In this document: positions 1 through 48,415 of the stretch, in pieces | Numbering within the stretch: position 1 is the first letter of the stretch | Layout: each line of letters starts with the position of its first letter | NCBI GenBank assembly: GCA_937935075.1 | Contig: CALGYB010000151.1 | Span: 1-48,415 of the forward strand | Source of the DNA: an uncultured Roseiflexus sp. | GTDB taxonomy: Bacteria; Chloroflexota; Chloroflexia; Chloroflexales; Roseiflexaceae | DNA: 48,415 nucleotides | Direction of reading: 5' to 3' | Notes under the pieces: generated by a model | Seen by the model: only the letters and a program-made list of their open reading frames with translations | Databases searched by the model: none | Told to the model about the DNA's origin: nothing | Position numbers and translations under genes: made by a program

Positions 1-382
1 AGTCACCAAGGGACACCCAGGCAATGCGCTTCATTATTCCCCTTCGTGCACTTCGGGTCCTTGGTGGTTAAGCCCTCCATGACTTCACCGCAACAAGCAA
101 CCACGAAGGTCACCAAGGGACACAAAAGAAATGCGCTTCATGTGTATTCCCCTTCGTGCGCTTCGGGTCCTTGGTGGTTAAGCCCTCCATGACTTCACCG
201 CAACAAGCAACCACGAAGGTCACCAAGGGACACACAAAAAATGCGCTTCATTTTTATGCACCTTCGTGCGCTTCGGGTCCTTCGTAGTTACTTCACCGCA
301 ACAAGCAACCACGAAGGTCACCAAGGGACACCCAGGCAATGCGCTTCATTATTCCCCTTCGTGCGCTTCGGGTCCTTGGCGG
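1..382. repeat. Tandem intergenic repeat array, block 1 (family A)
   Basis: Four imperfect copies with a period of about 98-110 bp. The shared core CACCAAGGGACAC begins near 4, 111, 221 and 319. Each unit holds ACCACGAAGGTCACCAAGG, then GCGCTTCAT, then CCTTCGTGCGCTTCGGGTCC and TTGGTGGTT, so its two ends are roughly inverted copies and it can fold on itself. The same unit occurs in opposite orientation at 34305-34572 and 45545-45845. The short reading frames across it are low-complexity shadows without start signals. I see no gene in 1-500 apart from these repeats. Confidence 0.9.
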
Positions 383-419
383 TGAAGCCGGTGTGCAGTG
401 GACTCATCATTCTCACCAG

Positions 420-466
420 CCCCGCAGGGGCTTTTCTGTCCTCAGTGAGGGCTTCAGCCCGCAGCG
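420..466 (-). repeat. Palindromic repeat, family B copy 1
   Basis: On the minus strand this reads GCTGCGGGCTGAAGCCCTC, then ACTGAGGAC, a short spacer and CCCCTGCGGGGC. It matches copies at 8003-8054 (partial), 22373-22420 and 22451-22493. GGGCTGAAGCCC is itself a perfect palindrome and CCCCTGCGGGG is a second small hairpin. Confidence 0.75.
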
Positions 467-519
467 AAACGGAGGTTTCCGACACTTAATGCCCGCACCC
501 TATGCGCCTCCCCTGCCGT

Positions 520-548
520 TTGGCATCCAACCACGGCTATGCTATAAT
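520..548 (+). promoter_or_regulatory. Sigma-70-type promoter of the nucleoside importer operon
   Basis: TTGGCA at 520-525, a 17-nt spacer and a perfect TATAAT at 543-548. It lies 135 nt upstream of the first importer gene, leaving a leader of about 125 nt. I could not recognise a riboswitch in the leader. Confidence 0.7.
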
Positions 549-648
549 CCGCCCAACTCCGGGGAATGGCTTCAAAACGCGGATTGCTGTGCTGTGGCCA
601 CCACACGATCACTGTGCGTCGCTGAAGCCGTGTACAGATTCTTTACCC

Positions 649-664
649 GCGCCCTGCGGGGCGC
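649..664 (+). other. Hairpin in the importer leader, just before the ribosome binding site
   Basis: GCGCCC, loop TGCG, GGGCGC: a perfect 6-bp GC stem ending 7 nt before the AGGAGG ribosome binding site at 672-677. No T-tract follows, so it is not a terminator. It may affect translation start or RNA stability; this is inference. Confidence 0.4.
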
Positions 665-683
665 ATCAGGACAGGAGGCGAGA

Positions 684-1754
684 ATGAAACGCTCGGTTTC
701 TCTCATCATCCTGCTGCTCGTCTCGGCGTTGATTGCCGCATGTGGCGGGCAGCAGACGGTTACACCGACGACTGCTCCAACCGGCGCGACTGCCGCGCCA
801 GCCCAACCCACCGAAGCAGATTGCCCCAAGCCCGAAGTGCTGTGTGTCGGTCTTGTGACCGATGTGGGCGAGATCGACGATAAGAGTTTCAACCAGTCCG
901 CCTGGGAAGGCGTCAAGCGCGCCGAAGCCGAATTGGGCGCGATCGTCAACTATGTCGAAACGAAGGACGCGAAGGACTACGCCGCAAACATCGGTCTGTT
1001 TACCGAAAAGGGGTATGACGTTATTGTCACCGTCGGCTTTGCGCTTGGCGAGGCGACGGCAAAGGCTGCCGAGGAAAATCCGAACGTGAAGTTCATCGGT
1101 GTCGATCAGTTTCAGGCGACGGCAATCCCGAACGTTGCCGGTCTGATCTTTGCCGAGGACAAGGCAGGCTTCCTGGCAGGCGTGCTGGCAGCGGGAATGT
1201 CGAAGAGCAATAAGATCGCCGCTGTGCTCGGCACCAACCTGGTTCCGCCGGTCGTTGCCTTCAAAGAGGGGTACGAGAACGGCGCGAAGTATCTCAAGCC
1301 CGACATCCAGGTGATTTCGACCTACCATCCGGGCGGTCTCGACACGGCGTTCACCGACCCGAAGTGGGGCGCCGACCAGGCGAAACTGGCGATTGACCAG
1401 GGCGCCGATGTGATCTTCGGCGCCGGCGGGAAGACCGGCAACGGCGCGCTGATCGAGACGGCGGCGAATCCGGGTGTGTACTGCATCGGCGTCGATACCG
1501 ATCAGTGGGAGACGGTTCCCGAAGCGCATCCCTGTCTGATCTCGAGCGCCATGAAGCTGATTACGCCGGGTGTGTTCGACCTGATCAAGAAGGCGCAGGA
1601 AGGCAACTTCCCGTCCGGCAACTACGTCGGCGAGGTCGGGCTGGCGCCGTTCCACGATTTCGAGGCGCAGGTTCCGGCAGAATTGAAGGCGAAGATCGCC
1701 GAGGTCGATAAAGGTCTGCGCGACGGTTCGATTTCGACGGGATACACGCCGTAA
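684..1754 (+). CDS. BMP-family nucleoside-binding lipoprotein of an ABC importer
   Basis: Substrate-binding protein of the Bmp/PnrA (TmpC, Med) family, 356 aa; known members bind purine nucleosides outside the membrane and pass them to the ABC permease. The start at 684 is chosen because AGGAGG lies 6 nt upstream and it begins a lipoprotein signal: MKRS, a hydrophobic stretch, then lipobox LIAAC with Cys about residue 20, followed by a Thr/Pro/Ala linker. The mature domain opens with VGLVTDVGEIDDKSFNQSAW, the typical family start, and continues with GYDVIVTVGF and KFIGVDQF. It is the first gene of a four-gene operon with two permeases and a double ATPase. A hairpin with T-tract follows, which could make the binding protein more abundant than the membrane parts. 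The exact nucleoside is not readable from sequence. Confidence 0.93.
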   Translation: MKRSVSLIILLLVSALIAACGGQQTVTPTTAPTGATAAPAQPTEADCPKPEVLCVGLVTDVGEIDDKSFNQSAWEGVKRAEAELGAIVNYVETKDAKDYAANIGLFTEKGYDVIVTVGFALGEATAKAAEENPNVKFIGVDQFQATAIPNVAGLIFAEDKAGFLAGVLAAGMSKSNKIAAVLGTNLVPPVVAFKEGYENGAKYLKPDIQVISTYHPGGLDTAFTDPKWGADQAKLAIDQGADVIFGAGGKTGNGALIETAANPGVYCIGVDTDQWETVPEAHPCLISSAMKLITPGVFDLIKKAQEGNFPSGNYVGEVGLAPFHDFEAQVPAELKAKIAEVDKGLRDGSISTGYTP

Positions 1755-1765
1755 GGTGCGGTCGA

Positions 1766-1802
1766 GGGCTGCGTCTTCTGGGGACGCAGCCCGTTTTCTT
1801 TC
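1766..1802 (+). terminator. Intrinsic terminator or attenuator after the binding-protein gene
   Basis: GGGCTGCGTC (1766-1775), loop TTCTGGG, GACGCAGCCC (1783-1792), then a T-rich run to 1802. The perfect 10-bp stem lies between the first and second importer genes. Partial readthrough would give more binding protein than permease, a common arrangement in ABC importer operons. Confidence 0.8.
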
Positions 1803-1830
1803 GTGCGCTGTGCAGCATCCCGTCGCCTGT

Positions 1831-1869
1831 GGCTGCAATGTCCTATAGCCGGTGGCTTCAGCCGCCAGG
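1831..1869 (+). repeat. Intergenic repeat, family F copy 1
   Basis: Contains GGCTGCAATG, CCTATAGCC and GGTGGCTTCAGCCGCC. It aligns with 22552-22586 and 34621-34661, which share the pattern GGGCTT-GCAA-CGTAG-CC-CGGCTTCAG. GGTGGCTTCAGCCGCC can form a hairpin. Confidence 0.5.
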
Positions 1870-1927
1870 ACTCCGGGATGGTGCGGTATTCCTCTACTCC
1901 GCTCACCCCATCAGGAGCCTGCATCGT

Positions 1928-3043
1928 ATGAAACGCGCTGAATCGCAATCTTCTCCGCAGGCGGATCGCCTGGCGTCGGTGCGCAGCCTGTTGCGCGCCA
2001 TGATTGTGCCGGTGGCGTCGGTCGTTGTGGCGCTGGCGATTGGCGCGGTGATCATCGTCGTCTCTGGCGCGAATCCGCTCGTGGCGTACAGCGCTTTGTT
2101 CGAAGGCGGGTTGGGAAGCAGTCGGGCAATCGGGCGCACGCTCGAAAAGGCGACGCCGTTGATCTTCGGCGGTCTGGCAGTGGCGCTGGCATTCAAGTGC
2201 GGCCTGTTCAACATCGGCGCGCAAGGTCAGTTGCTGCTCGGCGCCGTGTTTGCAGCGTTCATCGGCTTTAGTCTGCAAGGTCTGCCGGCTGTGGTGCATG
2301 TCCCGCTCGCGCTGCTGGCTGGCGCGATCATGGGGGCGGCATGGGCGGCGATTGCCGGTTCGCTCAAAGCGTTCACCGGGGCGCACGAAGTGATCACGAC
2401 CATTATGCTCAACTTTGTCGCCTTTAACCTGACCGACTGGCTGGCGAACGGTCCCTGGAAGGATCGCTCGCCGGGGAATATTGTGGCGCGCACGCCTGCA
2501 GTGGCGCCCGAAGCGCGCCTGCCCGACATTGCGGGTGTGCCGCTCGGTATTCTTCTGGCAGTTCTGGCGGCGTTCGCCGTCTGGTGGTTGATCTGGCGCA
2601 CAACGATCGGTTTTGAATTGCGCACCGTCGGGCAGAATGCCAGTGCAGCAAAGTACGCTGGGATCTCGGTGCGTCGGATGATGGTGCTGGCGATGGTGAT
2701 CAGCGGCTTTCTGGCAGGGCTTGGCGGTGCGATTGAAACACTCGGCGTCGTGGGGCGCTTTCAACCGGGGTTCAACGTCGGTCTTGGCTTTCAGGCAATC
2801 ACCATCGCGCTGCTGGCACGCACCAATCCGATTGCCGTCATTCCGGCATCGCTGCTGATCGGCCTCATGCAGGCCGGCGCAGGTCGAATGCAGTTCAATT
2901 CGGGCGTCGCATCGGAGATCATCGATGTTATTCAGGCGCTGATCCTGTTCTTCGTCGCCGCTGAGAGCATCATTCGCTGGGTGCTGCGCCTCCGTGCCGA
3001 AGAGGGTGAACGGGTGACCCTGAGTAGCGGTTGGGGATCGTAA
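1928..3043 (+). CDS. ABC transporter permease, nucleoside/ribose type (BPD_transp_2), first subunit
   Basis: Integral membrane permease of the BPD_transp_2 family, 371 aa, the longer of a two-permease pair as in YufP/NupP-type systems. I start at 1928 (MKRAESQ) because AGGAG at 1913-1917 is well spaced and upstream residues have no family character; a 33-codon in-frame extension to 1829 exists. About ten hydrophobic segments are visible, beginning with MIVPVASVVVALAIGAVIIV. Family features include FKCGLFNIGAQGQ, HEVITTIMLNFVA, and GQNASAAKYAGISV, the loop expected to touch the ATPase. It follows the terminator hairpin after the binding-protein gene and is 12 bp from the next permease. Confidence 0.92.
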   Translation: MKRAESQSSPQADRLASVRSLLRAMIVPVASVVVALAIGAVIIVVSGANPLVAYSALFEGGLGSSRAIGRTLEKATPLIFGGLAVALAFKCGLFNIGAQGQLLLGAVFAAFIGFSLQGLPAVVHVPLALLAGAIMGAAWAAIAGSLKAFTGAHEVITTIMLNFVAFNLTDWLANGPWKDRSPGNIVARTPAVAPEARLPDIAGVPLGILLAVLAAFAVWWLIWRTTIGFELRTVGQNASAAKYAGISVRRMMVLAMVISGFLAGLGGAIETLGVVGRFQPGFNVGLGFQAITIALLARTNPIAVIPASLLIGLMQAGAGRMQFNSGVASEIIDVIQALILFFVAAESIIRWVLRLRAEEGERVTLSSGWGS

Positions 3044-3055
3044 GGGGAATGGGGC

Positions 3056-4096
3056 ATGCAGATCACGGAGAGGATGGCGCGACCGTCGGCGGCGCGGATT
3101 CCCTGGGTGACGATTGGGGTGTGGAGCGGGTTGGCGATCCTGGTGCTGGTCGCCTATGCGCGCGCGCCGCTGGCGACGACAGCGGTGCTGACGTCGACAA
3201 TCCGTCAGTCGACGCCGATCATTCTCGGTGCGCTGGCAGGCATTATGTGTGAGCGCTCTGGGGTGATTAACATCGGCATCGAGGGTATGATGCTGATCGC
3301 TGCGTTCCTCGGCTTTCTGTTCAATGTGTGGACGGGCGACTTGCTCCTGGCGACCCTGGGAGCGCTGCTCGTCGGTGCGGCGGTTGGCGCGTTCCACGCG
3401 CTGATGTCGATTACGCTCAAGGTCGATCAGATTATTGCCGGCACCGTCATCAATATTCTTGCCGTGGGGTTGACCGGTTATTTCTATCAGCAGGGGTTGA
3501 CAACTCGCGGGAAATGGTCGTCGGTGAGCATTCCGCTGCTGGCGGACATTCCGGTTGTCGGTCCGGTATTTTTCAGCAACCCGCCGATCACGTTCGCGTC
3601 GTTGATCCTGATCGTCGTCGTCCACGTGCTGTTGTTCCGCACCGCCTGGGGATTGCGCACGCGCGCCGTCGGCGAACATCCCGCCGCCGCCGATACGGTC
3701 GGCATTGCGGTCAATCGCGTGCGGTACATTAATGTGATTATCGGCGGTATGCTCGCCGGGCTGGCAGGTGCGTTCCTGACGCTCGAATCGGTCGGTTCGT
3801 TCGAGCGGAATATGACCAACGGGCGCGGCTTCGTGTCGCTGGCGGTGATGATTTTCGGCAAGTGGACGCCGTTTGGCGCCTGGGGCGGATCGCTCCTGTT
3901 CGGGTTCGCCAATGCGCTGCAATCACAGATACAGTTCCTCAAGAATCAACTCCCCCCCTGGCTGGCATGGATCGGCGATCTGCCGCCGCAGTTCATTGGA
4001 ATGCTGCCGTATGTGTTGACCATCGCCGTTCTGGCCGGCTTCGTCGGGCGCGCCCGCCCACCTGCCGCAATCGGCAAAGTGTACCAGAAGGAATGA
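3056..4096 (+). CDS. ABC transporter permease, nucleoside/ribose type (BPD_transp_2), second subunit
   Basis: Second, shorter permease of the importer, 346 aa, YufQ/NupQ-like. It carries the same landmarks as its neighbour, such as CERSGVINIGIEGMML and GEHPAAADTVGIAVNRVRY, the ATPase-coupling loop. Hydrophobic segments run from about residue 20 to 335. The start ATG at 3056 has AAGGGG about 9 nt upstream. The stop at 4094-4096 overlaps a possible ATGA start of the ATPase gene, so translation of the two is probably coupled. It should pair with the first permease as a heterodimer; this is inferred from family knowledge. Confidence 0.92.
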   Translation: MQITERMARPSAARIPWVTIGVWSGLAILVLVAYARAPLATTAVLTSTIRQSTPIILGALAGIMCERSGVINIGIEGMMLIAAFLGFLFNVWTGDLLLATLGALLVGAAVGAFHALMSITLKVDQIIAGTVINILAVGLTGYFYQQGLTTRGKWSSVSIPLLADIPVVGPVFFSNPPITFASLILIVVVHVLLFRTAWGLRTRAVGEHPAAADTVGIAVNRVRYINVIIGGMLAGLAGAFLTLESVGSFERNMTNGRGFVSLAVMIFGKWTPFGAWGGSLLFGFANALQSQIQFLKNQLPPWLAWIGDLPPQFIGMLPYVLTIAVLAGFVGRARPPAAIGKVYQKE

Positions 4097-4098
4097 CG

Positions 4099-5685
4099 AT
4101 GATCGCCGAGCCTGAGATCGTTCTTGAAGCGCGCAATATTACGAAACGCTTCCCCGGCGTGGTTGCCAATGAGCACGTCAGCCTCACGTTGCGGCGCGGC
4201 GAGGTGCTGGCGCTCCTCGGCGAGAATGGCGCCGGCAAGACGACGCTGATGAACATTCTCTATGGCTTGTACCACCAGGACGAAGGTGAAGTGCTGATCC
4301 GCGGCGAGCCGGTGCGCATCGGCGGACCAAGCGACGCGATCAGACGCGGAGTCGGCATGGTCCATCAGCACTTCATGCTTGTGCCGGTCTTCACCGTTGC
4401 CGAAAATATCATCCTCGGCGCCGAAACGGGTCGCGGTCCCTTCCTCGATCTCAATGTCGCCCGTCAGCGCATCCGGGAACTGTCGCAGCGGTATCGTCTC
4501 GATGTCGATCCCGACGCCTATGTGAAGGATCTGTCGGTCGGTCAGCAGCAGCGGGTCGAGATTATTAAGGCGCTCTACCGCAATGCCGATATCCTGATCC
4601 TCGACGAGCCAACGGCGGTGCTGACGCCACAGGAGACTGAAGAACTGTTCGCCATTATTCGCTCATTGACGGCACAGGGAGCGTCGGTCATTTTTATTTC
4701 GCACAAACTGAAAGAAGTGCTGGCAATTGCCGATCGGATTATGGTGCTCCGACGTGGGCGCGTGGTTGGTGAAACGACGCCGCGCGAAGCGACCGAGCGC
4801 AGCCTGGCGGAGATGATGGTCGGTCGCAGCGTGATGCTGGAAGTCGAAAAAGGTGAAGCGCACCCCGCTGCGCCGGTGCTGGTCCTCGATCAGGTGACCG
4901 TCCTCGACGATCGCGGTCAGCAGGTGGTCAATGGCGTATCGCTCGAAGTCCACGCCGGCGAAATCCTGGGCATCGCCGGCGTGCAGGGGAATGGTCAGAC
5001 CGAACTCGTCGAGGCGATTACCGGTTTGCGCCCGGTGCGTTCCGGGCGGGTGCTGATCAACGGGCGCGACGTGACGAACGCCTCGCCGCGCCGCATCAGC
5101 GAAACCGGTTGCGCGCACGTTCCCGAGGATCGCCAGGAGGATGGGCTGGTGCTGACCTATAGCGTCGCCGATAATCTGGTGCTCAACACCTACTACGCGC
5201 CGCCATTCGCCCATGGCATCGTCCGCGACGACCGCGCGATCCTTGAGCATGCGAACCTTCTGATCGAAAAGTACGATGTGCGCACGCCCAGCCCGCTTAC
5301 ACTCGTGTCGGCGCTGTCCGGCGGCAACAAGCAGAAAGTGATCATCGCGCGCGAACTGTCGCGCAAAGGGCGCCTGCTCATTGCAGCCCAACCAACGCGC
5401 GGCATCGATGTCGGTTCGATCGAATTCATTCACCAGCAGATCGTCGCTGAACGCGACCGGGGCGCCGCCGTGCTGCTCGTGTCGGCGGAACTCGATGAGA
5501 TTATGGCGCTTTCCGACCGGATCGCCGTGATGTATCACGGACGGATTGCGGCGACGCTGCCCGCTGCCAGCGCCACGCGCGAAGAGCTGGGATTGCTCAT
5601 GGCAGGCGCACAACCGCTGAACGCCGCCGGCGAATCGCCGATGGACGGGCGTGCGCCGGTGAACGTTCAACAACGCGGCATCTGA
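4099..5685 (+). CDS. ABC transporter double ATPase, nucleoside/ribose importer type
   Basis: Energising subunit with two fused ATPase domains, about 528 aa, as in RbsA/NupO-type importers. Domain 1 has Walker A GENGAGKTT, signature LSVGQQQ and Walker B LILDEPTAVL. Domain 2 has a degenerate Walker A (GVQGNGQTE, lacking GK[ST]), signature LSGGNKQK and AAQPTRGID in place of a full Walker B, so only the first site is expected to hydrolyse ATP efficiently. That asymmetry is normal for this family. AGAAGGA at 4086-4092 suits a start at 4099; an in-frame ATG at 4093 overlapping the previous stop would add two residues. Its 3' end overlaps the convergent NaPRTase gene by 19 nt. Confidence 0.93.
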   Translation: MIAEPEIVLEARNITKRFPGVVANEHVSLTLRRGEVLALLGENGAGKTTLMNILYGLYHQDEGEVLIRGEPVRIGGPSDAIRRGVGMVHQHFMLVPVFTVAENIILGAETGRGPFLDLNVARQRIRELSQRYRLDVDPDAYVKDLSVGQQQRVEIIKALYRNADILILDEPTAVLTPQETEELFAIIRSLTAQGASVIFISHKLKEVLAIADRIMVLRRGRVVGETTPREATERSLAEMMVGRSVMLEVEKGEAHPAAPVLVLDQVTVLDDRGQQVVNGVSLEVHAGEILGIAGVQGNGQTELVEAITGLRPVRSGRVLINGRDVTNASPRRISETGCAHVPEDRQEDGLVLTYSVADNLVLNTYYAPPFAHGIVRDDRAILEHANLLIEKYDVRTPSPLTLVSALSGGNKQKVIIARELSRKGRLLIAAQPTRGIDVGSIEFIHQQIVAERDRGAAVLLVSAELDEIMALSDRIAVMYHGRIAATLPAASATREELGLLMAGAQPLNAAGESPMDGRAPVNVQQRGI

Positions 5686-7034
5686 ACGCGCTGAAGGTCT
5701 GGGTTATTGCAGGCGCGCCGCCCGACTTTCGCCATATCGTGCCATGTCCCGCCGACTTTGACCCGCACCACATCGGCGGTGAAGTCGTTGTTGGTGCCCT
5801 CCTCGTCGCTGTTGGAGAAGAGCGATGAGCCGACGCCATAGATGTCCACCGGCACCCCCAATTCCTCGAAGCGCCGGATCTTCTTCGGACCAAACCCGCC
5901 GGTTGCGACGATCTTCACATCGCGGCACCATTGTTGCGCCGGTTCCACCCACTCCGGCGACAGCGACCAGCGTTTCCAGGCATCGTCAATCGCCTGGCGC
6001 AAGTAGAAGACCAGCCGCGGATTGACCCCCATATCCAGTTTGCGGTTGCCGAGCGGCGGCACGCTGATGTCGCGCAGTTTGTCGCTCGTGTCAGGGCGCA
6101 CGCCGAACAGTTTGTAGCGCCGCGCCTCGGTCGTCTGTCCGCTGTCCATCAATTCGCGGTAGCGCTGGAACATCGCGTCCATCACCGCCAGCGCCGTGCC
6201 GACACAGTCGTTCTCGAAGTCGATCAGCGCAATTCGCGGTATTTCAACCGGGCGGGTTTCGGCAAACGCCAGCATACATTCGACCGTATCGCCGAGGAAT
6301 GCCGCAATTGCGGCATGTGCAATCGTGCCGCCGCCGAATCCGCCCCACCAGTCGCCCTGCGCGTCGGTTGAGATGAATGCGCCGAGCGTTTTGCCGTAGT
6401 CGAGGTTGAAGCGTTGCACGGCAATGTTGTAGGCGTACCCGTCAGCCGCCTGCACCTCATGCGCATCGAAGCGCGCCGGGAAGAAGAGTACCGGTTTGCC
6501 GCGCGCCGCAACCAGCACATTGTAGACATTGGTGGCAATCCGGGTGGCGCGGGTGAGCGTTCCGAGAGTCGGCGTCTCCAACAGCGCGAAGTCCCGATAC
6601 CGACCGCGCACGCGCAGCACCGGCTGAACATTCATTGGGTCGCCGTCGTAACGCACAATCACCCCGTCGTGAACGGCATCGACTTCAAGGTGATCGTAGG
6701 TATTGACAAAGTTGCCCTGGTCGTCGAAATAGCCAGTGCAGAGTTGCAGCATCGCCAGCGCCTTGTCAACGCCGGCAACGACCGAGAACGGACGGCGGCG
6801 GGTGAACCATTGCATCTCGACTTCGATGTTGCCAATATCGACCTCGTTGAGCGGAATGCCAGCATTCGATAGGCGGGGCGACACGCCGCCGAACCGGTAG
6901 CCGCGCTTTGCGAGCGCACTCAGCATCCCGACAATGTTCTCGAAATACTTGTCCGAATACCATCCGGTGCGCATGCGCTCGGCATCGAGTTTGAACGTCT
7001 CGTTCGTCAGACGACGGTTGTCGAAGATGCTCAT
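5667..7034 (-). CDS. Nicotinate phosphoribosyltransferase family enzyme (NAD salvage)
   Basis: NaPRTase/QAPRTase-fold enzyme, 455 aa, expected to join nicotinate with PRPP to give nicotinate mononucleotide in the cytoplasm. Diagnostic stretches are FGVRPDTSDKLRD and, near the C-terminus, IVATGGFGPKKIRRFEELG followed by VDIYGVGSSLFSN, the phosphate-binding end of the barrel. The start at 7034 (MSIFDNRR) is chosen for GGGGA 7-9 nt upstream; a longer in-frame start at 7100 would lie inside the promoter. It has its own promoter with a 17-nt spacer and an overlapping palindrome, suggesting regulation. It meets the importer ATPase gene tail to tail. Nicotinamide phosphoribosyltransferase activity cannot be excluded from sequence alone. 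Confidence 0.85.
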   Translation of the reverse strand: MSIFDNRRLTNETFKLDAERMRTGWYSDKYFENIVGMLSALAKRGYRFGGVSPRLSNAGIPLNEVDIGNIEVEMQWFTRRRPFSVVAGVDKALAMLQLCTGYFDDQGNFVNTYDHLEVDAVHDGVIVRYDGDPMNVQPVLRVRGRYRDFALLETPTLGTLTRATRIATNVYNVLVAARGKPVLFFPARFDAHEVQAADGYAYNIAVQRFNLDYGKTLGAFISTDAQGDWWGGFGGGTIAHAAIAAFLGDTVECMLAFAETRPVEIPRIALIDFENDCVGTALAVMDAMFQRYRELMDSGQTTEARRYKLFGVRPDTSDKLRDISVPPLGNRKLDMGVNPRLVFYLRQAIDDAWKRWSLSPEWVEPAQQWCRDVKIVATGGFGPKKIRRFEELGVPVDIYGVGSSLFSNSDEEGTNNDFTADVVRVKVGGTWHDMAKVGRRACNNPDLQRVQMPRC

Positions 7035-7069
7035 GGCAGTATCCCCAGATATTATTGTTATATTGACAC

Positions 7070-7085
7070 TATTATGGGTATAATA
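7070..7085. promoter_or_regulatory. Palindromic operator candidate over the NaPRTase -10 box
   Basis: TATTAT, GGGT, ATAATA: a perfect 6-bp inverted repeat with a 4-nt centre, coinciding with the -10 element of the minus-strand promoter. A repressor bound here would block the polymerase. The regulator is unknown; NAD-metabolism repressors such as NrtR or NiaR are possible, but I do not recognise their motif. Confidence 0.45.
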
Positions 7086-7108
7086 TGAGAAGAGCGCCAA
7101 TTTGTCAA
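7080..7108 (-). promoter_or_regulatory. Sigma-70-type promoter of the NaPRTase gene
   Basis: On the minus strand TTGACA (7108-7103), exactly 17 nt, then TATTAT (7085-7080), 46 nt before the start codon. A TTGACA on the plus strand at 7063 has only a 10-nt spacer to TATAAT and is not a promoter. Confidence 0.8.
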
Positions 7109-7140
7109 GCGCAAGGGGTTGGGGAAAGATCGTTTGATTG

Positions 7141-7206
7141 ACAGGAGTTACGCGGTTGTCTCACGGACGAGCCGCGTGACGGCTCTTTTTGCTTTCGGCA
7201 GAGCGG
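7141..7206 (+). repeat. Dispersed repeat with GAGCCG hairpin, family C copy 1
   Basis: Nearly the same 60-bp sequence occurs at 41603-41659. The core GGACGAGCCGCGTGACGGCTC holds a perfect GAGCCG/CGGCTC stem, here followed by TTTTT, which looks like a terminator on the plus strand although no plus-strand gene precedes it. The other copy lacks the T-run. The remaining sequence, 7207-7344, shows no gene. Confidence 0.65.
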
Positions 7207-7344
7207 CGCCAAAAACGCGCCACTGCGTAAGTCCTGTTGTTGACGGTCAGGCGCAGAAGTACAATACAACCCGAGCATTGTCCTCTGCGCTCATTGTACC
7301 TGGGTATGGACCATGCGATCCTGAAAAGCAGGAGGCAAGGCGTC

Positions 7345-7582
7345 ATGAAATTGGACCGTATCACCATTAACCCCGCACGCATGAATGGTCAACCATCGAT
7401 CCGCAATTTGCGATTGACGGTCCGCCGTGTTATTGAATTACTGGCACTCTAACCGTGAAGATCTGCGCCGGGAATATCCTGAACTTGAAGACGAGGATAT
7501 TCGACAGTCCTTGCTCTATGCTGCTGCATGCCTCGATGATCGGGTCGTCGAGTTGCCGGTAACGTATGAAACTGCTGCTTGA
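7345..7582 (+). pseudogene. Broken DUF433 antitoxin gene
   Basis: A DUF433-family antitoxin interrupted by a frameshift. AGGAGGC at 7330-7336 precedes ATG 7345, giving MKLDRITINPARMNGQPSIR and then RNLRLTVRRVIELLAL before a stop at 7450. Reading resumes in another frame as NREDLRREYPELEDEDIRQS and LLYAAACLDDRV, the normal second half, ending at 7582. Family members read LALYPNRED here, so about 5 nt appear lost from the TATCCGAAC codons near 7450. The reconstructed protein would be about 80 aa. DUF433 proteins are usually DNA-binding antitoxins paired with PIN-like DUF5615 toxins, and remains of such a toxin overlap the end of this gene. Confidence 0.75.
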
Positions 7583-7936
7583 TAGGGTCTGCCGCGCACA
7601 TCAGTGGAACTACTCCGCGCTTCCGGCATTGATGCTGTTCATGTTGGCGGCATTAGATATGCTACAGCCGAGGATGCGACCATCTTGCGGCTTGCCCGCG
7701 ATGAGCAGCGCGTCGTCGTTCCCTTTGACGCCGACTTCCGCGAACTTCTTGCTCTCTCATGCGTCGCTGCTCCATCGGTCATTCGCATTCGGATCGAAGG
7801 GTTGTGGGCAGCAGCGCTTGTCAGCCTGTTACAGACGGTGCTGACCCAGTGCCAGTCAGACCTGAATCAGGGCGCCGTAGTCACCGTTCACGAGCGGCGG
7901 TTGCGGGTCCGTCGACTGCCACTGTTGCCGGAGTGA
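7566..7936 (+). pseudogene. Broken DUF5615 (PIN-like) toxin gene
   Basis: Remains of a DUF5615 PIN-like nuclease toxin. MKLLLD at 7566, overlapping the antitoxin end by 17 nt, is followed by a lost base near 7584. In the shifted frame the family pattern continues as GLPRTSVELLRASGIDAVHV, then ATAEDATILRLARDEQRVVV, FDADFRELLAL and APSVIRIRIEGL, ending at 7936. Acidic residues typical of the fold survive (LLLD, AEDA, FDADF), so only the frame is broken. An internal ATG at 7604 could give a 110-aa fragment without the first acidic strand, which should be inactive. With the antitoxin also frameshifted, the module is most simply read as decayed. Confidence 0.75.
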
Positions 7937-8002
7937 CTGTTCCGCCTTCGCCTGAAAAAGCCTCCTTGCGGCGTCCTCGCGCCGTGCCAACTTCCACAGG
8001 TC

Positions 8003-8054
8003 CGCTGCGGGCAAAAGCCCTCGCTGAGGCAAATGGAAGCCCCGTTGGGGCTGC
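8003..8054 (+). repeat. Palindromic repeat, family B copy 2 (degenerate)
   Basis: CGCTGCGGGC, AAAAGCCCTCGCTGAGG and, after a spacer, AGCCCCGTTGGGGCT match the pattern of 22373-22493, with the second hairpin altered to AGCCCC/GGGGCT. The stretch 7937-8262 holds this, repeat D1 and a 7-bp tandem repeat; I see no gene in it. Confidence 0.6.
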
Positions 8055-8091
8055 TGATGCTATGCGCCGTCATGCGTCCACGACCGCCAAC

Positions 8092-8166
8092 GCGCGGTGT
8101 GGATCGGTACGCCGTGCGAACCGGGCGCTCGGACATCTTTTCTGGCTGAACGCCACTTGGTGTCAG
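8092..8166 (-). repeat. Dispersed repeat, family D copy 1
   Basis: Aligns without gaps over most of its length with 34710-34770 and 45904-45975. On the minus strand one frame reads SARKDVRAPGSHGVPIHT, related to the other two copies. It is the most diverged of the three and ends at a run of CAGTTCT repeats. Confidence 0.55.
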
Positions 8167-8184
8167 TTCTCAGTTCTCAGTTCT
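8164..8184 (+). repeat. Three tandem copies of CAGTTCT
   Basis: A perfect 7-bp unit repeated three times directly upstream of the promoter at 8193. The copy number is a possible strain-variable marker. Confidence 0.8.
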
Positions 8185-8192
8185 TCTGGCGC

Positions 8193-8221
8193 TTGACTCC
8201 GAACGTATGTTCTGATACACT
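8193..8221 (+). promoter_or_regulatory. Sigma-70-type promoter candidate
   Basis: TTGACT at 8193-8198, a 17-nt spacer and TACACT at 8216-8221, 41 nt before the small gene at 8263. Confidence 0.55.
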
Positions 8222-8262
8222 GCATTCGGATATGCATCCACGCAGGTAATGGAGGCGCTCCG

Positions 8263-8517
8263 ATGTACATGATGTGGTTCGACGATAACACCAAGAAGCC
8301 GGTCGCACGGAAGATTGACGAGGCGGTTGAGGCGTATATGCGGCATTTCAAGACGCGCCCGAATGTCGTGTTGGTCAATGAAGCGGATCGCATCGATGTG
8401 CCAGGCATCCGGGTGCAGGTCGCCGCTTACGTTCAGCGCAACAACTTCTGGGTGGGTTGGGAAGACGCAGCAACAATCAACGCAGCGGCACAGGTCGCCA
8501 CCACGGGCACTCGTTGA
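8263..8517 (+). CDS. Small conserved hypothetical protein (84 aa)
   Basis: I do not recognise a named family. The 84-aa protein has no signal or membrane segment and reads as a compact alpha/beta domain: a charged helix (RKIDEAVEAYMRHF), a strand (NVVLVNEAD), then IPGIRV-like DVPGIRVQVAAYVQRNNFWV. The start is supported by GGAGG at 8249-8253 and by a promoter with a 17-nt spacer, so it is very likely a real expressed gene despite its size. It stands alone downstream of repeats, and its last 41 nt overlap the end of the convergent gene at 8477. Confidence 0.75.
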   Translation: MYMMWFDDNTKKPVARKIDEAVEAYMRHFKTRPNVVLVNEADRIDVPGIRVQVAAYVQRNNFWVGWEDAATINAAAQVATTGTR

Positions 8518-9037
8518 CCGCCGCCCACGCTACCGGGCTGGTCAACCCCTGAAGTTGCTTGCACCGCGTGTCGTCACGGAAAGCGCAATTGTTGCAGGAG
8601 TGCACCGGTGCGTTGCACTGCCAGCAAAAGGGGGCGACGCTGTAGAGCGTCGCCTGGCATTGCCAGCACATAATCTCTACCACCTCATTCTCGTCGTAGG
8701 GCGGCGGCGGAACCCACGGTCCCGAGCGGTCCTGCGACGTTGAGGCGGCTGTCGTCGCTGAGGGAGCGTTGGCGGCGTCAACCTGACCCTGGGTGTGCAA
8801 CCATTCGAGTCCAGCCCGGGCGGCGGCGTTATTCGGGTTGATCGCCAGCACATTCTCCAGCGCAATCTGCTGATCCGCCGGATCGTCGACTGCGCCGCTC
8901 AACCAGAGCCAAGCCTGTTCATTCTGTTCATCGCGTTCGATAACCTGCATAAGCAGGCGGCGCGCTTCCTCGCGTCGCCCCTCGCTCGCCGCCAGCGCAC
9001 CTTCATACAGCCATCGTGCCAGTTCGATGTCATTCAT
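8477..9037 (-). CDS. TPR-like and zinc-ribbon small protein
   Basis: 186 aa. The N-terminal half (about residues 1-85) is a helical TPR-like domain with ALAASEGRREEARRLLMQVI, EQAWLWLSG and LENVLAINPNNAAARAGLEW, typical of a pair of TPR helices. A Ser/Thr/Pro linker leads to a C-terminal cysteine cluster with CWQCQ, CWQCN, CNNC and one more Cys, arranged as one or two zinc ribbons. The start at 9037 is chosen for GAGAGGA 5 nt upstream. Such proteins are common in Chloroflexota, and a scaffold role is an inference. The gene overlaps the convergent small gene by 41 nt; 83 bp separate it from the upstream minus-strand gene. Confidence 0.75.
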   Translation of the reverse strand: MNDIELARWLYEGALAASEGRREEARRLLMQVIERDEQNEQAWLWLSGAVDDPADQQIALENVLAINPNNAAARAGLEWLHTQGQVDAANAPSATTAASTSQDRSGPWVPPPPYDENEVVEIMCWQCQATLYSVAPFCWQCNAPVHSCNNCAFRDDTRCKQLQGLTSPVAWAAVNECPWWRPVPLR

Positions 9038-9120
9038 ATGAATCCTCTCGAACAGAACGCTCTGCCCGATGTTCCGCCCTGCGCTCATCACGGTTCAGGC
9101 GCGAATGGTCAGGCGATAGT

Positions 9121-10065
9121 TCATTGGATCTCGAACAACACCACGCGCTCGATGCCACTGCTGACGCCGCGCACCACCATTGACCACTGACCGGGCGGTG
9201 CGTCATCAGGCGCGATCCACGACCAATCCACCCGCCCGTCGTTCACTCCTACCTTTTCCGGGGTTGCCTTTTCGGCGCGACCATCGGGACGGTTGACCCA
9301 GAAAATGACCCCTTCGCGTCCCTGCAAACCTTCTGCGAAGAACCGAAAGAGCGTCCCCGCCCGTCCGCGCCCCGGCGTCACGCCGACCGCAGGCGTCGGT
9401 CGTTCGATAGTCACCGCCACGATCTGCTCGAATCGGCTGTTCCCGCCCCTCACACGGAAGCGCCAGACGCCAGGTTGCGCCTTGTCGGGCGCCGTCCATG
9501 CCCAATCGACCCGTCCATTGGAGATGCGCGGCTGCTCGACCCCGGTCAGCGTTTCTTCACCGTCGGGCGCGGTCAGGAAGAATGCAATAGGATCATCAGG
9601 GGCGAACCCGGCGGCAAAGAAGACGAATCGCGTACCGGGACGCCCGGTAGCGGGGAACGCATTGACCTCCGGTGCGGCCGGCGCCGGCGGCGGTTCGATA
9701 GTAAACAGCCCGACACACACGACGCCGCTGCGTTGACCGCGCGCCACCAGCGACCACGTTCCAGGTTGCGCATTGTCGGGGGCCGTCCAGCTCCAGGCGG
9801 CGCGTCCATCACGGGCGACGCGCCGCTGGAGTTCACTGTCGGGGCGGGCAGGCAGGGCGCGACCATCGGGCGGGTTGACCCAGATATCGATCCGTTCGCC
9901 GCTTGCGAACCCTTCTGCCAGAAAATCAAAGCGCGTCCCTGCCTGCCCGGATGACGGATAGACCGTCGCTGGCAGAATGGGCGACTGCGCCGCTGCCGTG
10001 TGTGACGCGCCAGGCGCCATCAGCGCCGCCAGCGCAGCCCATGCCAGGAAAAGACGTTTCAGCAC
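9121..10065 (-). CDS. Secreted protein with three tandem beta-type repeats
   Basis: 314 aa with a clear signal peptide (LKRLFLAWAALAALMAPG, likely cleaved after AAA-Q) and three repeats of about 85-95 aa. Each starts like YPSSGQAGTRFDFLAEGF, FPATGRPGTRFVFFAAGF or TPGRGRAGTLFRFFAEGL, continues with a PDG segment, and ends with W-x-W-x-APD-x-AQPG-x-W and an RG-x-x-SG strand. This looks like an extracellular immunoglobulin-like fold, but I cannot assign a named family. The GTG at 10065 has AGGTGG 5 nt upstream; another GTG lies at 10074. It starts 13 bp after the stop of the PHP-AlbA_2 gene on the same strand, so the two are probably co-transcribed. Confidence 0.8.
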   Translation of the reverse strand: MLKRLFLAWAALAALMAPGASHTAAAQSPILPATVYPSSGQAGTRFDFLAEGFASGERIDIWVNPPDGRALPARPDSELQRRVARDGRAAWSWTAPDNAQPGTWSLVARGQRSGVVCVGLFTIEPPPAPAAPEVNAFPATGRPGTRFVFFAAGFAPDDPIAFFLTAPDGEETLTGVEQPRISNGRVDWAWTAPDKAQPGVWRFRVRGGNSRFEQIVAVTIERPTPAVGVTPGRGRAGTLFRFFAEGLQGREGVIFWVNRPDGRAEKATPEKVGVNDGRVDWSWIAPDDAPPGQWSMVVRGVSSGIERVVLFEIQ

Positions 10066-10078
10066 ACTGTCCACCTGT

Positions 10079-12400
10079 TTACAACTCTCCGTACTCATCG
10101 AGCAGTTCGCGCCACTCGCCCGACAGTTCATCGCGACGCGCTGCATAGTAGATGTGGTCGATGCCGTTTTCATCGCGGTAGACCAGATCGACCTGCTTGC
10201 GCATCGGGCGCATATATCCCAGGTTGCCCCACCAGCGCACCTTGCTTTCATCGAGTGGCATATCCTGAAGCGACATCCGCGCGGCGTACTGGCGGACGGT
10301 TCCTTCCTCGATATCCTGGAGACGCCAGGGCGCATTGCTCAACTCGCCGGTGCGCAGGTTGCGAAAGACGAAACGGCGCTCACCGAACTCATCGACGATG
10401 ACTTCAACGACCTCGATGCCGGTGCGCGGGCGCGGCACGCGGATCAGGTTCATCCACGCCTCGGTCAATTTCTCGCGCGGCACGCCCGGATATTCCTTGA
10501 TCTCATTCCCTTCCTTGCTGCGCATCATCAGGTCGAAGTACACGTTCCCCTGGGCGTCGCGCCCAATGCGCCAGACGCCGCCGCGCCCGCGCCAGCGCGG
10601 ACGTCGGTCGCTCCATGGCGTTGCGCTGTTGCCCGGCTCCTCGAACACATCCGGGTCTCCCGGCGTATCGTCGCCGAATGAGCGCGGCTCATGCTCAAGC
10701 GTGTCACTCGCGCGGTCATTGATGAGCGACTGCCAGGCAGGACTCAACCCCCAGTCGGAGACGCCGAAGAAGATATGGTCGATCACACCGTTGGCATCAC
10801 GATGCACCAGATCGTATTTGGTGCGATTGCCCTGCCGGTAGGCGCGCCACAGACCGAGGCGCCCCTTCCACTTCACCTGGCTCTGGAGATCGATCCGCCC
10901 CTCGCGCACGTCCTCGTAGCGGCTGATGGCGTATGCCCATAATCCCTGGGCATGATCGCGCGTCACTCCCGAGGTTGTGCGCAGGTCGCGCACCTCATAC
11001 AACCAGACGCCGGCGCGCTTTTGGGCTTCGACAATCTCGACGCCGCTGCGCGGCAGGTCCAGTTCCTGGCCGTTGTCGAGCGGGGTGGCGGCGCCTTCCG
11101 CAAGTGCGCGCCGACACAACTGAATGATTTCGGTGCGGTCGGCAATGACCGTCTCGCCGCCATGTCGCGTGTAGATCACGCCATCGTTCCCGACATACGG
11201 CGGCGAACTGGTAGCGCGTACTTCGACGCGCAGCAGGTCGCGTCCTTCATACGCGATCAACTCGAACGTCAGATACGGTTGCGGATTCAGACGTTCCTGC
11301 ACACTGCACCGCAGCGTCTCACTCAATTGCTCCGGGTGTTCGACGCCGGTCAGTTCGGCTTCCGTGCCGCCGATGATCAGCGTTCCACCGCCGACATTCG
11401 CCAGCGCCGCCACGTCCTGCCAGAGCGTGTCGGCAGCCGACTCCGGGCGCAATACCTGACGATCGTTCTGAGCGCCAAATCGGAGCGTGTCGATCTCCCA
11501 CTGTTTCTGGTCACGCTTGGGAACGCGCACCCGGTCGAAATCGTTCGACGCAAACAGTTCCTTCAGCGCAGCAAACGTCGGCGCAGGCAGGAGAAATTCG
11601 ACATAACGATCACCGATGCCATGACGATGCCAGCCATTCCCTTCGCCGGCATTGACGCGCCGCAGCCGATGGGCGTCGGACCCCTGGAGGCAAAACATGC
11701 GGCGCTCATAATGTTCGGTTTTCCCGTTGTAGAACGTCGGTGACGTAAACTTCTCGTGGTCGGTATAGAAATTGACGAATTCGAGCGCGTGCAACGATGG
11801 ATGCTGGGTGGCAGCGACCCGCGCCTGACCGCTCGTGCCCATGCGCAGGGTCTCGGTGATGACGCCATTTGGTCCGTTGGCGTGTGGCGCAATGACAATC
11901 CCGCCGGCGCGATTGATGATTTCGTAGGCGTCCGTTACGTGGCGCGTATCGGCAATCGAACATGCGCCCTTCTTGAGCAGATCGGGCGGAACGCCAAGTT
12001 GCAGCAGCGTCGCCTCGATCAGGCTGATGGGTCGATCAGGGGCGAAAATTCCCAGAATATGCGCACCGTAATGCGATGTGAATTCAAACCCGGGCAGAAC
12101 CGTAATCCGCGCCAGCAAACGCCGGTACTCGTTGAGACGACTCTGCTCCTCCTCAGTGATGCGCTGCTGGCGTTCGAGCGTCTGGAGAAACTCGATCTCC
12201 TGACGCATCAATTCATATCCATGAACCGTGTTATGATCGGTAAATGCGATGATATCGAGACCTCGTCGCTCCGCTTCCTGCAGAATGTCAAGAAAAGCGA
12301 CTTCTGGTTCTGCATAGTCTTCTGAGGCAGGAGTATGAATGTGTAAATCTGCTCGAAACCACCGCATTCCTCCAGACGAACCATTCCCGTTTTGCGACAT
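10079..12400 (-). CDS. PHP phosphoesterase and AlbA_2 (Schlafen-type) fusion with C-terminal repeats
   Basis: 773 aa, no signal peptide. Residues 12 to about 270 form a PHP domain: ADLHIHT (His20, His22), AFTDHN, EFTSHYGAH, IAPHANG and CLQGSDAH supply the metal ligands of a trinuclear hydrolase site. Residues about 310-430 match AlbA_2, the putative DNA/RNA-binding domain found in Schlafen-like regulators: ADTLWQDVAALANVGGGTLI, then LLRVEVRATSSPPYV and GVIYTRHG. The C-terminal third has two full and one partial repeat of about 100 aa, built around VRDLRTTSG/FRNLRTGEL, KWKGRLGLWR/RWWGNLGYMR and DLVHRDANGVIDHIFF/DLVYRDENGIDHIYY. I do not recognise that repeat. GGAG lies 8 nt before the start. 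The substrate is unknown; nucleic-acid or nucleotide processing is an inference. Confidence 0.85.
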   Translation of the reverse strand: MSQNGNGSSGGMRWFRADLHIHTPASEDYAEPEVAFLDILQEAERRGLDIIAFTDHNTVHGYELMRQEIEFLQTLERQQRITEEEQSRLNEYRRLLARITVLPGFEFTSHYGAHILGIFAPDRPISLIEATLLQLGVPPDLLKKGACSIADTRHVTDAYEIINRAGGIVIAPHANGPNGVITETLRMGTSGQARVAATQHPSLHALEFVNFYTDHEKFTSPTFYNGKTEHYERRMFCLQGSDAHRLRRVNAGEGNGWHRHGIGDRYVEFLLPAPTFAALKELFASNDFDRVRVPKRDQKQWEIDTLRFGAQNDRQVLRPESAADTLWQDVAALANVGGGTLIIGGTEAELTGVEHPEQLSETLRCSVQERLNPQPYLTFELIAYEGRDLLRVEVRATSSPPYVGNDGVIYTRHGGETVIADRTEIIQLCRRALAEGAATPLDNGQELDLPRSGVEIVEAQKRAGVWLYEVRDLRTTSGVTRDHAQGLWAYAISRYEDVREGRIDLQSQVKWKGRLGLWRAYRQGNRTKYDLVHRDANGVIDHIFFGVSDWGLSPAWQSLINDRASDTLEHEPRSFGDDTPGDPDVFEEPGNSATPWSDRRPRWRGRGGVWRIGRDAQGNVYFDLMMRSKEGNEIKEYPGVPREKLTEAWMNLIRVPRPRTGIEVVEVIVDEFGERRFVFRNLRTGELSNAPWRLQDIEEGTVRQYAARMSLQDMPLDESKVRWWGNLGYMRPMRKQVDLVYRDENGIDHIYYAARRDELSGEWRELLDEYGEL

Positions 12401-12589
12401 AAAGAATACTCCAAGAGATGATATGATCCTTTGTTTTGATGGTCTGTCTCTGCGCTAACACGACCAATGTGCGCCGACAGATGCCTGGTTGAACATCAAG
12501 GCTTCAGTGACAACGGTGACAACGGTCGTCGCTCTTCCTTCCGCCATTCTTCGACCGCGTCACATATACTGGTCCACCTCCTCTCTGAT

Positions 12590-12619
12590 TTGCTCACGTT
12601 CTGCTTTAACTGTTATCAT
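12590..12619 (+). promoter_or_regulatory. Extended -10 promoter candidate
   Basis: TTGCTC at 12590-12595, an 18-nt spacer and TATCAT at 12614-12619 preceded by TGT, an extended -10. It lies 53 nt upstream of the small gene at 12673. I see no gene in 12401-12589. Confidence 0.4.
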
Positions 12620-12672
12620 ACTCCAAAGCCTGCTATCCTGCAATGCGAGTGCCATGTTCAGGAGCATATGCC

Positions 12673-13008
12673 ATGTCCGATGTTCCAGAACAGATCGACG
12701 ATCTGATCTATGCGCCTGATCGTGATTATCCCTATCCATTCCCGGTTCCGCAGCCGCCGCATTTCTGGATGACGGAACAGACCGGCAAACTGTCGGCGGC
12801 GGTCGAACGGTATTTCAGCGGTCAACGGCTATCGCCGGAGGATCTGCGTTTGTTGCGTTCATATTTGCGCCAGTACGTGGCGCGCGCCATGATTGCCGAG
12901 GGGGTTGATCGTCAGGCGCTGCTGCGCAAGATCGATACGCTGAAGAACAACCGCGAGGTCGAGCAGTTTGCCGATGAACTGTCGGAGGCGGGCATCGAGC
13001 CGTTTTAA
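12673..13008 (+). CDS. Conserved hypothetical protein (111 aa)
   Basis: No named family recognised. The N-terminal third is rich in Pro and aromatics (DRDYPYPFPVPQPPHFW), followed by a helical part with EQTGKLSAAVERYFSGQRLS, PEDLRLLRSYLRQYVARAMI and a charged C-terminal helix. It is soluble. The start ATG at 12673 has AGGAG 8 nt upstream and is preferred to an in-frame ATG at 12643 lacking such a site. It sits alone between the divergent PHP gene and the convergent HAD gene. Confidence 0.75.
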   Translation: MSDVPEQIDDLIYAPDRDYPYPFPVPQPPHFWMTEQTGKLSAAVERYFSGQRLSPEDLRLLRSYLRQYVARAMIAEGVDRQALLRKIDTLKNNREVEQFADELSEAGIEPF

Positions 13009-13036
13009 GGTGACGGTCATCTTTTCGGATAGGCCC

Positions 13037-13846
13037 TTAGCCGCCGGGCGCCAGCATCCATGCCTCGCGCAGTTCCACAAGATCGCGGAAGATGAAGTCG
13101 GGCTGGATGGCGCTCTGCTCCAGCATTTCCGGCGTTGTAACGCCGGTCAGCACGAGTGCGCCGGCAAGACGCGCCGCGCGTGCGCCGGCGATGTCGGTGT
13201 CAAGGCGGTCGCCGATCGTCAGAGTGTGCATTGCGTCGGCGCCCAGAATCTCGATCGCCGTGTGGAACATGGTTGGTCCTGGTTTGCCGATGACGAACGG
13301 TTCGATGTCGGTGCTGACGCGCAGCAGCGCCAGCAGCGCGCCGCACCCCGGCACGATGCCGTCTTCCGCCGGGAAGGTGGTGTCGGGGTTGGTGCCGACG
13401 AAACGCGCGCCGGCGCGGATGAGCAGGCATGCCTTGCGCAGCCGCCGATACGTCACCTCGAAATCCATCCCAACCACGACAAACGCCGGATGTTCCTCAT
13501 CTTCGACGAAGTAGCCGTCATCGAACAGCGCGCTGCGCAGCCCATCCATGCCAACCGCAAAAATGCCCGTGCCGCGCGGCGCCTGCGTTTCGAGCCAGCG
13601 CCGCGTCGCCACCGATGAGGTGACGATCCGTGTTGCCGGTATGGAGATGCCCATCTGTGCAAGTTTAGCCTCGTATTGGGCGGGGGTCATGGTGGCGTTG
13701 TTCGTGCAGCAGGCATAAGCGACGCCGCGTGCATCGAGGAATGCCAGCAACTCGCCGACCCCCGGCAGCGCCCGCGATCCACGATACAGAACGCCGTCCA
13801 TATCGAAGAGCACGGCAGTGAAGCGGTTCAGTTCAGGTGTCATCAT
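13037..13846 (-). CDS. HAD-superfamily IIA phosphatase (NagD-like)
   Basis: 269 aa, full length for NagD/PNPase-type HAD hydrolases, which dephosphorylate small phosphorylated metabolites. Motif I is VLFDMDGVLYRG (nucleophile Asp and acid Asp), motif II is CTNNAT, the C2a cap follows, the motif III lysine lies in VIGKPGP, and motif IV is TIGDRLDTDI. FVGTNPDTTFP is typical of the subclass. Two ATGs (13846, 13843) follow GGAG closely; either may be used. The gene begins 6 bp after the argS stop on the same strand and is probably co-transcribed with it. The substrate cannot be named from sequence. Confidence 0.88.
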   Translation of the reverse strand: MMTPELNRFTAVLFDMDGVLYRGSRALPGVGELLAFLDARGVAYACCTNNATMTPAQYEAKLAQMGISIPATRIVTSSVATRRWLETQAPRGTGIFAVGMDGLRSALFDDGYFVEDEEHPAFVVVGMDFEVTYRRLRKACLLIRAGARFVGTNPDTTFPAEDGIVPGCGALLALLRVSTDIEPFVIGKPGPTMFHTAIEILGADAMHTLTIGDRLDTDIAGARAARLAGALVLTGVTTPEMLEQSAIQPDFIFRDLVELREAWMLAPGG

Positions 13847-13852
13847 GCTCCA

Positions 13853-15694
13853 TCACATTCGTTCGGGGGCTTTAATGCCGAGCAATCCCAGACCGTTCCG
13901 CAGCGCCTGCGCCGTGGCTGCCGTCAGGCGCAAACGCGCCGCGCGCAGAGCGGGCGTTTCCGCCTTGAGAACCGAACAATCGCGGTAGAATGCCGAGAGC
14001 GCCCGCGCCGTCTCATAGCACCATTCAGCGATGACGAACGGCGCGTACCGTTCACCCGCTTCGCGCACAGCGCCGGGCAGTCTGGCGATCTGCTTGATTA
14101 CCGCCGTTTCCGAGGGATGCGTCAGGAGTGCGGCATCCCCGCCGTGCGCGTCGATATGTTCTTCTGCCGCCTTGCGCAGGATCGAGCAGCAGCGAGCGTG
14201 CATATACTGAATGTACGGCGCACTGTTTCCCTCGATCGCCAGCATGCGATCCCAGTCAAGCCGAATGTCGCGTCGCGGGTCCTGATACAGGTCATTGTAC
14301 ATCACCGCGCCGATGCCAACCGCTTCGGCGATCGCGTCTTTTTCCGCTTCCGGCAGATCGGGGCTTGCCTGATCGACAACGGCGCGCGCGCGGGCATGCG
14401 CTTCGTCGAGGAGATCCGCCAGGTAGATCATGTTGCCGGCGCGCGTCGAGAGCGGACGCCCCTGTTGATCGAAGATCGTCCCAAACTTAACGTGGATCAG
14501 TTCTGTGCCCTGCGCGTATCCCATCGCGCGCGCCAGCGCAAACAACTGCCGGAAGTGCAATTCCTGGCGGGCATCGACCACATAGATAATCTTTGCCGGA
14601 TGAAATTCGCGCTCACGATACACGATGCACGCCAAGTCGCGAGTGTGGTACAGCGTGCCGCTGTCGCTCCGTTGAAGCAGGAAGGTTGGCAGCCCTGGCG
14701 CCACTTCATCGACCACCACTGCCCCATCTTCGTCGCGGTAGGCGACCCCTTTCTCAATCGCTTCCTGGATCAGCCCATCGAGCATCGGCGCGTAAAAACT
14801 TTCGCCAAGCGTATAATCGAACCGTACTCCCAGGCGATCATAATTGCGCTGATTGGCTTTGAGGGTCAGATCGACCATCCACTGCCACAGGTCGCGTGCC
14901 AGCGGATCGCCCTGCTCGAGTTTGAGCGACCACGCGCGCGCCTCGTCGTCGTGGTTCGGTTGCGCCGCGCGCGCCTGCAATTCCGCGATCCATTCGCGCT
15001 GCGCCAGCGCCTCCGGGTCGTTCTGTTCGAGGCGCTTCGCCCACCTGGCGGCTTCTTCGCGCAGCGCCACATCCTCTTTGACCAGCGCGCTGTACCGCGC
15101 ATACAGTTTGTCAATCGCGGCAATTGCGTCTTCATCGTCACCTTCCGGCTTCCCCCAGCGCACAATGGCGGCGATGTTGATGCCGAACTGCTTCCCCCAA
15201 TCCCCCAGATGATTGTCGCCGATCATGCGATAGCCAAGAAAGGCGAAGATGTGGTACAGCGATTGCCCGATGATCGTCGAACGAATATGCCCGACGTGCA
15301 TGGTTTTCGCCACGTTCGGCGACGAATAATCGATGACAATCGTCTTCCCCTCGCCCTGATCGTCGCTGCCGTACCGCGCGCCCAACCGTTCGACTTCCTC
15401 GATCACCGTCGTCGCCAGGCGCCCGGCGTCGAGGCTGAAATTGACGAAAGGACCGGCAGCGACAATCGATCCGATCAGCGATCCCGGCGGCGCCTGCGCC
15501 TGCGCGACAATGCGTTGCGCCAGTTGCGGTGGCGCGATGCCCGCCTCCTTTGCGGCGCGAAACGTCGGAAATGCCAGATCCGCCGGGATATTCGGCTTGG
15601 GGGTGACGAGTTCGATCAAATGCCCCGCCACCAGGTCGGTTCCGGCGATGACAGCGTGCGCCTCGCGCACGAAACGATCAAGCGCGTACTCCAT
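13853..15694 (-). CDS. argS: Arginyl-tRNA synthetase
   Basis: Class I synthetase charging tRNA-Arg, 613 aa, full length. The N-terminal Add-1 domain ends near FVNFSLD. The HIGH motif appears as MHVGH within SSPNVAKTMHVGHIRST, with the conserved Lys just upstream that compensates for the missing KMSKS lysine in most ArgRS. The second motif is PLSTRAGNM, lacking the usual second-loop Lys, as expected. The DALR anticodon-binding domain closes the protein (IQYMHARCCSILRKA, then LLGIKAPERM). GAGGA lies 4 nt before the start, and a promoter with a 17-nt spacer is at 15725-15753. Confidence 0.96.
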   Translation of the reverse strand: MEYALDRFVREAHAVIAGTDLVAGHLIELVTPKPNIPADLAFPTFRAAKEAGIAPPQLAQRIVAQAQAPPGSLIGSIVAAGPFVNFSLDAGRLATTVIEEVERLGARYGSDDQGEGKTIVIDYSSPNVAKTMHVGHIRSTIIGQSLYHIFAFLGYRMIGDNHLGDWGKQFGINIAAIVRWGKPEGDDEDAIAAIDKLYARYSALVKEDVALREEAARWAKRLEQNDPEALAQREWIAELQARAAQPNHDDEARAWSLKLEQGDPLARDLWQWMVDLTLKANQRNYDRLGVRFDYTLGESFYAPMLDGLIQEAIEKGVAYRDEDGAVVVDEVAPGLPTFLLQRSDSGTLYHTRDLACIVYREREFHPAKIIYVVDARQELHFRQLFALARAMGYAQGTELIHVKFGTIFDQQGRPLSTRAGNMIYLADLLDEAHARARAVVDQASPDLPEAEKDAIAEAVGIGAVMYNDLYQDPRRDIRLDWDRMLAIEGNSAPYIQYMHARCCSILRKAAEEHIDAHGGDAALLTHPSETAVIKQIARLPGAVREAGERYAPFVIAEWCYETARALSAFYRDCSVLKAETPALRAARLRLTAATAQALRNGLGLLGIKAPERM

Positions 15695-15724
15695 ACCGTC
15701 CTCAGTGTGATGTGAACCAGCGGC

Positions 15725-15753
15725 AGTATACCGGGAACCTGTTTCTGATGCAA
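15725..15753 (-). promoter_or_regulatory. Sigma-70-type promoter of argS
   Basis: Minus strand TTGCAT (15753-15748), 17-nt spacer, TATACT (15730-15725), 30 nt before the argS start. Confidence 0.65.
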
Positions 15754-15831
15754 ATCGTGCGATCCGCGCGGCTCACGCGCATGATACCCGCCGACGCATC
15801 GCCCCTGTAAGACAATGTTCATCTGCGCCGC

Positions 15832-15861
15832 TTGAGCGCATGTGACAACCTGTGGTACGAT
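15832..15861 (+). promoter_or_regulatory. Promoter candidate of the sensor-kinase operon
   Basis: TTGAGC at 15832-15837, an 18-nt spacer and TACGAT at 15856-15861, 40 nt before the kinase start. Confidence 0.5.
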
Positions 15862-15901
15862 GAAGAAGCAGTAAAACAATCGTTGACAGCAGCGTGTATC
15901 T

Positions 15902-18586
15902 ATGTCGGTTCGTCAGCCATTTCGTTTGACGGTGCGCTCGAAAATGACGCTGGTGGCGCTCGTGCTCGCACTGGCGCCGCTGGTCTTCGTGAGTGCCCTC
16001 AGTCTCTCGGCGCTCGATCGCGCCCGCGGTATTGCAGTGCAAACTGCGTCGGACGCTCTGCGTGAGCAGACCGAAGCCGACCTGACGCGCTGGGTGACCG
16101 ACAAAGCCAACCTCTACGATGCCAAACTCGACCGCATTTACCATCAGGTCGAGTCAATCGTCAGGTACCAGCCGGTCGAACCCCGTGCTGCCAGGACCGT
16201 ATCAGATCGTCTCTGGATCGCGCCGGATGGTCCGACGCCTGCCGCAGTGCGCACCCATGCCAATACGATTGCGCTGGCTCGTCAGTACATTCCGCTCCTG
16301 CGCGCATCGATCGATCAGGAAGGCATGGTGAGCCTGGGGTATGTCGCATTTGAAGAAGGCGGGGTCATCGCCTTCGACCACGATATTATCGACGTGCTGG
16401 AGGAGATCAAGCCGTTTGATCCGCGCCAGCGCAGCTGGTACATTGCTGCGCGCGAGGCGGGCAGGGCGGTATGGGTCGATACCTATGTCGATGCCAATAC
16501 CAAGAAACTGACCACGACCTGTGCCGCGCCGCTCTATGACCAGAATGGCGAATTCATCGGCGTCGTCGGGTTTGATGTGCTGCTGGAAACGATCCAGCAA
16601 GATATTCTGTCAATTGACATTCCCCCCGGCGGTTCGGCGCTCCTGATCAATCAGCGGGGTGATGTGCTGTTGCATAACACGCTTCTGAGTCGTCAGGGCC
16701 GCTGGGATCAACCGATCGCAACCGATAACCTCTTGAACGATGCCAATCCGCAGTTGCGCGAGATTGCCAGGCGCATGACGCGCGCCGAACAGGGGATCGA
16801 GCGCCTGATGCTCCAGAATGACGAGGTGTATCTGGCATTTGCGCCGATCCCCAGCGCAGGATGGAGCGTCGGCATCGTTATTCCGGTTGCCGAAGTCACC
16901 GGACTGGCGCGGCAGGTCAGCGAAGTCATTACGCTTCGCCAGAATGTGCTCAGCGGGCAGATCATTCTGGTCATTGTGTTGAGCGTGATCGTTGTCTCCC
17001 TTCTGAGCATGCCCGCTGCGTTGATCCTGACGCGCCCCCTGCGCGAATTGCAGGCGGCGGCGCAGCGCGTCGCCGCCGGTGATCTGACCTATCGCGTCCC
17101 CGAGTCGGGCGATTATGAGATTGCCAATGTCGGCCACTCATTCAACACCATGACCGACGCGCTGCGCGAGAAGATCGGCGAACTGGAGTTGAACCTGCGT
17201 CAACTGGCCGCATTGAATGAGGTGTCGAACCAGTTTCGCACGATTGGATCGGTGCGTGAACAACTCGATGCCATTCCGAAGGGAGTGTGTGCATGTCTGG
17301 GGTTTGACCGCGCCGTCCTGTACCTGATCGAGCAGCAGACCCTGCGCCCTGTGAGCGCCTGGGTGAGGCCAGGCGATGCGGATCAGGTCGCGCAGGCGCT
17401 GGCGGACGCGACGCCCATTTCGCTTGAAAGTGACACAGTGGCGACTGATGTGGTGCGGAGCGGGCAGGCGGTGATTATCAACGATGTGTCCGCGCCATCT
17501 CCGGTGGGCAGCGCGGTGCAGGCGCCGCTGTTTGGACGCGAGAAACGAGTCATTGGTCTGCTGGTCGCTTCCTTCGATGCGTCAGGGCATACGCCGACGC
17601 CGCGTGATGCTGCACAACTCATGACCTATGCCGGCATGTCGGGTCTGGCGCTCGAAAACACGATGCTGTACGCCGATCTCGAACGTCAGGTGGCGCAACG
17701 CACGGCGGAATTGCGCACCGCTCTGGCGCGGGCGCAGGAGGCTGATCGCCTGAAAGGCCAATTTCTGGCAGCGGTGTCGCACGAACTGCGCACCCCGCTC
17801 AACGCGATCATCGGCTTCTCAACCGTCATGCTCGATGAGATCGATGGACCAATCACGCCCCTGCAGCGTGAGGACCTGAAGATTATCAATCGGAATGGTC
17901 GTTTTCTCCTGCACCTGATCGATGAATTGCTCGATCTGGCGCGCATCGAAGCCGGAAAAATCGACCTGGAACTTGCGCCGCTCGATGTGCGCGCCCTGAT
18001 CGTCGAAGTGACCGAAACCATCCAGGGGTTGCTGCACAACCGGCAGATCACGCTCAACCTGTCGTTGCCCGAACGCCTGCCGTATGCCTATGCCGACGCC
18101 GCCAGAATCCGTCAGGTGCTCCTCAATCTGCTGTCGAATGCGGTCAAATTCACGCGGCAGGGGAGTATTACCATCAGCGCGCGCTGTGTGGCGGCGCCCG
18201 ACCATCATCTGGGTTCGGCGAGTTCTTCCCTTGTGATCGTGCGCAATGGGCAGCGCCTTCACCCCTACATCGCCGTCAGCGTCCGCGACACCGGCATTGG
18301 GATTGCGCCGGACGACCTGACGCGCATCTTCGAGGCGTTCCATCAGGTGCGCTCCGGTGATCGGCAACGCGGCAGCGGGTTGGGACTGGCGATCAGCCGA
18401 CGCCTGATCGAAGCGCACGGCGGGCGGATCTGGGCGGAAAGCGAACCGGGCAAGGGGAGCACGTTCACGTTTATCCTTCCGTGCGCCGTTGTGTCGCGCA
18501 GCAATCGTCCCGAGGGCAACGCCGACACTGCGGACCTCTCATCCGTCCGGCATATCGAGGTTCAAACCTATCTTGTTGACCAATGA
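15902..18586 (+). CDS. Membrane sensor histidine kinase: Cache-HAMP-GAF-HisKA-HATPase
   Basis: 894 aa. The first membrane segment is about residues 15-37; a large extracytoplasmic Cache-type sensor follows to about 340 (with FDPRQRSWY and CAAPLYDQNGEFIGVVGFDV, typical of dCache). The second segment is about 350-375 (IILVIVLSVIVVSLL), then a HAMP linker, a GAF domain about 470-610, HisKA with His627 in AAVSHELRTPLNAIIGF, and a HATPase with LLSNAVKFT, VRDTGIGI and GSGLGLAI. The ligand is unknown; dCache domains usually bind small extracellular molecules. Its stop overlaps the start of the next kinase gene (ATGA at 18583), so both are made together. The ribosome binding site is weak. Confidence 0.92.
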   Translation: MSVRQPFRLTVRSKMTLVALVLALAPLVFVSALSLSALDRARGIAVQTASDALREQTEADLTRWVTDKANLYDAKLDRIYHQVESIVRYQPVEPRAARTVSDRLWIAPDGPTPAAVRTHANTIALARQYIPLLRASIDQEGMVSLGYVAFEEGGVIAFDHDIIDVLEEIKPFDPRQRSWYIAAREAGRAVWVDTYVDANTKKLTTTCAAPLYDQNGEFIGVVGFDVLLETIQQDILSIDIPPGGSALLINQRGDVLLHNTLLSRQGRWDQPIATDNLLNDANPQLREIARRMTRAEQGIERLMLQNDEVYLAFAPIPSAGWSVGIVIPVAEVTGLARQVSEVITLRQNVLSGQIILVIVLSVIVVSLLSMPAALILTRPLRELQAAAQRVAAGDLTYRVPESGDYEIANVGHSFNTMTDALREKIGELELNLRQLAALNEVSNQFRTIGSVREQLDAIPKGVCACLGFDRAVLYLIEQQTLRPVSAWVRPGDADQVAQALADATPISLESDTVATDVVRSGQAVIINDVSAPSPVGSAVQAPLFGREKRVIGLLVASFDASGHTPTPRDAAQLMTYAGMSGLALENTMLYADLERQVAQRTAELRTALARAQEADRLKGQFLAAVSHELRTPLNAIIGFSTVMLDEIDGPITPLQREDLKIINRNGRFLLHLIDELLDLARIEAGKIDLELAPLDVRALIVEVTETIQGLLHNRQITLNLSLPERLPYAYADAARIRQVLLNLLSNAVKFTRQGSITISARCVAAPDHHLGSASSSLVIVRNGQRLHPYIAVSVRDTGIGIAPDDLTRIFEAFHQVRSGDRQRGSGLGLAISRRLIEAHGGRIWAESEPGKGSTFTFILPCAVVSRSNRPEGNADTADLSSVRHIEVQTYLVDQ

Positions 18587-19758
18587 CCGAACCAGTGACT
18601 ATTCTGTATATCGAAGACAACCACGATAATCAGTTGCTGGTGCGCCGTATTCTGGAGGCGCGCGGCTATGCGATACAGGTGTGCGAAGACGGACCCGCCG
18701 GCATTGCGTTGGCGCGTGAAAGCCAGCCGGCGCTCATCCTGGTCGATATCAACATCGCGGGCATGGACGGCTATGAGACGACGACCCGCTTACGCAGCCT
18801 GCCGCATCTGCGCGCGACGCCGATCATCGCCATTACCGCCGATGCCCGTCCTGGGACGCGCGAACGTGCGCTGGCTGCGGGGTGTGATGGGTTCCTCGCC
18901 AAGCCGATCGATCCGCGCCTGCTCCCCGATCAGATTGCCGAGTTTCTGGGAGGGAAGCGTGAACTGCTGCCCAAAAGCCTGGAAACGACCATGCTGCGCG
19001 AGTACAACGCGAAGCTGGTCGAGCGGCTCGAGCGGCAGGTGCGTGAACTGAGCGCGCGCAACGCCGAATTGCAAGAACTTGATCGCCTGAAGAACACGTT
19101 TCTTGCCACCATCTCGCACGAATTGCGCACACCGCTGACCGCGATCCTTGGCTACCTGGAATTGTTCGAGCGGCGCACCCTCGGACCGCTGAACGACGTG
19201 CAGGGACAGGCGATCAACGTGATTGCCCGCAACGCGCGGACTCTCTCGCGCATCCTCAACAATCTGCTCTATCTGCAAGAAGTGCGTTCGACCGAAATCC
19301 GTCGCGTGCCGGTCGTGATCCACGACGTATTGCAGGAAGTGATTGCGGATATGCAGTCGCTCGCGCGTTCCGCAAATGTGGCATTGTCCGCTTCGCTTCA
19401 ACCGACCGCCGTGTATTACGGCGATCCGATTGGCATCGGTCAGGCGTTGCGCGCCCTGATCGATAACGCCATTAAGTTCACGCCTGCCTCCGGGCGTGTT
19501 GATGTGACCCTGATCGATGAACCGTCGCGTGTGCTGGTGCGGGTGGAAGACACGGGGATCGGCATTCCGGCGGAAGCGCAGGAAAAGATTTTTCTGCCGT
19601 TCTACCAGATCGATGACACGCTGGCGCGCCCCTACAGCGGCGCCGGGCTGGGCCTTGCGATCGCCAGGCATGTGGTCGAAGCGCATGGCGGGCAACTGAC
19701 CGTGCGGAGCATCGTCAATGCCGGTAGCACGTTTACGGTTGTGTTGCCGCGGGAATAG
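18583..19758 (+). CDS. Response receiver-histidine kinase hybrid (REC-HisKA-HATPase)
   Basis: 391 aa, soluble. The N-terminal receiver (1-125) has the acidic pair in YIEDN, phospho-acceptor Asp55 in LVDINIAGMDG and Lys in LAKP. A coiled linker (about 135-170) leads to HisKA with His179 in ISHELRTPLTAIL, then a HATPase with DNAIKFT, VEDTGIGIP and GAGLGLAIA. The order receiver-then-kinase with no DNA-binding domain suggests a phosphorelay step: the upstream kinase may phosphorylate Asp55 and so control this kinase. The gene is translationally coupled to the preceding one and overlaps the convergent FtsW/RodA-family gene by 26 nt. No output regulator is present nearby. Confidence 0.92.
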   Translation: MTEPVTILYIEDNHDNQLLVRRILEARGYAIQVCEDGPAGIALARESQPALILVDINIAGMDGYETTTRLRSLPHLRATPIIAITADARPGTRERALAAGCDGFLAKPIDPRLLPDQIAEFLGGKRELLPKSLETTMLREYNAKLVERLERQVRELSARNAELQELDRLKNTFLATISHELRTPLTAILGYLELFERRTLGPLNDVQGQAINVIARNARTLSRILNNLLYLQEVRSTEIRRVPVVIHDVLQEVIADMQSLARSANVALSASLQPTAVYYGDPIGIGQALRALIDNAIKFTPASGRVDVTLIDEPSRVLVRVEDTGIGIPAEAQEKIFLPFYQIDDTLARPYSGAGLGLAIARHVVEAHGGQLTVRSIVNAGSTFTVVLPRE

Positions 19759-21151
19759 GTGCGCTCGCAGAGAGGCGCAACAGCAACCCAATGATCAGAA
19801 AGTTCATGATCACCGATGAACCGCCATACGAAATGAACGGCAGCGTGATGCCGGTCAGCGGAATAACGCGCAGATTCCCGCCGATGATGATGAAGGTTTG
19901 TGTGGCCAGGATCGTGGTCAATCCAACGGCGAGGAGTTGCTCAAACCCGCGAAAACGCCCGGGAATGCGCATGGCAATGTGGTAGCCGCGAAAGATGAGC
20001 AGCAGGTATGCAATCAGGACTGCCAGGCTGCCAGCAAGCCCCAGTTCCTCCGCCAGTGCGGTAAAGACAAAATCGGTGTGCACTGCCGGGATGACGGTTG
20101 GGAGGCCCTGACCAAGCCCCGCGCCGAGCACCCCTCCCGATGCCAGCGCATAGATTGCCTGCACGATTTGATACCCGCTCCCTTGTGCCGTTGCCCATGG
20201 ATCGAGCCAGATGGCTACTCGCGTTTTCACCACGGCCACAATGTTGTACAGCACATACGAGCCGGCGCCAAAGGCGCACAACCCGGCGACGACGTACCAT
20301 CCGCGCCCGGTGGCTACGTACAGCATCGCCAGAAACACGCTAAACAGAAGTAACGCAGCCCCCAGATCGCGTTGCGCAATAATCAACCCCATCGCCAGTC
20401 CCCACATAGCGATCAACGGCGCAAGATACGGCAGCGGCGGTAATGGCAGGGGACCAAGGCGGTAGCCGGCGGCGACCACCTCACGATGCTCATTCAGGTA
20501 GGAAGCCAGGAAGATAACCAGCACGATCTTGAGCAGTTCAGACGGTTGGAACAGGAAGAAGCCAAAGTTGAACCAGGCGCGCACACCGCTATTGTTGGGA
20601 TCGACGCCAAAGAGGAAAGTCGCCAGAATCAGCGCCACCCCCGCCGTCAGCCAGGCGTATCGATGATGATCGAGCCAGTCCATCAGCGAAGTGCGCTGAT
20701 ATCGTCGCAACAGATCATCCCAGGGAACGAACAGCACAATGGCGCAGATGACAATTCCCAGCATCACCCAGAGCGTCTGCCGGTCGTCGATGCCAGCAAA
20801 GCAGGGCGCCAGCGATCCATCGCGCTGCGAACACATGATCGAGAGCAGCGCAGGTTCGAGGCGGGCGATCAGCATCAATCCCAGCCCGCTGAGCAACGCC
20901 ACCAGCGGAAGCGTCAGTTGATCGGCGTTGGGCAGACGCCAGCTCAGCCCAAGCGACATTGCCAGGAAGAGCAGGAAGGGCAGAACTGAGGGCCACAGGA
21001 TACGCGCGATCCCCCGGAGCGTGGGTGATGAAATGGGTTCGCCGCTATCGACTGCCAGCGCTACCAGGGTGTAACCGGCCGCAAAGAAGATCAGCGCAAT
21101 CAGCAAAAGCCGCAGTTCGGCGCTGCGCAGGCGCCACGGACGTCGGAACAT
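19733..21151 (-). CDS. FtsW/RodA/SpoVE-family peptidoglycan polymerase
   Basis: SEDS-family membrane protein, 472 aa, longer than the usual 380-400 because of extra N-terminal membrane segments. Family landmarks include RAWFNFGFFLFQPSELLKIV, IIAQRDLGAALLL, QAIYALASGGVLGAGLGQG, HTDFVFTALAEELGL and the final PLTGITLPFISYGGSS. SEDS proteins polymerise lipid II into glycan strands together with a partner transpeptidase. I cannot tell FtsW (division) from RodA (elongation); no penicillin-binding protein is adjacent. The start at 21151 lies 2 nt after the ychF stop and has no clear ribosome binding site, so translation is probably coupled. An alternative ATG at 21178 lies inside ychF. Confidence 0.9.
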   Translation of the reverse strand: MFRRPWRLRSAELRLLLIALIFFAAGYTLVALAVDSGEPISSPTLRGIARILWPSVLPFLLFLAMSLGLSWRLPNADQLTLPLVALLSGLGLMLIARLEPALLSIMCSQRDGSLAPCFAGIDDRQTLWVMLGIVICAIVLFVPWDDLLRRYQRTSLMDWLDHHRYAWLTAGVALILATFLFGVDPNNSGVRAWFNFGFFLFQPSELLKIVLVIFLASYLNEHREVVAAGYRLGPLPLPPLPYLAPLIAMWGLAMGLIIAQRDLGAALLLFSVFLAMLYVATGRGWYVVAGLCAFGAGSYVLYNIVAVVKTRVAIWLDPWATAQGSGYQIVQAIYALASGGVLGAGLGQGLPTVIPAVHTDFVFTALAEELGLAGSLAVLIAYLLLIFRGYHIAMRIPGRFRGFEQLLAVGLTTILATQTFIIIGGNLRVIPLTGITLPFISYGGSSVIMNFLIIGLLLRLSASAPIPAATQP

Positions 21152-21153
21152 GG

Positions 21154-22236
21154 TCAGATGTTGAACAGAAAATGGCACACATCGCCATCCTGCACGATGT
21201 ACTGCTTCCCTTCCATGCGCACGTGTCCGTGTTTGCGGGCTTCAGCCATGCTGCCTGCACGCGCCAGATCGTCGAAAGCGACGACTTCGGCGCGAATAAA
21301 GCCGCGCTGAATGTCGGAGTGGATCACGCCGGCGGCTTCGACGGCCGGCGTCCCGCAGCGGATCGTCCAGGCGCGCACTTCGTCGGGACCGGCGGTGAGA
21401 AAACTGACCAGACCAAGCAATTCGTAGGAAAGCGCGATGACCCGGTTGCGCGCCGGTTCGGTAATGCCGAGATCGTCCATAAAGGCGCGCGCCTCTGCCT
21501 CATCGAGTTGGGCGAGTTCAGCCTCGATCTTGCCGCAGAGGGTCGCCACGCCGCTTCGTCGATGCTCGTAGCGAATTGTCGGCGGATGTTTCAGTTGATC
21601 CTCGCCAATATTGATGGCAAGCAACAAAGGTTTCGCCGTCAGAAACTGATAGCCGCGCAGCAATCGTTCTTCCTCAGCGCTCAGGTCGATGTCACGAATG
21701 GGCGTGCCGCTTTCCAGCGCGGCCTGAATGCGCACCAGCGCATCACGTTCAACAATGCGCATCTCGCGCTCCTTCGCCGACATCTTGCCGATCTCGGCGT
21801 TCAGGCGCGTCAGGCGACGCTCGATGATCGCCAGATCAGAGAATGCGAGTTCCAGATCCACTGCCTCGATGTCTCGCAGTGTATCGACGCTGCCGTCTGG
21901 ATGCGGCACGGTTTCGTCCTCGAATGCGCGAACGACATGGAGGAGAGCATCAGCGCCGCTGATATAGTTAAGCACTGCTGGCGGCAACCCGCCACTCTCA
22001 CGCGCGCTGCTGCTCAACCCGCCGATATCGATATACTGCACATCGGCAGGCGTGACTTTTTTGGGCTTGAACATCAGCGCCAGCGTATCGAGGCGCGGAT
22101 CGGGCACCTTGACGGTTGCCAGGTTCGGGGTCAACTGCCCGGAACTATAGGCGGTCGTTTCCGCCGAACCGCCGGTCAGCGCGTTGAAGACGGTGGTTTT
22201 GCCGCTGTTGGCAAGGCCGATGATTGCAATTTTCAT
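21154..22236 (-). CDS. ychF: Ribosome-associated ATPase YchF (Obg/OLA1 family)
   Basis: P-loop protein of 360 aa, full length. G1 is GLANSGKTT, G3 region is YIDIGGLSSSARE (DxxG type), and in place of the G4 NKxD the protein has LLAINIGED, matching the NxxE variant that gives YchF its ATP preference. A coiled region lies in the middle (about 130-200), and the C-terminal TGS domain ends with GKQYIVQDGDVCHFLFNI. YchF binds ribosomes and affects translation under stress in other bacteria. It has its own promoter at 22275-22303 and leads into the FtsW/RodA-family gene. Confidence 0.95.
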   Translation of the reverse strand: MKIAIIGLANSGKTTVFNALTGGSAETTAYSSGQLTPNLATVKVPDPRLDTLALMFKPKKVTPADVQYIDIGGLSSSARESGGLPPAVLNYISGADALLHVVRAFEDETVPHPDGSVDTLRDIEAVDLELAFSDLAIIERRLTRLNAEIGKMSAKEREMRIVERDALVRIQAALESGTPIRDIDLSAEEERLLRGYQFLTAKPLLLAINIGEDQLKHPPTIRYEHRRSGVATLCGKIEAELAQLDEAEARAFMDDLGITEPARNRVIALSYELLGLVSFLTAGPDEVRAWTIRCGTPAVEAAGVIHSDIQRGFIRAEVVAFDDLARAGSMAEARKHGHVRMEGKQYIVQDGDVCHFLFNI

Positions 22237-22274
22237 AGAAGTTATACTCTGCGTTTCTGCACATGATCAGCACC

Positions 22275-22303
22275 AGTATAGTATGTCTGTGCAGTTGCGG
22301 CAA
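22275..22303 (-). promoter_or_regulatory. Sigma-70-type promoter of ychF
   Basis: Minus strand TTGCCG (22303-22298), 17-nt spacer, TATACT (22280-22275), 38 nt before the start codon. Confidence 0.65.
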
Positions 22304-22372
22304 GGGCGTGACGCGGGTTCACAGGCGTCGGTTTCTCTGCTCTCGCCAGGTCGCGCCTGCGCAGGCAGGCGG

Positions 22373-22420
22373 CGCTGCGGGCTGAAGCCCTCGCTGAGGA
22401 CACCCCGGTCCCTGCGGGGG
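22373..22420 (+). repeat. Palindromic repeat, family B copy 3
   Basis: GCTGCGGGCTGAAGCCCTCG, CTGAGGACACCCCGGTCC and CTGCGGGGG. It is near-identical to the copy at 22451-22493, showing recent duplication. Stems are GGGCTGAAGCCC and a CCCCGGTCCCTGCGGGG arm. Confidence 0.85.
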
Positions 22421-22450
22421 CGGGGTGCGGGGCGAGAGGGAACGGGGCAA

Positions 22451-22493
22451 GGGGCTGAAGCCCTCGCTGAGGACACCCCGGTCCCTGCGGGGC
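22451..22493 (+). repeat. Palindromic repeat, family B copy 4
   Basis: GGGGCTGAAGCCCTCGCTG, AGGACACCCCGGTCC and CTGCGGGGC, the same as copy 3 over about 40 bp. The gap 22304-22746 between ychF and the sigma-factor gene consists of this pair, a family F copy and unassigned GC-rich sequence without a gene. Confidence 0.85.
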
Positions 22494-22551
22494 TGCACAG
22501 GCGCAGACGCAGGCAGGCGGGTCGGCGCATCCCCGGGCGCGGGTCGGGCAG

Positions 22552-22586
22552 GCGGGCTTGGCAATCGTAGTCCGCGGCTTCAGCGT
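22552..22586 (+). repeat. Intergenic repeat, family F copy 2
   Basis: GCGGGCTTGGCAATCGTAG and TCCGCGGCTTCAG match 34621-34661 closely and 1831-1869 more loosely. Confidence 0.6.
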
Positions 22587-22746
22587 GAGCAACTCCCCTT
22601 CTCCGGCGATTCAGATATGGGAAGAGAAACCGTGACCAGTCCTCCCGCCTGGCAGGATTGTCACAACGTTGAACATTTAGAACGTCGTGTCGTAGTGCAT
22701 GCCTGTAGAACATCTGAGTTTTGACTGAACCTTAACTCCTTACTAC

Positions 22747-22775
22747 TTTCACCGCGCGTGCAGTTCGGCTATAAT
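22747..22775 (+). promoter_or_regulatory. Possible promoter of the ECF sigma gene
   Basis: A perfect TATAAT at 22770-22775, with a poor -35 (TTTCAC) 17 nt upstream. It leaves a leader of about 165 nt before the start at 22949. ECF operons are often self-regulated by a different promoter type that I cannot identify here. Confidence 0.35.
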
Positions 22776-22948
22776 TTGATGGAATGGCGATGGCGGGCGG
22801 CAGATTACTACGCAGGTGAAGTTCTCTTAACTTTCTAATGTAGATCGCGCGTAACTTCGAGTTGTTTCGTCGCGTTGGTATTGAATAGGCAACCTGTTCT
22901 TACCAGCGCGGCAGAAGCGTCAGTGCGTCTACCGGGCGACAGGGGAAT

Positions 22949-23551
22949 ATGGTTGCTGATGCAAACGTCGAACTTTCAACCGTCATTGCCCGCGCTCAGG
23001 CGGGCGATGCGGCGGCGTTCGGCGAGTTGTACGCCAGATATGCCAGGCACATCTTGCGCTACATGTACGTTCGCACGCGCGAACCGGAGCTGGCGCAGGA
23101 TCTGACGCAGGAAGTATTCATTCGCGTGATAAAGGGTATTGGTGGGTTACAGTATCACGGCGAGAAAATGTTTCTGGGTTGGTTGTACACAATTGCAGGA
23201 AATGTCTTGATCGGTCAAGCGCGGCGGCGGCAGATAGCCGCTTCATCACTCAACGATTCGCCGGATGTCACCGATCCGCGCGGGCAGGAAGCAGTTTCAT
23301 CACTGTTTGAGCGTCTTTCGTTGCAACACGCCATCGCACAACTTACGGTTGAACAGCAGAATGTACTGGTGTTGAAATTCTTTGGCGATATGACCAACCA
23401 GGAGATTGCAGCAACGATTGGTAAAACGGAAGGTGCAGTCAAAGCCCTGCAACACCGCGCCATCCAGGCATTGCAGCAGATCCTCAGCCAGGAATATGCA
23501 TCTGCTGAGTCGTTGATGGCTCGTGCCGTCGGCGGTGCAGATGCTTCCTGA
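22949..23551 (+). CDS. RNA polymerase sigma factor, ECF type
   Basis: 200 aa with sigma region 2 (AFGELYARYARHILRYMYVR, then AQDLTQEVFIRVIKG and FLGWLYTIAGNVLI) and region 4 (LTVEQQNVLVLKFFGDMTNQ, then EIAATIGKTEGAVKALQHRA). There is no region 3, as expected for ECF factors. It should direct polymerase to a small set of promoters under membrane or envelope control. AGGGG lies just upstream of the start. The next gene, 34 bp downstream, encodes a membrane DUF5667 protein, the likely partner that holds it inactive; this is an inference from context. Confidence 0.92.
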   Translation: MVADANVELSTVIARAQAGDAAAFGELYARYARHILRYMYVRTREPELAQDLTQEVFIRVIKGIGGLQYHGEKMFLGWLYTIAGNVLIGQARRRQIAASSLNDSPDVTDPRGQEAVSSLFERLSLQHAIAQLTVEQQNVLVLKFFGDMTNQEIAATIGKTEGAVKALQHRAIQALQQILSQEYASAESLMARAVGGADAS

Positions 23552-23585
23552 TTGCTGTCTGCGTTCGTTGCGGTTGTGGTGAATA

Positions 23586-25106
23586 ATGGTTCGTCACGGT
23601 CAACAATCTGTGGTTCTCGATATATTCGATGAGGCGCTCAATCGTTTGTTGAGCGGCGCACACATCGATGAATGTCTGGCGCGCTATCCGCATGTAGCCG
23701 CAGAACTCGAACCGTTGCTCCAGATAGCTGGTATGGTGCGCGAGGAAGCGACGCTGCCGCTGCCGCCCGAACTGGAACGCTGGCTTCCAACCGGCGCTCA
23801 GGAGTTTTCTGCAATCGCCGCTCAGATGCTCGCACAGCAGCAGAGAACCCGGCATCTGCTGCGCCCTCTGCGCAAAGCAGCGGTGCAGCGCGTGCTGGCG
23901 GGCGCTCTGGCGGTGACGGTGCTGCTGGCGTCGGTTGACACCGCTTCAGCGCAAAGCCTGCCCGGTGATCCACTATATGCCTGGAAAGTTGCGCGCGAGG
24001 ATTTGACGCTCTCCATTGCTGCCGACCCGGTGCAGCGCAGTAAATTGCACATTGACTATGCGCGCCGTCGCATGCTGGAAATCGAAACGTTGCTTGCCAG
24101 CGGTGATGCCATCGACCCGCAACTGCTTGAAGAACCTTTTGCCTTGCTCTCCATGCACGTTCGTGGTGCGGTGGTGGAAAGTCGTCAGATCGGCATCGCT
24201 GCTGTGTCAGATGATGTGGCTGTGCTGATCGATGAGGTACAGGCGACGCTATCACAACTCGCGTCAAAGGCGCCGGGCGCCAATTCGCTGATTAGCGCCG
24301 TGCAAGGGCAGATCGACTCGGTTATGGAACCGACGGTAGCGCCGCCTGCAACCACAGTCCCGTCGTCATCGCCAGCACCAGCGACGCAAACTCCCGAATC
24401 CGCCAGTGCGCCGAATCCGGCATCCGTCGATGTGCCGGCAGTGGATCCGGTTGAGCCTGTTCCCGCTATTGAGGCAAATCCTGCATCCGGCGGGGACTCC
24501 ACTCAGGCTGTGGTGACTCCGCCGCCAACTGCGCGCCCGCCACGCCCGACGCCAACCCCCGCGCAGGGTGCGCCAACTGCAACCAATCCGCCGTTGCCGA
24601 CTCGCACGCCTGTGCCCGCGTCTCCTACGTCTGCACCGTCGCCCTCGCCGACCGCAACATATACGGCAGAGCCGACAGAGGTTCCGCCGACGGATACGCC
24701 ATTGCCCACGCATACTCCATCGCCAACCCCGACCCCGCCGCCAACGGCGACCCGTATTCCTCCGACAGAACCGCCGTCGGCCAGTTCGACGCCGCAACCG
24801 CCGCCAACCGCTCGTCCGCCACGCCCAACAGCGACGCCGCGCCCAACGCTGACGCCAACCCCGGCGCCGACGGAGACGCCAACCCCGGCGCCGACGGAGA
24901 TGCCAACCCCGACGCCGACCGAGATGCCAACCTTGACGCCGACTGAGATGCCAACCTCGGCGCCGACCGAGACGCCGACGGAACAGCCAAACACGCCCCC
25001 TGATCCTGCTGAGGTATCCAGCACTCCAACTATCACTCCAGGTGTTCCCGGTGGTGGCAATGAAAATGTGAACGATGGCGCTTCCTCTAATCCGGTGGCG
25101 CCATAA
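23586..25106 (+). CDS. DUF5667 membrane protein with long Pro/Thr tail, putative anti-sigma factor
   Basis: 506 aa. The cytoplasmic N-terminus (about 1-95) has a short helical domain, FDEALNRLLSGAHIDECLAR and YPHVAAELEPLLQIA, similar to those preceding DUF5667. One membrane segment lies about 103-120 (VLAGALAVTVLLASVDTASA). The DUF5667 region follows (LPGDPLYAWKVAREDLTLS, then DYARRRMLEIETLLASGDAI). The rest, about residues 245-506, is low-complexity Pro/Thr/Ser/Ala with an 8-aa tandem PTETPTPA-like repeat, probably an extended surface stalk. Placement after the ECF sigma gene suggests signal transfer across the membrane. DUF5667 has no proven biochemical role known to me. Confidence 0.8.
   Translation: MVRHGQQSVVLDIFDEALNRLLSGAHIDECLARYPHVAAELEPLLQIAGMVREEATLPLPPELERWLPTGAQEFSAIAAQMLAQQQRTRHLLRPLRKAAVQRVLAGALAVTVLLASVDTASAQSLPGDPLYAWKVAREDLTLSIAADPVQRSKLHIDYARRRMLEIETLLASGDAIDPQLLEEPFALLSMHVRGAVVESRQIGIAAVSDDVAVLIDEVQATLSQLASKAPGANSLISAVQGQIDSVMEPTVAPPATTVPSSSPAPATQTPESASAPNPASVDVPAVDPVEPVPAIEANPASGGDSTQAVVTPPPTARPPRPTPTPAQGAPTATNPPLPTRTPVPASPTSAPSPSPTATYTAEPTEVPPTDTPLPTHTPSPTPTPPPTATRIPPTEPPSASSTPQPPPTARPPRPTATPRPTLTPTPAPTETPTPAPTEMPTPTPTEMPTLTPTEMPTSAPTETPTEQPNTPPDPAEVSSTPTITPGVPGGGNENVNDGASSNPVAP
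24852..24984 (+). repeat. 24-bp coding minisatellite in the DUF5667 gene
   Basis: About five imperfect units such as ACGCCAACCCCGGCG followed by CCGACGGAG encode the peptides PTPAPTET, PTPAPTEM, PTPTPTEM, PTLTPTEM and PTSAPTET. Unit number may vary between strains without breaking the frame. Confidence 0.8.
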
Positions 25107-25150
25107 GGCGCGTCTTTTCCGCACCATCGCCCGGGTCGCGCAGAACCCTG

Positions 25151-25156
25151 TATAAT
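25151..25156 (+). promoter_or_regulatory. -10 element candidate upstream of tgt
   Basis: A perfect TATAAT 44 nt before the tgt start. I find no good -35 at normal spacing, so the promoter is uncertain. Confidence 0.3.
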
Positions 25157-25173
25157 GGACCCTCTAACATTAA

Positions 25174-26418
<1,245 letters not shown>

Positions 26419-26429
26419 CCATCTGCTCA

Positions 26430-26459
26430 TTGACCAGAACCCGCTGCGGGGTCTATAAT
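26430..26459 (+). promoter_or_regulatory. Sigma-70-type promoter of recO
   Basis: TTGACC at 26430-26435, an 18-nt spacer and TATAAT at 26454-26459, 41 nt before the GTG start at 26501. It lies just after the tgt stop. Confidence 0.75.
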
Positions 26460-26500
26460 GACAATCTGGCGCCTGGATGTTATTTTGGCAATGCGTATAA

Positions 26501-27337
26501 GTGAGTGCCGCTTTGCGAGATCGAGTTTATCGTTGTGAAGCCATTATCATCCGGCGATCCGATATTGGTGAGGCGGATCGGGTGTTGACGACTCTGACGC
26601 CGTCTGGTAAACGGCGTGTGGTCGCCAAAGGTGCGCGCAAGATACATAGTCGCCTGGCAGGGCATATCGAGCTGTTTACCCACACGACCCTCATGCTGGC
26701 AGTTGGGCGCAATCTGCACATTGTGACCCAGAGCAGCCCGCTTGATCGTTTCGAGCGCCTGCGCACCGATCTGGAACGGATCGGCGCTGCGTACTATGCC
26801 GCCGAACTGGCTGATCGTCTGATTGAGGAAGAGAGTGAGAACCGGCGTGCCTTCGATCTGTTGCTCGGCGTCTTGCGCGCACTCGACGCTGGCGCCGCCG
26901 TCGATCTGACCCTGCGCGCCTATGAGTTGCATTTGCTTGATGCGTTGGGGTACCGTCCGCAGTTGCACGAGTGCGCCTCGTGCGGGGTGGCGCTGACCGA
27001 GGCGACGGATCGGTTCAGTCCGTCAGCGGGTGGCGCACTCTGCCCGCAGTGCGCCGGCGCTGATCGCCGGGCGCTGCCGATGAGCCTGCCGGCGTTTAAG
27101 GTGTTGCGTTACCTTCAGATACAGCCGCCGGAGATTGCAGGTGAGGTGCGTGTATCAGCCGCCACACGCGCCGAGGCGGAGTCGTTGCTGCGCGCCTATC
27201 TGCGCCATATCCTGGAACGTGACCTGCGTTCGCTCGCATTCCTCGACGATGTTCGGCATCTTCACGAAGCCTCACGATCCGTCGGATCAATCGATATGCG
27301 TTATTTCGCTCAAGGAGTTGACCATGAACACGATTGA
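26501..27337 (+). CDS. recO: DNA repair protein RecO
   Basis: 278 aa. RecO loads RecA on SSB-coated gaps with RecR. The N-terminal OB fold is seen in RCEAIIIRRSDIGEADRVLT, then GKRRVVAKGARKIHSRLAGH. The helical C-terminal part contains the zinc site CASCGVAL and CPQCAG and ends in LRSLAFLDD. The start is taken as GTG 26501; there is no clear ribosome binding site, and slightly shorter starts are possible. A strong promoter precedes it. Its end overlaps the next gene by 14 nt. Confidence 0.93.
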   Translation: MSAALRDRVYRCEAIIIRRSDIGEADRVLTTLTPSGKRRVVAKGARKIHSRLAGHIELFTHTTLMLAVGRNLHIVTQSSPLDRFERLRTDLERIGAAYYAAELADRLIEEESENRRAFDLLLGVLRALDAGAAVDLTLRAYELHLLDALGYRPQLHECASCGVALTEATDRFSPSAGGALCPQCAGADRRALPMSLPAFKVLRYLQIQPPEIAGEVRVSAATRAEAESLLRAYLRHILERDLRSLAFLDDVRHLHEASRSVGSIDMRYFAQGVDHEHD

Positions 27338-28013
27338 CTCCCTCCTGGGGCGTGGTGAACGTGTGCGCTACATTGGCCGGCAACATGTGTTTGTGTTGAT
27401 CGGTAACATTCTGACCGAATTGTTGCTGATTGGCGTATTGATCGCCGCTGGCGTCGTCTCACAGGTGGCATTTCCCGATAAAACTCTGGCTGGGATGGAA
27501 GTCGGTGTTTTGGTGCTGATTGTCTGTGTGATTATCAGCCTCCTCGTGCTTGGCAGCGCCTTTCTCGATTACCTGCGCTGGTCGAATGAACAGTGCGTGG
27601 TGACTGATCGGCGTGTTATTCTGCTGCGTGGCATCTTCAACACCACGGCGATCGATATCCCTGTCGAGAAGATCAACGAAGTGGAACTGCACCAGAGCTG
27701 GATAGGGCGGCTCTTGAATTTTGGTGATATCGAGATCATTACTGCCTCTGAGTCGGGTGTCAGCCAATGCCACAGTCTGTCCGATCCGCAGGGGTTCAAG
27801 CGTGCAATGAATGATGCCCGCAATGATATTGAGCGCGGGTATGCCTATATCGATCAGCGCGACATCGATGCGTATCTCGATCTGGAAGAGCCGCTGCCTG
27901 CCGTTGAGCGTGTGTCGCACGCCCTGCAACGTCTGGCGGATATGCGTGATCGTGGGTTGATATCGCGTGAAGAGTTCGAGGAGAAAAAACGTGAATTGCT
28001 CAACCGTATATAG
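27324..28013 (+). CDS. Membrane PH-domain (bPH_2) protein with SHOCT tail
   Basis: 229 aa. Two membrane segments are visible (about 20-45, FVLIGNILTELLLIGVLIAA, and about 60-84). A bacterial PH domain (bPH_2, YdbT-like) follows: CVVTDRRVILLRGIFNT, then IPVEKINEVELHQS and GRLLNFGDIEIITAS. The C-terminus is a SHOCT motif (LQRLADMRDRGLISREEFEE, then KKRELLNRI), a short helical oligomerisation element. The start at 27324 has AAGGAG 6 nt upstream and overlaps recO by 14 nt, so the genes share an mRNA. Function is unknown; similar proteins sit at membranes. Confidence 0.88.
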   Translation: MNTIDSLLGRGERVRYIGRQHVFVLIGNILTELLLIGVLIAAGVVSQVAFPDKTLAGMEVGVLVLIVCVIISLLVLGSAFLDYLRWSNEQCVVTDRRVILLRGIFNTTAIDIPVEKINEVELHQSWIGRLLNFGDIEIITASESGVSQCHSLSDPQGFKRAMNDARNDIERGYAYIDQRDIDAYLDLEEPLPAVERVSHALQRLADMRDRGLISREEFEEKKRELLNRI

Positions 28014-28049
28014 TGTCTCAATACAGACTGCTTGTACAGGAAGAATAAC

Positions 28050-28916
28050 GTGAACGACCTTATGTCTCAGATCGAACGTGCGCGTTCGATCATCGCAGCT
28101 CAAACACGTTTGGCGCCACGCATTGCGCTCATTCTTGGCTCAGGGTTGAGCGAACTGGCAGATGATCTCGATGATCCCGTCGTTATGCCCTATGCCGAGA
28201 TCCCCGGCTTCCTGCCCACGACGGTCGCCGGTCATCGCGGTGAACTGGTCGTCGGCATGCTGGCGGGCCAACCGGTCGCGGTGATGCGCGGACGGTTCCA
28301 TTTTTACGAAGGGCACTCCATGCAGCAGGTGACATTTCCGGTGCGTGTGCTGCATGCCCTCGGCTGTACTACGCTCCTGACGACCAATGCCGCCGGCGGG
28401 TTGCACGCCGACTGGCGCGTCGGCGATCTGATGCTCATTACCGATCATATCTTCCTCCCCGGGCTGGCAGGTCATCATCCGTTGCGCGGACCAAACGAGG
28501 ATCGTCTGGGTCCGCGGTTCCCGGCAATGGTCGGCGCCTACGACCGTGAGTTGCTGGCGCTGGCGCATCGCGCGGCGAAGAGTCTGGATCTCGTGCTCCG
28601 TGAAGGGGTTTATCTGATGCTGTCGGGTCCTGCGTTCGAAAGCGGCGCCGAGTTGCGCATGTGTCGTCTGCTCGGCGCCGATGCGGTTGGCATGTCGACA
28701 GTTCCAGAGGTTATCGTGGCGCGGCATATGGGGATGCGCTGCATGGGGCTTTCACTGATTACCAACCTGGCGTTGCCTGATGGCCCGCCGGCCAATCACC
28801 AGGAAGTGCTCGATGCCGGCGTTGTGGCGCGGCCAAAGATTGCTGCGTTGATCCGAAGCATTCTCGCGCACATGGATCACACCGCTACCATCCCCACGTT
28901 CCCGGACCGCCCTTGA
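28050..28916 (+). CDS. Purine nucleoside phosphorylase (PNP, inosine/guanosine type)
   Basis: 288 aa. It splits purine nucleosides with phosphate to the free base and (deoxy)ribose 1-phosphate. Family II PNP landmarks: IALILGSGLSELAD, TVAGHRGELVVG, MRGRFHFYEGHSM, LLTTNAAGGLHADWRVGDLM, YLMLSGPAFES with the base-binding Glu following, and GMSTVPEVIVARHMGM, then LITNLAL with the purine-binding Asn. AGGAAG 6 nt upstream supports the GTG at 28050; ATG 28062 is an alternative. The product fits the nucleoside importer at 684-5685. Its end overlaps the convergent DUF427 gene by 32 nt. Confidence 0.93.
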   Translation: MNDLMSQIERARSIIAAQTRLAPRIALILGSGLSELADDLDDPVVMPYAEIPGFLPTTVAGHRGELVVGMLAGQPVAVMRGRFHFYEGHSMQQVTFPVRVLHALGCTTLLTTNAAGGLHADWRVGDLMLITDHIFLPGLAGHHPLRGPNEDRLGPRFPAMVGAYDRELLALAHRAAKSLDLVLREGVYLMLSGPAFESGAELRMCRLLGADAVGMSTVPEVIVARHMGMRCMGLSLITNLALPDGPPANHQEVLDAGVVARPKIAALIRSILAHMDHTATIPTFPDRP

Positions 28917-29382
28917 ATGGTCCGACGATGTCGGAGGTGATCCAGCCGCCGTAGAAGTCGCCCTCCTGCGCGATCACCTGTTCATCATCGACGTAACAGG
29001 CGTCCATACGGCTCGGATAGAACGCAACATACCCGGCAAGCGCCTCATACCCGGGCGAAGGCCGGGCATAGAACCACGCTGCGTTCTCAACGCGCTGTTC
29101 GCCGACCTGCACCGTGTAGTAGCCGGCCATGCCTTTGAATTCACAGAAGGACTGTTTGCCGGTTGGCGTCAGATACTCCATCCGAATATCTTCAGGCGGA
29201 ATGTAGTAGGTTGGCGGGTGACTCGTCTCCAGCACCCGCAATGCGCGACGGGTATCGGCAATCGTCACGCCGCCGAACACTACCCGCACATGGCGCGATG
29301 TCGGTTCGATCCGCGGCGGACGCGGGTAGTCCCACACCGACTCCTGCCCTGGACCTGGAGGGATGCGACGCATCGGTCTCAT
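28885..29382 (-). CDS. DUF427 family protein
   Basis: 165 aa. The DUF427 fold is recognised by VWDYPRPPRIEPTSRHVRVV, then GGVTIADTRRALRVLETSHP, TYYIPPEDIRMEYL, SFCEFKGMAGYYTV and VAFYPSRMDACYVDDE, with the ending GGWITSDIVGPFKGGPGTWG. No enzyme activity is established for the family to my knowledge. The start at 29382 has GGGAG 7 nt upstream and overlaps the penicillin acylase stop by 4 nt, so the two are one operon. Its 3' end overlaps the PNP gene by 32 nt. Confidence 0.9.
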   Translation of the reverse strand: MRPMRRIPPGPGQESVWDYPRPPRIEPTSRHVRVVFGGVTIADTRRALRVLETSHPPTYYIPPEDIRMEYLTPTGKQSFCEFKGMAGYYTVQVGEQRVENAAWFYARPSPGYEALAGYVAFYPSRMDACYVDDEQVIAQEGDFYGGWITSDIVGPFKGGPGTWGW

Positions 29383-31862
29383 AGCGCACTCCCTGCTGGC
29401 ACGGTAGCGCTCGTAACCTGTTCCTCCGCCGGTTGCAGCGTCATGCGGTTCGCCGCAACCTCTTCGACTCGCGAGCGGCTCCAGGGCATTGGGTGATACT
29501 GCACATTGAGCCAGGGTTGAATAAAGTCGCTGTAGTGGCGACTGCCCGGATGCCCCGATTGACCGGTTGGGTGCATGCTCTGACTCCGATCCCAATCGGC
29601 GGTATCGCAAATCTGCCGATACGACGGTGCAATATAGAATGGCGGACCGGCGAATTCACGCGGCAGATAGCCCATGTTCACCGTATCGAGATCGCCGCCG
29701 GTCGGGAATGGTCCGCGGTTGAGGATCGTCGCCAGTGCAGGGAGCGCACCGAGCGGATGGCGAATGGTCAATGAATGGATGCGCCCATAGCGCCAGGCAG
29801 TGACATCGTCGCCGAGTTCAGCGCGCAATTCCGCCAGCGTTGCGTTCCAGGCGGCGGTAAGGATCTCATCGGTGGTGCGTTCGCCGAAGAAACGGTCATC
29901 TCGCTCGATCAGGCGGCGAAGCAGGCGCGGAAACGTTCGATGCGCCATATCACGTCCGGGAAGCGTTGCGAACGCGCCCAACCCGACCACGCAATCGAAT
30001 GCTGCGGCGGCATCGGCATAGATCGTGCTCAGCAGACGCTCGCGCAACCGTGAATAGATCGTACCGCCAATGCTCTCGGCGCTCAGTTCCCCGTTCCAGG
30101 TGGCGAGCGCATCGCGCGCCTGTTGCGCCAGCGGTTCATCGGCAGGGAGGCGCCCGGCGAGCGCCGCAAGTTCCAGTCCGGGCAGGCTGCGCACGTCGGC
30201 GTGGATACGCGCAAACGACTCGGCGTCGTGGCGGGGTGTTTGTTCGATCAATTGCCGGATGCGCTCGGCGCGGTAGCCATTGAGCCATTCTGCCGGGAAC
30301 GGATAGGGATAGGAGTCGCCGACGATCCGGTTGTTGGCGGTGATTACGAACCCCTCCGGCGGGTTCAGCACGTGTGGCAGTTCAGCATGCGGAATGATGC
30401 CCACCCATTCATACTCACCCGTCCAGCCGGGCACAGGCAGACGTCCGTCGCCTTTGGCGCGCAACGGAATATCGCCGCCGAGTGCATAGCCGATATTCCC
30501 CTCGACATCGGCATAGGTGAAGTTCTGCGGCGGAACGGTCCAATCTGCCAGCGCCTCACGAAAACTCTCCCAGTCGCGTGCGCGGTTCAGTTTGAAGACT
30601 GATCGCATGAGGCGAGAAGGTTCCAGCGCCGTCCAGCGCATTGCCAGCGGTTGCTCGGCACGCAGCGCCTCCCCGTTCGAGCCGCCTTGTGTGGTTTCGG
30701 GGGTCAGCGCATTAATGATCGGACCGTGGCGGGTAATGCGCACCTCTTCGATCACCACTTCGCGCTGACCACGCACGACGATCTCTTCGCGCACCAGGTC
30801 GGCGGTCTCCCACTGTCCCTGGTACTCGTAGCGCAGCCCGGTCGGATCGGTCGGATCGAATTTCTCCAGGTAGAGGTCCTGAACATCATTGGCGCTGTTG
30901 GTAATCCCCCAGGCGATATGTTCATTGTGCCCGATAACAACGCCAGGCGTCCCCGGAATACTGGCGCCGGTCACATGGAAATCGCCGCCGCTCAGATGAT
31001 TTTCGTACCAGAGCGACGGCATGGTAATTGCCAGATGCGGATCACTGGCAAGCAGCGGTCCGCCGCCTGTAGTGCGATGCGCAGCGACTGCCCACGAATT
31101 GCTGCCCTGCCCTGCGCCATCCGGGAAGAAACGAGCGGCGGCGTCCGCCCGGTCCATGGCGGATTGCCCCATTGTCGGGGTGTACTGGACGCCGGGAGGC
31201 ACAGTGATGGGATGGTCATCCAGGTAGCGTGGTTCGAGCGTGGTTGCGCGCTCAGCGCCGACGGCGGCAATCAGGCGCGCGCGCACCAGTTCTTCACGCC
31301 AGTTGCGCGATAGTTGCAGCGCCATCATCCGGCCCCACACCAGCACATCAGCAATGCTCCAGGGACGAGGGCGCAGGCGCAGGACGGTAAACTCAATCGG
31401 TAGATTGCCGGCATGCTGTGCGATGAAAGCATTCACTCCTCGAACATATGCTTCAACCAGCCGGCGTGTTTCATCATCCAGCGAGTCTGCCTCACGTTCT
31501 GCAACGCGTCGGAAGCCCAGGACGCGCACGAGTCGGTCGGAGTCGAGCGCAACTGCGCCGAACAACTCAGCCAGTCGCCCGGATGCGGCGCGGCGTTGAA
31601 ACTCCATCTGCCAGAGCCGATCCTGGGCATGCACATACCCCTGCGCCATAAACAGGTCTTCGCTGGTGGAAGCATAGATATGCGGCACACCCCAGCGATC
31701 CCGAATCACCTTAACCGGCGCCTGCAACCCCGGAAGCGGCAGGGTGCCGGATGTGCGCGGCAGCGGTCGACGCAACGCTGCGATCGCCCCAACGCCGGCA
31801 AGCCCTGCCGCTGTTCCGATGATAATGCCGGCGGTTTTTCCCAATTGACCAAGCGAGATCAT
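29379..31862 (-). CDS. Penicillin acylase family protein (peptidase S45)
   Basis: 827 aa, an N-terminal-nucleophile amidase precursor. An N-terminal membrane anchor or signal (about 8-32, AGIIIGTAAGLAGVGAIAAL) precedes the alpha chain (KVIRDRWGVPHIYA, QGYVHAQDRLWQMEFQRR). The autocleavage site is GQGSNSWAVA with Ser254 the predicted new N-terminal nucleophile. Beta-chain features include LLASDPHLAITMPSLWYENH, GTPGVVIGHNEHIAWGITN and the oxyanion or Asn region TANNRIVG. Relatives hydrolyse amides such as beta-lactam side chains or acyl-homoserine lactones; the native substrate is unknown. It acts outside the cytoplasmic membrane. Confidence 0.92.
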   Translation of the reverse strand: MISLGQLGKTAGIIIGTAAGLAGVGAIAALRRPLPRTSGTLPLPGLQAPVKVIRDRWGVPHIYASTSEDLFMAQGYVHAQDRLWQMEFQRRAASGRLAELFGAVALDSDRLVRVLGFRRVAEREADSLDDETRRLVEAYVRGVNAFIAQHAGNLPIEFTVLRLRPRPWSIADVLVWGRMMALQLSRNWREELVRARLIAAVGAERATTLEPRYLDDHPITVPPGVQYTPTMGQSAMDRADAAARFFPDGAGQGSNSWAVAAHRTTGGGPLLASDPHLAITMPSLWYENHLSGGDFHVTGASIPGTPGVVIGHNEHIAWGITNSANDVQDLYLEKFDPTDPTGLRYEYQGQWETADLVREEIVVRGQREVVIEEVRITRHGPIINALTPETTQGGSNGEALRAEQPLAMRWTALEPSRLMRSVFKLNRARDWESFREALADWTVPPQNFTYADVEGNIGYALGGDIPLRAKGDGRLPVPGWTGEYEWVGIIPHAELPHVLNPPEGFVITANNRIVGDSYPYPFPAEWLNGYRAERIRQLIEQTPRHDAESFARIHADVRSLPGLELAALAGRLPADEPLAQQARDALATWNGELSAESIGGTIYSRLRERLLSTIYADAAAAFDCVVGLGAFATLPGRDMAHRTFPRLLRRLIERDDRFFGERTTDEILTAAWNATLAELRAELGDDVTAWRYGRIHSLTIRHPLGALPALATILNRGPFPTGGDLDTVNMGYLPREFAGPPFYIAPSYRQICDTADWDRSQSMHPTGQSGHPGSRHYSDFIQPWLNVQYHPMPWSRSRVEEVAANRMTLQPAEEQVTSATVPAGSAL

Positions 31863-31908
31863 GCCAACACCCGTTTCTCGTTATTCCAGAAGCGCTCACG
31901 TCATTCTA

Positions 31909-32154
31909 CTACTGTTCCTTGGGCAACGATGTGGCAATGTCGTAGACCAACACCTGCACGTCCAGTCCGTCTTCGGTGAGCAATTTGAGCGTTATTTCCT
32001 GTGTTGCCGAGCGGATCGCCTCCTCGTGATCGGCTGGCGCATACGCGCGAATTGCCGCCTCTTCGGCAGAACGACGCTGCACCTTGAGCACGGCATCGGG
32101 GCTGACGTTTTTGATCCGCTGCGACAGATCGGCAATCGCTTCATCCAGAGTCAT
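31909..32154 (-). CDS. Small conserved hypothetical protein (81 aa)
   Basis: No family recognised. The 81-aa soluble protein starts with a helix (TLDEAIADLSQRIKNVSPDA), followed by mixed strands and a charged centre (QRRSAEEAAIRAYAPADHEE), and ends in LDVQVLVYDIATSLPKEQ. AAGGAG 7 nt upstream of ATG 32154 makes the gene convincing. It lies between the Nudix gene (17 bp upstream) and the acylase gene (46 bp downstream) on the same strand, so it is probably part of that operon. Confidence 0.75.
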   Translation of the reverse strand: MTLDEAIADLSQRIKNVSPDAVLKVQRRSAEEAAIRAYAPADHEEAIRSATQEITLKLLTEDGLDVQVLVYDIATSLPKEQ

Positions 32155-32171
32155 GGTTCGCTCCTTCTGTC

Positions 32172-32957
32172 TCAGGATGCTCCTGCATTATACGCGATTT
32201 TGGCGATTCGCATCCGGGCTGTGAGTTCGCTGAGAATGAGCGCAGTTGCGCCCCACACTTTGTATCCGGCAATCGCAAAGTACGGCACAAGGACGTCGTG
32301 TCCGTGCAGTGTCCAGCGTTCGACGACAACCGTTGCGGGATTGAGCAGTTCCGGCAGGCTGACTGTAATGACTCGATCCACTTCATGATGGTTGATCGTC
32401 AGGTGCGGCAATGTGCGCAATAATCCTACCACCGGTGTAATGCGAAAATTGCTCGGTGGAATGTAGATCGATGTCAGCGTTCCAAGCACGTTCACTGTCT
32501 CAGGCGTGATTCCCAACTCCTCAGCGCATTCGCGCAATGCCGTCGCCACCGGTCCGTCGTCCTCCGGGTCGGTAGCGCCGCCGGGCAGCGATACTTCCCC
32601 CCGATGACTGGCGACCTGATTGCTGCGCACGGTCAACAGCAGGCGTAAATCGGCGTCATCGGGGTACAGAGCCATCAGCACAGCGCCGATGCGCGGCGTC
32701 ACTCCCGGCGCTGGTTCGCGTGGGCGGAAGGAGCGACCCTGGAGATCGCGAATCAGCAGCAACTGATCGTCCGACAGGGAAACGGCGGCGCTGAGCGCCC
32801 TGCGCAAAAGGTGTTCCCATTCTATCCAGGGCGCATCATTGTGGGCAATGTCCACTGCCTGCACTGCTCCTCCTGCATCTGCCGTACGATAGAACATAGC
32901 ACGAACCATGTCAAGATGCAAATGAGTATGCGACTTGCGTGCCGCTGCTTCTATCAT
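32172..32957 (-). CDS. Nudix hydrolase of the CoA diphosphatase type
   Basis: 261 aa. It probably cleaves CoA or acyl-CoA to 3',5'-ADP and phosphopantetheine. The CoA-type signature is LLLTVRSNQVASHRGEVSLP followed by GG, and the Nudix box continues as ATDPEDDGPVATALRECAEE and LGI with the metal-binding glutamates. TSIYIPPSNFRITPVVG follows as in NudL/NUDT7 relatives. The start at 32957 is the first in-frame ATG, 6 bp after the upstream stop; shorter starts at 32909 or 32897 are possible because no clear ribosome binding site is seen. Confidence 0.88.
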   Translation of the reverse strand: MIEAAARKSHTHLHLDMVRAMFYRTADAGGAVQAVDIAHNDAPWIEWEHLLRRALSAAVSLSDDQLLLIRDLQGRSFRPREPAPGVTPRIGAVLMALYPDDADLRLLLTVRSNQVASHRGEVSLPGGATDPEDDGPVATALRECAEELGITPETVNVLGTLTSIYIPPSNFRITPVVGLLRTLPHLTINHHEVDRVITVSLPELLNPATVVVERWTLHGHDVLVPYFAIAGYKVWGATALILSELTARMRIAKIAYNAGAS

Positions 32958-32963
32958 ACATGG

Positions 32964-33620
32964 TTACCGTAACTGGCGCGGCACGGACGTCGGGGTCGTT
33001 GGCGGAACCCGGCACGTCAGCGAGCGAACGATCTGATTTGTGCCGCGCACTCGCACGGTTACCTGATACTCCCCCGCGCGCTCCATTCCCATGATGAGCG
33101 GGATTGCAAAATCGCCGGATGCGCGCGCGCTTCCTCCGCTGACGATCCGTGGACCGAAAGAGAGCAACAGCGGTGCATATGGCGCGGCGACGCCGTTGAT
33201 AATAATCGTTTGACCGGGCGCGCATTCCACGATGCCTGGCATCGTCGGCGTGACCTCAGCAGATTGTGAGAATTGCGGCGCCGTCGGCGGAATACGGGTC
33301 GGTGGAGGCGCCGCCGTCAGCGTTGGACGGACGACCGGCGTGGCTGTCGGCGTGACCGGCGCGCCGGTTGCTGTGGCAGAAACCGTCGGACTGGCTGGCG
33401 CGACCGGCGTTGTTGTGGCAGGGGCGCGGGTCGCGGTCGATGTTTCTGGCGGCGGGTAGGCCGGATTGGTTGCGGTTGCAGGCGCCGGGTATCCCTGCTG
33501 GGCAGTCGTCTGTGGCGGTGAACCGGTCAGAGTCTGCAACGTCATCACCGCACTCAGGCCCACTATTGTTGTGATGATCAAAAATGATGACGTTGGTGGG
33601 CGGTTTGATGCATTATTCAT
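32964..33620 (-). CDS. Pro/Thr-rich exported or membrane-anchored protein
   Basis: 218 aa, no named family. One hydrophobic segment (about 13-29, FLIITTIVGLSAVMTLQ) is followed by a Pro/Thr/Ala-rich stalk to about residue 125, then a compact beta domain: GIVECAPGQTIIINGVAAPY, APLLLSFGPRIVSGGSARAS, GDFAIPLIMG and AGEYQVTVRVRGTNQIVRSL, with Cys in ECAP and TCRV that could form a disulfide. This resembles a small extracellular immunoglobulin-like module. It is the first gene of a minus-strand group with Nudix, small protein, acylase and DUF427, and diverges from the Fur-family gene. Confidence 0.75.
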   Translation of the reverse strand: MNNASNRPPTSSFLIITTIVGLSAVMTLQTLTGSPPQTTAQQGYPAPATATNPAYPPPETSTATRAPATTTPVAPASPTVSATATGAPVTPTATPVVRPTLTAAPPPTRIPPTAPQFSQSAEVTPTMPGIVECAPGQTIIINGVAAPYAPLLLSFGPRIVSGGSARASGDFAIPLIMGMERAGEYQVTVRVRGTNQIVRSLTCRVPPTTPTSVPRQLR

Positions 33621-33756
33621 ACTATCGCTCAGTTCGTAACAGTGATATAATGTTCGATCAAGGATATATCTTACACCATTTTCCTGTGGAATGCCGGAAG
33701 CCTACAACTGCCGGCGGCGTCCTTGAGGAAACTGGTATCAGAAGGAGGATATGGCT

Positions 33757-34197
33757 ATGTCGTGGGCTGAGAACGTGCTCAAAGACCTGAGTGCGCACGG
33801 ACATCGAGTGACCGCCCCGCGTCGCGCCATCCTTGAGCGGATCATGCAATACTCACAGCCGTTTAGCGCCGAGCAGTTGTTCCGCGATCTTGGCGGCGAG
33901 TCGGGTCCGATTGGGCGCGCGACCATCTATCGCACCGTTGATTTGTTGGTTGAGGATGGCTGGCTCTCGCGCGTTCACTGGAGCGCCGCGAAGGAAGCGC
34001 ATGCCGCAAGCGAACATGCGTATGTGCCGGTCGAACCCGGTCACCAGCACCACATGATTTGTCGCAGGTGCGGGTCGGTTGTTTCGTTCGATGGATGTGA
34101 CATCGAGACGCTTCTTGGCGATCTGGCGCGCCGGCTGAACTTCAAAATCGAAGGGTACTGGCTCGAGGTGTATGGGTTGTGTCCAGCCTGTCAGTGA
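33757..34197 (+). CDS. Fur-family metal-responsive repressor
   Basis: 146 aa (148 from the upstream ATG at 33751). The winged helix is HRVTAPRRAILERIMQYSQP, then RATIYRTVDLLVEDGWLSRV. Metal-site residues include HQHHMICRRCGSVVSF and a C-terminal CPAC, giving the four-Cys structural zinc site. Whether it senses iron, zinc or peroxide is not clear. AAGGAGG at 33742-33748 is 8 nt from ATG 33757 but only 2 nt from ATG 33751, so I choose the second. A TATAAT lies at 33646-33651. The divergent surface-protein gene shares the intergenic region. No metal transporter is adjacent. Confidence 0.9.
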   Translation: MSWAENVLKDLSAHGHRVTAPRRAILERIMQYSQPFSAEQLFRDLGGESGPIGRATIYRTVDLLVEDGWLSRVHWSAAKEAHAASEHAYVPVEPGHQHHMICRRCGSVVSFDGCDIETLLGDLARRLNFKIEGYWLEVYGLCPACQ

Positions 34198-34304
34198 GTT
34201 GAATGACGGTACGGAGGGAGAGCAGGGGTCCTCGAATAGAGCGAATGACCGGATGTCATACTAATACGCGGTCATTTGGACAATCATGAGACCACTGCAC
34301 AAAG

Positions 34305-34572
34305 GCTTAACCACCAAGGGCACGAAGGGGAAGAAACATAAAGCGCATGTCCTTCGTGTCCCTTGGTGACTGTGTAACGCGGAATGTATTCCGCCCGTCT
34401 GCCGATAATGAAGCGCATGTCCTTCGTGTCCCTTGGTGACCTTCGTGGTTGCTTTTTGCGGTGAAGTAACCACCAAGGACCCGAAGCGCACGAAGGGGAA
34501 GAACCATAAAGCGCATTTCCTTTGTGTCTCTTGGTGACCTTCGTGGTTACCGCTTGTTGCAGTGAAGTCAAC
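34305..34572 (-). repeat. Intergenic repeat array, block 2 (family A)
   Basis: Three copies of the unit seen at 1-382, in inverted orientation: ACCACCAAGG-x-CACGAAGGGG, AAAGCGCATGTCCTTCGTGT, then CCTTGGTGACCTTCGTGG. One junction carries GCGGAATGTATTCCGC, a 16-bp palindrome at 34379-34394. The array lies between the convergent Fur-family and DsbA-like genes; I see no gene in 34198-35064. Confidence 0.9.
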
Positions 34573-34620
34573 AATGGTTTCTGAGAAAAGAATTCGGTAT
34601 CGCCCGGTGCAGCCCGCACA

Positions 34621-34661
34621 GGCGGGCTTTGCAACCGTAGCCCACGGCTTCAGTCGCCGGG
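34621..34661 (+). repeat. Intergenic repeat, family F copy 3
   Basis: GGCGGGCTTTGCAACCGTAG, CCCACGGCTTCAGTCGCCGG. It matches 22552-22586 at nearly every position of the first 30. Confidence 0.6.
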
Positions 34662-34709
34662 CGGACGAGCGGATAGCGGAATACGTATTCAAAAACCATT
34701 ATTGCCGGT

Positions 34710-34770
34710 GCGCGTGGACCGTTACGCCTTGAACAACCAACGCGCGAACATCTTGTCTGACTGACTGCAA
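34710..34770 (-). repeat. Dispersed repeat, family D copy 2
   Basis: On the minus strand one frame gives SVRQDVRALVVQGVTVHA. It pairs with 45904-45975 (18 codons, 8 nt differences, no indels) and 8092-8166. It follows family A block 2, as copy 3 follows block 3. Confidence 0.65.
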
Positions 34771-34803
34771 GTGAGTATTACACAATTTGACCGTCTGGCG
34801 ATT

Positions 34804-34834
34804 GACGTTGGCTGAGCCTGTCGAAGCCAACGTC
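34804..34834 (+). repeat. Hairpin repeat with invariant loop, family E copy 1
   Basis: GACGTTGGCT, loop GAGCCTGTCGA, AGCCAACGTC: a perfect 10-bp stem with an 11-nt loop. Confidence 0.8.
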
Positions 34835-34932
34835 AGCCACTCTACGTCCTCGATTGTCCAGATTTTGGGTATCGCTCTATAAGATGGGGAGATTTTCAGG
34901 TGCAGAGGCATAGGAGCGAGACGCTGCCGCCT

Positions 34933-34953
34933 GCGGTGAGCCTGTCGAACCGC
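34933..34953 (+). repeat. Hairpin repeat with invariant loop, family E copy 3
   Basis: GCGGT, loop GAGCCTGTCGA, ACCGC: a 5-bp stem of unrelated sequence around exactly the same 11-nt loop as the copies at 34804 and 42928. Confidence 0.65.
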
Positions 34954-35064
34954 GCACGTGCCAGCGTCCTCGCGCCCTGAAGCGGGCGATGCGATCGAAA
35001 GGCTTGCCAGAAACGCTCCATGTGTAAGGTGTCAACCCGCTCCCTGTGCCCTGCCGGAAGCGTC

Positions 35065-35787
35065 CTACTGCTTCTCGAGAATCGCCTGGAAATCTTCGAA
35101 CGGTCGTGCTCCCACCAGTCGTTCGCCGGCAATATCGAACACCGGACGCGAACGCACGCCAGCATCCTGAGCAGCGCGGAAATCGGCTTCGATGCGCGCA
35201 CGGTGCTTGCGCGACTGCACACAGACGTTGTACTCGGTCAAGTCAAGATCGATCGTCTGCGCCAGATATGCCAGCGCTGCGCCAACGTCACCAGTGGTAT
35301 AGAGTGATACCTGGTTGCGATAGATGGCATCGCGCATTTCCCAGAATTTGCCCTGATCGCCGGCGCATTCCGCCGCCTCTGCGGCGCGCAGCGACTCTTC
35401 GCCGAGTTGCAGGAGATGCCGATAGACAATCCGCGCCTTTCCGGTGGCAACGTATGCCTCAATGATCGCCGGTTCGGTCTCTTCCACGTGAAACGCACAG
35501 GCAGTGCAGAGAAAGTCTGAAAACTCCAGAATGGTCACCGGCGCATCGGCTTTCCCTAAATAGTGGTATCCTTCTGGGGTGCGCCCGCGCTCTAGCGTTG
35601 TGCTGTCGCTGGCTGACGCCGGGGCGCTGATTGTCGGCATCGTCGTTGTGCTCACCGGCGTGACGGCAGGCCCGGCAGTCGCCATGGTCGATGGCTGTCC
35701 CGGCGCGGGTTGGGCGGACGGCGCTCCGCCGCACGCGGCGATCACTGCCGGGATGACCAGAAGCAGGATGATGTATCGCTTATTCAT
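35065..35787 (-). CDS. DsbA-like thiol oxidoreductase lipoprotein
   Basis: 240 aa. The lipoprotein signal MNKRYIILLLVIPAVIAACG has lipobox VIAAC with Cys19, followed by a Ser/Thr/Pro-rich linker to about residue 65. The thioredoxin-fold DSBA domain (thioredoxin_4 type) starts with ADAPVTILEFSDFLCTACAF, where CTAC is the redox pair, and has the usual helical insertion (LGEESLRAAEAAECAGDQGK, then FWEMRDAIY) and the cis-Pro in VRSRPVFDIAG. It would form or isomerise disulfides outside the membrane, or act on one dedicated partner. AGGA lies about 10 nt before the start. It is divergent from the glycosyltransferase gene. Confidence 0.9.
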   Translation of the reverse strand: MNKRYIILLLVIPAVIAACGGAPSAQPAPGQPSTMATAGPAVTPVSTTTMPTISAPASASDSTTLERGRTPEGYHYLGKADAPVTILEFSDFLCTACAFHVEETEPAIIEAYVATGKARIVYRHLLQLGEESLRAAEAAECAGDQGKFWEMRDAIYRNQVSLYTTGDVGAALAYLAQTIDLDLTEYNVCVQSRKHRARIEADFRAAQDAGVRSRPVFDIAGERLVGARPFEDFQAILEKQ

Positions 35788-35896
35788 CGATGATGTTCCT
35801 TCCGCCTATTGAAGAAGTCCGTCAGAGGTCCATATCTGTCACAGCAGGCATTGTCTTCTATCGCCTTCTCCATAGAGAAACGGAGTCTGGTTGGGC

Positions 35897-36934
35897 ATGG
35901 ATGTTCCTTTTATCTCGCTGGTCTGCACGGTCCGTGACGAAGCGGACAATATCACCGAATTGATCGATTCCATGCTGGCGCAGTCGCTGTCGCCGGACGA
36001 GATCGTGATCAACGATTGCCAGAGCCGGGACGCAACGCCACAGATGATAACCGGATACATTGCGACCGGCGCGCCCATTCGTCTGGTGCGGGGAGGGCAC
36101 AATATTCCCTCGGGGCGCAACAATGCCATTCGCCATGCGCGCGGCGCAATTATTGCCTGTACCGATGCCGGGCTGCGTCTCGATCCGCATTGGCTGGAAC
36201 GTATCACCGCGCCGATCCGTCAGGATGTTGCTGATGTGGTTGGGGGGTTCTTCCGCCCTGCGCCGCGCAGTCTGTTCGAACTTGCGCTTGGCGCAACCAA
36301 CTATCGCGAGGCGGAAGAGATCGACCCGGCGCGCTTTTTGCCGTTCGGGAAATCGTGCGCTTTTCGTCGTGAGGCATGGGAACAGGCAGGCGGCTATCCG
36401 GAGTGGGCGAATCACTGCGAGGATGTGCTGTTTGCGCTGGCGCTCAAACGCCTTGGTTTTCGCTTTGCCTTCGCTCCCGATGCGCTGGTCTTCTTTCGCC
36501 CGCGCTCGTCGCTTACCGCTTTTGCGAGGCAATACTACTTCTACGCGCGCGGCGACGGCGTCGCCGGTCTGTGGACTTTGCGCCACGTCGTTCGCTACGC
36601 GACGTATAGCGTTGCAGCAATGCTGTTGCTGGCAAGCCGGCGACATCCCTGGGCACTGGCGCTGATCGCGGCGGGCGTGGGTGCGTATGTGCGCACACCG
36701 TTGTGGCGACTCCACCGACGCGCGCCTGCACTGGATGCCACCGGTGCGCTGCGGGTTGCGCTGCTCATTCCGGTGATCCGACTGGTCGGCGATGTTGCCA
36801 AGATGATTGGCTACCCGGTTGGTGTGGCGCAACGTCTGCGTTCGGCATCGTTGCGCAGGGCGGTCGCGCAATACTGGAAGAGCGGCGCGCTACAGCAGCA
36901 CGACCTGCCCGATGAGCGACACTCCGGCGCGTAG
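35897..36934 (+). CDS. Family 2 glycosyltransferase with C-terminal membrane segments
   Basis: 345 aa from the ATG at 35897. GT-A fold: ISLVCTVRDEADNITELIDS, EIVINDCQSRDATPQM (nucleotide-binding Asp), GRNNAIRHARGAIIACTDAG with the metal-binding D-x-D-like TDAG, and FGKSCAFRREAWEQAGGYPE plus CEDVLFALAL (acceptor and ED motif). Two or three hydrophobic segments after about residue 235 suggest membrane attachment. It probably transfers a sugar to a lipid or surface polymer; donor and acceptor are unknown. The ribosome binding site (GGAG) is somewhat distant. Its 3' end overlaps the convergent decarboxylase-like gene by 45 nt. Confidence 0.88.
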   Translation: MDVPFISLVCTVRDEADNITELIDSMLAQSLSPDEIVINDCQSRDATPQMITGYIATGAPIRLVRGGHNIPSGRNNAIRHARGAIIACTDAGLRLDPHWLERITAPIRQDVADVVGGFFRPAPRSLFELALGATNYREAEEIDPARFLPFGKSCAFRREAWEQAGGYPEWANHCEDVLFALALKRLGFRFAFAPDALVFFRPRSSLTAFARQYYFYARGDGVAGLWTLRHVVRYATYSVAAMLLLASRRHPWALALIAAGVGAYVRTPLWRLHRRAPALDATGALRVALLIPVIRLVGDVAKMIGYPVGVAQRLRSASLRRAVAQYWKSGALQQHDLPDERHSGA

Positions 36935-37567
36935 TCGTGCTCCAGGCGCAGGCTGCCATTCGATCAGGTCACGTGGCGCCAGCAGCTCGACACGGCTGCC
37001 AAAGCGCACGCGCGTCAACCGCTGACCGGCGCGCACCCGATCGCCCAGGCGCACCAGCGGCGTGATATGTTGCCCGGGGAGGCGCGTGGTAATGACGAGC
37101 AGCAGCGGTCCCCACGCCGTTGAAATGCCAAGAAAGAGTCGTTCAGCGCGTCGGGCCGCGTCGTGTGGGATGCGCAGGGGGAGCAGGTCGGTCGGGTGAT
37201 GCTCCAGATAGTCGATCGTGCCTGATGCCGGGCTACGTTGCACCGCCACATCGAATGGCGAGACGTCGATCGTCAGTTGAACGGCGTCGGTATGCAGGAA
37301 GCGATGCTCGTAGAGTTCATTCGTGCCGTGTGCAATCCCGTCGGCAGGCGCGAAGAGCGCATCGGCGTCTTCGGGCGTTGCGCGCTCGGGATCGCGGCAG
37401 AGGAGCGCCGCAACCGCCGTAAGCGCCAGCGGCAATGGCGCCAGGCGCGGGCGGAAGCGCAGCAGGACGCCCGAAATACCTAATCCCAGGCTGACAATTG
37501 GCGTCGCTGCCGGATCAAAACCCGGGATGCGCAGGATAGCCTCTGGCGCGCGGTCATTGTTGCTCAT
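36890..37567 (-). CDS. Phosphatidylserine decarboxylase-related protein
   Basis: 225 aa, PSD family, short (archaeal/proteobacterial Psd-type) form. Two hydrophobic stretches near the N-terminus (about 22-60) anchor it, and CRDPERATPEDADALFAPAD is the usual entry to the domain. TIDVSPFDVAVQRSPASGTI and the self-cleavage region RVRFGSRVELLAP follow; the G-S bond would give the pyruvoyl group. The residue after FGS is Arg, a variant seen in short forms. It would make phosphatidylethanolamine from phosphatidylserine. It is the last gene after ffh-rpsP-khpA-rimM, and its end overlaps the glycosyltransferase gene by 45 nt. Confidence 0.82.
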   Translation of the reverse strand: MSNNDRAPEAILRIPGFDPAATPIVSLGLGISGVLLRFRPRLAPLPLALTAVAALLCRDPERATPEDADALFAPADGIAHGTNELYEHRFLHTDAVQLTIDVSPFDVAVQRSPASGTIDYLEHHPTDLLPLRIPHDAARRAERLFLGISTAWGPLLLVITTRLPGQHITPLVRLGDRVRAGQRLTRVRFGSRVELLAPRDLIEWQPAPGARLRAGVSLIGQVVLL

Positions 37568-37605
37568 AGCGGGTGGACCCTTCGGGTCGGCTCATCGGCG
37601 AGAGG

Positions 37606-38142
37606 TCAACCTTCATCATCGATCAATCCCGGCAACAGACGCACCACAATCTGACCGGCGGCCACATCGAGGCGCTCGACCACCTCGTGGATCATTGGCA
37701 GCAGCGTATCGGAGCGCCCACGTCGTTCGACGACGATCACATCATTGGCGCCGGTTTGCAGCACCTCGCGAACGATGCCGATCTCGCCGCCACCGCTCTC
37801 GACAACCCGCAAGCCATACAGTTGATGAATAAAGTACTCATCGACATCGAGCGGTGCGGCATCGCTTTCGCGGATGCTCACCTCTGCGCCGCGCAGCGCC
37901 TCGGCAGCCGTCCGGTCAGTCACGCCGCCCAACGTCAGGATCAGCACCCCGGCTTTGGGCGCGTGAACGTGCTGCAATGCAAAAGGGCGACGCTCTGCGC
38001 CGATGAAAACGGTCTGCACGTGACGACGCAGGTGATCAACGCGATCCGTCGCTGATCGAACCTTGATCTCGCCGCGCAGCCCAAACGCATCGATCACCGT
38101 GCCGATCAGCAGCACTTCATCAGCAGACGGACGATCTTCCAT
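37606..38142 (-). CDS. rimM: Ribosome maturation factor RimM
   Basis: 178 aa. RimM binds ribosomal protein S19 and helps mature the 30S head. The N-terminal beta-barrel is LLIGTVIDAFGLRGEIKVRS, then FALQHVHAPKAGVLILTLGG; the PRC-barrel half is DEYFIHQLYGLRVVES, then GIVREVLQTGANDVIVVE and LLPMIHEVVERLDV. It starts 4 nt after the khpA stop with no clear ribosome binding site, so it is coupled to it. The rpsP-khpA-rimM order is widely conserved, here without trmD. Confidence 0.95.
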   Translation of the reverse strand: MEDRPSADEVLLIGTVIDAFGLRGEIKVRSATDRVDHLRRHVQTVFIGAERRPFALQHVHAPKAGVLILTLGGVTDRTAAEALRGAEVSIRESDAAPLDVDEYFIHQLYGLRVVESGGGEIGIVREVLQTGANDVIVVERRGRSDTLLPMIHEVVERLDVAAGQIVVRLLPGLIDDEG

Positions 38143-38146
38143 TGTT

Positions 38147-38374
38147 TTATTCGATATCGACGTGGACGCGCTTATGCCGCCGTGCTGCTGCGACGCTCAT
38201 CAGGTCGCGGATAGCTTTAGCAACCCGCCCGCTGCGCCCGATGACTTTGCCGGTCTCGTCGGGCGCGACGGTCAGTTGATAGGTCACGGTATAGCGGCCG
38301 GTGCGTTCCCTGATCGTCACTGCTTCCGGGTGATCGACCAGGCTGGTCACCAGGTATTCCAGCAACGCCTTCAT
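38147..38374 (-). CDS. khpA: KH-domain RNA-binding protein KhpA
   Basis: 75 aa, full length. A single KH domain with GKVIGRSGRVAKAIRDLMSV, the GxxG RNA-contact loop being GRSG. KhpA (YlqC) binds RNA, usually with KhpB/Jag, and affects cell-shape gene expression in other bacteria. GAGGGG lies before the start, overlapping the end of rpsP. Its position between rpsP and rimM is the standard one. Confidence 0.95.
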   Translation of the reverse strand: MKALLEYLVTSLVDHPEAVTIRERTGRYTVTYQLTVAPDETGKVIGRSGRVAKAIRDLMSVAAARRHKRVHVDIE

Positions 38375-38380
38375 ACAGAT

Positions 38381-38656
38381 TCACCCCTCAACCGGTGCGA
38401 CCGGTTTGCCGTCGGCATCAAGGACACCGACCTGTTTCAGCAGGCGCACGACCGTTTCCGATGGCTGAGCGCCGACCCCAAGCCAGTAACGCACGCGATC
38501 CGCCTTCACATTCAATTCTTTCGGCTGGCGCACCGGATTATAGTGCCCGACAATTTCGATGAACCTGCCATCACGCGGCGAGCGCGAATCGGCGACGACC
38601 AGACGATAACTTGGCTTTTTGGTTTTGCCCATGCGACGAAGACGAATAGTAACCAT
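38381..38656 (-). CDS. rpsP: 30S ribosomal protein S16
   Basis: 91 aa, typical length. [20 protein letters not shown], then [20 protein letters not shown] and [19 protein letters not shown] are all canonical. GGAGGAA precedes the start. It lies 29 bp after ffh on the same strand and begins the rpsP-khpA-rimM group. Confidence 0.98.
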
Positions 38657-38685
38657 TGCGCTGATTCTTCCTCCACTCCTATTGG

Positions 38686-40020
38686 CTAACGCAGTCGGCG
38701 CATCAACTCGCGCGGGTCGATGCCGCCTTTACCGCCCATACGTTTCATCATCCGCTGCATCTGGCGGAACTGATTGACCAGTTGCGTCACTTCCTGCACC
38801 TTTGTGCCGCTGCCACGCGCGATACGCTCTTTGCGTCGCCCCTTGATCAGGTCCGGGTTGCGGCGTTCTTCCTTCGTCATCGAGAAGATGATCGCCTCGA
38901 TCTTCTTCAGGTCCTTTTCGGTGATGATCTCCTCACGCGCCAGTTTATCGAGCCCCGGAATCATGGCGAGAATCTGCTGGAACGGACCGAGTTTGCGCAT
39001 CTGCTGCATCGAAACCAGGAAGTCCTCGAAATCGAACGATCCCTTGACCAGTTTCTTCTGCATCTTCCGCGCCTGCTCTTCATCGTAGATCGCCTCGGCG
39101 CGCTCGATCAGCGACAGCACATCACCCATGCCCAGGATGCGCGACGCCAGTCGATCCGGGTAGAACGGCTCGATAGTGCTGGCTTCGACTTTCTCGCCCG
39201 ACCCTAAGAACTTGATCGGCACGCCGGTGACTGCGCGCACCGACAGGGCAGCGCCGCCGCGCGCATCACCGTCGATCTTGGTGAAGATAACACCGGTCAG
39301 CCCGACGCGCCGGTTGAACTCTTCGGCAACACGCACCGCTTCCTGCCCGATCATCGCATCAACGACCAGCAGACGCTCAACCGGTTCGACCGCAGCGTTG
39401 ATCTCTTCGAGTTCGACCATGAGCGGCTCATCAATCTGCAACCGGCCAGCAGTGTCGATGATGACGTGCGTGATACTCTCCTCGCGGGCGCGGCGCACGG
39501 CATTGCGCGCGATGTCGGGCGGGCGAACCTGCGTTCCCTCCGCATAGACCGGGATGCCAAGTTGCCGCCCCAGCGACTCGAGTTGGGTAATGGCTGCCGG
39601 GCGATAGATGTCGGCGGCGACCAGCAACGGACGTTTGCCCTTTTTGCGCAACCAGAGCGCCAGTTTGGCGGCGGTCGTCGTCTTGCCGGAACCCTGCAAG
39701 CCGATCAGCATGATGATCGTCGGACCCGGGCGCGCTTCGGCGAGCGGCACATTCGCCTGACCAAGCAGGTCGATCAATTCCTGGTGCACAATTTTGATCA
39801 CCTGCTGCGCCGGCGTCAGGCTCTTGGCGACTTCTTCGCCAACCGCCTTCTCCGTCACGCGCGCGACGAATTCGCGCACCACTTTGAGGTTGACGTCGGC
39901 TTCGAGCAGCGCGATACGCACCTGCTTCATCGCCTCGCGCACGTCGTCCTCGGTCAGTTTGCCTTTGCCGCCGAGTTTCTGGAAGACCGCCTGCAACCGG
40001 TCGGAGAGACTCTCAAACAT
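38686..40020 (-). CDS. ffh: Signal recognition particle protein Ffh
   Basis: 444 aa, full length. The SRP GTPase that targets membrane proteins co-translationally. N domain about 1-90; G domain with G1 [16 protein letters not shown]3 DTAGRL, and G4 [14 protein letters not shown]; the Met-rich M domain (about 300-444) has [12 protein letters not shown], the SRP-RNA-binding segment [16 protein letters not shown] and [16 protein letters not shown]. It has its own strong promoter (40075-40103) and a terminator-like hairpin in the leader. The SRP RNA gene is not in the window as far as I can see. Confidence 0.98.
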
Positions 40021-40041
40021 GGCGCGACTCGCACTTCACGC

Positions 40042-40063
40042 AAAAAAGCGGCGCTCCACCGCT
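40042..40063 (-). terminator. Terminator-like hairpin between ABC permease and ffh, in the ffh leader
   Basis: Minus strand AGCGGTG, loop GAG, CGCCGCT (one G-T pair), directly followed by six Ts, ending 21 nt before the ffh start. It lies downstream of the ffh promoter, so it can both stop ABC-operon transcripts and attenuate ffh. Confidence 0.6.
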
Positions 40064-40074
40064 CTAACTTGCAC

Positions 40075-40103
40075 ATTGTAGTCAGATTTTGGCGTTGCGT
40101 CAA
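40075..40103 (-). promoter_or_regulatory. Sigma-70-type promoter of ffh
   Basis: Minus strand TTGACG (40103-40098), 17-nt spacer, TACAAT (40080-40075). The -35 box lies next to the stop codon of the upstream permease gene. Confidence 0.8.
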
Positions 40104-40104
40104 A

Positions 40105-41556
40105 TCATCCGTACAGCGCCGCCAGGATGCGGGTTGTGATCAGTTGCTGCACAATTCCCGCCAGCAGAAACATTGGCAGGATCACGAACAGCCACACCTT
40201 GCCGAACTGTGCCAGCGACCAGAGGAGATTCTGCCCGACGGTGAATCCTTTCGGCGGCGCCATCACGGCGGCGCCGATACGGATGCCGAGCGCCGCACCG
40301 AGGATGGCGGCCGGCAGTTCGATGAGGCCATGCGGCAGCACATAACCGATCACGAACTGAAGCGGGCTGTTGGATCCCAGCGTCAGCCAATCGCCGCCGC
40401 CCGCCATCAGCGCTCCGGCGACGTACCCGATGCCGCCGAAGGCGAAGAACGGCACCATCAACGAGAAGATGCCAAAGGTGAAGGTTGCCAGCAGCGCCGT
40501 GATCAGCAGGCGCGCGCTGTTGGCGATGCCGGTGAGGATGCCGAGCGCCAGATCCGGTTCGGGCGTGATGCCGACGCGCCCCGGCGACTGTCCGATTCGG
40601 TCAAAGAAGCCGCCGAGAAACGGCCCGCAGAGTGCGCCGGCGACCGCCGCCAGCAATGCCACCAGCAACGGCAGACGGTAGTCGCGCAGCAGCGCCGGCA
40701 GGTCATGCCGGTAGAACTGCCGCAATGAGAACGGCGTTCCGGCATATGTTTCCGGCGGCGTGCCTGCCGGGCGATATTCGCGCACAAATGTCATGAACGT
40801 CTGGGCGATATGGCGCAGGTTCAGTTGTTCGTGCTCGCGCGACAGGATCTCCTCGCGATTGAACGCCCCCATTCCGGTGCGCGTCAGCACCGCAGCGATG
40901 ACAAGCAGGAGCACGACTGCCAGCCAGAGCACATCCCAGCGGCGTGCAATGATCAGCAGCGCTTCGAGTTGAATGGTTGCCGCCGTCGGCAGCAGCACGA
41001 AGCTTGCCAGCAGGTTGGCGGCGCGAATGCTCGTCGTATGGCTGGAGATGATCACGGCGCCGGCGACCATCACGACCGACTTCATCAAAATCAGGAGCAG
41101 CACAACGACCAGATACTCGAAGGTCAGACCCTCGAAGAAAAGGTCTGGTTCGCGAATACGCAGTGAGATGCCAAAAATCGTCATCGCCAGCAGCGACGAC
41201 ATCAGCGGCGGGATGAGCGCCGAGAAGAGTTTCCCCAGGTAGAGCGCGTTGTCGGAGAGAGGCATCGCCAGCAGCGCCTCCAGGCTGTTGCGCTCCCGCT
41301 CGCCGACAAACGATTCGAGCGCTGTGATCAGCGAAAACGATGCGGGAATGAAGCCAACCAGCAGCATAGCGAAGGGAATAAGGCGAATGACCGACCCGCG
41401 ATCGCCGACAAAGTCGATTGCCACGCTCGATGCAGCGATCAACAACTGCGGCAGTATGAAGGTGAGAATAAAAATCGGCACAAGAATGCGCCAGTCGGTC
41501 AACGTATCGCTGACTTCACGACGGACGATGATACGAATCGCACTTGCTCCGGACAT
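40105..41556 (-). CDS. ABC-2 type permease fused to a SpoIIM-like (DUF95) C-terminal half
   Basis: 483 aa. The N-terminal half (about 1-240) resembles ABC-2/GldF-type permeases: RREVSDTLTDWRILVPIFIL, then the amphipathic SFVGERERNSLEALLAMPLS and GKLFSALIPPLMSSLLAM. A soluble linker (about 225-285) follows. The C-terminal half has SpoIIM-family features, with RIREP-like polar loops and SPLQFVIGYVLPHGLIELPA, AAILGAALGIRIG, where the H-G-x-x-E motif is typical. The gene is 114 bp after its ATPase and GGGGG lies before the start. The exported substrate is unknown. SpoIIM proteins are normally separate. Confidence 0.82.
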   Translation of the reverse strand: MSGASAIRIIVRREVSDTLTDWRILVPIFILTFILPQLLIAASSVAIDFVGDRGSVIRLIPFAMLLVGFIPASFSLITALESFVGERERNSLEALLAMPLSDNALYLGKLFSALIPPLMSSLLAMTIFGISLRIREPDLFFEGLTFEYLVVVLLLILMKSVVMVAGAVIISSHTTSIRAANLLASFVLLPTAATIQLEALLIIARRWDVLWLAVVLLLVIAAVLTRTGMGAFNREEILSREHEQLNLRHIAQTFMTFVREYRPAGTPPETYAGTPFSLRQFYRHDLPALLRDYRLPLLVALLAAVAGALCGPFLGGFFDRIGQSPGRVGITPEPDLALGILTGIANSARLLITALLATFTFGIFSLMVPFFAFGGIGYVAGALMAGGGDWLTLGSNSPLQFVIGYVLPHGLIELPAAILGAALGIRIGAAVMAPPKGFTVGQNLLWSLAQFGKVWLFVILPMFLLAGIVQQLITTRILAALYG

Positions 41557-41602
41557 AGGCGAACCCCCGGTTTGCTATTGTTCCCCGTTCGATTTCTCTT
41601 GT

Positions 41603-41659
41603 ACAGGAGGTGCGCGGTCGCCTCATGGACGAGCCGCGTGATGGCTCTTTGGCAGAGCC
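41603..41659 (+). repeat. Dispersed repeat with GAGCCG hairpin, family C copy 2
   Basis: ACAGGAGGTGCGCGGTCG and GGACGAGCCGCGTGATGGCT match 7141-7206 with a few substitutions and a 6-nt gap near the end. It lies between the ABC ATPase and permease genes. The next 30 bp repeat GTTCAACGT twice. Confidence 0.65.
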
Positions 41660-41670
41660 ACGTCACACGT

Positions 41671-42678
41671 TCAACGTTCCGCGTTCAACGTCACTGCCTC
41701 TCCGGTCGCCGGTGCTCCGTCGCGTCGGGCGGGGCGCCCGGCGAAGGGTATGGTATCGGCGCGATCATTGCCGGCGACGATTTCGAGGTAGACATCTTCC
41801 AGGCGGCGCGGCAGTTCATTGAGGGCAATGATTGGGATTCCGGCATCCGCCAGCCGCGCGACGATCTGTGGATTGACGTGCCGTGCATCGTCGGTATGGT
41901 AGTACACACATTCACCATCGATGCGCTCGATCGGCGCCAGCCCATCGAGTACGGCTGTGGCGCGTTGTGCGGGAATTCCCAGGCGCAATTCCCAGCGTGG
42001 CGCTCCCAGGAATTGGCGGGTCAACTCGGCAAACGTGCCCTCAGCCACGATCGCGCCATGCCGGATGATCACGATCCGGTCGGCAAGTTCTTCCGCCTCG
42101 GTCAGATTGTGGGTTGTGAGCAAAATGGTGCGGCGCGCCGCGCGCAGTTCCAGCATTGCGTCGCGCACCTGACGGGCGCTGTGCGGGTCCATCGCTGTCG
42201 TCGGCTCGTCCAGATAGAGCACCGGCGGATCGTGAATGAGCGCCCGAATCAGGGCGACCTTCTGCTTCATGCCTTTTGAAAAACTGTCGAGTCGCTTGTC
42301 GCGCGCTTCCCATAGCCCAAACTGGCGCAGCAACTGCTCGGCGCGCCGCGCGCTGTCGCTGGCTGCCATGCCCTGCAATGCGCCGAAGAAGCAGAGGTAT
42401 TCCTGTGGGCGCATGCGCAAATAAAGACCGGGGAACTCGGTGAGCAATCCGACGACCCGGCGCACCTCGCGCGCCTGTTCCACCACGTCGTATCCCGCCA
42501 CGCGCGCGTACCCGTCCGATGGCCGGAGGATCGCGCCCAGCATACGAACCGTTGTCGTTTTACCGGCGCCATTTGGTCCCAGCAGGGCAACGACTTCGCC
42601 CGGATCGATGGTGAGCGATACGCCGCGCACAGCGTGAAATGCGCCAAAGACTTTGTGCAGATTGGAGGCTTCGATCAT
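41671..42678 (-). CDS. ABC transporter ATPase (ABC-2 exporter, CcmA/NatA type)
   Basis: 335 aa from the ATG at 42678 (MIEASNLHKVFG), the normal family start; a 92-codon in-frame extension upstream has no family features and would cross the mreB promoter region. Walker A is GPNGAGKTTT, the signature SFSKGMKQKVAL, Walker B VLYLDEPTTAMDP, and the H-loop TTHNLTEAEE. The C-terminal DUF4162-like part (about 215-335) is common in exporter ATPases. It powers the adjacent permease with the SpoIIM-like tail. I see no good ribosome binding site. Confidence 0.9.
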   Translation of the reverse strand: MIEASNLHKVFGAFHAVRGVSLTIDPGEVVALLGPNGAGKTTTVRMLGAILRPSDGYARVAGYDVVEQAREVRRVVGLLTEFPGLYLRMRPQEYLCFFGALQGMAASDSARRAEQLLRQFGLWEARDKRLDSFSKGMKQKVALIRALIHDPPVLYLDEPTTAMDPHSARQVRDAMLELRAARRTILLTTHNLTEAEELADRIVIIRHGAIVAEGTFAELTRQFLGAPRWELRLGIPAQRATAVLDGLAPIERIDGECVYYHTDDARHVNPQIVARLADAGIPIIALNELPRRLEDVYLEIVAGNDRADTIPFAGRPARRDGAPATGEAVTLNAER

Positions 42679-42839
42679 ACTTGATGCGGGCTGGAACCCG
42701 AATGGAGTGCGATGGTACGGCATCGCGCAGGGCGCCCGGCGCACCGGCGATGTCTCTATGTCTAAGTATACCAGCCTGCGCGTGTGATCGACAGGCGTCG
42801 ATGATTGCAATATCGATGCAACCTTGTAACAACGCAGTG

Positions 42840-42848
42840 TGGTATAAT
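42840..42848 (+). promoter_or_regulatory. Extended -10 promoter upstream of mreB
   Basis: TGGTATAAT: a perfect TATAAT at 42843-42848 with TG one base upstream. No good -35 at normal spacing. It lies about 200 nt before mreB. A second, weaker promoter, TTGTCT at 42969 with a 19-nt spacer to TATAAG at 42994, is closer to the start. Confidence 0.5.
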
Positions 42849-42927
42849 GCGCGTCAACAAGAGGGATGGACATAATAGGAAGATCAATCTCCATCCGGAC
42901 AAATACGCTTTCGTCTGTGGAGCGTTT

Positions 42928-42958
42928 GGCGTTGGCTGAGCCTGTCGAAGCCAACGCC
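42928..42958 (+). repeat. Hairpin repeat with invariant loop, family E copy 2
   Basis: GGCGTTGGCT, loop GAGCCTGTCGA, AGCCAACGCC. Compared with the copy at 34804, A-T has become G-C on both sides of the stem (GAC/GTC to GGC/GCC), a compensated change. It lies in the mreB leader. Otherwise 42679-43045 holds only promoter sequence. Confidence 0.8.
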
Positions 42959-43045
42959 GATCACGAGATTGTCTCATATTCAGTTGATCTTCCTATAAGA
43001 TGATGATTCCGGCATAAGCCGGTAGAGACCCAGGAAGAGGGCCGC

Positions 43046-44122
43046 GTGGGGTTTAACCCGCTCAATTCATTCTTCGGCGCACTCAGCCGTGATCTTGGCA
43101 TCGATCTCGGCACTGCCAATACATTGGTGCATGTGCGCGGCAAAGGGATTGTTATCAGCGAACCATCCGTCGTTGCCATCGACAAAAAAACCAAGGAAGT
43201 CAAAGCCGTCGGCGCCGAAGCCAAGGCAATGGTCGGCAAAACGCCTGCCAATATCATCGCGGTGCGCCCGCTGAAGGACGGGGTCATCGCCGATTTCGAG
43301 GTCGTCGAAAAGATGCTGAAGTACTTCATCAGCAAAGCGCACGACCGCTCGCTTGGCATTGTGTCGCCGCGTCCGCGCGTGGTTGTCGGCGTGCCATCAG
43401 GCGTGACCCAGGTCGAGATGCGTGCGGCGCGCGATGCTGCGCTCAACGCCAATGCGCGCGAGGCATACGTCGTGGAAGAGCCGATGGCGGCGGCAATCGG
43501 CGCGGGCCTGCCGGTGGATGAGCCGGTCGGTTCGATGATCGTCGATATTGGCGGCGGAACGACGGAAGTCGCAGTGATTTCGCTTGGCGGGATCGTGATC
43601 AATCACTCGATCCGCACGGCAGGCGATGAAATCGATGAGGCGATTATCCAGTTCGCCCGCCGCGAGTACAACCTGCTGATCGGCGAGCGCATGGCGGAGA
43701 AGGTCAAAATCGCCGCCGGAAGCGCCTATCCGCTCGATGAAGAGATTCGAGTGGTGCTGCGCGGGCGCGACTTGCTGACCGGTCTGCCGAAAGCGGTGGA
43801 GATTTCGAGCGTCGAATTGCGGGAAGGCATTGCCGGTCCGGTCAATGCGATCGTCGCCGAGGTGCGCGCTGCGCTGGAAGAGACTCCGCCCGAACTGGTG
43901 GCGGATATTATGGAGCATGGGATTGTGCTTGCCGGCGGTGGCGCGCTGCTGCACGGTCTCGAACGGCGGATTGCCGCAGAAACCAAGATGCCGGTGCATA
44001 TCGCGGAGGACCCGCTCTCGTGTGTGGCGCGCGGCGCAGGGAAAATGGTCGAGGAATTCGAAAATCCGGTGTATCGCGATATCCTGACCAGTACGCAACG
44101 CACCCGTCGTGTCCGTTATTGA
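43046..44122 (+). CDS. mreB: Rod-shape determining actin homologue MreB
   Basis: 358 aa, slightly longer than usual because of a C-terminal tail. Actin-fold motifs: LGIDLGTANTLVHVRGKGIV (phosphate 1), VDIGGGTTEVAVISLGGIV (phosphate 2), and GIVLAGGGALLHGLERRI (adenosine). EEPMAAAIGAGLPV is the connecting motif. It forms membrane-bound filaments that direct lateral wall synthesis. The GTG at 43046 has AAGAGG 5 nt upstream. It leads mreC and mreD, 12 bp ahead of mreC. The tail (YRDILTSTQRTRRVRY) is strongly basic. Confidence 0.97.
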   Translation: MGFNPLNSFFGALSRDLGIDLGTANTLVHVRGKGIVISEPSVVAIDKKTKEVKAVGAEAKAMVGKTPANIIAVRPLKDGVIADFEVVEKMLKYFISKAHDRSLGIVSPRPRVVVGVPSGVTQVEMRAARDAALNANAREAYVVEEPMAAAIGAGLPVDEPVGSMIVDIGGGTTEVAVISLGGIVINHSIRTAGDEIDEAIIQFARREYNLLIGERMAEKVKIAAGSAYPLDEEIRVVLRGRDLLTGLPKAVEISSVELREGIAGPVNAIVAEVRAALEETPPELVADIMEHGIVLAGGGALLHGLERRIAAETKMPVHIAEDPLSCVARGAGKMVEEFENPVYRDILTSTQRTRRVRY

Positions 44123-44134
44123 TGAGAGCCGCCC

Positions 44135-45025
44135 ATGCTGCGCGATCGCTCGTATCGCCTGTCCCAACCGGCGCGGCGCTCGCCGTTGCTGGTGATTCTG
44201 CTCGTGCTGGCGGCAGCGGCAATCCTGGCCGCCGATCAGGCGGGGTTGTTCGGTTCGCTGCGCACCTATGCACATACGCTCATCAGCCCGGTGTTGGGCA
44301 GGTTGCAGAGTGTGAGTGATTGGGCGAGCGCCATCCCCCGGCAACTGAATAGCGATCCGGCGCTTCGGGCGGAAAATGAGGCGCTGCGCGCCGAGATCGC
44401 CGACCTCAAGGCGCGTCTGATCGAGGCGGATGCGCTCAAGTTCGAGAACGCGCGACTGCGTGAGCAGGTGCGCATCGAGCAGGCATATCCCTGGCAGTTG
44501 TTGGGGGCGGATGTTCTTGCGCTCACTCCCGACAGCGGGCGACGCCTGGTGCTGATTGCCGCCGGCGCCGATCAGGGAGTGCAGCCGGGAATGGCAGTGA
44601 TCGCGCGCGAAGGGAGTAATCCGCCTGCCCTGATCGGCGTCGTCGAAGCGGTTGGACCGCGTACCGCCGCCGTCCTGCTTGTGACAGACTACAGCAGCGC
44701 ATTGAGCGCCCAGGTGTATCACGAAAACGATGTGGTGCGCGGTGTGGTGCAGGGGCAGTGGCAACGTGGATCGCGCCTGCTGCTGCATTCGGTTGCGCGT
44801 GATGCGCCGCTGACCGTTGGCAATACCGTGGTGACAGCCGGCCTCTCGGCAGAACTGTCAATCGATCTGCCGCGCGCGTCCGTACCGCCAAATGTGCCGG
44901 TCGGGATTATCGAAACGTTACAGGATACCGGGCACGATCGAATCGCCAGCGTGCGTCCATTTGTCGATCCGGATCGGGTGCGCTACGCATGGGTCATTCT
45001 CGCCAGCGACGAATCGAAGAAGTGA
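44135..45025 (+). CDS. mreC: Rod-shape determining protein MreC
   Basis: 296 aa. A short basic cytoplasmic tail, one membrane segment (about 18-36, LLVILLVLAAAAILAADQAG), a coiled coil (about 70-105, RAENEALRAEIADLKARLIE) and the periplasm-facing beta domain (GADVLALTPDSGRRLVLIAA, then VGVVEAVGPRT-like IGVVEAVGPRTAAVLLVTDY and VPVGIIETLQD). MreC links MreB and MreD with wall-synthesis enzymes. The stop overlaps the GTG of mreD. Confidence 0.95.
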   Translation: MLRDRSYRLSQPARRSPLLVILLVLAAAAILAADQAGLFGSLRTYAHTLISPVLGRLQSVSDWASAIPRQLNSDPALRAENEALRAEIADLKARLIEADALKFENARLREQVRIEQAYPWQLLGADVLALTPDSGRRLVLIAAGADQGVQPGMAVIAREGSNPPALIGVVEAVGPRTAAVLLVTDYSSALSAQVYHENDVVRGVVQGQWQRGSRLLLHSVARDAPLTVGNTVVTAGLSAELSIDLPRASVPPNVPVGIIETLQDTGHDRIASVRPFVDPDRVRYAWVILASDESKK

Positions 45026-45528
45026 TTGCCTACGAAACGGCGTTGCTCGCGGCTTTGCTGGTCGTGGCGCTGGTGCAGACGGCGTTGCTGCCGCGCCCCT
45101 TTGGAATACCGTTCAATCTGATCCTGCTGCTGACGATTAGCCATGGATTGATTGCCGGAACGACTTCTGCTGCGCGCTGGGCGTTCTATGGGGGCCTGGC
45201 GCTCGACCTGTGCGCCCTGACGCTCCTTGGTCTGCATACGCTGGCGTTGCTTGCAGGTGTCATTGTGGCAACCCAGGCGCTGGTTCGTCTGAGCCGTGAT
45301 AACTGGTTTGTGCCGGTCGTCGGGGTCGCGCTGGGGAGCGCAGTCTATCATGGGGTGTATGCGCTCCTCTCCACGCTGCTGGTCGCGCCGGTCGATCCTC
45401 AGGCGTATGTACTGTACGTGCTCCTGCCTGATACCCTGATGGCGACCATCCCCGCTCTGCCGGTCTATCTGCTCTTTCGCCGGTATGAAGACCGGGTGCG
45501 GCGGAGCGTGCCGGTGGATGTGTATTAA
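45022..45528 (+). CDS. mreD: Rod-shape determining membrane protein MreD
   Basis: 168 aa from the GTG at 45022, which overlaps the mreC stop (GTGA) and gives the usual length; the longer frame from ATG 44989 lies inside mreC. About five membrane segments are visible, with VVALVQTALLPRPFGIPFNL, NLILLLTISHGLIAGTTSAA and FYGGLALDLCALTLLGLHT as the conserved core. It completes the mreBCD operon; no penicillin-binding protein or rodA follows, the next sequence being a repeat array. Confidence 0.9.
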   Translation: MIAYETALLAALLVVALVQTALLPRPFGIPFNLILLLTISHGLIAGTTSAARWAFYGGLALDLCALTLLGLHTLALLAGVIVATQALVRLSRDNWFVPVVGVALGSAVYHGVYALLSTLLVAPVDPQAYVLYVLLPDTLMATIPALPVYLLFRRYEDRVRRSVPVDVY

Positions 45529-45544
45529 TGATGAGTCCACTGCA

Positions 45545-45845
45545 AAAAGACCTTAACCACCAAGGACCCGAAGCGCACGACGGGGAAGAACCATGAAGCG
45601 CATGTCCTTCGTGTCCCTTGGTGACCTTCGTGGAAGTCATGGAAGGCTTCACCGCCAGGGACCCGAAGCGCACGAAGGGGAAGCAACATAAAGCGCAGTT
45701 CCTTCGTGTCCCTTGGTGACCTTCGTGGAAGTCATGGAAGGCTGAACCGCCAAGGAGCCGACGCGCACGAAGGGGCAGAACCAAGAAGCGCATGTCCTTC
45801 GTGTCCCTTGGCGACCTTCGTGGTTGCTTGGTGCAGTGACGTCAT
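45545..45845 (-). repeat. Intergenic repeat array, block 3 (family A)
   Basis: Three tandem copies of about 95 bp: ACCACCAAGGACCCGAAGCG, CACGACGGGGAAGAACCAT, AAGCGCATGTCCTTCGTGTC and CCTTGGTGACCTTCGTGG, joined by AAGTCATGGAAGGCTTCACC-type spacers. Same orientation as block 2. It lies between the convergent mreD and kinase genes; 45529-46029 has no gene. Confidence 0.9.
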
Positions 45846-45903
45846 GATTGCCGGGGCTGCTGATGCCACTGCGCAGTCATGTGCCCACAACACGCCTGCT
45901 GGG

Positions 45904-45975
45904 GCGCGTTGACCGTTGCGCCTTGCACAACGAATGCTCGAACATTTTGGCTGACTGAACGCCACCTGGTATCAG
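45904..45975 (-). repeat. Dispersed repeat, family D copy 3
   Basis: On the minus strand one frame reads SVSQNVRAFVVQGATVNA. The plus-strand end GAACGCCACCTGGTATCAG matches GAACGCCACTTGGTGTCAG at the end of copy 1. Confidence 0.65.
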
Positions 45976-46029
45976 AATGCACGCAAGCGGGAAGAAAGGG
46001 TCGCTCTGCACCCTTTGCCTGCCCATCGT

Positions 46030-48399
46030 TCACGCATGCTGCGACAAACTCGCCAACAGGTCGTTCGCCCCCTCCACATTCGCACCGTTTACCCGCAACG
46101 TTACGGTCGTTCCCTGCCCTGGCTGAGACTCGATGGTAAGCGTGGCGCCGATAATCCGCGCTCGCTCACGCATCGAGAACAGACCGAAGCCATTGTTCTG
46201 TTGCAGGCGCTGCGGATCGAAGCCGCACCCGTCATCAGTCACCCGACACGTCCATCCGTTGCTATCCGCTGTGATGCACACCTCAAGTTGCCCGGCGCGC
46301 GCGTGCTGGATGGCATTGACAATCGCCTGCTGGATGATCCGATAAGCATGGCGCGCGGTCGATTCGTCCAGCGGGTATACGCTCCCGGCGCCGTGAATTC
46401 GTGCAGTGACACCGTAGAGATTGCAGATTTCCTGGGTAAACGCCTGGATTGAAAGGCCAAGGTGCGTTGCTCCAACCAGCGGCGGCTGCAAATGACGGAG
46501 AATACTGCGCAGTTCTTTGGTCGCCTTGATGGTGCGCTCCCGGTATGCCTCGCATGTCGTGATGATCTCGTCTACCGGAACGTCTGCCTGAACAAGCCGT
46601 TCGATCTGCATCAGTCCCAGCGGAATAGCGCTGAACGATGGCATGATCCCGTCATGGACCTCCTGCGCAATGCGTTCGCGCTCCTGTTCCTGCGCTGCGA
46701 TGATCTGTGCCGGCACCACCGAAAGGCGTTGAATTTGTGCGCGAATATGGATTGCATTCGCCAGCATGGTTGCCAGTAAGCCGATCAGGTGTTCATCTTC
46801 CTCATCAAGCGGTTCTGGCGTGCGACGCGGTCCCACATACAGGGTTCCCAGCATTTCCCCTTCGCTGATGAGTTGATGGGTGATCGCAGGCGCTTCGGGA
46901 AGAAATGCGGAATCGGCTTGTACTGGATCCGCCCGGCGCATCTCTGTAGTTGTCGTCGTCGCCAGCCACGCCCGATCCGGGGCAAGTGAGGAGTGCACCG
47001 CAACCCATTCGCACATGACCGCCTGGCGTATCAAGCCGACGCCCTGCTGCATGGCTGCATTGAGATCCGATACCTGGTTCATGCGCGTTGCGAAATCGAG
47101 CGTCGCCTGGTAATGATGCTGATGCCGCAAGAAAAAACGTCGGTACAGGCGGCGAAACGGACTGTCGGTGTGCCAGAAGAGGGTCGTCGCAAACGTTGCG
47201 CTCCACAATGCTATAAACAACAGACCATCCACCGGCATGCGGATGATGCCGATCAGTACGATGACCATAATGACGCATGCTACTGCGGCGCTGAGGTAGA
47301 TCATTGCCAGGATGTTCAAAATACGACCGCGATAGGCGAAACTCTGGTAGCGCAGCGTGACATAGGCGATACCGGTGCAGAGGATGACCAGACCGAAGAG
47401 GAATGGCTGAAGCGAGGTTCCCAGCGGCGCGCGGTAGGTGATCAGGTAATACGCGCTTGCCAGCGTCAGCGGTCCTGCGCCAAGCCCCCACGAGATCAAC
47501 AGCACCCACATCTGATCGGCGATGGTGCGGTCGCCACGCCATACCCAGAACCCTGCACGCCCCAGGAACGCCGTCAGCCCGATCAGCATGGTCGTCCCAT
47601 TGACTGTACTGGCTATTCCTGGCGCTGCATTGCGCCATGGTTGAAGGATCGGCATGAACTCCAGCATACTGTCGAGATGCAGGACCATGGCGCTCAGACC
47701 GACGGGATAGAGGGCAAAACGCAGGAATGCCAGTCGTGGGAGGGATTGCGGCGTCAGTAGCGCCAGATGGTTCAGGAGCGGTCCGATCCACGCCATGCTG
47801 CTGACGATGGTCACGGCAGTGTAATACTTTCCCAGGGCATCGTCCAGCCCGTGAAACAACCCGGCGATCGCCAGCGCCAGCACCAGGAACAGGGCTGCAA
47901 ACACCTGGTTGGCTTCGCTCCGGGGTTGCGCCAGCAGCACGACAAGCGCCAGCGCCCAGACAAACAGGATGATCGGAATGATGCCGAATTGCAACTGAAG
48001 CACGTGCAGCAACGTCAGCCGCACCACCGCGACCCGCACCAAGAACGCCTCATTGCCACGGCGAACGATCACATCGACCAGATTGCTCCGATTGGCGCCG
48101 TCGATGGAACGCTCCAGTTCCTCCAGCGGCCATTTGTGGGCTGGAAGGTGGTTGATCATCTCGATGCAATCTCCGGTCTGCAACACGCCGCTCGCCATGC
48201 CGGGCCAGGACGGCGGCGTGATCGGCGATACGGCATTGCAGTGGATTGCGCCCTGCCAGAGGGGAAGTATCCCTATCGATGGCTGCCCAATGAGATTGAG
48301 CGCACTGATGAAACTGATGACGCCTGCGATGATCGGCGCCCATGCGAAGATGAGCAGTGCGTGCGCCTGCCAGGGAAGAGGATGGCGTTGCGTGTTCAT
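46030..48399 (-). CDS. Membrane sensor histidine kinase, ComP-like (PDZ, multi-TM, GAF, HisKA_3)
   Basis: 789 aa. An N-terminal membrane segment (about 13-35), then an extracytoplasmic PDZ-like domain (about 65-125: GVLQTGDCIEMINHLPAHKW, then LVDVIVRRGNEAFLVRVAV), then about seven further membrane segments to about 410. A GAF-like domain (about 440-560) precedes HisKA_3 with His582 in ERIAQEVHDGIMPSF and a NarL-type HATPase (IQQAIVNAIQHARA, VTDDGCGF, NNGFGLFSMRERA). This order matches Bacillus ComP, a peptide-pheromone receptor, although the signal here is unknown. No LuxR-type response regulator is visible in the window. The promoter lies beyond the end. Confidence 0.88.
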   Translation of the reverse strand: MNTQRHPLPWQAHALLIFAWAPIIAGVISFISALNLIGQPSIGILPLWQGAIHCNAVSPITPPSWPGMASGVLQTGDCIEMINHLPAHKWPLEELERSIDGANRSNLVDVIVRRGNEAFLVRVAVVRLTLLHVLQLQFGIIPIILFVWALALVVLLAQPRSEANQVFAALFLVLALAIAGLFHGLDDALGKYYTAVTIVSSMAWIGPLLNHLALLTPQSLPRLAFLRFALYPVGLSAMVLHLDSMLEFMPILQPWRNAAPGIASTVNGTTMLIGLTAFLGRAGFWVWRGDRTIADQMWVLLISWGLGAGPLTLASAYYLITYRAPLGTSLQPFLFGLVILCTGIAYVTLRYQSFAYRGRILNILAMIYLSAAVACVIMVIVLIGIIRMPVDGLLFIALWSATFATTLFWHTDSPFRRLYRRFFLRHQHHYQATLDFATRMNQVSDLNAAMQQGVGLIRQAVMCEWVAVHSSLAPDRAWLATTTTTEMRRADPVQADSAFLPEAPAITHQLISEGEMLGTLYVGPRRTPEPLDEEDEHLIGLLATMLANAIHIRAQIQRLSVVPAQIIAAQEQERERIAQEVHDGIMPSFSAIPLGLMQIERLVQADVPVDEIITTCEAYRERTIKATKELRSILRHLQPPLVGATHLGLSIQAFTQEICNLYGVTARIHGAGSVYPLDESTARHAYRIIQQAIVNAIQHARAGQLEVCITADSNGWTCRVTDDGCGFDPQRLQQNNGFGLFSMRERARIIGATLTIESQPGQGTTVTLRVNGANVEGANDLLASLSQHA

Positions 48400-48415
48400 T
48401 TCGGTTGTTCGACAT

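Follow-up and report, generated by a model that had tools for sequence, protein, structure and literature searches.

A Chloroflexota protein family joining a PHP domain to AlbA_2 and an uncatalogued C-terminal module

The 48,415-nucleotide stretch of uncultured Roseiflexus DNA analysed here (the window) encodes a 773-residue protein. It belongs to a family that has descended vertically in Chloroflexota, in which a PHP metallohydrolase domain is followed by an AlbA_2 domain and a C-terminal module, and it represents the form found in Chloroflexales. This is a real, well-conserved and uncatalogued architecture, and the module is probably a new domain. The reading preferred here, a tentative one, is that of a cytoplasmic enzyme, an exonuclease or phosphoesterase dependent on metal, that would trim nucleic-acid ends, whether of RNA or of ssDNA, as part of stress housekeeping, with AlbA_2 holding the substrate and the modules serving as a recruiting platform.

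Architecture of the protein

The 773-aa ORF, with an ATG start, occupies window positions 10079-12400(-), and the domain order of its product is PHP, AlbA_2 and then the modules, which together fill residues 446-773 (Table 1). An AlphaFold2 model of the protein, made from a 39-sequence alignment, has a mean pLDDT of 84, with domain orientations that are unreliable (pTM 0.48). Pfam, NCBIfam and PADLOC name the first two parts, but the whole fusion is not covered by any library tried, and literature searches for the PHP, AlbA_2 and module combination found nothing. The preliminary description had taken the three-part fusion to be undescribed and its tail to be possibly a new domain; both suggestions stand against the libraries tried, since the tail matches nothing in Pfam, NCBIfam or the PDB sequences and resembles no known fold with confidence. 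The ancestral form of the family is PHP and AlbA_2 with a single module, ~590 aa in all; in Chloroflexales the module is duplicated.

Table 1. Features of the window protein and its neighbour, and loci of the PHP-dead genus
Feature	Position or locus	Strand	Basis
TrlF/Ppl-type PHP metallohydrolase domain, residues ~12-267	11600..12367	-	NCBIfam TrlF, TrlF alignment, ligand columns, 2anu
AlbA_2 (Schlafen-type) domain, residues ~300-436, without the Glu-x-Lys region	11093..11503	-	Pfam PF04326, structure matches, motif region
Module copy r1, residues ~446-567	10700..11065	-	predicted b-b-a-b-b-b-a, pLDDT 91, pTM 0.85
Partial module r2, residues ~597-656, second half only	10433..10612	-	r1 profile match
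Module copy r3, residues ~656-773, acidic	10082..10435	-	r1 profile match, net charge -5
Exported three-repeat protein (MG2/Ig-like), GTG start	9121..10065	-	Pfam MG2 E 1.5e-9
g8 PHP-dead loci	L086, L087, L088, L089, L090, L102, L103

The PHP domain

Pfam matches PHP at residues 17-106 (E 1.2e-4; 22.9 bits, under the 26.4-bit cut-off), and NCBIfam matches TrlF at residues 10-266 (E 2.8e-28) and Ppl over the same residues (E 6e-20). The TrlF match spans profile positions 2-248 of 944 only and reaches 99 bits against a cut-off of 350; that to Ppl spans positions 1-217 of 882 only, with 71 bits against a cut-off of 1000. All nine ligand positions are filled (H20, H22, D55, H56, E106, H114, H173, D242 and H244), the superfamily motifs HxH, D/H, E, H and DxH are present, and the PHP fold of the AlphaFold2 model matches structure 2anu; the metal ligands are thus intact, as first proposed. 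Among 98 aligned members the ligands are kept in 86-95, varying by column. This retention nearly everywhere, together with a PHP dN/dS of 0.03 within Roseiflexus, suggests that catalysis is selected in most lineages.

By score the closest PHP families are TrlF (NF045780, AAA-like ATPase) and Ppl (NF042955, anti-phage), which share with the window protein full-length PHP homology and identical ligand motifs but carry a C-terminal AAA/SMC-like NTPase where the window protein has AlbA_2 and the module. An annotated TrlF protein is co-linear with the window PHP domain end to end (blastp 24% identity, E 2e-20); past this domain it continues into a GRGSGK P-loop-like segment, and the window protein into AlbA_2. 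Ppl is described as a single-gene anti-phage defence system, an exonuclease that degrades ssDNA in the 3'-5' direction and combines a PHP exonuclease domain with an NTPase domain (PMC12904381); because the NTPase is absent, the window protein is not a Ppl. RNase AM (RNase Rnm, YciV), a PHP protein that is a 5'-3' exoribonuclease (PMC9410882), shares the PHP fold and the histidine/aspartate multi-metal active site, but its similarity to the window PHP domain is weak (21 bits) and it has neither AlbA_2 nor the module.

The AlbA_2 domain

An AlbA_2 core was also part of the preliminary description, and it is borne out by a Pfam SLFN_AlbA_2 (PF04326) match at residues 322-417 (E 1.8e-12, 48.2 bits against a 25.3-bit cut-off) and by matches of the modelled fold to 3lmm, 2kyy and 7fex, Schlafen N-terminal domains included. 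The AlbA_2 fold and the GG(G)xLxIG core are shared with SLFN_AlbA_2 proteins in general (bacterial AlbA_2 and the Schlafen core). Unlike these, the window domain is fused to PHP, and it is without profile positions 1-16, which hold the ExK motif seen in L167; the PF04326 match spans positions 17-115 only. The motif segment reads LRFGAQ in the window protein against the EFK-type motif of L167, a comparison judged from the sequences rather than by structural superposition. The SLFN13 active site consists of E205, E210 and D248 (PMC5862951), and by the same kind of comparison the window AlbA_2 does not present the E/E/D site of a Schlafen-type endoribonuclease. A catalytic AlbA_2 is accordingly disfavoured, the Schlafen glutamate motif being missing, and cutting by this domain is unlikely since the segment with those glutamates is not conserved. 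The genome of the window encodes two further AlbA_2 proteins, of which L167:1261-3030(+) keeps the EFK motif and L169:469-1872(-) has lost it.

The C-terminal module

The tail had been described as two full copies and one partial copy of a repeat closing with DLVxRDxNGxIDHI. The copy number is right, but the half copy sits between the full ones (r1 448-564, r2 597-654, r3 656-771), and the motif, although it lies in the module, is followed by about 25 further residues. The repeat is not a chance resemblance, since the r1 and r3 profiles match each other (E 6e-10 to 7e-9), the r1 profile finding r3 at 658-769 with E 5.9e-10, and r1 also matches r2, at 602-654 with E 3.5e-4. Structure prediction of the repeat, proposed at the outset, gives for r1 a confident b-b-a-b-b-b-a fold from 29 sequences. 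Invariant residues include D27, R29, W43, Y45, W66 and G101 (r1 numbering), among which there is no obvious catalytic set. Modules of the r1 type are mostly near neutral; r3 modules are acidic, with net charges of -4 to -13, and this speaks against r3 itself binding nucleic acids.

Searches with the module gave no match in Pfam (best E 0.016, chance level) or among PDB sequences (best E 0.86), nothing above background among PDB folds by Foldseek (best E 0.11), no VIA-align fold reaching Z 5 (best Z 4.7, within background), a best E of 0.045 in BFVD, and nothing in NCBIfam or PHROGs. Chains of the roadblock/longin type (TRAPP, MglB, Rag-type) recur at only Z 3-4, so that a resemblance of the predicted module to this fold may be taken as a lead only.

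Distribution and descent

The gene is present in 83 of 100 relatives and is near-universal and usually single-copy in Chloroflexales. Outside this order the protein is usually about 590-630 aa long with one module, and this form is widespread in Chloroflexota. In a phylum-wide sample of 400 genomes the family profile finds matches at E 1e-10 in 79, in some of them to AlbA_2 or PHP alone, and the module occurs in 39 of 60 genomes among relatives of G417. A tree of 60 sequences needs 17 label changes, as few as 18 taxonomic families allow; the long PHP-dead f1 branch is nevertheless displaced in it. The family tree follows taxonomy, and the gene is an ordinary vertically inherited chromosomal gene.

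Second, three-module copies are found at L188:4909-7206(-) in G498 and at L189:2029-4326(-) in G470, genomes that additionally hold a single-module copy; the second copies are either an ancient paralogue or a transfer from Chloroflexales. The relative encoded at L084:4705-8859(-) reaches 1385 aa, its N- and C-terminus both being extended by long Pro/Ala/Thr-rich stretches.

G417 has in addition a 509-aa protein of the Chloroflexota NYN RNase type (L161:5789-7315(+)) that ends in the C-terminal module of the family (E 5e-24), NYN (residues 7-159, E 4.6e-32) replacing PHP and AlbA_2. Its middle region appears by eye to contain two LOTUS-like helical segments. No further proteins joining NYN to the module were found in the 400 phylum genomes.

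Genomic neighbourhood

The preliminary description had proposed surveying the neighbours of homologues for defence genes. None was recognised as recurrent; what is conserved in distant Chloroflexota is lon and hsp20 instead. For 52 non-Chloroflexales single-module loci the upstream sequence extends 1.4 kb or more, and in 31 of them lon precedes the gene in the same orientation, usually no more than 700 bp away (at L145, exceptionally, 1.9 kb), with hsp20 ahead of lon in 17 of the 31. Each genome checked has between 1 and 4 full lon genes, so by a crude binomial estimate the repeated adjacency is far beyond chance, although the loci share descent and are therefore not independent. The position of the gene right behind lon in many relatives points to housekeeping under stress and not to phage defence as its likely role. 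Within Chloroflexales, this window included, the lon linkage is absent, and no neighbour is conserved across genera. A search for CIRCE heat-shock operators near lon loci gave one perfect site only, TTAGCACTC-N9-GAGTGCTAA at L142:853-879; a distance of about 12 kb separates it from the hsp20-lon-PHP genes, which makes it uninformative.

The gene downstream in the window, noted at first as an odd partner, does begin 13 bp away on the same strand, with a GTG at 10065, and its product does have a signal-peptide-like N-terminus and three repeats (Pfam MG2). A partnership of the two does not follow: the genes adjoin only in the Roseiflexus loci and L006 among 63 loci compared. A two-gene system is on this lack of co-conservation highly improbable despite the close spacing, the more so as one product is exported and the PHP protein has no evident export signal. 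An ORF of 110 aa at window 7604-7936(+) resembles by eye a DUF5615/PIN-like toxin.

Function

In the preferred reading as a nucleic-acid-trimming enzyme, hydrolysis would be performed by the PHP domain, homologous to those of the exonuclease Ppl and of TrlF; AlbA_2 would bind and hold the nucleic-acid substrate; and the C-terminal modules would form a platform recruiting substrate or partner, in a setting of stress-linked housekeeping. In favour of this reading are the TrlF/Ppl type of the PHP domain with its conserved ligands and low dN/dS, the exonucleases Ppl and RNase AM among PHP proteins, the Schlafen-like matches of AlbA_2, the module joined to NYN in G417, the hsp20-lon-gene order and the vertical descent; against it are the loss of PHP ligands in genus g8, the acidic r3, the missing lon linkage in Chloroflexales and the single genome with NYN and the module. 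A broader form of this proposal is possible, though rather doubtful: a phylum-wide, vertically inherited stress-housekeeping system in which a Ppl-type exonuclease was rewired, its NTPase giving way to AlbA_2 and the new domain, and tied to the hsp20-lon operon. The new domain would then be an interchangeable nuclease-targeting platform, joined mostly to PHP and once to NYN, that may outlive catalysis.

A scaffold or regulator, in which the modules (with AlbA_2) form the functional core that binds a partner, be it a protein or the ribosome, with the PHP chemistry as an optional accessory or a nucleotide sensor, would be a comparably doubtful alternative to trimming. It is kept alive by genus g8, of the same family as the window genome, whose members examined have lost PHP ligands, including the DxH pair and H56. 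Pairs within g8 subgroups nevertheless have a PHP dN/dS of about 0.04-0.09, and their modules are 94-100% identical with dN/dS 0.00-0.03; the modules are the most constrained part of the g8 protein. Genus g8 is thus a natural pseudo-enzyme lineage in which the protein is still in use without PHP chemistry. Since the protein stays under purifying selection there despite the lost ligands, hydrolysis cannot be the sole role. The acidic r3 and the weak likeness of the module to protein-binding roadblock/longin folds point the same way, but those fold matches lie within background, and the PHP ligands are kept nearly everywhere else, with the low PHP dN/dS in Roseiflexus noted above.

Small phosphoesters are also among the substrates of PHP domains, some of which are inactive scaffolds, and PHP enzymes with small-molecule phosphoesterase activities exist. 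The window PHP domain might in the same manner hydrolyse a nucleotide, pAp-like or a stress signal, that AlbA_2 senses or binds. This is unlikely, a little more so than the scaffold. There are weak matches to the 3',5'-nucleoside bisphosphate phosphatase and CehA/McbA families, but in NCBIfam no small-molecule PHP family exceeds 36 bits, and with Spaf_1101, CehA/McbA and RNase Rnm counted in the scores are about 37 bits or less, against the 99 and 71 bits of TrlF and Ppl.

That the protein is a Ppl-like anti-phage nuclease with a new sensor is improbable. The PADLOC Ppl model, which stands for a single-gene defence system, matches with E 7.6e-14, but to the PHP domain alone, the NTPase being missing, and no recurrent defence neighbours were recognised at the loci compared. 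The accessory, mobile distribution to be expected of a Ppl is not what the present family shows, being vertically inherited and near-universal in Chloroflexales. Phage searches with the family gave no match, scans of viral contigs found no module, and plasmids gave no full-length match, only the PHP or AlbA_2 part. A usually single-copy gene with a tree that follows taxonomy and no phage or viral-contig matches is therefore not an accessory defence gene, and on present evidence the family is not a defence system.

Significance

A protein family conserved across Chloroflexota thus carries an uncatalogued and strongly constrained domain, and a PHP domain of the phage-defence kind is linked in it to the Lon/Hsp20 protein-quality-control operon. 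The PHP-dead genus g8 offers a direct way to ask which part of the protein is essential, hydrolysis or the module.
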